Source of the DNA: an uncultured Acidobacteriia bacterium
GTDB taxonomy: Bacteria; Acidobacteriota; Terriglobia; Bryobacterales; Bryobacteraceae
Length of the DNA stretch: 37,301 nt
Assembly: GCA_903925015.1 (NCBI GenBank)
Contig: CAIYDY010000189.1
Span: 1 to 37,301 of the forward strand
Direction of reading: 5' to 3'
Made by a program: the position numbers and the translations under genes. The notes below the pieces were generated by a model. The model saw only the letters and a list, made by a program, of their open reading frames with translations. It did not search any database and was not told the DNA's origin. The stretch's first letter is position 1. Every line of letters starts with the position of its first letter. This document shows, piece by piece, positions 1 to 37,301 of the stretch.

Positions 1-37
1 CGCGAAGATCCATTGTCTTTTCCGTTTGTTTTTCCAT
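1..37 (-). CDS. 5' end of an unidentified gene running off the window
   Basis: An ATG at 37-35 opens a minus-strand frame beginning MEKQTEKTMDLR before the window ends. It is preceded by TAAGGA, whose first three bases are the stop codon of the symporter gene, with six bases between AAGGA and the ATG. The gene is therefore probably translationally coupled to the symporter and in the same operon. A second in-frame ATG lies at residue 9. Twelve residues are too few to name a product. Confidence 0.5.
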   Translation of the reverse strand, partial: MEKQTEKTMDLR

Positions 38-46
38 CGGTAGTCC

Positions 47-1696
47 TTAGAGGAAAATCACGTTCAGAATGGTGAGCGCAACGGCCACCACGATTGCCAG
101 GGGCACGGGCCGGAGGTACCAGGCGACGCCCTCCTCGCTGGGCATGTCGGTCAGGCCGTAGACCAACCCGCGCAAACTCGATTCCGAGTGCGCCGTGGTA
201 GCCAAGCTGACCACAATCGTCACCAGGAAGCAAGTGACCCAGGCAAAGATCGCGATCCAGAAATTCTGCGCCATCTGCGACGGGAACACGTGTAGGTTGG
301 AAATCCATCCGCCCTTGCCCTCCGCAACTGTCAGGCCGTGGACCAGCGCCGCGGCACCCGTGCCGGAAAGCAGCCCGGTAAACGCCCCGTGCCCTGTCGC
401 GCGCTTCCAGAACATGCCCAGCAGGAAGGTGGCGAACAGGGGCGCGTTCACAAATCCAAAGATCAGCTGGAGGAAATCCATGATGTTGTTGAACTGGGAA
501 GCCAGATACGCGGTTGCGATGGAAAGCGCCACGCCGACGACCGTCGTCAAACGCCCCACCTTCAGGTAGTGGCTATCGGACTGGCCGGGGCGCAGGTAGG
601 ACTGGTAAATGTCGAAGGTAAACACCGTGTTGAACGCCGTCACGTTGCCAGCCATGCCGGACATGAACGACGCCATCAGCGCCGTCAGGCCCACACCCAG
701 CATGCCGCTTGGATAGAACTGGGCCATCAGCGTGGTCAGGGCGAGATCGTAATCATAGCCATCACCCTTCAAAGGCAACGAGTAGCCAGACCCCATCTTC
801 GTCAGCGCGAGCGCCGCGATGCCGGGCACGATCACGATGAACGGCATGATCATTTTCGGGAAGGCCGCCATCAGGGGCGTCCGCCGGGCTGCCGACATCG
901 AGTTGGCGGCCATGGCGCGCTGGATCACCAGAAAGTCCGTGCACCAATAGCCGAATGACAAAACAAAGCCAAGTCCGGCGACAAGACCGAAAGCCTCCAC
1001 GCCCATCGGATTAGCGGTGGCAGTACCAGCGTATTTCCAGGTGTGGGTCATCACGTCGGGCAGATTGGCGCGCATCCCGGCCCAACCGCCAGCGCGGTTG
1101 ACGGCCAGAATCGCCAGCGGCGAGAAGCCCAGCACGATCAGGAAGAACTGCAGTACCTCGTTGTAGATGGCGCTCGTGAGTCCGCCCAGGTAGGTGTAGG
1201 CGAGCACGATCACTGCGGAAAGCACAACCGAGGCGTCGAAGCTCCACCCCAGCACCAGTTGGAACATCTTCCCCAGCGCGTACATGGAGATACCGGATGA
1301 AAACAGCGTCATCACGGCAAACGTAATCGCGTTGAGCCCCCGAGTCTTCTCGTCGAACCGCATCCCCAAGTATTCCGGCACCGAGCGGGCCTTGCTGCCG
1401 TAGTAGAACGGCATCATGAAAACGCCGACAAAGAGCATCGCGGGCACTGCGCCGATCCAGTAGAAATGGGCCGTCATGATGCCGTACTTGGCACCCGACG
1501 CGCACATCCCCACCACCTCCTGCGCCCCCAGATTCGCCGCCAGGAATGCCAAGCTGGTAATCCAGACCGGCACGTGGTGGCCACCCGAGAGGAATTCTCC
1601 GGCGGAAGTGACGCTTTTTCGAAGGCGCCAGCCGATTCCAATCACAAACAGGAGGTAAAGTGCGAGGAGCGCGTAGTCTACAGGGGTTAGATGCAC
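47..1696 (-). CDS. Sodium:solute symporter (SSS/SGLT family)
   Basis: A 549-residue polytopic inner-membrane protein that should use the sodium gradient to import a small solute. The N-terminus (DYALLALYLLFVIGIGW) is the usual first helix of the family, followed by about a dozen further hydrophobic segments. The stretch GFVNAPLFATFLLGMFWKR near residues 412-430 is the signature region of SGLT-like members. The length fits the sugar/solute branch. The substrate cannot be read from sequence; the nearby HGSNAT-like acetyltransferase makes a sugar or amino sugar plausible. The start is GTG at 1696: no purine-rich ribosome site precedes it, but a promoter-like element ends ten bases upstream, so the message may have almost no leader. 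The gene ends nine bases before the ATG of the next minus-strand gene. Confidence 0.9.
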   Translation of the reverse strand: MHLTPVDYALLALYLLFVIGIGWRLRKSVTSAGEFLSGGHHVPVWITSLAFLAANLGAQEVVGMCASGAKYGIMTAHFYWIGAVPAMLFVGVFMMPFYYGSKARSVPEYLGMRFDEKTRGLNAITFAVMTLFSSGISMYALGKMFQLVLGWSFDASVVLSAVIVLAYTYLGGLTSAIYNEVLQFFLIVLGFSPLAILAVNRAGGWAGMRANLPDVMTHTWKYAGTATANPMGVEAFGLVAGLGFVLSFGYWCTDFLVIQRAMAANSMSAARRTPLMAAFPKMIMPFIVIVPGIAALALTKMGSGYSLPLKGDGYDYDLALTTLMAQFYPSGMLGVGLTALMASFMSGMAGNVTAFNTVFTFDIYQSYLRPGQSDSHYLKVGRLTTVVGVALSIATAYLASQFNNIMDFLQLIFGFVNAPLFATFLLGMFWKRATGHGAFTGLLSGTGAAALVHGLTVAEGKGGWISNLHVFPSQMAQNFWIAIFAWVTCFLVTIVVSLATTAHSESSLRGLVYGLTDMPSEEGVAWYLRPVPLAIVVAVALTILNVIFL

Positions 1697-1734
1697 AAGT
1701 GCATAGCGTATACGGAATGGGGGCTCGGGGGCAA
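1691..1734 (-). promoter_or_regulatory. Candidate promoter and start-codon palindrome of the symporter gene
   Basis: On the minus strand a -35-like TTGCCC (1734-1729) and a -10-like TATACG (1712-1707) are 16 bases apart, and the -10 ends ten bases before the GTG start. A perfect 6-bp inverted repeat, ATGCAC-TT-GTGCAT (1704-1691), spans the start codon. It could be an operator or an RNA hairpin that limits initiation. The motifs are seen directly; their function is inferred. Confidence 0.3.
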
Positions 1735-1757
1735 GTACGAATTTTGCCGATGCACGG

Positions 1758-2864
1758 TCAGGCCCGGATTACCCAGCCCTTGACCTTCATCACCCAGGCC
1801 GCCAGCACCATCAAACCGGTGTAGGCGAGCGCCCACAGGAGGCTCGCATTCATGGGCGACGCGATGGGGACAAAGACGGACTCGTAGATCCTTTCGTGGA
1901 GTCCGCTGAAGCCCAGCGCCTCGTCCAGCAGCTCGGAAAGCATGTAGACGGTGATGGAATTCAAGCCCACCATCACCAGCGGCTGCACGGCGCGCTTGTG
2001 GCCTTTCACGTCCACGATCCAGAGGAAGGCCAACAGCAGGACGAAATCCATTCCGGCCATGAACAACGTGAACGAGGACGTCCAGAGCTTCTTGTTGATC
2101 GGCAACCAGATGTTGCAGATTTCCCCTGCCACGATCAAGACAACGCCCAACGCCGCCATCCTCGGGATCCGCTCGACCAAGGGGCGCGACATTTTCAACA
2201 TTTGGCCGCAAACAACCCCCAGCAACGCCGTGGCAATCGCAGGCAGGGTGCTGACAATTCCCTCGGGATCCCAAGTCTTCGTGTTGTGGTAGTTGTGGGC
2301 ACCGAGCACGATCCGGTCCACATAGTGCGCTAGGTTGCCCTCCACATCGAGGCGCCCCGGTCCGAAGCCCGGCACAGGCACGAACACCATGAGCAGCCAG
2401 TAGCCGCCCAGCAGCCCTAGTATCCAGAGGATCTGCCCGCGCAACTTGGTATGCAGGTAGATTGCGGCGGCCACGAAATAGCAAATCGCGATCCGCTGCA
2501 GGACTCCCAGCAGCCGCTGCGTTGACGGGTCGAAATGCGGTGCCGCGTACACGATGATGCCGAGGACATAGATCACGAATGCCCGCCGAAGAGCTTGGAG
2601 CAACAAGGCGGACTTGCTGGCACCCGCCGCCAGACGCTTGGCCATCGACAGGGTCAGCGCCACGCCCGCGATCCAGACAAAGGACGGAAACACCATGTCG
2701 GTCGGCGTCCACCCGTCCCACTCAGCATGCTGGAGCGGGGGGTATACGTTGGAGCCGTCCCCGGCGTTGTTCACCAGCACCATGAAGGCGATGGTGAGAC
2801 CCCGGAAGGCGTCCAGCGCGGTCAGACGGTCGGCATGCGGTGCGGTTGTCGGCGATGTGGCCAT
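1758..2864 (-). CDS. Membrane acyltransferase, HGSNAT/NagX (DUF5009) type
   Basis: A 368-residue membrane protein related to heparan-alpha-glucosaminide N-acetyltransferase and bacterial NagX. The family opening RLTALDAFRGLTIAFMVLVNN lies at residues 12-32, followed by about ten hydrophobic helices including PSFVWIAGVALTLSMA and a C-terminal LLWALAYTGLMVLAAW. Characterised relatives transfer an acetyl group from cytosolic acetyl-CoA across the membrane to an amino sugar; that substrate is assumed here. The open frame extends far upstream, antisense to adk, but homology begins just after ATG 2864. GTG/ATG alternatives exist (ATG at 2882). A -10-like TACGAT (2876-2871) ends six bases before ATG 2864, as expected for a leaderless message. 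The gene is followed on the same strand, after 61 bases, by the symporter, which has its own candidate promoter. Confidence 0.85.
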   Translation of the reverse strand: MATSPTTAPHADRLTALDAFRGLTIAFMVLVNNAGDGSNVYPPLQHAEWDGWTPTDMVFPSFVWIAGVALTLSMAKRLAAGASKSALLLQALRRAFVIYVLGIIVYAAPHFDPSTQRLLGVLQRIAICYFVAAAIYLHTKLRGQILWILGLLGGYWLLMVFVPVPGFGPGRLDVEGNLAHYVDRIVLGAHNYHNTKTWDPEGIVSTLPAIATALLGVVCGQMLKMSRPLVERIPRMAALGVVLIVAGEICNIWLPINKKLWTSSFTLFMAGMDFVLLLAFLWIVDVKGHKRAVQPLVMVGLNSITVYMLSELLDEALGFSGLHERIYESVFVPIASPMNASLLWALAYTGLMVLAAWVMKVKGWVIRA

Positions 2865-2938
2865 TGAGAAATCGTACCCCATTCCCCGCATTGGCCCGTG
2901 GTCCGGGATGGGCGGGTGGCCGTCGCGGCCCACGCCGC

Positions 2939-2967
2939 TTGCGCTGGGCGCTCGGACGTGGAATAGT
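2939..2967 (+). promoter_or_regulatory. Candidate leaderless promoter of adk
   Basis: TTGCGC (2939-2944) and AATAGT (2962-2967, preceded by TGG) are 17 bases apart, and the second element ends exactly six bases before the TTG start at 2974. That places the expected transcription start at or next to the start codon, which has no clear Shine-Dalgarno sequence. Spacing is good but the hexamers match the consensus only partly. Confidence 0.3.
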
Positions 2968-2973
2968 GAAAAA

Positions 2974-3645
2974 TTGGTCCTACTTTTATTTGGCCCTCCC
3001 GGCTCCGGCAAGGGCACCCAGTGCCAGATGATTCTCGACTGGCTCCCGTTCCGCATACCCGCCATCTCGACGGGCGAGATGCTACGCGCCGAAATCGCAG
3101 CCGACACCGAACTTGGCCAACGCACCAAGGCTGTGATCGCCTCCGGTGGCCTTGTCGGAGACGACACTATCAACGAACTTCTAGCAGCGCGGATCGCCAA
3201 GCCGGACTGTATCGATGGATTCCTGCTTGATGGCTACCCGCGAACGGTCCCGCAGGCCGAGTACCTGGATGGTCTCTTGGCGGAACGTGGGCTGCCCGAG
3301 CCAATCGTCCTCCACTTGGACGTGCGGCTCGACGCGCTCGTCGGCCGCATGATGTGCCGGCGGCAGTGCGGGGATTGCGGACGGATGTTCAACATCCTCT
3401 CCAAACGCCCGAAAACACCGGGCAAATGCGACGTTTGCGGCGGCCCGCTTACGGTGCGCAAGGACGACCAGGAGTCCGTCATCAAAGAGCGTCTGCGAAC
3501 TTATGAGTTGCAGACCCAACCCGTCCTCAACCACTACCGGAGCCGCGACTACCACCACATCGCGGCCGACATGTCCCAGTCCTACATCTTCGACGAGATC
3601 ACGCGCGTGATCGGACCCCGTCTCAACCAGCGAGTCTCCCGATGA
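2974..3645 (+). CDS. adk: Adenylate kinase (zinc-LID type)
   Basis: A 223-residue nucleoside monophosphate kinase that interconverts AMP + ATP and 2 ADP. Visible elements in order: P-loop GPPGSGKGT (residues 7-15), the NMP-binding STGEMLR, the FLLDGYPRT segment (Phe of the usual DGFPRT is Tyr), a LID domain with four cysteines (CGDCG and CDVCGG), and the Arg/Asp-rich RKDDQESVIKERL. The four cysteines indicate a structural zinc site as in Gram-positive-type Adk. The frame is open far upstream, but the protein family begins at TTG 2974 (VLLLFGPPGSG). The stop overlaps the ATG of the FAD oxidase by four bases (ATGA), so the two are translationally coupled. This pairing has no obvious pathway logic. 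Confidence 0.93.
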   Translation: MVLLLFGPPGSGKGTQCQMILDWLPFRIPAISTGEMLRAEIAADTELGQRTKAVIASGGLVGDDTINELLAARIAKPDCIDGFLLDGYPRTVPQAEYLDGLLAERGLPEPIVLHLDVRLDALVGRMMCRRQCGDCGRMFNILSKRPKTPGKCDVCGGPLTVRKDDQESVIKERLRTYELQTQPVLNHYRSRDYHHIAADMSQSYIFDEITRVIGPRLNQRVSR

Positions 3646-4982
3646 ACCCCGCCTATTTGACGGATGCCTCGGGCTACAAGGGCGTCGCCGACGAATTGTT
3701 CGCCCCCTGCGACGAAGCGGGTGTCCTGAATGTCCTGCGCCGGGCATCGGAACGCGGCATCGCAGTCACCCTCGCCGGTGCCGGTTCGGGGCTGACGGGC
3801 GGACGGGTACCCCAGGGCGGCTGGGTACTGTCGCTGGAAAAGTTCCGCAGGCTTGACATTGGCCAAGGCTCGGCTTGGGTGGGCGCGGGCATTTCGCTGC
3901 TGGAGCTGCGGGACGCCGCCGCTCCGTCGAAACAGTTTTATGCGCCGGACCCAACAGAAATCACAGCGTGGGTCGGCGGCACCATCGCGACCAATGCAAG
4001 TGGATCCAGAAGCTTCAAGTTCGGGTCCACGCGCCGACACGTCCTCGCGTTGAAGGTCGCCATGATGGATGGCAGCGTCCGCGAGTACCGCCGGGGCGAC
4101 AAGGTGGATTTCGAAGTGCCCTCGATCCCCATGCCCGCCGTCACCAAGTGCACCGCAGGATACCGGTTGGAACCCGGCATGGACTGGATCGACCTCTTCT
4201 GCGGCTCAGAGGGCACCCTCGGCGTCGTCCTCGAAGCAGAATTACTGTTGCTGCCGATACCGAAGGAAATCTTCCAGGGAGTGGTCTTCTTCGATAGCGA
4301 CGAACGCGCACTGGATGCAGTCGACGCCTGGAGGGGGGTCAATGACCTGCGCATGTTGGAGTACGTCGGCCTCAACGCACTGGACCTTTTGACCGGGCGT
4401 TATCCCGAAATCCCAGCCGATGCCGCCGCGGCGCTGCTGATCGAAGGCGAGGATTTGGATGGATGGGAATCCCGTCTCGCCGACGCCCATGCGCTGGTGG
4501 ATGCGAGCTGGTTCGCCAACTCCGCCAAAGACCGCGAGCGATTCCGCCGATTCCGCCATTCCCTGCCCGAGCTGGTGATCGAATTCGTTTCCAAGCGCGG
4601 CTTCATGAAGATGGGCAGCGATTTCGCAGTGCCGATCGACAAAAACCGCGAGATGCTCGCGTACTACATCGAGCGCTTGGAAATGGAATTTCCGGGCCAG
4701 TACGTGGCATACGGCCACATTGGCGACGCCCACGTCCACGTCAATATGCTTCCGGCAACCGAGGCCCAGGCCGAGGTGGCGAATGCACTGCTGAAAGAAT
4801 TCGCTGCCAAGGCGGTCGAGCTAGGCGGCACGGTTTCCGCCGAGCACGGCATCGGCAAACGGAAGGCAGGAATGCTTTCGCTGCAATTCGCGCCTGAGCA
4901 CATTGAGGCGATGATGGCGGTGAAGCGTCGGTTGGATCCTCAGTGGCTTCTGGGCCGGGGCACGCTGTTCCCGCTGGCGTAA
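3642..4982 (+). CDS. FAD-linked oxidase, GlcD / D-lactate dehydrogenase type
   Basis: A 446-residue flavoprotein of the VAO/PCMH family. The FAD-binding half carries VTLAGAGSGLTGG (residues 43-54) and GGTIATNASGSRSFKFGSTR, which wrap the pyrophosphate. The C-terminal half carries GHIGDAHVHVN and AEHGIGKRK, the substrate and metal region shared by GlcD, Dld2 and D-2-hydroxyglutarate dehydrogenases. It probably oxidises a D-2-hydroxy acid in the cytosol. No GlcE or GlcF partner lies beside it, so the electron acceptor is unknown. The start ATG overlaps the adk stop by four bases. It ends seven bases before the end of the converging sterol-desaturase gene. Confidence 0.88.
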   Translation: MNPAYLTDASGYKGVADELFAPCDEAGVLNVLRRASERGIAVTLAGAGSGLTGGRVPQGGWVLSLEKFRRLDIGQGSAWVGAGISLLELRDAAAPSKQFYAPDPTEITAWVGGTIATNASGSRSFKFGSTRRHVLALKVAMMDGSVREYRRGDKVDFEVPSIPMPAVTKCTAGYRLEPGMDWIDLFCGSEGTLGVVLEAELLLLPIPKEIFQGVVFFDSDERALDAVDAWRGVNDLRMLEYVGLNALDLLTGRYPEIPADAAAALLIEGEDLDGWESRLADAHALVDASWFANSAKDRERFRRFRHSLPELVIEFVSKRGFMKMGSDFAVPIDKNREMLAYYIERLEMEFPGQYVAYGHIGDAHVHVNMLPATEAQAEVANALLKEFAAKAVELGGTVSAEHGIGKRKAGMLSLQFAPEHIEAMMAVKRRLDPQWLLGRGTLFPLA

Positions 4983-4989
4983 GCGGAGG

Positions 4990-5904
4990 TTACTTGGCGC
5001 CGAAGAGCCGCTTCACTCCGACCCACTGCTGGGCGAGGTACCCTTCCGGGTAGTCGTCGACGGGATTCACCCCGGTGGCCACGGCGTGATGCTGGAAATC
5101 GGCTGTGCCGAACAGGATGTCCCAAATCGGGAACAGGGTTGCGAAGTTGCACCCGGCCTTCCCGGCCGCGATGGAGTGGTGCATCCTGTGGAATTTCGGG
5201 CTCACCAGAATCCTGTCGCCAACCGGGCCAAAGCCGAAGCGGACGTTGGCGTGGGAAAGGCTCTCAACCGCCCGGCTGGCCGCCACCAGCCAGATGAACT
5301 GCGCGGGGGGAATCCCGATCAGCGCCGTGACCATTGCAAACCATACCCACGTGACAGAGTCGTCCACCAGGTGGTTGCGGTCGTCCGACCAAAGGCTCAA
5401 CATCTTCTGGCTGTGGTGGAGGCTGTGGAGTTTCCACCAGATTTCCAAACGGTGCTGCAATCGGTGCCGCCAGTAGTTTGAGAAATCGATGGCAACCAGA
5501 TACAAGAAGAAGCTCGGCAGTGGATTGGCCAGCAGCCATGGCGAGAGCAGTTCCAATTCGCGGGGCAGCAGGTTGTGGAGCCGCAACCACTCGTCCAAAC
5601 CGCTGGTTACGGGCATCAGCACGAAGAAGAGCAGCAGCGGAACGAGGCCCAGACGCGTCAGCAGCGTGTAGACGATATCGACCCGCGTGCCCTTGCGCGA
5701 CTTCCACTCCTCCGCTGGAAACATCGACTCCAAGGGACGGACCAGAATGTAGATCAGCAGAATCTGCGCCAAGCCGTATAGGAAAAACGTGATACCGTCG
5801 AACGCAAGTTCATCGAGGCCGATCAGGCCCAGCTTGTAGAGTGCGGGTTGGGCGGCATGCTCGTAGATCCAGCCCGCGAGCAGGTCGAACTGGTCATCTC
5901 CCAT
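4990..5904 (-). CDS. Sterol desaturase / fatty acid hydroxylase family protein
   Basis: A membrane-bound di-iron enzyme of about 304 residues with several hydrophobic segments. The histidine boxes are all visible: HRLQH (HX3H), HSLHH (HX2HH) and a C-terminal HRMHH. They bind the two irons of the oxygenase centre. Such enzymes hydroxylate or desaturate lipids, hopanoid/sterol-like molecules or ether lipids; the substrate here is unknown. ATG 5904 was chosen over an in-frame GTG at 5913 because AGGTG sits six bases upstream of the ATG. The start overlaps the end of the NodB-fold gene by 11 bases, making it the last gene of a three-gene minus-strand operon. Confidence 0.88.
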   Translation of the reverse strand: MGDDQFDLLAGWIYEHAAQPALYKLGLIGLDELAFDGITFFLYGLAQILLIYILVRPLESMFPAEEWKSRKGTRVDIVYTLLTRLGLVPLLLFFVLMPVTSGLDEWLRLHNLLPRELELLSPWLLANPLPSFFLYLVAIDFSNYWRHRLQHRLEIWWKLHSLHHSQKMLSLWSDDRNHLVDDSVTWVWFAMVTALIGIPPAQFIWLVAASRAVESLSHANVRFGFGPVGDRILVSPKFHRMHHSIAAGKAGCNFATLFPIWDILFGTADFQHHAVATGVNPVDDYPEGYLAQQWVGVKRLFGAK

Positions 5905-6625
5905 ACTTGGCACCTATCGCAGCAAAACAGAAGCCCTTCGCCTCAAGGCCGGTCAACAGAGGCTCCAGTTCCGGGGCCCACGGGTCCTTCCGGGACCAGA
6001 TTCCAAGGTGCATCATCATGATGTCCCCGGCCTTGAGATTCGCGAGCGCACGTTTAAGCAGAAGCGCATTGGGGAACTTCTCGGACGACAACTCGTCACC
6101 GAGGAAACCTGCCGGTGCCCAATCAACATGCTTGTAACCGCAGGCCGCCGCATACTCGATTGCCTTGGGGGTGGTGTGCCCGCCCGGTGCGCGCCAGAAA
6201 CCGTCCAGTTTGCGACCGGTCAACTCTTGGAACCGTGTGTCGGAGCGGCGCAGTTCATCACAGAATGTTGCCTTCGTCAGGAGTTCCAGCTTGCCGTCCA
6301 CAAGGTATTTGATGCGTCCGTCCGGGGTATCGCCGGTCAATTTTCCGTGGCGGAAAGTGTGGCTGCCGAAGCTGTGTCCGTCGGCGACCAAAGCCTTCCA
6401 GTAGGGAGCCCATCCGGGATCCAGGGTCTTGTCGTCGTGAACGGTGCGTTCCTGTGCCACAAAGAATGTGGCCTTGATGTTGTGCTTCTTCAGAATCGTC
6501 CGGATACGCTCGGCCTGGGACATGGAGCCGGTATCGATGGTGAGGTACAACGTACCCGCGCACGGCTTCTGTTCCCCAGTTGCCACTGCGGCCCAAAGTA
6601 GAAGAAAACTAGCTGCGCGCCGCAT
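5894..6625 (-). CDS. NodB-fold (polysaccharide deacetylase) protein with altered motif 1
   Basis: An exported protein of 243 residues. The N-terminus MRRAASFLLLWAAVATGEQK is a short signal peptide. NodB motifs: motif 1 reads LTIDTG instead of TFDDG, so the first Asp remains but the second, a zinc ligand in the family, is Thr. Motif 2 is SHTFRH (HxxxH kept), motif 3 is WRAPGGH, and the C-terminal MMMHLG corresponds to motif 5. It may act on a peptidoglycan or exopolysaccharide N-acetyl group, but the lost ligand leaves catalysis uncertain. An in-frame TTG lies at 6631; ATG 6625 is preferred. It overlaps the upstream beta-propeller gene by 17 bases and the downstream desaturase gene by 11. Confidence 0.82.
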   Translation of the reverse strand: MRRAASFLLLWAAVATGEQKPCAGTLYLTIDTGSMSQAERIRTILKKHNIKATFFVAQERTVHDDKTLDPGWAPYWKALVADGHSFGSHTFRHGKLTGDTPDGRIKYLVDGKLELLTKATFCDELRRSDTRFQELTGRKLDGFWRAPGGHTTPKAIEYAAACGYKHVDWAPAGFLGDELSSEKFPNALLLKRALANLKAGDIMMMHLGIWSRKDPWAPELEPLLTGLEAKGFCFAAIGAKYGR

Positions 6626-7730
6626 GGCCAAAGAAATACACCCCGTGCGGAGAACGGCCCACCGGAATAATCTTTTTCATTTTTCCCGTCGCGATATCCA
6701 CCACATGCACCTTTTTCACCCATCTGGAAGTGACCCAGAGTTCCGTCCCGTCCTTGGTCACCTCCATGCAGTCGGGACCTCCCGGCACGTCGAAACAACG
6801 GTTTACCGTGAGGGAATTTTCGTCCAGTTCACAGACCTTGCCAGCAACCCGGTTGGAGACAAAGACGTTTTTTCCGTCGCCACGGGGCAGGAAGTTGTGC
6901 GCACCCTCCGCAGTCACCACTTTCTTCACGGTCTTCCGTGTGCGCCAGTCCACCACTTCCACGTAGTTGCTTCCCATGATGCCCACCAGCAGGTGCTTGT
7001 CGTCGGGAGTCATCCGGATTCCCGCCGGAGTCTTGCCCACCGGCATTTTCCAGAGGAGGGTCTGGTCGGAAAGCCGGATCGCGGCAATCTCGTTGGAATC
7101 CTGCAATGTGACAAAAACGTTGGCGCTGGCGGCATCGAAAATTAGATGGCTCGGGGCCTTTTTGACCACCAGGCGCTTCACCAGCGAAAAGTCGTCGGCC
7201 TTGTAGATGTCCACCCTGTCCAAGCGCAACGAGACCGTGACGAACCACTTCCGATCGGGGCTGAAACCAATCTGGTAAGGATCGCTGATATTGGCGATAC
7301 GGCGCTGGATCTCGCCGGAGTGGGGGTCCAGGAAGACCAGGTTGTTGCTGACCGCATTGGCGACGATCAGGAAGCGGTCATCCGGCGTGGCCATCAAATG
7401 GTGGGGTTCCTTGCCGATATGGAACTTCGAGATCTCCTTGTATTCGCGGAGGTCGACCAGGCTGACCGCGTCCTCACCCGAATCGAGCACGATAGCAACG
7501 TCCTTTGAGTCGGGTTTTATATCGGGTTTTGTGTCGGACGCGGCAAGTGGCTCAACGGGTTCGGCCGGTGCCGCGGCAGGCTCGGATTTCTCGGCTGCCG
7601 GGAACATCTCCACCCGGCGTTCGGGCCGCGATTCCCGAGGCTTCCCGGAACAACCAACAAACGCCATGCAAAGAACAAGCGCCGAGGCGTGAGCCGGAAA
7701 CACACGGGCGGAAAACAAACGCTGTGCCAT
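6609..7730 (-). CDS. YVTN-type beta-propeller lipoprotein
   Basis: A 373-residue exported protein. The N-terminus has a signal peptide ending FVGC with Cys27 as the probable lipidated residue. A Glu/Pro/Ala-rich linker follows (about residues 30-75). Then come six or seven roughly 40-residue blades with the YVTN pattern, for example ATPDDRFLIVANAVSNNLVF, FSPDRKWFVTVSL and DGKNVFVSNRVAGKV. Such propellers bind partners or ligands in the periplasm and have no known catalytic site. ATG 7730 is preferred because GGAAACAG precedes it and it gives a good lipoprotein signal; the frame is open further upstream. It is the first gene of the minus-strand operon that continues into the NodB-fold and desaturase genes, and it diverges from trpE(G). 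Confidence 0.85.
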   Translation of the reverse strand: MAQRLFSARVFPAHASALVLCMAFVGCSGKPRESRPERRVEMFPAAEKSEPAAAPAEPVEPLAASDTKPDIKPDSKDVAIVLDSGEDAVSLVDLREYKEISKFHIGKEPHHLMATPDDRFLIVANAVSNNLVFLDPHSGEIQRRIANISDPYQIGFSPDRKWFVTVSLRLDRVDIYKADDFSLVKRLVVKKAPSHLIFDAASANVFVTLQDSNEIAAIRLSDQTLLWKMPVGKTPAGIRMTPDDKHLLVGIMGSNYVEVVDWRTRKTVKKVVTAEGAHNFLPRGDGKNVFVSNRVAGKVCELDENSLTVNRCFDVPGGPDCMEVTKDGTELWVTSRWVKKVHVVDIATGKMKKIIPVGRSPHGVYFFGHAARS

Positions 7731-7819
7731 CTGTTTCCAGCTTAACTCCAAGTGGACCTTCCGGCCCACGGCACCATCGGGCAAAGTTTGCGCAAGGCCA
7801 TCGGCGATACTAGGAAGAT

Positions 7820-7838
7820 ACCCGCCCATGCGGCGGGT
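7820..7838 (+). promoter_or_regulatory. Hairpin in the trpE(G) leader
   Basis: A perfect 7-bp inverted repeat, ACCCGCC-CATGC-GGCGGGT, lies 11 bases before the ATG of trpE(G). Its right arm contains the only purine-rich candidate ribosome site, so the hairpin could hide it. There is no T-run after it, so it is not a terminator. No Trp-rich leader peptide was found in the 119-base gap. Confidence 0.3.
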
Positions 7839-7849
7839 CCTCCACCACC

Positions 7850-9991
7850 ATGCGGGAAATCCAATACCGGACGCCCCACGGAATTTCCGTGTCGCGTCGC
7901 ATTTCCAGACTGCCGTTCAAGAACGGCTTGGACCGGTTCCTGCGCGATCTAGACCAGTATCGCGGCATCTACCTTTCCTCAGGGTATGACTACCCCGGCC
8001 GGTACTCCCGTTGGGATATCGTTTCCGTCCGTCCGCCACTGGAAATGATCAGCTTCGAACGCGATGTGACTTTCCGGCCCCTGAATGACCGCGGCGTCGC
8101 GATCAACAAGATGCTGGCGTCGGCGCTGCGCGACCACGACCATTGGGAGGATTTCCGGGAGGACAACGGCACCATCCACGGGCGCCTGAAGCCCATGGGT
8201 GAATTTTTCTCCGAGGAGGAGCGCAGCCGCCAGCCCTCCGTCTTCTCCGTGTTGCGCGCACTCACGCACGAGTTCCGCAATGCCGCCGACGACAAACTCG
8301 CCCTCGCCGGAGCCTTCGGCTACGACCTCCTGTTCCAGTTCGAGCCCATCCCGCTGCACCTCGAACGCCGCATGAAGAAGGATCTCCAGCTCTTCCTGTG
8401 CGACGACATCATCTACATGGACCGCAAGCGCGAGGTCATCGAGCGATTTACGTATGATTTCGACCACAACGGCCTCTCCACCACCGGCTTGAAGCGGACC
8501 GGCACCAAGGTTGCGAAGCAGCCCAAGCGCGCCCCCGGCCCGATCGAATCCGACCACACGCCGGAAGAATACATGGCCAACGTGCAGAAGGTGCGCGAGG
8601 GCATGAAGCGTGGCGATTACTACGAAGTCGTCCTCCGCCAGACCTTCAAGACTCCCTACTCCGGCTCGGCATCCGACCTGTTCAAGAAAATGCAGGAGGC
8701 CAGCCCCAGCCCCTACGAATTCCTCCTCCAATTCGACAGCGAACAGTTGGTGGGCGCGTCCCCCGAGATGTTCGTCCGCGTGGAGGGCAAGCGCGTGGAA
8801 ACGTGCCCGATCTCCGGCACGGCGCGCCGCACCAGCGACCCGCTGCAGAACGCACGCAACATCCGAGAGCTGCTCAACTCCCCGAAAGAGGAGTCCGAGC
8901 TGACCATGTGCACGGACGTCGACCGCAACGACAAGAGCCGTGTCTGCAAGCCCGGCACCGTGAAGGTGATCGAGCGGCGGCTCATCGAGAAGTACTCCGG
9001 CCTCTACCATACGGTTGACCACGTGGAAGGCATTCTGGCCGACGACTTGGATTCACTGGACGCGTTCCTCAGCCACATGTGGGCAGTGACGTTGATCGGC
9101 GCGCCGAAGAAGGCGGCCTCGGTCGCAATCGAATCCTGTGAAAAGAACGCCCGCGATTGGTACGGCGGCGCGGTGGGGATGTTGATGCTGAATGGCGACA
9201 TCAATACCGGCATCGCGATCCGCACGACGTACTTGCGCGATGGATTCGCGACGTATCCCGCTGGAGCAACCCTCCTCTACGATTCCGACCCCGCCGCCGA
9301 AGAGGCCGAGACACGGCTCAAAGCCAATGGTTTCTTCCGCATCCTGGGTGGGCAGACCTCAGGCGATAGGATTGCGTTCGATCCCGGCGCGGGTATCGAG
9401 GGCAAAACAAAGCCAAAGCTCCTGCTGGTGGACAACGACGATTGCTTCATCCACACCTTGGCCAACTACGCGCGCCAAGCCGGTGCGGAAGTGGTCACGT
9501 ACCGGGCTGGAATGCCGCTCTCGGTGCTGGATCAGGTCAAACCGGATTTGATTCTGGTATCGCCGGGCCCCGGCCGGCCGGAGGATTTCGGCGTCCCGGC
9601 CTTGGTGCGCCATGCGGCGGCATCCGGCGTTCCAGTGTTCGGCGTCTGCCTCGGACTCCAGGGCATTGTCGAAGCTTTCGGAGGCGAACTGGGCATTCTC
9701 TCGTACCCGATGCACGGGAAGTCGTCCAAGGTCACCCATCAGGGACTGGGGGTGTTCGAAGGCCTGCCTGCCAACATCGAAGTCGGCCGTTACCATTCCC
9801 TCTATGCGATACCTGGGAAGCTGCCGGAAGTGCTGGAGGTCACGGCGATGTCTGAAGACGGCGTCATCATGGGCGTCAGGCACCGCAGTCTGCCCATCGA
9901 GGCCGTCCAGTTCCACCCGGAATCGAGTCTGACTGCGCAGGGCGACACCGGTTTGATCCTGATGCGCAACGCGCTCCGCCTGGCCCGCTAG
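7850..9991 (+). CDS. trpE(G): Anthranilate synthase, fused TrpE-TrpG
   Basis: A 713-residue single-chain anthranilate synthase: chorismate + glutamine give anthranilate, the first step of tryptophan synthesis. Residues 1 to about 500 are the chorismate-binding TrpE part, with GAFGYDLLFQFE, PISGTARR, TMCTDVDRNDKSRVC and a C-terminal LIGAPKKAA / GGAVGMLMLNGD region. From about residue 515 the class I glutamine amidotransferase starts (LLLVDNDDCFIHTLANYARQ). Its triad is Cys600 (GVCLGLQG), His689 and Glu691 (FHPESS). The length and the GAPK motif match the fused enzymes of rhizobia and Azospirillum rather than separate TrpE/TrpG. No other trp gene is in the window. Its stop shares the sequence CTAG with the stop of the converging M16 peptidase gene. 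Confidence 0.95.
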   Translation: MREIQYRTPHGISVSRRISRLPFKNGLDRFLRDLDQYRGIYLSSGYDYPGRYSRWDIVSVRPPLEMISFERDVTFRPLNDRGVAINKMLASALRDHDHWEDFREDNGTIHGRLKPMGEFFSEEERSRQPSVFSVLRALTHEFRNAADDKLALAGAFGYDLLFQFEPIPLHLERRMKKDLQLFLCDDIIYMDRKREVIERFTYDFDHNGLSTTGLKRTGTKVAKQPKRAPGPIESDHTPEEYMANVQKVREGMKRGDYYEVVLRQTFKTPYSGSASDLFKKMQEASPSPYEFLLQFDSEQLVGASPEMFVRVEGKRVETCPISGTARRTSDPLQNARNIRELLNSPKEESELTMCTDVDRNDKSRVCKPGTVKVIERRLIEKYSGLYHTVDHVEGILADDLDSLDAFLSHMWAVTLIGAPKKAASVAIESCEKNARDWYGGAVGMLMLNGDINTGIAIRTTYLRDGFATYPAGATLLYDSDPAAEEAETRLKANGFFRILGGQTSGDRIAFDPGAGIEGKTKPKLLLVDNDDCFIHTLANYARQAGAEVVTYRAGMPLSVLDQVKPDLILVSPGPGRPEDFGVPALVRHAAASGVPVFGVCLGLQGIVEAFGGELGILSYPMHGKSSKVTHQGLGVFEGLPANIEVGRYHSLYAIPGKLPEVLEVTAMSEDGVIMGVRHRSLPIEAVQFHPESSLTAQGDTGLILMRNALRLAR

Positions 9992-11283
9992 CAGGCCAGG
10001 TCTTCGCGGGTCAGTTTCAGCCCCTTCAGGTTGCCCAGGATGGTCAAGGCAATTAGGTCGGACTGGAAGAAGATCCGCGCAATGCGCTGGATGTCGTCGG
10101 CGGTCACCTTTTCGATGCTTTCCAGCAGTTCATCCAGGGAGAAGAACCGGCCGAAATGCATTTGCTGGCGCGCCAGATTGGACATGCGGCTGGAAGTGGA
10201 CTCCAAGCCGAGCATCAGTGAGCCCTTGAGGTGGTCCTTGGCTCGGCGCAGTTCCTCGGAGGGCACGATGTTCTGCTTCAAGTCCGAAAATTCCTGGAGT
10301 ACGGAATCCACAACGCGCTTGGCCGATTCGATGGACGTTCCCGCGTAGACCGCCATGCAACCGGTATCGGTGTAGGGGTTCAACTCGGAGAAGACCGAAT
10401 ACGCCAGGCCTTGACGCTCCCGGATGTTCTGGAAGAGGCGCGAACTCATGCCGCCACCCAACAGGGTGTTTAGGATGTAGCAGTTGAACCGATCCTCGTG
10501 CGGAATGGGGAAGCACGGGACCCCAAGGCACACGTGGACCTGCTCCAAGTCCTTCTTGTTCTTAAGCGTGATCTTGGCGTGCGTGGATGGAGGCACTTCC
10601 ACGGGGACGGGCCGGGCAGCGGGCAACTTCGCAAAGCGCTCGGAAATCAGATCCACCAAGCGCTCGTGCGAAAGATTCCCGGCCGCTGTCACCAGGAGGT
10701 TTTCGGGCGTATAAATTTCGCGATAGTAATCGGAAATCATGTCGCGGCTGAGCGACTTGACGGTTTCCGGCGACCCCAGAATGGGACGGCCCAGCGCGTG
10801 GCCCTTCCAGAAGTTCGACGTGAAGGTCTCGTGGACAAGGTAATCCGGGTTGTCCGCGTCCATCTTAATCTCTTCGAGGACGACGCCTTTTTCCTTCTCA
10901 ATATCCTCGTCGCGAAAAAGAGGATTCAACACGAGGTCGCTGAGGATATCGACTGCGATAGGGAGATGGTCGTCCAGCGCCTTGGTGTTGTAGCAGACCA
11001 TTTCCTTGCCGGTGAAGGCATCAAGATTGCCCCCGATGGAATCCACGGACCGGGCGATGTCCTCGGCGGAGCGACTCGTGGTCCCCTTGAACAGCATGTG
11101 CTCGATGAAATGCGATACGCCGTTGTTCTCGGGCGTCTCACGGCGCGAGCCTGTGCCGACCCAGACGCCGACGGAAACCGAGCGAACATAAGGCATGGTT
11201 TCGGTGACGACCTTGAGGCCGTTCGGAAGAGGTGTGGTGCGGATGTCGCGGTGGGCGAGGCTGCCCTTTTCGGAAGATGGCAA
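9988..11283 (-). CDS. M16 family zinc peptidase (pitrilysin/processing-peptidase type)
   Basis: A 431-residue cytosolic metallopeptidase resembling PqqL/YmxG and the mitochondrial processing peptidase beta subunit. The inverted zinc motif HFIEH (His58, Glu61, His62) and the downstream VVLEEIKMDADNP supply the zinc ligands and base. The second half carries the inactive M16_C domain with the NTLLGGGMSSRLFQNIRE signature. The only possible start is TTG 11283, since an in-frame TAA lies two codons upstream. It is supported by TAAGG about seven bases before it. The last base pairs overlap trpE(G) through a shared CTAG, so both genes end on the same four bases. It diverges from the vapBC pair across 108 bases. 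Confidence 0.92.
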   Translation of the reverse strand: MPSSEKGSLAHRDIRTTPLPNGLKVVTETMPYVRSVSVGVWVGTGSRRETPENNGVSHFIEHMLFKGTTSRSAEDIARSVDSIGGNLDAFTGKEMVCYNTKALDDHLPIAVDILSDLVLNPLFRDEDIEKEKGVVLEEIKMDADNPDYLVHETFTSNFWKGHALGRPILGSPETVKSLSRDMISDYYREIYTPENLLVTAAGNLSHERLVDLISERFAKLPAARPVPVEVPPSTHAKITLKNKKDLEQVHVCLGVPCFPIPHEDRFNCYILNTLLGGGMSSRLFQNIRERQGLAYSVFSELNPYTDTGCMAVYAGTSIESAKRVVDSVLQEFSDLKQNIVPSEELRRAKDHLKGSLMLGLESTSSRMSNLARQQMHFGRFFSLDELLESIEKVTADDIQRIARIFFQSDLIALTILGNLKGLKLTREDLAC

Positions 11284-11344
11284 TTATGGACCTTACTTTG
11301 GTTGTACCATTTTGTATGGGCTGGGAACGAGAGGGCCCCGGGCA

Positions 11345-11381
11345 TGCTAGACTCTGGTCATATGGCCGGACATTTCCGGCC
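11345..11381 (+). promoter_or_regulatory. Candidate vapBC promoter and operator
   Basis: An extended -10-like element TGCTAGACT (11345-11353) is followed, just after the expected transcription start, by the perfect inverted repeat GGCCGGA-CATT-TCCGGCC (11364-11381). The ribosome site GGAG follows directly. VapB-type antitoxins normally repress their own operon by binding such a palindrome; its use here is inferred. Confidence 0.4.
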
Positions 11382-11391
11382 CGGAGAAAAC

Positions 11392-11694
11392 ATGGTCGCG
11401 ACCCCAAGGAGCCGGGCAGTTCTCAACTACCGAAAGCGTCTTTCGGAACGCGGCATGGCACGATTTGAAGTCCAGGCACTTGACACGGATCGGGACCTGA
11501 TCCGGGCTTTGGCCCGACTCCTAGCGGCCAACGACCCGGAGTCCGGGCAACTTCGGGCCGCGCTGCAGCAATCGCTCAGCGGTCAACCTCGAAAGAAGGG
11601 CGGCATTTTGCAGGCCCTGCGGAGTTCGCCCCTCGTCGGAGCGGACTGGACCTTCGAGCGTGCGCTCGCAACCGAGCGCCAGATCGATCTGTGA
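11392..11694 (+). CDS. Antitoxin of a PIN-domain toxin pair
   Basis: A 100-residue protein directly upstream of a VapC toxin and overlapping it by four bases (GTGA). The N-terminal block NYRKRLSERGMARFEVQALD resembles antitoxins with an arginine-rich opening and a DNA-contacting strand. The middle is helical and Leu/Ala-rich. The C-terminal SSPLVGADWTFERALATE looks like the segment that wraps the toxin in related pairs. GGAG lies five bases before ATG 11392. The assignment rests on gene position, size, coupling and this general resemblance; I do not place it in a precise antitoxin class. The frame is open far upstream, antisense to the M16 gene, but nothing supports a longer protein. Confidence 0.75.
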   Translation: MVATPRSRAVLNYRKRLSERGMARFEVQALDTDRDLIRALARLLAANDPESGQLRAALQQSLSGQPRKKGGILQALRSSPLVGADWTFERALATERQIDL

Positions 11695-12140
11695 CCCGGT
11701 TTCTGCTCGACACGAACATCGTCAGCAACATCACCAAGCCACAGCCTTCCCGTCCGCTGCTGGAATGGATGATGGAGCAGGAGGATGACAGTCTGTGCAT
11801 CGCATCCCTAACGTTGGCTGAAATCCGGCGGGGAATTTTGGCAAAACCTGACGGAAGGAAGAGGCGGGAATTGGAACTCTGGTTCGCGGGTCCAACCGGC
11901 CCGGAAGCGTTGTTCGCGGGCCGTGTACTTCCTTTTGACGCGGCGGCCGCGCTCCTATGGGCGGATTTGATGGCGACCGGCAAGGCCGAAGGCAGGCCAC
12001 GCAGCCCGCTCGACATGATGATCGCGGCCACCGCACGGGCTCACGAATGTTTGCTGGTCACCGACAACGAGAGGGATTTTTGGGGTGTCGAGATCTTCAA
12101 TCCGATGAAGGATTTTTCCACACCAGTCGACGTCCGCTAG
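11691..12140 (+). CDS. vapC: VapC-like PIN-domain ribonuclease toxin
   Basis: A 149-residue PIN-domain protein. The acidic metal-binding residues are all present: Asp7 (FLLDTNIVS), Glu44 (TLAEIRRG), Asp108 (SPLDMMIAA) and Asp125 (LVTDNERDF). VapC toxins cut specific tRNA or rRNA sites when not held by their antitoxin. The start is GTG 11691, overlapping the antitoxin stop. The C-terminal DFWGVEIFNPMKDF is repeated as a remnant at 13109-13150 (see that entry). The module appears intact and is probably functional. Confidence 0.88.
   Translation: MTRFLLDTNIVSNITKPQPSRPLLEWMMEQEDDSLCIASLTLAEIRRGILAKPDGRKRRELELWFAGPTGPEALFAGRVLPFDAAAALLWADLMATGKAEGRPRSPLDMMIAATARAHECLLVTDNERDFWGVEIFNPMKDFSTPVDVR
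12073..12116 (+). repeat. Direct repeat copy A (vapC 3' end)
   Basis: A 44-base stretch of vapC that recurs in the same orientation at 13107-13150 with five mismatches. The two copies bracket the oppositely oriented mrr gene. Most differences are in third codon positions or are conservative in the encoded protein (DFWGVEIFNP against DSWGIEIFDP). Confidence 0.75.
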
Positions 12141-12173
12141 ATGGCCGGCAGATACATTTCCGATTCGCAACGC

Positions 12174-13088
12174 CTATCGGAACTGATCGAAGAATGCATG
12201 GTCCACTTCGAAAACTTCCTTGCGGCGCAGTCCAATCTGCTTCTCCTGGAACAATGCGAGCAGGCGTTCACCATCCACCAACTCAACGGGGACGGCACCG
12301 TCGCCCTTGGCCTCCTTCATGGCTTCGCGTGAAAAATATCCAGTCGTTAGGAGGATCAATTTGTCCGCCCGGCCCGCCTTCGCGGAACCCCGGAAGCTCG
12401 CGACCTGTTCCCTCGATACCGATCCCTTGTATCGCTTGCACTGGAACGCAACCTGAAAGCTCACAAACGGATTGAGCTTGAGAACGCCAACGCCATCCAC
12501 CCCACCGTCATGACTTTTCCCAGTAACTTCCACATCCTGGAAGCCCCATTCATGCAAAAGTCGCTTGCAGAGTCGTTCAAATGCCTCGGGCGTCAAGGCC
12601 TGAAGCACCAGAAGCAGTTCCGATTGCACTACGTCGTCGGGAGGTATCGCCTCTTCGGTCTGCAGTTGTGCGATCTCAATTTCCGCAACCACTTTTGATT
12701 TGGCGGTTGGGGTATTCGGCGTTCCAGCCTTGGAGTCTTTCGAGGCCGCACGCGATTGGGCATGTATTTGCACCCATTTCTTAAACAGCCGGGAACTCTC
12801 GTCCAACGACAACGTAGCCTTGGCCCCGGCGGCTGTAAGTATCCACACGCCGCGTTTGGAATCGTCGATGAATCCCTCCCAGACAAGGTATTGCCGCGCC
12901 CACGCAACCTGATTGTGGAACCGCTTACCGCCGGACCTTAGGGATTCTTCCCTTTTTTCTTCGGGGATATGAAGCTTGTCGCCGATCCAGTCCGACGCTT
13001 GGCTCGGACTTGCCGAGCCACCATTGTCACGCAGGCAGTCCAACAACGGCCCCATCCATTTAACGAACTCGGCGGTTGATTTCGACAT
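12174..13088 (-). CDS. mrr: Mrr-type restriction endonuclease
   Basis: A 304-residue DNA nuclease with an N-terminal Mrr_N winged-helix-like part (about residues 5-95) and a C-terminal PD-(D/E)xK Mrr_cat domain (about 160-285). The core reads FERLCKRLLHEWGF, VEVTGKSHDGGVDG with catalytic Asp198, and FQCKRY with Gln216 and Lys218, followed by LLTTGYFS. Classical Mrr cleaves DNA carrying foreign methylation. No methyltransferase lies nearby, as expected for a type IV system. ATG 13088 sits six bases after a perfect TATAAT. By eye the gene looks less GC-rich than its surroundings and it lies between vapC-derived repeats, both consistent with acquisition by transfer. Confidence 0.9.
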   Translation of the reverse strand: MSKSTAEFVKWMGPLLDCLRDNGGSASPSQASDWIGDKLHIPEEKREESLRSGGKRFHNQVAWARQYLVWEGFIDDSKRGVWILTAAGAKATLSLDESSRLFKKWVQIHAQSRAASKDSKAGTPNTPTAKSKVVAEIEIAQLQTEEAIPPDDVVQSELLLVLQALTPEAFERLCKRLLHEWGFQDVEVTGKSHDGGVDGVGVLKLNPFVSFQVAFQCKRYKGSVSREQVASFRGSAKAGRADKLILLTTGYFSREAMKEAKGDGAVPVELVDGERLLALFQEKQIGLRRKEVFEVDHAFFDQFR

Positions 13089-13094
13089 CGCCTC

Positions 13095-13100
13095 ATTATA
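13095..13100 (-). promoter_or_regulatory. -10 element of mrr (TATAAT)
   Basis: A consensus TATAAT on the minus strand is separated from ATG 13088 by GAGGCG. Transcription should begin at or within a base or two of the start codon, giving a leaderless message. No convincing -35 hexamer is visible 16-18 bases upstream, where the vapC remnant lies. Confidence 0.5.
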
Positions 13101-13105
13101 CGGAC

Positions 13106-13174
13106 TGGGATTCTTGGGGTATCGAGATCTTCGATCCGATGAGGGAGTTTCCCGAGCCGGGGGGCCTCGCCTAG
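13106..13174 (+). pseudogene. Remnant of a second vapC 3' end
   Basis: Read in frame from GAT 13109, this codes DSWGIEIFDPMREF, then a short divergent tail and TAG at 13172. It matches the C-terminus of the intact VapC (DFWGVEIFNPMKDF), also ending with TAG shortly after. Nothing of the rest of a PIN domain remains, because mrr begins immediately upstream on the other strand. Its stop overlaps the stop of the converging hicA remnant through a shared CTAG. This fits an older vapC-hicA convergent arrangement later interrupted. Confidence 0.75.
13107..13150 (+). repeat. Direct repeat copy B (vapC remnant)
   Basis: Partner of the 44-base repeat at 12073-12116: 39 of 44 positions are identical in the same orientation. 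It forms the far boundary of the mrr gene and contains sequence where the mrr -35 element would be expected. Confidence 0.75.
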
Positions 13175-13397
13175 CTGCCCCATCGCTCGACAGGAATTCC
13201 GCTGCCTTCAACGATGGACCGCATGGTCCCCAGCGGCAGAATCCGGCCACGGTGGTAGGGAACGATTACCGCTTTCCCGTCTCAGGATTACGCCATTTCT
13301 GGTGGCTGCCGGTCGTGCCGATGCGGATGAATCCCACGGATCTCAACACCGCCAGAACCCGATCAGCCGTCAGTCGCGGCGTACCGCACTCACCCAA
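13171..13397 (-). pseudogene. hicA: Frameshifted hicA (mRNA interferase) remnant
   Basis: From TTG 13397 the frame reads MGECGTPRLTADRVLAVLRS, then VGFIRIGTTGSHQKW and RNPETGK, and stops at TAA 13268-13266. Shifting by one base near 13275-13280 continues with VIVPYHRGRILPLGTMRSIV and GIPVERWGS to TAG 13173-13171. Together these form a complete HicA fold of about 75 residues: the double-stranded-RNA-binding-like toxin with its GSHQKW catalytic His and the LPLGTMRSI helix. One base missing in GAGACGGGAAAGCG explains the break. The TTG start overlaps the hicB stop. The toxin is probably dead unless the shift is bypassed or is a sequencing error. Confidence 0.8.
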
Positions 13398-13530
13398 CGT
13401 TTACCTCGGCCAAACTCGCGTTTGCTGGCAACCAAAGGTCCGACGGTTCCAAATAGAGCCGAATCGCCTGCTCAGCATTCTCCAGAGCATCCGCTACCGG
13501 GTCGAATGCCAAGACAACACGAAAGGTCAT
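13390..13530 (-). pseudogene. hicB: HicB-like antitoxin, internally shortened
   Basis: An intact 46-residue frame (ATG 13530 to TGA 13390) beginning MTFRVVLAFDP and continuing ALENAEQAIRLYLEPSDL before ending LAEVNVG. The start and end match short HicB antitoxins, but the conserved middle (normally a Pro-Gly-Cys-containing strand and the segment before EALENxxEAI) is missing, about 25 residues. The reading frame is kept. It overlaps the start of the frameshifted hicA by eight bases, as in working hicBA operons. It may be inert or retain only part of the fold. Confidence 0.65.
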
Positions 13531-13622
13531 GCCCTAGTTATCTTCCACGCCAAGCCCAATTCCCGCGTCATCATAATATGGCCGACGTCCTGATCCAGTC
13601 CCCGGGGGACTTCTAACCAAAG

Positions 13623-15261
<1,639 letters not shown>

Positions 15262-15269
<8 letters not shown>

Positions 15270-16149
15270 CATCTTCGGAAAGCTCAAAGCGCTATTGGAG
15301 GATCCGCCGCCGGAATTCGCGTTTGAAATTGGCTCGGACCGGATCGCGATGTCCCGCACGAGCACGCCTTTCGCGGAACGGCGGATAGGACTTCCCCAAG
15401 GCACAGTGGTACCGTCGGCGACCAAGGACAACGTGGTCGATCCTGCTGCCTTTGGCCAAGCGGTTGCATCGTTGGTTCCGCCGGCAGCCGGTCGGCGCAA
15501 GCGCGGAGCGGCTCTGATTCTTCCAGCAGCGGCTGTGCGGCTGGCGGTGATCGAATTCGAAAGCTTCCCAGCCAAGGAGGAGGAGCGGCTACAGTTGATC
15601 CGCTTCCGCTTGCGGCGCACCCTCCCGTTCGACGTGGATTCGGCTGCGCTTTCGTACCAAGTGCAGCCGGGCAACAAGGTCGTGGTGGCGATTGCACCGG
15701 CCGACGTGGTGGCACATTACGAAGCGCCCTTCCGAGCTATCGGATTGGACCCCGGATTCGTCACTTGCTCACCGCTGGCAGTGCTGGATCTGCCGCCCTC
15801 GGCGGGTTCGGTTTTGGCCGCCCACCTCAGTTCCGGAGTATTGACGGTGCTTGCTGTCGACAATGGCGTGCTTTCGCTGGCCCGAACCTTGGAATTGGCT
15901 CCCGGTGCGGACGGCATGGTTACCGAAATCTCTGCGGATTTGTACACAACCCTGATTTATATGGAAGACCAGACGGGATCGCGGCCCGGCAAGGTTCTCC
16001 TGGCCGGTTTCGGACCGGATTCGGATGCGATCGCAAGCAGGCTGGCGGAAGAGCTGGAGCTCCCAGCGGAGTCCCTTCCGTACGACAATCCGGGACTGGC
16101 GGGATACATCGCGTCAGTCGCCGGTGTAAAAATGGAAAGCGCCGCATGA
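15262..16149 (+). CDS. pilM: PilM-like actin-fold assembly protein
   Basis: A 295-residue soluble protein with weak but recognisable PilM/GspL-cytoplasmic similarity: FEIGSDRIAMSR as the first strand, AALILPAAAVRLAVIEFESFP, and the IRFRLRRTLPFDVD segment typical of PilM (the lRwelek.lPFd motif), then a late GKVLLAGFGPDS phosphate loop. It lies at the cytoplasmic face and should bind the N-terminus of PilN. The start is TTG 15262, with AAGGTG about seven bases upstream, overlapping the ATPase gene by eight bases. Its stop overlaps the next ATG by four bases. At 295 residues it is somewhat shorter than the roughly 350 residues of most PilM proteins. Confidence 0.82.
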
Positions 16150-16712
16150 GAATTCCAATCAATCTAGCCCGGCAACCGTTCCGACGGGATCGGGCGATCT
16201 TGGTGGCATCCGCGGGCACCGGCGTGCTCTTGTTCGTCTCACTGGTCATTTTGACGATTATTGCCGTCAATGAACGCGCCATGTCGGCTGCGGCACAAAA
16301 GGATTTGGTGTCCACCAGCCGCCGCCTGGATGCGATACGGTCGGAACAGCGCAAACTGGACGCCCAACTTCGGCTGCCGGAAAACGAAGTCGTGCTCGAC
16401 CGGAGTGTCCTGATCAACGAAATCATCCGTCGCAAGGGCATCAGCTGGACCAAAATCTTTTCCGACCTTGCGGGCGTCCTACCCCACAATGTCCGTATTG
16501 CGGTGATTCGGCCGCAGGTCACGGGGAACGACCAGTTGTCACTGGAGATGACGGTGGAGGCCGAAGCTGCCGAGCCTGTGATTCTTTTTGTTTCGAATTT
16601 GGAGGGGTCCGACGTGTTTGGTTCCACGGAGGTCACGGCGATGGCCGCACCCACCCAGAGTGACCCCGTTTACCACTATCGTCTTTCGGTGAATTATGCC
16701 CAAAAGCTCTAA
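16146..16712 (+). CDS. pilN: PilN-like inner-membrane assembly protein
   Basis: A 188-residue protein with the PilN opening MRIPINLARQPF, one transmembrane helix (about residues 20-42), a charged coiled-coil-like segment (RRLDAIRSEQRKLDAQL) and a periplasmic ferredoxin-like domain ending LSVNYAQKL. It should pair with PilO and hold PilM through the N-terminal tail. ATG 16146 overlaps the pilM stop (ATGA), and its end overlaps the start of pilO by 17 bases. The frame is open much further upstream, but that part is out of phase with pilM and does not look like protein. Confidence 0.88.
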   Translation: MRIPINLARQPFRRDRAILVASAGTGVLLFVSLVILTIIAVNERAMSAAAQKDLVSTSRRLDAIRSEQRKLDAQLRLPENEVVLDRSVLINEIIRRKGISWTKIFSDLAGVLPHNVRIAVIRPQVTGNDQLSLEMTVEAEAAEPVILFVSNLEGSDVFGSTEVTAMAAPTQSDPVYHYRLSVNYAQKL

Positions 16713-17361
16713 ATCCATCCTCGCAGGATTTCCCTGGGAGACGTTGACCGAGCCAAAGGTGCTCGTTCGAATCGGGCTCGGATTTCTACTGGTTGCCAAT
16801 CTGGCAGCTGCGGCTTTCGCGTTCCATTTGTTCGACGCATCGCCGGAGGACGTGGGACGTCAACTGACGTCGGCGCTGGAAACACAGCGGCAGGAACAAC
16901 TCCGGCTTGTCCGCAGCCGCTTGCTGGCGGCGACGGTCGAAAAAGGAAAGACCGAGGGGGCGAAGTTTCTGGCGACCTCGATGACGTCCCGCCGCCGCAC
17001 CTATTCGACAATTCTGCGGGAATTGACCGAAACTGCCAAGACCGCCGGGATGGAAAAGGCCGGCGGGAGCATCAATTTGCAACCAGTAGCCGGATCAGAG
17101 GATGAAACCGGTGCTGCCAAATTGGATATGATGTCGGTCTCATTCAACCTGGAGGGAACCTACCCGCAGTTGGTGAAGTTCGTCAACCTGCTGGACCGCT
17201 CACCGAGATTCCTGATTATCGAAACGCTGACGGCAACACCGCGCGCAAAGACGGATGTATTGACCGTCAATTTCAAACTCGACACGTTTGTACGGGAGGG
17301 CGACGAGGGGCCTGAACAGGCACCCACCACTACCCCCGCGCCTGTGGGAGGTGCGCTGTGA
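16696..17361 (+). CDS. pilO: PilO-like inner-membrane assembly protein
   Basis: A 221-residue bitopic protein: a short cytoplasmic N-terminus, a transmembrane helix (about residues 26-43), a coiled-coil region (about 48-75), then a periplasmic domain with the family segment LEGTYPQLVKFVNLLDRSPRFLIIE and a Thr/Pro-rich C-terminal tail. PilO forms a heterodimer with PilN that links the cytoplasmic motor to the periplasm. It starts inside pilN (17-base overlap) and its stop overlaps the next start (GTGA). Confidence 0.85.
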   Translation: MPKSSKSILAGFPWETLTEPKVLVRIGLGFLLVANLAAAAFAFHLFDASPEDVGRQLTSALETQRQEQLRLVRSRLLAATVEKGKTEGAKFLATSMTSRRRTYSTILRELTETAKTAGMEKAGGSINLQPVAGSEDETGAAKLDMMSVSFNLEGTYPQLVKFVNLLDRSPRFLIIETLTATPRAKTDVLTVNFKLDTFVREGDEGPEQAPTTTPAPVGGAL

Positions 17362-18116
17362 CGGTTGGATCCGAGGATAGGAAAAAAGTTGCATACTTGG
17401 TAGGGATTGTCGTGATCGGCGGGATCTTCTCGTTGTATGAGAACGGAGTTTTCGACGGACAACCGGCAGTCCAGCCCTCACCAATTCAAACCCAGTCCGC
17501 GCCAATTCCCCGCCCTGCGGCTGTAGCCCAAACGGCGGGGCGCGGACGAATTCAAAAGAAGAAAGCCCAGTCAAAGGCATCCGGTGCCTGGACGCCGAGG
17601 CTTGGCGCGCAGAATCCCGAGGACAGGCCTGATCCGGCCACAGTCGACCCCACACTACGATTCGACCTTGTCGCGAAGGTCCAAGCAATCGAGGCCGGCG
17701 CACCAGGCAGGAATCTTTTTGCCTTCGGGGCCGCGCCGCAGCCACCGGCACCCAAGGTGGAGTTGCCGAAGAATGTAGCCAAGATCCCGATCAACCAGCC
17801 GCCCCCGCCGCAGCCCCAGCCATTCGTACCGGCCGGACCGCCACCTCCTCCGCAGGCTCCGCAGATGACGTTCAAGTACTACGGTTTCAAGGAGTCGGTG
17901 GCCTACCGCTCGGGACAAAAGGGTGGTCGCGAGGCGGAAATCCGGCAGCGCACAGCATTTCTCTTGGATGGCGATTCCATTCTGATTGCCGGGGAGAACG
18001 ATGTCTTCCTGAAGCGATACCGCGTAGTGCGAATCGAGCGTGATCAAATCACGATCGAGGACACACAGTTCAAAAGCACCCAAACCATCAAGGTCCAGGA
18101 CAATATCGCCCTCTAG
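17358..18116 (+). CDS. PilP/GspC-like periplasmic linker protein
   Basis: A 252-residue protein with one N-terminal membrane segment (VAYLVGIVVIGGIFSLYENG, about residues 12-31), a long Pro/Gln/Ala-rich disordered stretch with runs such as PPPPQPQPF (about 40-170), and a C-terminal beta domain. That domain (MTFKYYGFKES...AFLLDGDSILIAGENDVFLKRYRVVRI) resembles the HR domain of GspC/PilP, which touches the outer-membrane secretin. The fold match is by pattern only. The start is GTG 17358, with GGGAGG about seven bases upstream. No secretin gene follows, so its partner must be encoded elsewhere. Confidence 0.68.
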   Translation: MTVGSEDRKKVAYLVGIVVIGGIFSLYENGVFDGQPAVQPSPIQTQSAPIPRPAAVAQTAGRGRIQKKKAQSKASGAWTPRLGAQNPEDRPDPATVDPTLRFDLVAKVQAIEAGAPGRNLFAFGAAPQPPAPKVELPKNVAKIPINQPPPPQPQPFVPAGPPPPPQAPQMTFKYYGFKESVAYRSGQKGGREAEIRQRTAFLLDGDSILIAGENDVFLKRYRVVRIERDQITIEDTQFKSTQTIKVQDNIAL

Positions 18117-18142
18117 GCGGTGTGGACCGGGGAGTCACACCA

Positions 18143-19315
18143 GTGCGCGTTAAAAGGAACAAGCATCCCGAATCGGGCTACGCAGTCCTCGCCATATTTG
18201 CGATGGCCGCGACATTCGCAGTACTGCTCTACAGGCAGCTGCCGAGGATGGCGTTCGAGGCCCAGCGCGATAAGGAACAACTGCTGATTGACCGGGGCAA
18301 GCAGTTCTCCCGCGCCATTTCCCTCTACGTCCGCAAATACAACCGATATCCGGTGGATATTGACAGCTTGGAAAAGTCCCAAGGCCTTCGATTTCTGCGG
18401 CGCAAGTACACCGATCCGATGACAGGCAAGGACGATTGGCGGCTGATCCACGTCGGACCGGGAGGCGTTTTCATCGATTCCCTGGTTTACGGGCCGAAAA
18501 AGGGTGACAAGAGCGGCCCGCAGACGTTCATCACCGAGATGCAGGGCTTGGGTGCCGCTCCGCCGTCCGGGGTTCCGGAGGGTGTCAATCTCGCCACACG
18601 ACGACGTCCCAGTGACGGCGTCTCGGGCCCTGGAACCGTGGATCCGAGTGGTCCGGCCGCGTCGGGACCGGTCATGGTGCTGCCGGATGGTCGGATCGTG
18701 CCTGCGACCGTGACTGGAGTACCGGGGTCACCAGTCAATCCAAATGCTGGTGGAGGTGGACAGCCAAGTATTCCAGGCCAGGGACAACCCGGACAAGGAG
18801 GCCCAGGCCAAAATCCCGGTCCGAATGGCGGCTTTCCGCCGGGATTCCCCGGTGGCATTGGATTTCAACCCGGTGGACTCGGAAATGGTGGCCAAAGTCA
18901 ACCCAATGGTCCTCCACAATCCGCAGCTAACCTGATCAACCAGATCCTGACGACGCCCCGACCCGGCGGATTCAACGGTTTGGGCCAAGGTGGAGACGGT
19001 ACAGGGAACCAGGCCAATGGTGGCATCGGCGGAAACAATACCGGAACGCCGCTGGGACAAAACATGGGCGGCCAAGTCATTGGCGGCGGCGTGGGCGGGG
19101 TCGCCAGCAAGGCCGAGCGCGAGGGAATCAAGGTCTTCAACGAACGCACAACCTACAATGAGTGGGAATTCGTGTACGATATTACAAAGGATCCGGCACG
19201 GGGAGGCGGCAGGGGCGGAATTCCCGGGCAGCCAGCCGGTAATGTCCAAGGCGGGAATCAGCCAAATGCGAATATCCCCGGCGGCATTCCAATGCAGCCC
19301 GTGCGCCAGCCGTAA
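18143..19315 (+). CDS. Atypical pseudopilin-like protein with Gly/Asn/Gln-rich tail
   Basis: A protein of 390 residues and the last gene of the pilus operon. After a basic start comes ESGYAVLAIFAMAATFAVLL, a pilin-like hydrophobic helix in which the Glu normally at +5 is absent, as in GspK-type tip pseudopilins. A GspG-like helix and head follow (AISLYVRKYNRYPVDIDSLE, DPMTGKDDWRLI). From about residue 180 the chain is low-complexity, rich in Gly, Asn, Gln and Pro, broken only by short segments such as EFVYDITKDPA near the end. GTG 18143 is preferred (GGGGAG eight bases upstream); GTG 18122 would add seven residues. Prepilin peptidase processing is inferred. It may be a minor tip subunit or a secreted filament-associated protein. 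Confidence 0.65.
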   Translation: MRVKRNKHPESGYAVLAIFAMAATFAVLLYRQLPRMAFEAQRDKEQLLIDRGKQFSRAISLYVRKYNRYPVDIDSLEKSQGLRFLRRKYTDPMTGKDDWRLIHVGPGGVFIDSLVYGPKKGDKSGPQTFITEMQGLGAAPPSGVPEGVNLATRRRPSDGVSGPGTVDPSGPAASGPVMVLPDGRIVPATVTGVPGSPVNPNAGGGGQPSIPGQGQPGQGGPGQNPGPNGGFPPGFPGGIGFQPGGLGNGGQSQPNGPPQSAANLINQILTTPRPGGFNGLGQGGDGTGNQANGGIGGNNTGTPLGQNMGGQVIGGGVGGVASKAEREGIKVFNERTTYNEWEFVYDITKDPARGGGRGGIPGQPAGNVQGGNQPNANIPGGIPMQPVRQP

Positions 19316-19344
19316 TTTTTTACTGGCAATTTACATGCAACGAA

Positions 19345-19377
19345 TGATATACTCAGCTTGTTCCGTAAACGGAACAA
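19345..19377 (+). promoter_or_regulatory. Extended -10 promoter with overlapping operator palindrome
   Basis: TGATATACT (19345-19353) is an extended -10 element. It is followed by the perfect palindrome TTGTTCCGTAAACGGAACAA (19358-19377), which would cover the transcription start of the small AT-hook-like gene. The core TGTTCC-N6-GGAACA recurs upstream of the TonB-dependent transporter gene. A repressor site is the simplest reading; the regulator is unknown. The rest of the 19316-19515 gap holds a roughly 140-base leader with no other clear feature besides the ribosome site AAGGAG before 19516. Confidence 0.55.
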
Positions 19378-19515
19378 TACTTCTGCCCGACGGCGTTGTT
19401 CGGCTTTCCCGGAAAGGCATGCGGGCCGGAAGAATTCGGAAGTAGCGTTCCGGTTTCATAACAGTAAAGGCGTTGGGGGCCGCGGAGGCCGCCAAGGAAC
19501 AGGCAAGGAGAATAA

Positions 19516-19740
19516 ATGGATATCACGAAAATCCTGGAAGAATTGCGCCAGGAGCACGCACAGTTGGAGGAAGCCATCCTCAGTCTCGAACGGTTGGCCG
19601 CAGGCGGCAAGCGCCGTGGTCGTCCACCAGCCTGGCTCGCGGCTGCCCAGCAGCGCGGACCGGCCACACCCAAGGCCAAGGCCAAGCCGGAAGGCGCTCC
19701 CGCCAAGAAGAAAAAGGGCACGGATTCGGCGGAAGGCTAA
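19516..19740 (+). CDS. Small coiled-coil protein with AT-hook-like motif
   Basis: A 74-residue protein. Residues 1-30 form an amphipathic helix (ITKILEELRQEHAQLEEAIL) likely to dimerise as a coiled coil. Then comes KRRGRPPAW, which contains the RGRP core of AT-hook minor-groove binders, and a Lys/Ala/Pro-rich tail ending AKKKKGTDSAEG. Similar short proteins are common in Acidobacteriota but I know of no assigned function. A nucleoid-associated or regulatory DNA-binding role is inference. The start has an excellent ribosome site (AAGGAG, six bases upstream). The gene is monocistronic, with its own extended -10 promoter, palindrome and terminator. Confidence 0.8.
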   Translation: MDITKILEELRQEHAQLEEAILSLERLAAGGKRRGRPPAWLAAAQQRGPATPKAKAKPEGAPAKKKKGTDSAEG

Positions 19741-19820
19741 GCTTTCCGGGCATCCGTGCGTTGGGGCTCGGAGGAAGTATTACCGAACGCACCCGCCGGG
19801 TGAAATCACACCCTCGAATC

Positions 19821-19858
19821 AGGTCCGCTCCCACCGGGGGCGGACCTTTCGTTTTTTT
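19821..19858 (+). terminator. Rho-independent terminator after the small AT-hook-like gene
   Basis: A 12-bp stem (AGGTCCGCTCCC / GGGGGCGGACCT, one G-T pair) with a three-base loop is followed by TTCGTTTTTTT. It is the clearest intrinsic terminator in the window and separates the small gene from the transporter gene. Confidence 0.92.
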
Positions 19859-19874
19859 AGGGCCCCAATCGGCC

Positions 19875-19892
19875 TGTTCCATTCCCGGAACA
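19875..19892. promoter_or_regulatory. Operator-like palindrome before the TonB-dependent transporter gene
   Basis: TGTTCC-ATTCCC-GGAACA has the same half-sites and the same six-base spacing as the palindrome at 19359-19376. The right half extends identically (CGGAACAA). It lies between the terminator of the small gene and the transporter start, so it falls in the region that must hold the transporter promoter. No good -35/-10 pair could be assigned in the 90-base gap. Confidence 0.5.
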
Positions 19893-19948
19893 AGAATCCT
19901 GTTGAAAAAATAGCGACACGGGGAGCGGATTCGGGTTTCAATAGAGAT

Positions 19949-22900
19949 ATGGGAATCCGCGTTGTACTCGCTTGTTTGGTCTTTTGCCTTCCGGTAGGCG
20001 CACAGTTCTCGGGGCGCCTGACCGGCAGTGTGCAGGACGCATCCGGAGCACCTATTCCAAACGCCACCGTAAACATCACATTGCCGGGAGGGACCGCCGC
20101 CGTCCTTTCGACAAGCACTTCAAAAGAAGGTGTTTACCGTCTGATCGGCGTCCGGCCCGCCACCTACGACCTCGCTGCGTCGTCCAAAGGATTTCTCACC
20201 ACCACCCTGCGCAGCGTCCCGGTCGACGGGGCCCGCGAGACCGACGTCCAAACCATCACCCTGCAACTCGCGACCATGTCGCAATCGGTTGATGTTACGG
20301 CGGACCAGGAGTCCGTCCAGACTGGCAATGCGGAAATCTCCACTGTCATTACCACCGAGCAGATCCAAAAATTGCCCGTGATTGACCGCGACCCCCTCGC
20401 GCTCATCCAGACCCAAGCCGGCGTCTCCTACAACGGCAACGGAAATACCGTAATCAATGGAATGCGGACGTCGTACGCGAACATGACGCTGGACGGCATC
20501 AATATCCAGGACAACTATATCCGCGACAATGCCCTCGACTATTCCCCGAACCGGCCCCTGTTGGGCCAAGTGCGGCAGATGACACTTGTCACCTCCAACG
20601 CCAACGCGGCGGCGAGCGGCGGTTCCGCGCAATTGGCAATGGAAACCCCGTCGGGAACCAACACCTACCATGGCGGTGGAATCTGGTACAACCGCAACAG
20701 TTTTTTCTCCGCAAACGACTGGTTCAACAACCAGAGCGGCGTGGAACGGCCACGGTTGAACCAGAACGAATTGGGGGCGTCGATCGGTGGACCGATCCGC
20801 AAGGACAAACTTTTCTTCTATTTCAACTACGAGGCTGTCCGCACCAACCAGCAATCCCCTATCACCACGACGGTGCTGACCAGCGACGCCCGGAACGGCA
20901 TTTTCACCTATCGGGATACTGCGGGAACCATCCGCAAGGTGGATCTGCTGGGGCTCCGCAAGGTGCAGACCGACCCCTATATTGCGAACCTCCTCAAGCA
21001 GGTGCCCGGTCCGGACAAGATCAACAGCTTCTCGGTGGGCGACAGCACCGCGGCACTGCTGCGCAATACGGCGGGATACCGCTTCAACCAGCGCGCCAAC
21101 GAGGTCCGGGACAACATCACGGCAAGGTTTGACTACAACCTGTCATCCCGGCAATCCTTCAGTGGCTCCTACATTTGGAACCGGGACAACACGGACCGGC
21201 CCGATTTGGAGAGCGATTTCTCGGTGATACCGAAAACCACCAACCCCAACCACAGCCATTTCCTCTCAACGGCCTGGCGTTGGACCCCGAACGGAAGTCT
21301 GACCAATGAACTCCGCGGCGGATTCAATCTCGCACCGGGGGACTTCCTCACTTCCGAAAAGTTTGGATCGGCGTTGATCACCGGCATGGTCTTTACCGAT
21401 CCTGTCGCCGAGGGAATGGCGCAGGGGCGTGCGACCAACACCTACGTGCTCTCCGACAATGCGGCTTGGCAGCATGGACGGCATTACATCCAATTCGGCT
21501 TCCATACGCAGCAAGTGCGCGTGCGTGCCTATGACGACGGAGGTATTATCCCTACATATACGCTGGGAATGGGTACCGGCCAACAGGCCCTGCAGCGCGC
21601 TGAATTCACCTCCATCCGCACTGCCGACGTCACCAACGCCAACAACCTTCTGGCCTCACTGGGGGGATTTGTCGATTCCTACGCCCAATCGTTCAATGTC
21701 ACGAGCCGGACATCCGGATTTGTGCCTGGCGCTTCCTCCACACGGAACCTGAAGCTGGGGGAATATGATTTCTACGCCCAGGACAATTGGAAGATATCCC
21801 ACCGTCTGACCGCAACAATCGGACTCCGATGGACGATCCCCAGTGTTGCCGACGAACGCGATTCAATCGCTCTGCTGCCCACACTCAAGAGCGGCGATCC
21901 CGTCGCGGCACTGCTCTCGAATGCGACATTGGATTTCGCGGGCGGCTCCGTGGGCAGACCTTGGTACCACCGCGATTGGAAGGATTTTGCCCCCAATCTC
22001 GGTCTGTCGTGGGACGTATTCGGGACGGGCAAGACCGCTGTCCGCGCCGGGTATTCAATTTTTTACGTCAATGACCAAGCCTTGCTGGCACCGGTCAACA
22101 TGGTGGAGGGAAATTCGGGACTAACAGGGATTTCGGACAAGAGTGGCCTCTCGGGCCGAATCTCGACGAATCTGCCGTCGATTTCAAGCCCTGCCTACAA
22201 GGTCCCGCTCAATGTTTCGGACAACTACGCGGGCAATTCCTACAATACTGTCGGTCTGGTGGATCCCGGATTGAAAACTCCGTACGTCCAGCAGTGGTCG
22301 GTAGGCATCCAGCAGGAATTCCGGCACAGCGTCTTTGAGGCCCGCTATGTGGGAAACCATGCCGTCCACGGGTACCGTGCCTTCGACTACAACCAAGTGG
22401 ATGTAAAGAGCAGCGGCTTCCTGACAGACTTCCTGAAGGCGCAGAACAACGGCTATCTGGCTCTGGCGAAGAACGGCACATTCAATCCCGCATACAATCC
22501 GGCCATCGCGGGCAGCCAGGCGCTGCCCGTTTTTGCCAAACTCAGGAACGGCGGCCAGTTGAACAATGGAACCGTGCGCGGCTATCTGCAGACCGGCGAA
22601 GTGGGCGAATTGGCGTCGACTTATCAAATCGACGGCACGAACGGCACAGTGAACTTCTTCGCCAATCCGAACGCGCTCGGGGCCGACCTGCTCACCAACT
22701 ACTCCAATTCGACCTACCATTCCCTGCAAGCAGAGGTGCGGCGGCGATATCTGGCCGGCTTGGATTTCACCGTCAATTACACGTTTTCCAAGGTTCTCAG
22801 CGACGCCGGGGGCGACTCGCAATCCCGTATTGAGCACTTCCTCGATCTCAGCAACCCGCGGATTGAACGTGCGCCCGCCAATTTCGACCAACGCCACATG

Positions 22901-23512
22901 ATCAAGGGGAATGCCGTGTATGAATTGCCCATCGGCGGCTCGCACCGGATTGGATTCAAACCTTTGGACCGGGTAATCGGCGGATGGTCCTTCGGCGTGA
23001 TCGCCATCCGGCAGTCCGGGGCACCGTTCTCCATCCTCTCCGGCCGCGGCACCCTGAACCGCGCGAGCGGTTACCGGTCATACTTCAACACCGCCAACAC
23101 AGCTCTCGCAGGAAACCAATTGATGTCCATTGTTTCCTATCAGATGACGGGCAACGGTCCCATGATGATCGCGTCTAGCGCGATCAATACCGATGGCACG
23201 GGAGTCAACAGTGATGGCTCGCCGGCGTTCACGGGACAGGTGTTCTCCAACCCAACTGCGGGAAACATCGGCGTGCTCCAGCGGCGGATGTTTTATGGTC
23301 CATGGTCGTTCGATGTGGACTTGAGTCTACAAAAGACGGTCCATATTACCGAGCGCCAGTCGGTGGAAATCCGGATGGAGGGCGTGAATATTCTCAACCA
23401 TCCGTCGTTCTGGTCGGGGGACCAAAACATCAATTCCAGTACTTTCGGAACCATGGGCAGCACGTTGAACCTGGCCCGTGTGATGCAGTTTGGATTGCGG
23501 TACCAGTTCTAG
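19949..23512 (+). CDS. Oar-like TonB-dependent outer-membrane transporter
   Basis: A 1187-residue outer-membrane protein. Order: signal peptide (MGIRVVLACLVFCLPVGAQ), a carboxypeptidase-regulatory-like Ig domain (about residues 20-110: GSVQDASGAPIPNATVNIT), a plug domain (VITTEQIQKLPVIDRDPLAL...VINGMRTSYANMTLDGINIQ), and a large beta barrel with many aromatic strands, ending YQF with the C-terminal Phe typical of BAM substrates. This architecture is expanded in Acidobacteriota and is thought to import large nutrients such as glycans. The TonB box is not obvious. The frame is open back to 19358, but the signal peptide fixes ATG 19949; no strong ribosome site is seen. The gene is apparently single and carries the palindrome shared with the small upstream gene. 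Confidence 0.92.
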   Translation: MGIRVVLACLVFCLPVGAQFSGRLTGSVQDASGAPIPNATVNITLPGGTAAVLSTSTSKEGVYRLIGVRPATYDLAASSKGFLTTTLRSVPVDGARETDVQTITLQLATMSQSVDVTADQESVQTGNAEISTVITTEQIQKLPVIDRDPLALIQTQAGVSYNGNGNTVINGMRTSYANMTLDGINIQDNYIRDNALDYSPNRPLLGQVRQMTLVTSNANAAASGGSAQLAMETPSGTNTYHGGGIWYNRNSFFSANDWFNNQSGVERPRLNQNELGASIGGPIRKDKLFFYFNYEAVRTNQQSPITTTVLTSDARNGIFTYRDTAGTIRKVDLLGLRKVQTDPYIANLLKQVPGPDKINSFSVGDSTAALLRNTAGYRFNQRANEVRDNITARFDYNLSSRQSFSGSYIWNRDNTDRPDLESDFSVIPKTTNPNHSHFLSTAWRWTPNGSLTNELRGGFNLAPGDFLTSEKFGSALITGMVFTDPVAEGMAQGRATNTYVLSDNAAWQHGRHYIQFGFHTQQVRVRAYDDGGIIPTYTLGMGTGQQALQRAEFTSIRTADVTNANNLLASLGGFVDSYAQSFNVTSRTSGFVPGASSTRNLKLGEYDFYAQDNWKISHRLTATIGLRWTIPSVADERDSIALLPTLKSGDPVAALLSNATLDFAGGSVGRPWYHRDWKDFAPNLGLSWDVFGTGKTAVRAGYSIFYVNDQALLAPVNMVEGNSGLTGISDKSGLSGRISTNLPSISSPAYKVPLNVSDNYAGNSYNTVGLVDPGLKTPYVQQWSVGIQQEFRHSVFEARYVGNHAVHGYRAFDYNQVDVKSSGFLTDFLKAQNNGYLALAKNGTFNPAYNPAIAGSQALPVFAKLRNGGQLNNGTVRGYLQTGEVGELASTYQIDGTNGTVNFFANPNALGADLLTNYSNSTYHSLQAEVRRRYLAGLDFTVNYTFSKVLSDAGGDSQSRIEHFLDLSNPRIERAPANFDQRHMIKGNAVYELPIGGSHRIGFKPLDRVIGGWSFGVIAIRQSGAPFSILSGRGTLNRASGYRSYFNTANTALAGNQLMSIVSYQMTGNGPMMIASSAINTDGTGVNSDGSPAFTGQVFSNPTAGNIGVLQRRMFYGPWSFDVDLSLQKTVHITERQSVEIRMEGVNILNHPSFWSGDQNINSSTFGTMGSTLNLARVMQFGLRYQF

Positions 23513-23538
23513 GCGCAAAACGGCAATTACAAAACAAA

Positions 23539-23566
23539 TGGGGGGGCCGGAACCCGCGCCCCCCCA
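23539..23566 (-). terminator. G7/C7 hairpin between convergent genes
   Basis: T-GGGGGGG-C and G-CCCCCCC-A form a perfect 9-bp stem with a 10-base loop. On the minus strand it is followed by TTTGTTTTGT, so it could terminate the isomerase transcript. On the plus strand no T-run follows, though the hairpin may still protect the 3' end of the transporter mRNA. Confidence 0.55.
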
Positions 23567-23574
23567 ATCAGGAA

Positions 23575-24624
23575 CTAGTCGAGACCGAGGACGCGTCTGT
23601 TGCGGGCTTTGTCCGACCCGGAACCGGCAAAATCATCGAACGCCTTTGTCGGCACGTCGATCAGGTGGCTGTCGATAAACGGAGCCCCTTCCATCGCGCC
23701 CTGCACGCTGTCCTTGAAGCAGCATTCCCATTCGAGAACCGCCCACGAGCTATAACCGGCCGCCGTCAAACGCGTGAAAACCTGCGCGAAATCCACTTCG
23801 CCATCGCCCAGCGAGCGGAAGCGACCCGGGCGTTCCTTCCAACCGAGATACCCGCCATACACGCCCGCCTTGGCCGACGGACGGAATTCGGCGTCCTTCA
23901 CGTGGAAGGCCTTGATGCGCGAGGCGTAGACATCGATGAAGTCGATGTAGTCCATGCACTGCAGCACGAAGTGCGAGGGGTCGTAGTTGATCGCAACGCG
24001 CGGGTGGTTGCCCGTAGCTTCCAAGAATTGCTCGAAGCTTGCACCGTCGTGCAGATCCTCGCCCGGATGCAGCTCGTAGGCGATGTCGACGCCGTGCTCG
24101 TCAGCGAAGTTCAGGATCGGTAGCCAGCGCCTGGCCAATTCCGCGAACCCTTCCTCCACGATGCCCGCCGGACGCTGCGGCCACGGATACATGTACGGCC
24201 ACAGCAGCGCGCCGCTGAACGAGGGCGAGCAGGTGAGCCCCATATTGGCAGAGGCCTGAATGACGTACTTCATCTGCTGCACGGCCCACTCGGCCCGAGC
24301 TTTCGGATTGCCGCGGACTTCGGGAGCCGCAAATCCGTCGAACAACTCGTCGTAGGCCGGGTGCGAGGCGATCAACTGGCCCTGCAGGTGCGACGCCAGT
24401 TCGGTCACAGCCAATTCGTTGGTCTGCGCCCGGAGATCATCGCAGTAAGCCTTGGATTCGGCCGCCTGCTTGATATCGATCACGCGGCTATCCCAGGAAG
24501 GGATTTGGACGCCGATGTAGCCGAAGTCCTCCACCCACTCGGTGATGTTCGACAGATTGTTGTATGGAGCGTCGTCACCCAAAAACTGGGCGAGGAAAAT
24601 GGCGGGGCCTTTGATTTGTGACAT
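23575..24624 (-). CDS. Sugar phosphate isomerase/epimerase-fold protein
   Basis: A 349-residue TIM-barrel protein of the xylose-isomerase-like / AP-endonuclease-2 family. Motifs visible are YIGVQIPSWD at the start, DIAYELHPGEDLHDG with a metal-ligand Glu, VAINYDPSHFVLQCMDY with Asp/His ligands, and AVLEWECCFK near the end. It probably isomerises or epimerises a sugar or keto-sugar, using a divalent metal. ATG 24624 is preferred, preceded by AGAGGA ten bases away. The gap to the upstream Gfo/Idh/MocA gene is 14 bases, so the pair forms an operon and very likely acts in one pathway. Confidence 0.87.
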   Translation of the reverse strand: MSQIKGPAIFLAQFLGDDAPYNNLSNITEWVEDFGYIGVQIPSWDSRVIDIKQAAESKAYCDDLRAQTNELAVTELASHLQGQLIASHPAYDELFDGFAAPEVRGNPKARAEWAVQQMKYVIQASANMGLTCSPSFSGALLWPYMYPWPQRPAGIVEEGFAELARRWLPILNFADEHGVDIAYELHPGEDLHDGASFEQFLEATGNHPRVAINYDPSHFVLQCMDYIDFIDVYASRIKAFHVKDAEFRPSAKAGVYGGYLGWKERPGRFRSLGDGEVDFAQVFTRLTAAGYSSWAVLEWECCFKDSVQGAMEGAPFIDSHLIDVPTKAFDDFAGSGSDKARNRRVLGLD

Positions 24625-24638
24625 GGTTGAAAATCCTC

Positions 24639-25820
24639 TTAGTTTGCCTGTGGCGTGGAAGGCATCGGCACCCATGCGGCACCCGCATCAGCCGATTCCA
24701 CGGCAGTGTAGATGAACTGCATGCCCCGAAGCCCGTCATAAACGGTCGGGAAGTTGTATTCCGCAGTCTTCATTGGGTTGCCCGCGATGTGTCGGCGGAT
24801 GGCCTCGATCGCTCCCATGTAAACGTTGGCGAAACCTTCCAGATAGCCTTCGGGATGGCCGGTGGGAATGCGGGTGGCCGCCGTTGCCTCGGCGGACAGG
24901 TACTCCGCGTGGCCCCGGGTCAGGATTTCCTTCGGCTTCCCATGCCGCGAGACTTCAAGGACGTTGGGATTTTCCTGGCACCAGGAAATCGCACCCTCGG
25001 AGGCGTAAACACGCAAGCGCAGCGCATTCTCCTCGCCTGTCGCAACTTGGCTGACGGTGAGGACGCCCTTGCCGCCGCCCTGGAAGCGCAGCAGCGCGTT
25101 GACGTCTTCGTCGAGCTGCCTGTCCGGCAGGAAAATGCTCTTGTCGGCGCAAATCGAGGTCACCGGGTCTCCCGTGATGTACTCCATGAGATTCATGGCG
25201 TGGGTCCCGATGTCGCCCAGCGCGCCGCCGATCCCGGATTCGGCCGGGTTGGTCCGCCACGAGGCCTGCTTGGAACCCAGCTTTTCCTGCGGCTCCATCA
25301 ACCAATCCTGCAAATATTCCACCAAAACCTTGCGGACCGTGCCCATGTGGCCGGACCGGAACATGTGCCGCGCGTGCCGCACCAGCGGGTAACCGGTGTA
25401 GTTGTGGGTCAACGCGTAGACCATGCCGGAACGTTCCACCACGCCGACCAACTCCTTCGCCTCGTCCAAGGTCAACGTCATCGGCTTGTCGCAAACAACG
25501 TGGAACCCGGCTTCCAAAAATGCCTTCGAAGGGCCAAAGTGCGCGTTGTTCGGCGTCACGATGCTCACGAAGTCGATCCGCTGGTCGGCCGGGAGCGCTG
25601 CTTCGGCAGCGGCCATCTCCTCGTAACTCGTGTAAACGCGGGAGGGGTCGACGTGCAGCTTCTCGCCGGTGGCGCGCGAATTCGCCGCGTCACGCGAGAA
25701 TACGCCCGCGCACAATTCCACCTGCTGGTCCAAAGCCATCGCGATGCGGTGCACCGCCCCGATGAAGGAGCCCTGTCCGCCCCCGACCATACCCATCCGT
25801 AGTTTGCGATCTGTAGACAT
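24639..25820 (-). CDS. Gfo/Idh/MocA family oxidoreductase
   Basis: An NAD(P)-dependent sugar dehydrogenase of about 393 residues. The N-terminal Rossmann fold has GMVGGGQGSFIGAVHR, and the family Lys lies in CDKPMT (EKP in most members). The C-terminal alpha/beta domain has GGALGDIGTHAMNLMEYITG with the conserved His. Such enzymes oxidise or reduce a sugar hydroxyl, often making 3-keto sugars. It is the first gene of an operon with the isomerase-fold gene. ATG 25820 is preferred to GTG 25826. An extended -10-like TGATAAAAT ends nine bases before the ATG, giving a very short leader. Confidence 0.9.
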   Translation of the reverse strand: MSTDRKLRMGMVGGGQGSFIGAVHRIAMALDQQVELCAGVFSRDAANSRATGEKLHVDPSRVYTSYEEMAAAEAALPADQRIDFVSIVTPNNAHFGPSKAFLEAGFHVVCDKPMTLTLDEAKELVGVVERSGMVYALTHNYTGYPLVRHARHMFRSGHMGTVRKVLVEYLQDWLMEPQEKLGSKQASWRTNPAESGIGGALGDIGTHAMNLMEYITGDPVTSICADKSIFLPDRQLDEDVNALLRFQGGGKGVLTVSQVATGEENALRLRVYASEGAISWCQENPNVLEVSRHGKPKEILTRGHAEYLSAEATAATRIPTGHPEGYLEGFANVYMGAIEAIRRHIAGNPMKTAEYNFPTVYDGLRGMQFIYTAVESADAGAAWVPMPSTPQAN

Positions 25821-25829
25821 ACCCACCGA

Positions 25830-25898
25830 ATTTTATCAGCATGCACGCGGCAATTCCAGCCCGCCGCATCTTGGGTTACACATGGCGCATGTTGCGCC
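25830..25898. promoter_or_regulatory. Divergent control region: extended -10 and palindrome
   Basis: On the minus strand TGATAAAAT (25838-25830) is an extended -10-like element for the Gfo/Idh/MocA operon. Between it and the divergent epimerase gene lies the inverted repeat GGCGCA-TGT-TGCGCC (25884-25898). A regulator bound there could control both directions of the sugar cluster. No clear plus-strand promoter was found. Confidence 0.35.
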
Positions 25899-25931
25899 GT
25901 CCCTCGGGACACGATACGCTCATGTTCGGAC

Positions 25932-26783
25932 ATGAAATTCGGCGTAAACACATTCATATGGGCCGCCACCTACGGCCCTGCGGTTCAAGCAGTTCTGCCA
26001 TCCATCCGGGAGGCTGGTTTTGACGGAGTCGAGGTATCGCTCTTTCGCCCCGAGCAATTCCAAGCCGCCCATATCCGGCGCGACACCGAGGCACTCGGTC
26101 TCGAGTGCACCATCTGTTCCGTCCTGGTAAACGGTTTGAGCCTCATCGATGCCGACGCCGATGTCCGCCGGAAGACCCAGGCACACATGCGCGACGCCAT
26201 TGCCTGTGCCGCCGAAGCCGGCGCGAAAACCATGGCCGGACCGCTCTACAGCCCCGTTGGCTATCTGCCCGGTCGCCGCCGGAATGCGGACGAATGGAAA
26301 TGGGCTGTCGAAGGCTACCACTCGCTGACCAGTACGCTGGAAGCCCACGATGTCACCATCGCCATCGAGCCGCTGAACCGATTCGAGACATTCTTCCTCA
26401 ACACCGCTGCCGACTCGGTACAACTCTGCGACGAGATTGGGCATCCCAACGTTGGCGTCCTGTTCGACACCTTCCACGCCAATATCGAGGAAAAGAACAT
26501 CGCCCAAGGCTATCGGACCGTCGCGCCGCACCTGAAGCACGTCCACACCTGCGAAAACGACCGCGGAACCCCCGGAAACGGCCACATCGAGTGGGACGAG
26601 GTCTTCGGTGCCCTCCGCGACATCCAGTATGACGGCTGGCTCACCATCGAAAGCTTCGGCTTCGCCTTGGGAGAAATCAGCGCCGCCGCGTCCATCTGGC
26701 GAGATATCGAGTCCAGCCCGGACCGGATCGCCTACGACGGCATCAAGTTCTTGAAGGCGAAGGCCGCCGAATACTTCGGATAG
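25932..26783 (+). CDS. Ketose 3-epimerase-like protein (D-tagatose/D-psicose 3-epimerase family)
   Basis: A 283-residue TIM-barrel enzyme. The metal ligands Glu146 (EPLNRFE), Asp179 (LFDTFHANIEE), His205 (HVHTCENDRGTPG) and Glu240 (TIESFG) have the spacing 33/26/35, the same as Glu150, Asp183, His209 and Glu244 of Agrobacterium D-psicose 3-epimerase as I recall it. Glu152, His182 and Arg211 match the substrate residues Glu156, His186 and Arg215. It should epimerise C3 of a free ketose, or a related keto-sugar, with a Mn or Co ion. It diverges from the Gfo/Idh/MocA-isomerase operon and probably belongs to the same sugar pathway. No strong ribosome site precedes ATG 25932. Confidence 0.85.
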   Translation: MKFGVNTFIWAATYGPAVQAVLPSIREAGFDGVEVSLFRPEQFQAAHIRRDTEALGLECTICSVLVNGLSLIDADADVRRKTQAHMRDAIACAAEAGAKTMAGPLYSPVGYLPGRRRNADEWKWAVEGYHSLTSTLEAHDVTIAIEPLNRFETFFLNTAADSVQLCDEIGHPNVGVLFDTFHANIEEKNIAQGYRTVAPHLKHVHTCENDRGTPGNGHIEWDEVFGALRDIQYDGWLTIESFGFALGEISAAASIWRDIESSPDRIAYDGIKFLKAKAAEYFG

Positions 26784-26802
26784 CGGGCGGCTAAGGCCGC
26801 GT

Positions 26803-26818
26803 TATGCTCAAAAGCATA
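26803..26818. promoter_or_regulatory. Palindrome immediately before modA
   Basis: TATGCT-CAAA-AGCATA is a perfect 6-bp inverted repeat ending one base before the ATG of modA. It replaces any ribosome-binding sequence, so it could be an operator or a translation-blocking hairpin. It does not match the Escherichia coli ModE site well. Confidence 0.3.
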
Positions 26819-26819
26819 C

Positions 26820-27587
26820 ATGGTCCTGTTTACACGACGTCGGGTGCTTGGGTCCGCGCTTTCCGCACTACCTGCCATCGGATGGACAGCATCCCGCAGG
26901 GAGCTCGTCGTGGGCGCGGCCTCAAACCTCACAGCTGTTTTTCAAACAATCGGCCCGGCATTTGAGAGCGCAACCGGCATCCACCCAGTATTCAGCTTTG
27001 GCTCCACAGCCCAACTGGCCCAGCAAATTGCCGAGCGGGCACCAATAGATCTATTCGCCGCCGCAGACACAAGCCACATTGCGGATTTGGATCGGCGCGG
27101 CATGTTGGCAACCGGTTCGAGGGCCGTATACGCGACTGGAATCCTCGCCCTGTGGATCCCGTCCTCGTCGCGCGCCAAAATCGGCAGGATCGAGGACCTT
27201 GCCAAGGCGGACGTACAGATCGTCGCCGCCGCCAAACCCGAATTGGCTCCATACGGCCTAGCTGCGGTTGAGGCGATGCGCAAGGTCGGGATTTGGGAAG
27301 CAGTCAAGCCAAAAATGGTTTATGCGCCGAACGTGAGCATGGTCCAGCAGTATGGAGTCTCCGGCAACGCCGATGCCGTATTTACGGCCTTTTCCCTCGC
27401 CCGGAACGCATTGGGAACCACGCTGCAGATAGACGCAAGATTGCACCACCGTTTGGACCAGGAACTGGCGATTCCGGCAAGCGCTGCGAACATGGAATCG
27501 GCCCGGGAATTCAGAAAGTTCCTGCTGCAAGGCGGGGGACGAAGGATTCTGGCTGATTCAGGCTACTTGGTCCCAGGAATTCGGTGA
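26820..27587 (+). CDS. modA: Molybdate-binding protein of an ABC importer
   Basis: A 255-residue periplasmic binding protein of the ModA type. The N-terminus TRRRVLGSALSALPAIGW looks like a twin-arginine-style signal. Then VGAASNLTAVFQTIGPAFES, FSFGSTAQLAQQI, PIDLFAAAD and a late AVFTAFSLA give the oxyanion-binding pattern of the family. It should capture molybdate or tungstate. No modB or modC follows: the next gene is on the other strand and ends two bases beyond. The membrane and ATPase subunits must be elsewhere, or the protein binds another oxyanion. Confidence 0.87.
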   Translation: MVLFTRRRVLGSALSALPAIGWTASRRELVVGAASNLTAVFQTIGPAFESATGIHPVFSFGSTAQLAQQIAERAPIDLFAAADTSHIADLDRRGMLATGSRAVYATGILALWIPSSSRAKIGRIEDLAKADVQIVAAAKPELAPYGLAAVEAMRKVGIWEAVKPKMVYAPNVSMVQQYGVSGNADAVFTAFSLARNALGTTLQIDARLHHRLDQELAIPASAANMESAREFRKFLLQGGGRRILADSGYLVPGIR

Positions 27588-27589
27588 CC

Positions 27590-28522
27590 CTACTGGCACC
27601 AAGGCAGATAAGCCGCCCCGTATAGCCCGGCCAAATTCCCTAGCTGGGCCCGTTCCACCCGCGTGTCGGTGGTCCGCAACGTGAACGAACGCCGCTTGGC
27701 CTCGGCCATCATTGCCGGTTCGAACATATCCCAACCCGCGATCACGCCACCGGCGATCAAAAACAACGGGAAATTGAACACATTCACCAGGATCCCCAAC
27801 AGGCTACCCAAAGACTCGCCCATCGTATGGAACACCATCAGTGCCCGTTCGTTCCCCGCAGCCGCCAGTTCGTAGACTTCGCTCGAAGTTAGGTCGCCCA
27901 ACCCGATCATCCTCGCCATCCCGGTGATCGCAGTCGCCGAAGCGTGCTTTTCCACGCAACCCCGGTTGCCACACGCGCATGGATTCCCGTTCGGAACCAC
28001 TGAAATATGGCCCAGCTCCCCCGCCATCCCATGCGCCCCGTGCACTACACGCCCGTTGGAAATAATCCCGCCGCCGATCCCGGTGCCCAACGTCAGCATC
28101 ACCAGGTCCTCAACATCCCGGCCAGCCCCCATCCACTTTTCGCCGAGAGCCGCCGCGTTGGCGTCGTTCTCTAGAATCACCTGCGTCTTCAATCGCGCCG
28201 AGAGCTCGTCCCGAATTGGAAAATTCTCCAGCGTGGAAATATTGTTCGAGTTGCGGATAATCCCCTCTTTCAACGAGATGAATCCGGGAACCCCGATGCC
28301 GATTCCGGCCAGATTCTCGACGCCGAACTGATCCCTGAGGTGCGAAATCGAGGAGACCATGTCGGACATGATCGCCTCCCGACCCTCGTGGTACTGGGTC
28401 TTTCCGGATGTCCTGCCCAGGATGGTGCCGGAACGGTCAATGGCGGCGGCCCGGAGGTTGGTTCCGCCCAGATCCAGTCCGATCGCATATTCAAGATTGT
28501 TGGCGGTTGGCGAAGCGGGCAT
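27590..28522 (-). CDS. ROK family sugar kinase (glucokinase-like)
   Basis: A 310-residue ATP-dependent hexose kinase of the ROK family. Visible are the phosphate-1 loop IGLDLGGTNLR, the catalytic LENDANAAALGE, the GTGIGGGII loop, the substrate motif GELGHISV, and the zinc motif CACGNRGCVEKHAS. It lacks the DNA-binding N-terminus of ROK repressors, so it is an enzyme. The substrate could be glucose, GlcNAc, ManNAc or fructose. The start is ATG 28522 (an in-frame TTG precedes it). Only 46 bases separate it from the divergent dioxygenase start; TATCGT (28537-28532) is its most likely -10. Confidence 0.92.
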   Translation of the reverse strand: MPASPTANNLEYAIGLDLGGTNLRAAAIDRSGTILGRTSGKTQYHEGREAIMSDMVSSISHLRDQFGVENLAGIGIGVPGFISLKEGIIRNSNNISTLENFPIRDELSARLKTQVILENDANAAALGEKWMGAGRDVEDLVMLTLGTGIGGGIISNGRVVHGAHGMAGELGHISVVPNGNPCACGNRGCVEKHASATAITGMARMIGLGDLTSSEVYELAAAGNERALMVFHTMGESLGSLLGILVNVFNFPLFLIAGGVIAGWDMFEPAMMAEAKRRSFTLRTTDTRVERAQLGNLAGLYGAAYLPWCQ

Positions 28523-28568
28523 CAAGGAAAAACGATAGCACGGAGCCCCGGATTATGATGGTCACGAG
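28523..28568. promoter_or_regulatory. Very short divergent promoter region (ROK kinase / PhyH)
   Basis: The 46 bases between the two start codons hold a minus-strand -10-like TATCGT (28537-28532) and a plus-strand -10-like TATGAT (28554-28559). Each lies nine bases from its start codon, and neither has a recognisable ribosome site. If both are used, the leaders are only a few bases long and the two promoters overlap at their -35 regions. Confidence 0.3.
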
Positions 28569-29345
28569 ATGATGACAGAATTGGTCGAACAAGAATTGGT
28601 CGAACAAGAATTGGTCGAACAAGGCTATGTAGTGTTCCCGGGGTTCCTCACCGAAAGCCAAGTTGCAGCCTTCAATACCCGCATCGAGGAATTGTTCGCA
28701 ATCGAAGGTGAAAACGCGGGCTCGGAATTCAAGTCCGAGCCCGGTGCCAGACGCCTCGCCAACATGGTCGACAAAGGCGAACTTTTTGAACAAGTCATAC
28801 AAGCGCCCGAAGTCCTGGAAGCGGTCGGCATCGTTCTGGGACCCGATTTCAAGCTCAGCAGCCTGAACATCCGCTCGGCCAACCCGCACAACGGGAGCGC
28901 ACAACCCCTTCACGTCGATTCAGGTGCCCTACCCGACGAACGGGGCAACTCGGTCTGCAACTCCGTCTGGATGCTGGACGATTTCACCGAACACAACGGC
29001 GCGCTGAGGCTTGTACCAGGCTCCCACCGTTGGGGCCGGAAGCCGGAACCGGGCGAAAAACCCGAATCGGAACTGCTGGTAACCGGAAAGGCCGGCACCG
29101 TGGTGGTAATGAACGCCCACATGTGGCACGGCGGGACGGAAAACTTCACAGACCGCCAGCGCCGCGCCATGCACGTCTACTACACGCGCTCCGACAAACC
29201 CCAGCAGCAGTACCAGAAGAAGTGGGTGCGGCCCGAAGTTCAGGCCCGGATGAGCCACCTCGGACGCCGGCTGCTCGCCCTCGACGACCCGAGGAATGAT
29301 GCGCTGTGCGCCCTAGGCGCAGGCATGAGCGGGTTTATGAAGTGA
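28569..29345 (+). CDS. Phytanoyl-CoA dioxygenase (PhyH) family protein
   Basis: A 258-residue Fe(II)/2-oxoglutarate-dependent oxygenase. The iron triad is visible as His115 and Asp117 (LHVDSGAL) and His187 (MWHGGTENF), followed by an arginine-rich RQRRAMHVYYTR that would bind 2-oxoglutarate. The GALRLVPGSHRWG loop is typical of PhyH enzymes, which hydroxylate small molecules ranging from lipids to antibiotics; the substrate is unknown. The N-terminus is unusual: ELVEQ three times, from a triplicated 15-bp repeat. Two adjacent ATG codons (28569, 28572) could serve as the start. The 3' end overlaps the converging deacetylase gene by 11 bases. Confidence 0.87.
   Translation: MMTELVEQELVEQELVEQGYVVFPGFLTESQVAAFNTRIEELFAIEGENAGSEFKSEPGARRLANMVDKGELFEQVIQAPEVLEAVGIVLGPDFKLSSLNIRSANPHNGSAQPLHVDSGALPDERGNSVCNSVWMLDDFTEHNGALRLVPGSHRWGRKPEPGEKPESELLVTGKAGTVVVMNAHMWHGGTENFTDRQRRAMHVYYTRSDKPQQQYQKKWVRPEVQARMSHLGRRLLALDDPRNDALCALGAGMSGFMK
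28578..28622 (+). repeat. Three perfect tandem copies of a 15-bp repeat
   Basis: GAATTGGTCGAACAA occurs three times without a mismatch (28578-28592, 28593-28607, 28608-28622) near the 5' end of the PhyH gene. Each unit encodes ELVEQ. Because the unit is 15 bases, copy-number changes keep the frame. Confidence 0.97.
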
Positions 29346-30249
29346 GTTCGGCCAAGGCCGCCCGCGCGTAGGCCTCCTGCGTCATCGGTTCGATGAGCCC
29401 GGCATCCACACGAATCCGCACCTCGCGCAGCACCCTCTCCATCAGTTCGAATTGGCCGCGTCCGTTCAGCAAATTGTGGGGCTGTAGCCAGCAATGGGCT
29501 ACCCGGTTGTGCCGGATCGCGTCGTCCAAAATGTGGCACCAGCGCTTCACCGTCACGTCCGGGGGAACCGCCAATCGCAACCCGTGCGGCCAGTTCAGGA
29601 AGTGGCCGCACGGAATCTCCAACGGCGCGCCCGCCTTGGTCGGATGTGGGTCGGCACGTTCCAAAAGATTGAACTCCGACGCAAGCGAACCCGCACGACC
29701 AAACGTGAAGTTTCGCCGACCCCGGTAGGACGTGAAGCCGTGGCGGGCCAATAGGTCCAGATGCCCGGCGCGATTCTTCGGAAAAATAAACGACTTGGGG
29801 CTCCAACCTTGCGACTGCGCCAACGCCACGCTTGCCGCCAGCTCCAGTTCCGCAGCTTCCGCAGGAACCTCGTCGAACTGCAGGTGTGTGAAGGAATGCG
29901 AAGCCAGCTCGTGCCGCCCGCCCACGGGAACCTCAGCCAACATTTCCGGACAAAACCAGCCATCCAGTTCCGACCGGGCCACGTCGGCAAAAAAGTCGTC
30001 AGCACACGGCGTCGCGCGGATGACGCGAATGTAGCTCAGATATTGGTCGGCATGCAGCGTGAATGCCCCGACAAACGAAAATGTCCCCGGCAACTCGAAC
30101 GAATCCAACAGGCTGACACTCCTGTGGAAGATGGCGCTCAAGGGGCCAGTCCGCAGAATGCCGCGGATATTTGGCGACAGCCGATCGGCATGGCCCCACT
30201 TGCCTTCGCAGTCAAATGAAATGATAAAAGTTGGCCGCACCGGAAACAA
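29335..30249 (-). CDS. NodB-fold polysaccharide deacetylase family protein (DCEGKWG type)
   Basis: A protein of about 304 residues of the carbohydrate esterase-4-like superfamily. Motif 1 is IISFDCEGKWG, motif 2 is ASHSFTHLQF with the HxxxH zinc histidines, and FIFPKNRAGHLDLL replaces the usual RxPxG motif, as in a subfamily found beside polysaccharide biosynthesis genes. No signal peptide is evident, so it may act in the cytosol or on lipid-linked sugars. The longest start is TTG 30249; GTG 30240 is as likely, and neither has a good ribosome site. Its 3' end overlaps the PhyH gene. Confidence 0.8.
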   Translation of the reverse strand: MFPVRPTFIISFDCEGKWGHADRLSPNIRGILRTGPLSAIFHRSVSLLDSFELPGTFSFVGAFTLHADQYLSYIRVIRATPCADDFFADVARSELDGWFCPEMLAEVPVGGRHELASHSFTHLQFDEVPAEAAELELAASVALAQSQGWSPKSFIFPKNRAGHLDLLARHGFTSYRGRRNFTFGRAGSLASEFNLLERADPHPTKAGAPLEIPCGHFLNWPHGLRLAVPPDVTVKRWCHILDDAIRHNRVAHCWLQPHNLLNGRGQFELMERVLREVRIRVDAGLIEPMTQEAYARAALAELTS

Positions 30250-30261
30250 TCAGGATACAGG

Positions 30262-30290
30262 TTGGTCCATCGCGGCAAGGCTGGTAGGGT
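30262..30290 (+). promoter_or_regulatory. Candidate addBA promoter
   Basis: TTGGTC (30262-30267) and an extended -10 TGGTAGGGT (30282-30290) are 17 bases apart. The -10 ends six bases before an ATG (30297) of a 24-codon frame and about 70 bases before the addB start. The spacing is ideal and the hexamers are partial matches. Confidence 0.4.
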
Positions 30291-30296
30291 AAAGGA

Positions 30297-30371
30297 ATGC
30301 GGCTCAACGTTCTCCTTTTGTTCGCCTTCCGCCGGGGCTGGCTGTTATCAAGGGACGTACGATGCGACTGA
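30297..30371 (+). CDS. Possible 24-codon leader ORF overlapping addB
   Basis: ATG 30297 lies exactly six bases after the candidate -10 of addBA. It opens MRLNVLLLFAFRRGWLLSRD and ends at TGA 30369-30371, overlapping the addB start by 10 bases. Its position would allow leaderless translation coupled to addB. No homology is recognised and the case rests on position only. Confidence 0.2.
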   Translation: MRLNVLLLFAFRRGWLLSRDVRCD

Positions 30372-33031
30372 TCCGGGGACGCGCCGGCAGCGGCAAGACG
30401 GCGCAAGTGCTCAGCGAGTTCAAGCATGCGATACGGAACGACAGGACGTCGGCACACCTGGTGGTGCCGACCGCCACCTTGGTGCGACATTTCCAGCACG
30501 AACTGGCACGCGATGGCGTGGTATTTCCACCCAATGCGGTCGTTTCCCTGAGCCGTTTTGTGGCTGAGCGCGCAAACGGCGTGATTCAAGTTTCCGATTC
30601 CCTGCTCCGCGTTATTGTGCGCGACGTCCTCGCGCGGTTACCCGAATTCGGCGCCGTGGCCGGTACCGAAGGCATGGCTGCGACCGTGGAGGAAACCATC
30701 GGCCTCCTCGACAACTCCGGGGCGACTCCCGACTCACTCAAGGCCATCCGCAAACTGGGCGCAAACGGAAAGGCTTTCGAACGCATCTGGCGCACCGTGG
30801 AAACCGAGGTCCGGGCACGGGGTTTTGAAATGCGGGCAGGCGTCATCCGCGCCGCGGTCGACAACGCGGAACGGAAAAAGGTCTGGATGGATGGATTTGC
30901 CACATTCAGTCCTTTGGAGCTGCAATTGGTGGCATCCTTGGCCAGGACATGCGATCTAACCGTCACCATCACGGATTCACCCGCAGCCGACGAAATCCGC
31001 AAACTGGCATTGACCCTTCGCGCCGAGGATCGCCTCCTGCCGGGCCGGAGCCGCCGCGCCCCCACGGAAATCGTCGCGGCCTCAGGGGTCGAACGGGAGG
31101 CGGATGAAATTGCACGCCGGATTCTTGCGCTAAGGCGCGACGGTGGCGAATTCCGGGAGGTCGGGGTGGCTCTGCGCGATACCGCAGCCTACCTCGATCT
31201 GCTCCGTGGAACCTTCGACAGGTTCGGCATTCCCGCCCGCTACCATTTCGGTTCACCGCTTCGCGGCCATCCCGCCGCTACTTTTCTCGGCGGCCTGGTG
31301 CAGTGCGCATCGAACGGCTGGGACTTTTCCGCAGCGATCCAAGCCCTCCGCGCCCATCCGGGCTGGGGCAACAGTTGGGAGTTCGACCGCTTTGAGTTTC
31401 GGGTGCGCGAGGCGATGCCCGGCTGCGGCACCGACAACCTGATCCGACTAGCGGGCGATTCAGGTTGGTTCAAAGACCGCATTGCCGAGTGCCTTGCGGT
31501 CGAAACCTGGGCTAGCGAAACCACCACACCTGCCGCTTGGGCGCTCCGCTTGGAGGATATGGCGGAGAAACTATTCCGGCCTGGCCGGACCGAACCGCAG
31601 CCCGGGAATTGGGATGCCGTGGAGGCCGCCAGAAGCCGCTCGGCGGGACTGCGGGCATGGGTGGAGACGGTGGAATCGGTGGTGCCGTTCTGGAATGCCG
31701 CCGCCAATATTCCCATAACCCTCGCCGAGTTCTGGGGCAGGTGCCAAGGTGCACTCGATGCCACGATGGTCCACACGCCCGACGACCGCCGCGATGCCGT
31801 CCATGTCATGCCGGTTCTGGAAGCCCGGCAGTGGGACATCGCCCACCTGTTCGTCTGCGGCATGACCAACCGCGATTTCCCACGGCGGGCCCCGGCCAAC
31901 GCCATCTTCACGGACGCCGAGCTCGATGTTCTTTGGAAATCCGGCATCAAGGTTCGCCGCGCTGTCGAACGGGATGCAGAGGAGACCTATCTCTGGGAGC
32001 TCCTGCGCACACGGGCACGTGATTCGCTCGTCCTGACCTACCCCCAGCGCGACGGCACCGCGAAAACCGTGGAATCTTCCCAGTTCCTGAAAGATCTGGA
32101 AGCACCAACCCCGGCGGTTCCTTGCCAGCCTCTCGCCAAGGTGACCGTTGAAACCATGGGATTGGCCGGACGCATCGAGTCCCCCGATCTGCTTGCCGCC
32201 ATCACCGCACAGCACCGAACCGTCAGCATGACGGCAATCGAAGACTTGGCCCAGTGCCGGTTCAAGTTCCTCGCATCCCGAACCCTGCGCCTCAGAGGAC
32301 GCCCGGAACGCCCCGAAGCCCGCCTGCAACCAAAAATCACCGGCCTGATCCTCCATGAAGCCTTGGAGGAATGGCTCCGGGCAGGGCGCACCACCGATTT
32401 CGTCGAACTTTTCGAACAGGCCTTTGATAAGGCCTGCCGGGAGAAGCACCTTCCCCCCGGCTACCAGCTGGAGCTGAAACGGATCGAATTCCGCGAAATC
32501 GCCAAGCGCGTCGCGACGGAAGACCTCTGGACACCGGAATCCTCCGAAGTCGAGGTCGAGTTGAGCGTCCCCTTCCCCCAAGGCATCACCGTGACGGGAC
32601 GTGCCGACCGAATCGACCTCATGGGTGGCGGCGATTGCGTCATCATCGACTACAAGAGCGGGCGCTCCGGACGCATCGAGGGGTTTATCGAAAGTCCAAC
32701 CAAGCTACAAGGCCCTTTGTACGCCCTGGCCGCCCGCGAGCAGTTCGGCCTCAATACAATCGCAATGATGTACGTCGCCGTCCGGGAAGACAAGCGTTTC
32801 GGCTGGGGCGAAGTGCCGGGCGTGGATCTTTCACTGAAACCCATGCCCGAGCGTTGGGTCGACGATGCCAGGGAGCGCGCTTCGGGGTATCTCGGAACCT
32901 TTCTCTCGGGCAACGTCAAGCCCGTGCCCACAGACACCGCCCAGTGCGTCTGGTGCGACTTTAAGAATACTTGCCATGTGGAACAAACGGCGGCACTTGT
33001 GATGACCATTGGAGGCGTTCATGTCGACTAG
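30362..33031 (+). CDS. addB: AddB-like ATP-dependent nuclease subunit
   Basis: An 889-residue DNA-repair protein of the AddB/RexB type. It starts with a Walker A-like GRAGSGKT (residues 6-13), contains a degenerate helicase fold (VVSLSRFVAERA, HVMPVLEARQWDIAHLFVCG), and ends with a PD-(D/E)xK nuclease: GRADRIDLM, CVIIDYKSGRS and LQGPLYALA. Four cysteines, Cys632 and Cys862/865/871 (C-x2-C-x5-C), flank the nuclease and match the 4Fe-4S staple of AddB. With AddA it resects double-strand breaks for RecA loading. AAGGGA precedes ATG 30362. The gene overlaps addA by 11 bases. It is shorter than Bacillus AddB (about 1160 residues). Confidence 0.88.
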   Translation: MRLIRGRAGSGKTAQVLSEFKHAIRNDRTSAHLVVPTATLVRHFQHELARDGVVFPPNAVVSLSRFVAERANGVIQVSDSLLRVIVRDVLARLPEFGAVAGTEGMAATVEETIGLLDNSGATPDSLKAIRKLGANGKAFERIWRTVETEVRARGFEMRAGVIRAAVDNAERKKVWMDGFATFSPLELQLVASLARTCDLTVTITDSPAADEIRKLALTLRAEDRLLPGRSRRAPTEIVAASGVEREADEIARRILALRRDGGEFREVGVALRDTAAYLDLLRGTFDRFGIPARYHFGSPLRGHPAATFLGGLVQCASNGWDFSAAIQALRAHPGWGNSWEFDRFEFRVREAMPGCGTDNLIRLAGDSGWFKDRIAECLAVETWASETTTPAAWALRLEDMAEKLFRPGRTEPQPGNWDAVEAARSRSAGLRAWVETVESVVPFWNAAANIPITLAEFWGRCQGALDATMVHTPDDRRDAVHVMPVLEARQWDIAHLFVCGMTNRDFPRRAPANAIFTDAELDVLWKSGIKVRRAVERDAEETYLWELLRTRARDSLVLTYPQRDGTAKTVESSQFLKDLEAPTPAVPCQPLAKVTVETMGLAGRIESPDLLAAITAQHRTVSMTAIEDLAQCRFKFLASRTLRLRGRPERPEARLQPKITGLILHEALEEWLRAGRTTDFVELFEQAFDKACREKHLPPGYQLELKRIEFREIAKRVATEDLWTPESSEVEVELSVPFPQGITVTGRADRIDLMGGGDCVIIDYKSGRSGRIEGFIESPTKLQGPLYALAAREQFGLNTIAMMYVAVREDKRFGWGEVPGVDLSLKPMPERWVDDARERASGYLGTFLSGNVKPVPTDTAQCVWCDFKNTCHVEQTAALVMTIGGVHVD

Positions 33032-36000
33032 CTCCAAAGTCCGTTTTACCCCCGAACAGGAATCCGCTATCGAGTATCGGCGCATGGACGCCTGTGTCGT
33101 GGCTGGACCCGGCTCCGGTAAAACCACCGTTCTTGTCGAGCGCTTCCGCGAATTGATTGAGGTCCACCACCTCGACGTCCGCGAAATCCTCGCCATCACC
33201 TTCACAGAAAAGGCTGCGGCCAACATGAAGGCCAAGCTCCGGGACAAGTTCCAGCACGATCCGTTCCGGAAACGCGAACTGGAATCGGCCTGGGTGTCCA
33301 CAATCCACGGATTCTGCGCCCGATTCCTGCGCGAAAATGCCATCGCGGCCGGAATTGACCCCCGCTTCACTGTTTTGGATGCCCGGGAATCCGAACTGCT
33401 CCAGTACGAATGCATGCACCGGGCCCTCGACGAACTGGTGGAGCAGGACCGCGACTTGGCCCTCGACTTGATTGCGGCCCTCCAGCGGGCCGATGTCGCC
33501 GGGGACCTCCGGAGTTGCTGGGATGCGATCCGCTCGTCAGGCAAAAGTGTCGCCGATGTCCGCACCATGCAACCGCCGCAGATCACGACCCTCGAGTGGG
33601 CCATCTGGCGGCTTCGCGGCATCCTGAAGCGCTGGCCCCCCGCCAGCGAGCTTACGAAGGTCCGGATCAAGCAGGCCGAAGACCTCGCGGCATGGGCCGA
33701 ACGGCTCGAAACCGCCCAGGGCTTTGCCTCCACCATCGGCGCACTCCGCGAAAAGGTACTGCACCTCGGCAAGGTACCCGCCGCGCTCCATACCGAGCTG
33801 GAAACGTTCAAGGGCTTGCTGCCGGAAGCGGAGTCCAGCGTCGTCGGCAAATACACGGAACCCTTTCGAGCCGCGATTTTCGATGTGATGGAGCGATACG
33901 AAATTCTGTACGGCGCGCGCAAGGCCGAAATCGGGGCCCTTGATTTCAATGACTTGGAACGCTGCGCCATCGGAGCACTCCGAACCGACACCGTGCGCGA
34001 CCGCGTCCGCCAACAGTTCCGGCAAATCCTCCTTGATGAATTCCAGGACATCAACGAGCAGCAGGCCGAACTGATTCAGCTGATCCGCAACGAGGACGTG
34101 TTCTTCGCGGTCGGCGACGTCAACCAGTCGATTTACGGCTTCCGCCATGCACGGCCGGAAATCTTCCACGCCTACCGCAAGCACATCCGGGAAACCGGCA
34201 AGCATTCGACCGAGCTCCTGCACAACTTCCGCAGCCGGGTGGAAATACTGCGCTGCGTCGAAAATCTCCTGAACACCGAACCGGGCATCGAGCCGCGGGA
34301 ATTGGTGGCCGGGCGCGAATTTGACGACACGCTGGAGCCTGTCGTGGAAGTCCTCAAGGTGTTCCACGAAGACCGGGAACAGGGTTCCATCCGCGAAGCT
34401 GGCTGGATCGCGCGCCGAGTGCTGGACCTAGCGTCCGAAGGCTACAGTTTCCGCGACTTCGCCGTCCTATGCCGAAACGGTGACTCGATGGGCCCAATTC
34501 TGGAGGCCTTCGATATCGCGGGAGTCCCCTATGTCTGCGGCCGCCGGGAGTCCTTCGTCGTTTCGAGGGAGGGTTTGGACATCGCCGCGCTCCTCGGCAC
34601 CATCGCCAATCCGCAGGACTGGATCTCGAAAGCGACCCTCCTGCGTTCCCGCCTTGTCGGCTTGAGCGACGAAGGACTGGTGCGCGCCCGCACCATCGGC
34701 GCGGGCTATTCGGGAACATTCTCGGATGACGACGCGGCCAAATTGGGGCGATTTGAAGCGGGACTACGCCGATGGCGCTCCATGGTCGGACTTGTTTCCC
34801 TCGATGTCCTGATCAGCCGCGCTCTGGATGATTGCGGATTCCTCTGGGAGCCCGGTTCCACCACCGGCGAAAATGTCGAGGCATTCCTCCATCTGGCGCG
34901 GCTGCGGGGAGGCAACCGGACGCTGGATGCTTTCCTGCACGACCTGAAGAGCATCGAAGGCGCCGCCAGCGCCGAAGCCGAGCTGTCGGACGACGACCAA
35001 GGCAACCGCGTCCAAGTCATGACCACCCACGCCGCCAAGGGTTTGGAGTTCCCGGTCACGATTGTGGCTGCGATGGAAAAGGGGCCCCAGCGGAGTTCAG
35101 CCCCCGTTACCTTCACCCCGGAGGTCGGCCTCGGCATTCGTTGGAAGGACCCCAGCTCGGACAAACCCAATGCCGACGGCCTGAAGGACTCCTGGGCCCA
35201 CGCCAACAGCGAACGCCTGAAAGCGCGCGAACGCGACGAGGGCAACCGTTTGCTCTACGTCGCCATGACCCGGGCCGAGGAGCGCCTGATCCTCTCCTAT
35301 TCCCGCAATGATCGCGCCACCGCCCACTGGGCCAGGATGGTGGAACGGTGTGCGTTTCCCTGGAAGATAAATGATCTGGATACCGACGCGCCCGACTTGG
35401 TCGGCGCCGCGGTCCGGTTGCGCGAACCAGTCGAACTGGAAGTGGTTCCCCGCCCCGTGCTGCGAAGCCAGCACGATTCCAGCGTGAACGTCACCTCACT
35501 GACGGTTTTCGGAAACTGCCCCCGGAAGTACTACTTGCAGCGCTATCTGGGTGCCCAGGGCGGTCGTAGGGTGCGTTTCGATCCCGAAGTATCGGAACCC
35601 AAAGGAGCCGAACCCGAGGACGCCGGAGCCGCCGAGCTTGGCTCGTCCGTGCACGAGGCGTTGGCGGGAAAACCCGGCGACTACCATCCGGCAGTACTGG
35701 CATTGGCCGACGTTTTCCGCCAAGGGGATCTGGGACGCCGCGCCAGCACCGCGACAATTGTCGAGCGGGAATGGGAGTTCATCGCGGAACTCGAGGACTC
35801 CATGGTGCGCGGCAGCATCGATCTATGGTTTGAGGATGCCGAAGGGCTGGCGGTGGTTGACTACAAGACCGACACCCTTTCCGCCAAGGACGTGCCCGAA
35901 CGGGCCGCCGAGTACGAAACCCAGTTGGCAACCTATGCCTTGGCCCTCCAGAAAGCCTTGGGGAAACGGCCGGAGTGGGGCTACCTGCACTTCCTACGCC

Positions 36001-36179
36001 CAAATGTGATTTGGAAAGTTCGCCTCGACGATGCCAAGTTGGACCAAGCCGCAAGCTTGATTCGCCAGCTTCGCGACGCCCAGGATTGGCAGGAATTCGA
36101 AATGAAACCGGGCCCCAAGTGCCAGCGCTGCCAGTACTTCAAGGGGATGTGCCCGGGCGAACTTCCGGCCGCACTCTAA
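33021..36179 (+). CDS. addA: AddA-like helicase-nuclease (UvrD family)
   Basis: A 1052-residue superfamily 1A helicase with a C-terminal nuclease. Helicase motifs in order: GPGSGKTTVLVERF (I), AITFTEKAAANMK (Ia), TIHGFCARFLRE, LLDEFQDINEQQ (II), GDVNQSIYGFRHA (III), TTHAAKGLEFPVTIVA (V) and NRLLYVAMTRAEERL (VI). The nuclease has GSIDLWFEDAEGLAVVDYKT and TQLATYALAL. Unusually for AddA, Cys833 (NCPRKYYL) and Cys1034/1037/1044 near the end form a Fe-S-staple-like set. ATG 33021 is chosen because GGAGG lies five bases upstream. Its stop overlaps the stop of the converging lytic transglycosylase (CTAA). Confidence 0.92.
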   Translation: MSTSSKVRFTPEQESAIEYRRMDACVVAGPGSGKTTVLVERFRELIEVHHLDVREILAITFTEKAAANMKAKLRDKFQHDPFRKRELESAWVSTIHGFCARFLRENAIAAGIDPRFTVLDARESELLQYECMHRALDELVEQDRDLALDLIAALQRADVAGDLRSCWDAIRSSGKSVADVRTMQPPQITTLEWAIWRLRGILKRWPPASELTKVRIKQAEDLAAWAERLETAQGFASTIGALREKVLHLGKVPAALHTELETFKGLLPEAESSVVGKYTEPFRAAIFDVMERYEILYGARKAEIGALDFNDLERCAIGALRTDTVRDRVRQQFRQILLDEFQDINEQQAELIQLIRNEDVFFAVGDVNQSIYGFRHARPEIFHAYRKHIRETGKHSTELLHNFRSRVEILRCVENLLNTEPGIEPRELVAGREFDDTLEPVVEVLKVFHEDREQGSIREAGWIARRVLDLASEGYSFRDFAVLCRNGDSMGPILEAFDIAGVPYVCGRRESFVVSREGLDIAALLGTIANPQDWISKATLLRSRLVGLSDEGLVRARTIGAGYSGTFSDDDAAKLGRFEAGLRRWRSMVGLVSLDVLISRALDDCGFLWEPGSTTGENVEAFLHLARLRGGNRTLDAFLHDLKSIEGAASAEAELSDDDQGNRVQVMTTHAAKGLEFPVTIVAAMEKGPQRSSAPVTFTPEVGLGIRWKDPSSDKPNADGLKDSWAHANSERLKARERDEGNRLLYVAMTRAEERLILSYSRNDRATAHWARMVERCAFPWKINDLDTDAPDLVGAAVRLREPVELEVVPRPVLRSQHDSSVNVTSLTVFGNCPRKYYLQRYLGAQGGRRVRFDPEVSEPKGAEPEDAGAAELGSSVHEALAGKPGDYHPAVLALADVFRQGDLGRRASTATIVEREWEFIAELEDSMVRGSIDLWFEDAEGLAVVDYKTDTLSAKDVPERAAEYETQLATYALALQKALGKRPEWGYLHFLRPNVIWKVRLDDAKLDQAASLIRQLRDAQDWQEFEMKPGPKCQRCQYFKGMCPGELPAAL

Positions 36180-36847
36180 CGGGTCTTGCTGCGCTCCCAC
36201 TCCCTGAGAACGCGGACAATGTACTGCCGCGTTTCAGCATACGGCGGAACCCCGTGGTAGCGCTCAACCGCGCCGGGCCCGGCATTGTAGGCCGCAAGCG
36301 CAAGCACTACCTGGTCAGGCTCGTTCTCGTACTTGGCCAGCAACTCCCGCAGATACTTCGCACCGCCCTCGGCGTTCTCCTGCGGCCTCGTCGGATCGAC
36401 ACCGAGTTCGCGGGCCGTGCCGGGCATCAGCTGCATTAAGCCCAATGCGCCTTTCGCCGAAACAGCTCCGGGGCGGAAGCTGGATTCCGCTTTCATCACG
36501 CTCTGGACAAACAATTCCGGGAGTCCGAATTTCCTCGCGGCAAGCTCCGCCAATGCGTGCGGATCGGAAACCGCTGCCGATTGGGCCGGAACAGCCACGG
36601 GCACCTGCACTTCAACCTTGGCGGGAAGGGGCACCGCCGGATCCTCCACCCGCACATCAATGCGCTCCACGAGGTTTTCCGGCATCTCCACAAAGCCGCC
36701 CTCGGAAAACAACCGGACCTTGCCCCCCGAGACTTCATGCCTGTCGATGGACAAGGTCGCACCCGTCCGCAACACCGCAATCTCGCGCGCGCCGGCCGCT
36801 CCTGTCGAGAGCAGCAGCGCCATGCCGGTAATATGAAGAATTCGCAA
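36176..36847 (-). CDS. Lytic transglycosylase (SLT domain), exported
   Basis: A 223-residue peptidoglycan-cleaving enzyme. From TTG 36847 the N-terminus RILHITGMALLLSTGAAGA is a good signal peptide. Residues about 22-65 resemble a small beta domain (DRHEVSGGKVRLFSEGGFVE), then a Pro/Val linker. The SLT domain (about 95-220) has the catalytic Glu121 in MKAESSF, GALGLMQLMPGTA, GAKYLRELL and ALAAYNAGPGAVERY. It makes 1,6-anhydro-muropeptides in the periplasm. Three consecutive TTG codons (36853, 36850, 36847) could start it; AAAAGG lies seven bases before the last. ATG 36823 would remove most of the signal peptide. Confidence 0.88.
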   Translation of the reverse strand: MRILHITGMALLLSTGAAGAREIAVLRTGATLSIDRHEVSGGKVRLFSEGGFVEMPENLVERIDVRVEDPAVPLPAKVEVQVPVAVPAQSAAVSDPHALAELAARKFGLPELFVQSVMKAESSFRPGAVSAKGALGLMQLMPGTARELGVDPTRPQENAEGGAKYLRELLAKYENEPDQVVLALAAYNAGPGAVERYHGVPPYAETRQYIVRVLREWERSKTR

Positions 36848-36876
36848 CAACAAACCTTTTACAATCCTAGACCAAC
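36848..36876. promoter_or_regulatory. 29-base divergent start region (lytic transglycosylase / thrC)
   Basis: Only 29 bases separate TTG 36847 from ATG 36877. They hold the minus-strand ribosome site AAAAGG and a plus-strand -10-like TACAAT (36860-36865), 11 bases before thrC. The minus-strand promoter must therefore lie inside thrC and the thrC -35 inside the transglycosylase gene. Confidence 0.35.
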
Positions 36877-37301
36877 ATGCCCCACTCCTATGTGACGCGC
36901 CTCGAATGCAGTGTGTGCAACAAAACCTACGCCGCCGGTAACGCTTGGAATCTCTGCGAGTGCGGCTCTCCCCTGCTGGTGCGCTACGATCTGGACGCGG
37001 TCCGCGAAGCATGGAATCGCAATGACTTGGCTGCGTCCCCCAACTCCATGTGGCGCTATTCGCCTGTGCTTCCCGTCACCGACGCCGCCAACATCGTCAC
37101 CCTCGGCGAAGGCATGACCCCCGTCCTGCCGGCCAAGCGCACCGGAGCCCGAATCGGAGCCGCCGACCTGCTGATCAAGGACGAAGGACTCAACCCGACC
37201 GGTTCGTTCAAGGCGCGTGGCCTGTCCTGCGCCGTCTCGATGTGCGTCGAACTCGGCCTGAACCGCCTAGCGATCCCCTCGGCGGGCAACGCCGCCAGCG
37301 C
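36877..37301 (+). CDS. thrC: Threonine synthase, N-terminal part (truncated by window end)
   Basis: 141 complete codons are present. A zinc-ribbon-like N-terminus has Cys11, Cys14, Cys27 and Cys29. The start of the PLP fold II domain then appears with LGEGMTPVLP and DEGLNPTGSFKARG, where Lys112 forms the Schiff base with PLP, followed by AIPSAGNAASA. The enzyme converts O-phosphohomoserine to threonine. Threonine synthases with such a zinc-ribbon opening are common in many bacteria and archaea, though some are instead related cysteate or diaminopropionate synthases. No ribosome site precedes ATG 36877; TACAAT 11 bases upstream suggests a nearly leaderless message. Confidence 0.88.
   Translation, partial: MPHSYVTRLECSVCNKTYAAGNAWNLCECGSPLLVRYDLDAVREAWNRNDLAASPNSMWRYSPVLPVTDAANIVTLGEGMTPVLPAKRTGARIGAADLLIKDEGLNPTGSFKARGLSCAVSMCVELGLNRLAIPSAGNAAS

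Follow-up and report, generated by a model that had tools for sequence, protein, structure and literature searches.

Contig CAIYDY010000189.1 (C189), here called the window, is a 37,301-nucleotide stretch of the 6,331,154-base (6.33 Mb) draft genome of an uncultured Acidobacteriia bacterium (G000), and it raises the question of which protein reads two like palindromes that stand before two separate genes. A sequence-only reading had reported copies of TGTTCC-N6-GGAACA at 19359–19376 and 19875–19892, and both are borne out at these coordinates. It had further proposed that a single regulator serves both sites near the promoters, namely the small DNA-binding protein encoded between them or a sugar-responsive repressor. 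The idea of one shared regulator is supported; neither candidate is, as the operator follows the gene and the recognition helix of a helix-turn-helix (HTH) regulator. Judged from sequence, the palindromes are very likely operators of a previously undescribed regulator, encoded outside the window, that combines a Cro/C1-type HTH with a LexA/CI-like domain. This regulator most likely marks its own gene and small AT-hook-like genes in many related bacteria, and here probably the large transporter gene too. A search of the open-licence PMC subset found no description of the motif or the regulator.

The small gene (19516–19740, plus strand) encodes 74 amino acids, in which an N-terminal helix or coiled coil and then the AT-hook-like motif KRRGRPPAW are discernible by eye. 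AT hooks have an RGRP core in a basic context and bind the AT-rich minor groove; this core is present in the motif, and the protein has no match in Pfam or NCBIfam. Directly upstream lie genes resembling those for pilus or type II secretion assembly (15262–19315), which we take to be PilM/N/O-like; relatives keep the last gene of this run ahead of their group I small gene. Operator 1, the primary site (TGTTCCGTAAACGGAACA, 19359–19376, no strand assigned), lies inside the 20-mer TTGTTCCGTAAACGGAACAA, scores 27.8 with the regulator-operator matrix and is identical in the sister species G018. It begins 5 bp past TATACT (19348–19353, plus strand), a predicted −10-like element of the small gene read from the sequence, and so lies over the expected transcription start, as had been claimed. 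The sequence-only reading overlooked a third copy, which follows operator 1 at a distance of 87 bp and falls within the small gene's 5′ leader. This weaker, degenerate partner, operator 1b (CGTTCCGGTTTCATAACA, 19446–19463, no strand assigned), scores 10.8, and G018 carries CGTTCCGGTTTCAAAACA at its position.

Between the small gene and the transporter gene, a terminator-like hairpin, GGTCCGC...GCGGACC (19822–19858, plus strand), was read from the sequence, with arms at 19822–19828 and 19840–19846 and a T-rich stretch after them. Operator 2 (TGTTCCATTCCCGGAACA, 19875–19892, no strand assigned; score 11.6) follows this hairpin and ends 56 bp before the ATG at 19949, which agrees with its earlier placement in the promoter region of the transporter. 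Besides the sites at 19359, 19446 and 19875, one match to the matrix in the window exceeds a score of 2 (3.2, at 5118).

The 18-mer operator consists of two 7-bp half-sites flanking an AT-preferring N4, a layout of the form that would be expected for a dimer. Exact TGTTCC-N6-GGAACA occurs twice in the genome, at the two window sites, and the reversed control does not occur. With up to one mismatch, the count is 22 against 21 for the control, so that the literal motif, whose genome-wide frequency had been proposed as a check, stands at chance level. A broader pattern with one mismatch likewise gave no excess in this genome (27 versus 29 for the control). As genome-wide counts are at control level, tests by position were preferred; it is position before orthologous genes, rather than abundance, that appears to carry the signal.

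Both palindromes belong to a broader operator consensus, TGTTCYGAATTCRGAACA. The pattern YGTTCYG-N4-CRGAACR is rare: it was found 44 times against 6 for the control in 19 genomes of the same genus, 43 times against 10 in 18 other genomes of the family, and 34 times against 24 in 24 genomes of other families. Twenty places were inspected among the matches listed: 14 are an HTH regulator gene adjoining divergent genes (presumably ubiX and/or pheA), one is a paralogue of the small gene in the same genome, and five are other genes. A 20-bp scoring matrix was built solely from the operators of regulator genes, and 54 of 574,771 background positions reach a score of 6. The threshold was a score of at least 6 for counting operator pairs and at least 10 for co-occurrence.

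The transporter gene (19949–23512, plus strand) encodes a TonB-dependent-receptor-like outer-membrane protein of 1187 amino acids (Pfam: PF25183, E 9.9e-138; CarboxypepD_reg, 5e-16; Plug, 6.6e-4, below cut-off), which we take, with the sequence-only reading, to be Oar-like. Beside it on the minus strand (23575–25826) are genes for a xylose-isomerase-like TIM-barrel protein (AP_endonuc_2) and a GFO/IDH/MocA oxidoreductase. Gene order is the same in G018, where the transporter is 81% identical in a reading frame chosen by hand and its site (CGTTCCGTTCCCGGAACA) scores 6.2. The enrichment that had been expected before Oar-like transporters was not found: among 25 other transporter loci from 19 genomes (two of which, L215 and L219, are cut or out of register), none scores 6 or more within 400 bp upstream. 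The five closest transporters (64–68% identity) adjoin no small gene, and their upstream scores range from −20.2 to 3.2, the latter in G008. Sites are conserved before the small genes of many relatives and, among the transporter loci examined, in the sister species only.

It is quite possible, although the less favoured outcome, that operator 1 is real and operator 2 a chance or non-functional match. The scores of operator 2 in both species are far below that of operator 1, the best of the 25 other loci reaches only 3.2, and the transporter has no clear promoter. Against this, operator 2 is one of just two exact matches in the 6.33 Mb genome, it lies in an intergenic promoter region, and its GTTCC-N6-GGAACA core is kept in G018 despite diverged flanks. 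We lean towards a functional operator 2 in this lineage, and a lineage-specific site at the transporter is plausible. Operator 2 would then probably place the adjacent transporter gene under the regulator of operator 1, in this lineage alone.

Operators with high scores are found at a separate locus, the regulator's own gene. In G000, this gene lies outside the window at C302:36878–37654, divergent from genes reading as ubiX and pheA, and its operator (C302:36746–36763) scores 38.1, the highest among the matches listed for this genome. In a named collection of metagenome-assembled genomes (MAGs), 157 relatives of the regulator were found, and the best 80 loci were examined; every one of them carries the broader palindrome in the 300 bp before the regulator gene. 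Of these palindromes, 68 are exact, nine have one mismatch and three have two; elsewhere in these loci, across 576,531 positions, there are two exact matches, 13 with one mismatch and 68 with two. Whole genomes gave 39 parsed regulator loci of 40 (L276 was left out, its operator being seen in L235), among which G031 and G066 have no clear site and G010 has a weak one. The closest relatives of the regulator in the named collection come from Acidobacteriota MAGs, many titled Bryobacterales or Bryobacteraceae, and one of the 80 loci kept (L137) is titled Acidimicrobiia. In G000, the divergent ubiX-like/pheA-like genes begin near the regulator operator (L046:2001, C302:36746) and may be controlled from it as well.

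Presence of the regulator gene coincides with presence of the small-gene operator. Small-gene relatives were found in 50 of the 61 genomes searched. Among genomes holding a small-family gene, a small-gene site is present in 30 of 33 with the regulator and in three of 17 without it (p 4e-7, ignoring phylogeny). Genus g21, whose small protein is divergent, accounts for ten of the 14 double negatives; leaving out g21, the counts are 30 of 33 versus three of seven (p 0.011). Exceptions occur in both directions: G011, G014 and G035, drafts of 91–96% completeness, have small-gene sites and no regulator found, and G019, G025 and G026 have the regulator and no small-gene site. Two further genomes without a detected regulator hold a good site elsewhere. 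In G007, the small-gene operator (L042, C28) looks decayed, with a best score of −7.2, and is possibly a natural loss; a good site stands elsewhere on the same contig (L199, score 25.1). G058 has good sites nonetheless (25.2 and 16.5; L197, L198).

Operator sequence also varies with the recognition helix of the regulator. Four of the 80 loci have the helix N-R-[IV]-SEIENRGL in place of S-R-L-SDIENKGT and similar helices. A G at operator position 6, in at least one arm, is found at all four of these loci and at two of the 76 others. Three of the four belong to genus g19 (G036, G061 and G063), and in each of these genomes the regulator operator and the small-gene operators alike carry the position-6 G. 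G062 has the changed small-gene operator, with no regulator recovered. Across the 71 small-gene sites of the first genome set (score at least 6), the change is found in two sites of G036 and one of G027, in the latter in one arm. Such covariation is what a shared binder would predict, and in these four genomes it may represent a single evolutionary event. Since the operator tracks both the presence of the regulator gene and its recognition helix, this regulator is the likely binder.

The same evidence bears on the proposal that the palindromes are bound by the small AT-hook-like protein, which would then control its own gene and the transporter. The gene for this protein sits between the two sites, the protein carries the KRRGRPP motif, and the operator centres favour A/T. 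However, the HTH regulator gene, which has a locus of its own, is itself preceded by high-scoring operators, 38 of the 78 small-family genes lack a site, and the 62% complete genome G034 has the regulator and its operator with no small gene found. An AT hook is not expected to specify conserved GTTC/GAAC arms, and the changes in the operator track the regulator's helix. Autoregulation by the small protein is accordingly very unlikely, and a new regulator family with its operator is the best explanation of the sequence data.

The regulator is a protein of about 260 amino acids with a Cro/C1-type HTH and a LexA-like C-terminal domain. HTH_31 matched all four regulator proteins scanned, in each case below the Pfam cut-off; the S24 match was weak (0.027, in one of the four, below cut-off), and PF01726, the LexA winged HTH, matched none of the four. 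An AlphaFold2 model has a pLDDT of 79.6 and a pTM of 0.49; its N-terminal domain is helical, mostly exceeds a pLDDT of 90 and has XRE/CI structural matches. Foldseek gave 18 matches at E ≤ 0.001, every one of them to LexA or to a 186 or lambda repressor, and the full-length alignments have a large rmsd and TM-scores of about 0.26–0.34 by query length. The modelled likeness to the LexA/CI fold thus seems to hold by domain and not as a rigid whole. A profile search against PDB sequences returned five matches (best E 0.032), with no repressor among them.

For 60 of the 80 named loci, catalytic positions were located by eye from known LexA/CI motifs. At the position of the S24 catalytic lysine, K is found in none of the 60, and at the serine position S is found in 30. 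A CxWC stretch occupies the lysine position (C205 in 56 of 60, W207 in 60, C208 in 55), and H199 is present in 53. An AG or CG dipeptide occurs in the linker region (residues 80–150) of 18 of the 60 regulators. Because the catalytic lysine is absent and CxWC stands in its place, RecA-triggered self-cleavage is an unlikely route of release for this family. The LexA-like C-terminal domain might favour reading the sites as SOS boxes of LexA, but this is extremely unlikely: the genome encodes a separate canonical LexA (C285:16396; PF01726, GSSM and lysine), the region upstream of its lexA has no such site (best score −14.5), and the regulator never has the catalytic lysine and has the serine in only half of its aligned members.

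The operators of the small genes are frequently paired. Allowing two mismatches and 600 bp of upstream sequence, 26 of the first 30 small-gene loci have at least one palindrome. Among all 78 family members found in the 61-genome search, 31 genes have two sites at a score of at least 6, nine have one and 38 have none. By eye, about 11 of the site-less genes are of group I/II type (L024, L042, L147, L153, L154, L155, L157, L162, L164, L166 and L169), ten are of g21 type, and the rest are other paralogue types. Spacing within the 31 pairs is 82–90 bp, with 86 or 87 bp in 18 of them; the window gene, with 87 bp between operators 1 and 1b, is one of the 31. L146 and L176, both near contig ends in G010, have an identical pair of sites and could be a single locus represented twice. 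A paralogous small gene in G000 (C143) has sites scoring 24.4 and 17.1.

Promoter layout differs between the group I and group II small genes. A generic sigma70 scan often picked hexamers within upstream coding sequence, and alignment to the operator with counting was used instead. In group I, a TAnnnT box lies 5–11 bp before the printed site in seven of eight listed loci; at L018, the eighth, it is the downstream site that is printed, and the ninth, L024, is unlisted, having no site at score 6. In group II-type genes, TTG begins 4–8 bp past operator A in all 30 counted, a count that excludes group I as well as L034 and L150, each of these two having the downstream site only. The order in group II is first operator, TTG, TA-rich −10-like element and second operator. 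At the regulator gene, the TT lies about 11 bp further from the operator than at group II genes in about 70% of loci, a shift that would correspond to roughly one helical turn. That the palindromes act as RNA hairpins, as a leader element or a terminator, is scarcely credible: a stem with a 4-base loop can be drawn by eye at the transcript start in operator 1, but no T-run follows it, at group II genes and at the regulator gene the first copy precedes a −35-like element and so falls outside the transcript, the arms are conserved as letters and change with the DNA-recognition helix, and Rfam found no family at the sites in nine small-gene loci, only an unrelated RNase P.

These layouts suggest how the HTH regulator might act. 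Operator pairs about 86 bp, or about eight helical turns, apart could hold two dimers that contact each other by their C-terminal domains, in the manner of lambda and 186 CI, for which looping is known. In the window, as operator 1 is on the predicted start and operator 1b in the leader, binding would most likely repress the small gene. At the regulator gene and the group II genes, the first operator lies upstream of the −35, a position that would also allow activation; the distances from first operator to −35 in these two classes differ by about one helical turn. As the promoter layouts of groups I and II differ, the targets need not all be regulated with the same sign. That a ligand, redox or metal signal triggers release is conjecture. 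A fuller scheme is tentative and, taken whole, rather doubtful: a proteolytically dead LexA/CI-like regulator would sense metal or redox state through CxWC, promoter loops of about eight turns would set the levels of small chromatin-like AT-hook proteins across an acidobacterial order, and extra targets such as the TonB-type transporter would be added in single lineages.

The regulator shares with LexA and with CI of lambda and 186 the two-domain layout of an HTH and an S24-like domain, the fold match by domain, and palindromic operators that include its own gene. With CI it also shares paired operators at near-constant spacing. It differs from both in lacking the catalytic lysine, in conserving CxWC, with the serine in half of its members, and in a Cro/C1-type HTH that stays below Pfam cut-offs. 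Its recurrent targets are small AT-hook-like genes, and a canonical LexA is present in the same genome. DdrO of Deinococcus, an XRE-type repressor, has an N-terminal domain that aligns with the model (6rnz_A, 74 columns, rmsd 1.9); its C-terminal domain and regulon differ from those of the regulator described here. The non-canonical SOS regulators of Bacteroidetes are likewise chromosomal S24-family proteins with an HTH of their own kind and are reported to conserve a Ser-Lys dyad and a scissile Ala-Gly (PMC8565304). By comparison, the present family never has the lysine and has a linker Ala-Gly or Cys-Gly in only 18 of 60 members.

The outcome is a predicted regulator, operator and small core regulon for widespread, little-studied soil Acidobacteriota, mostly Bryobacterales-type MAGs, and the prediction is directly testable. 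It offers what appears to be a natural specificity switch, in which recognition helix and operator change together, and a LexA-like fold that is apparently without self-cleavage yet has a conserved regulatory role.

Two further sets of operators stand beside other genes. In G032 (C45 and C190), operators scoring 36.9 (L050:2001, L052:2001) lie beside genes for another small protein (CxxCxxLWR...HLEAVDEL), which has matches in only two of the 61 genomes; response-regulator-like genes are nearby. In G021 (C142), an operator pair exactly 86 bp apart (L230:1501 and 1587) precedes a gene unlike the small AT-hook-like genes.
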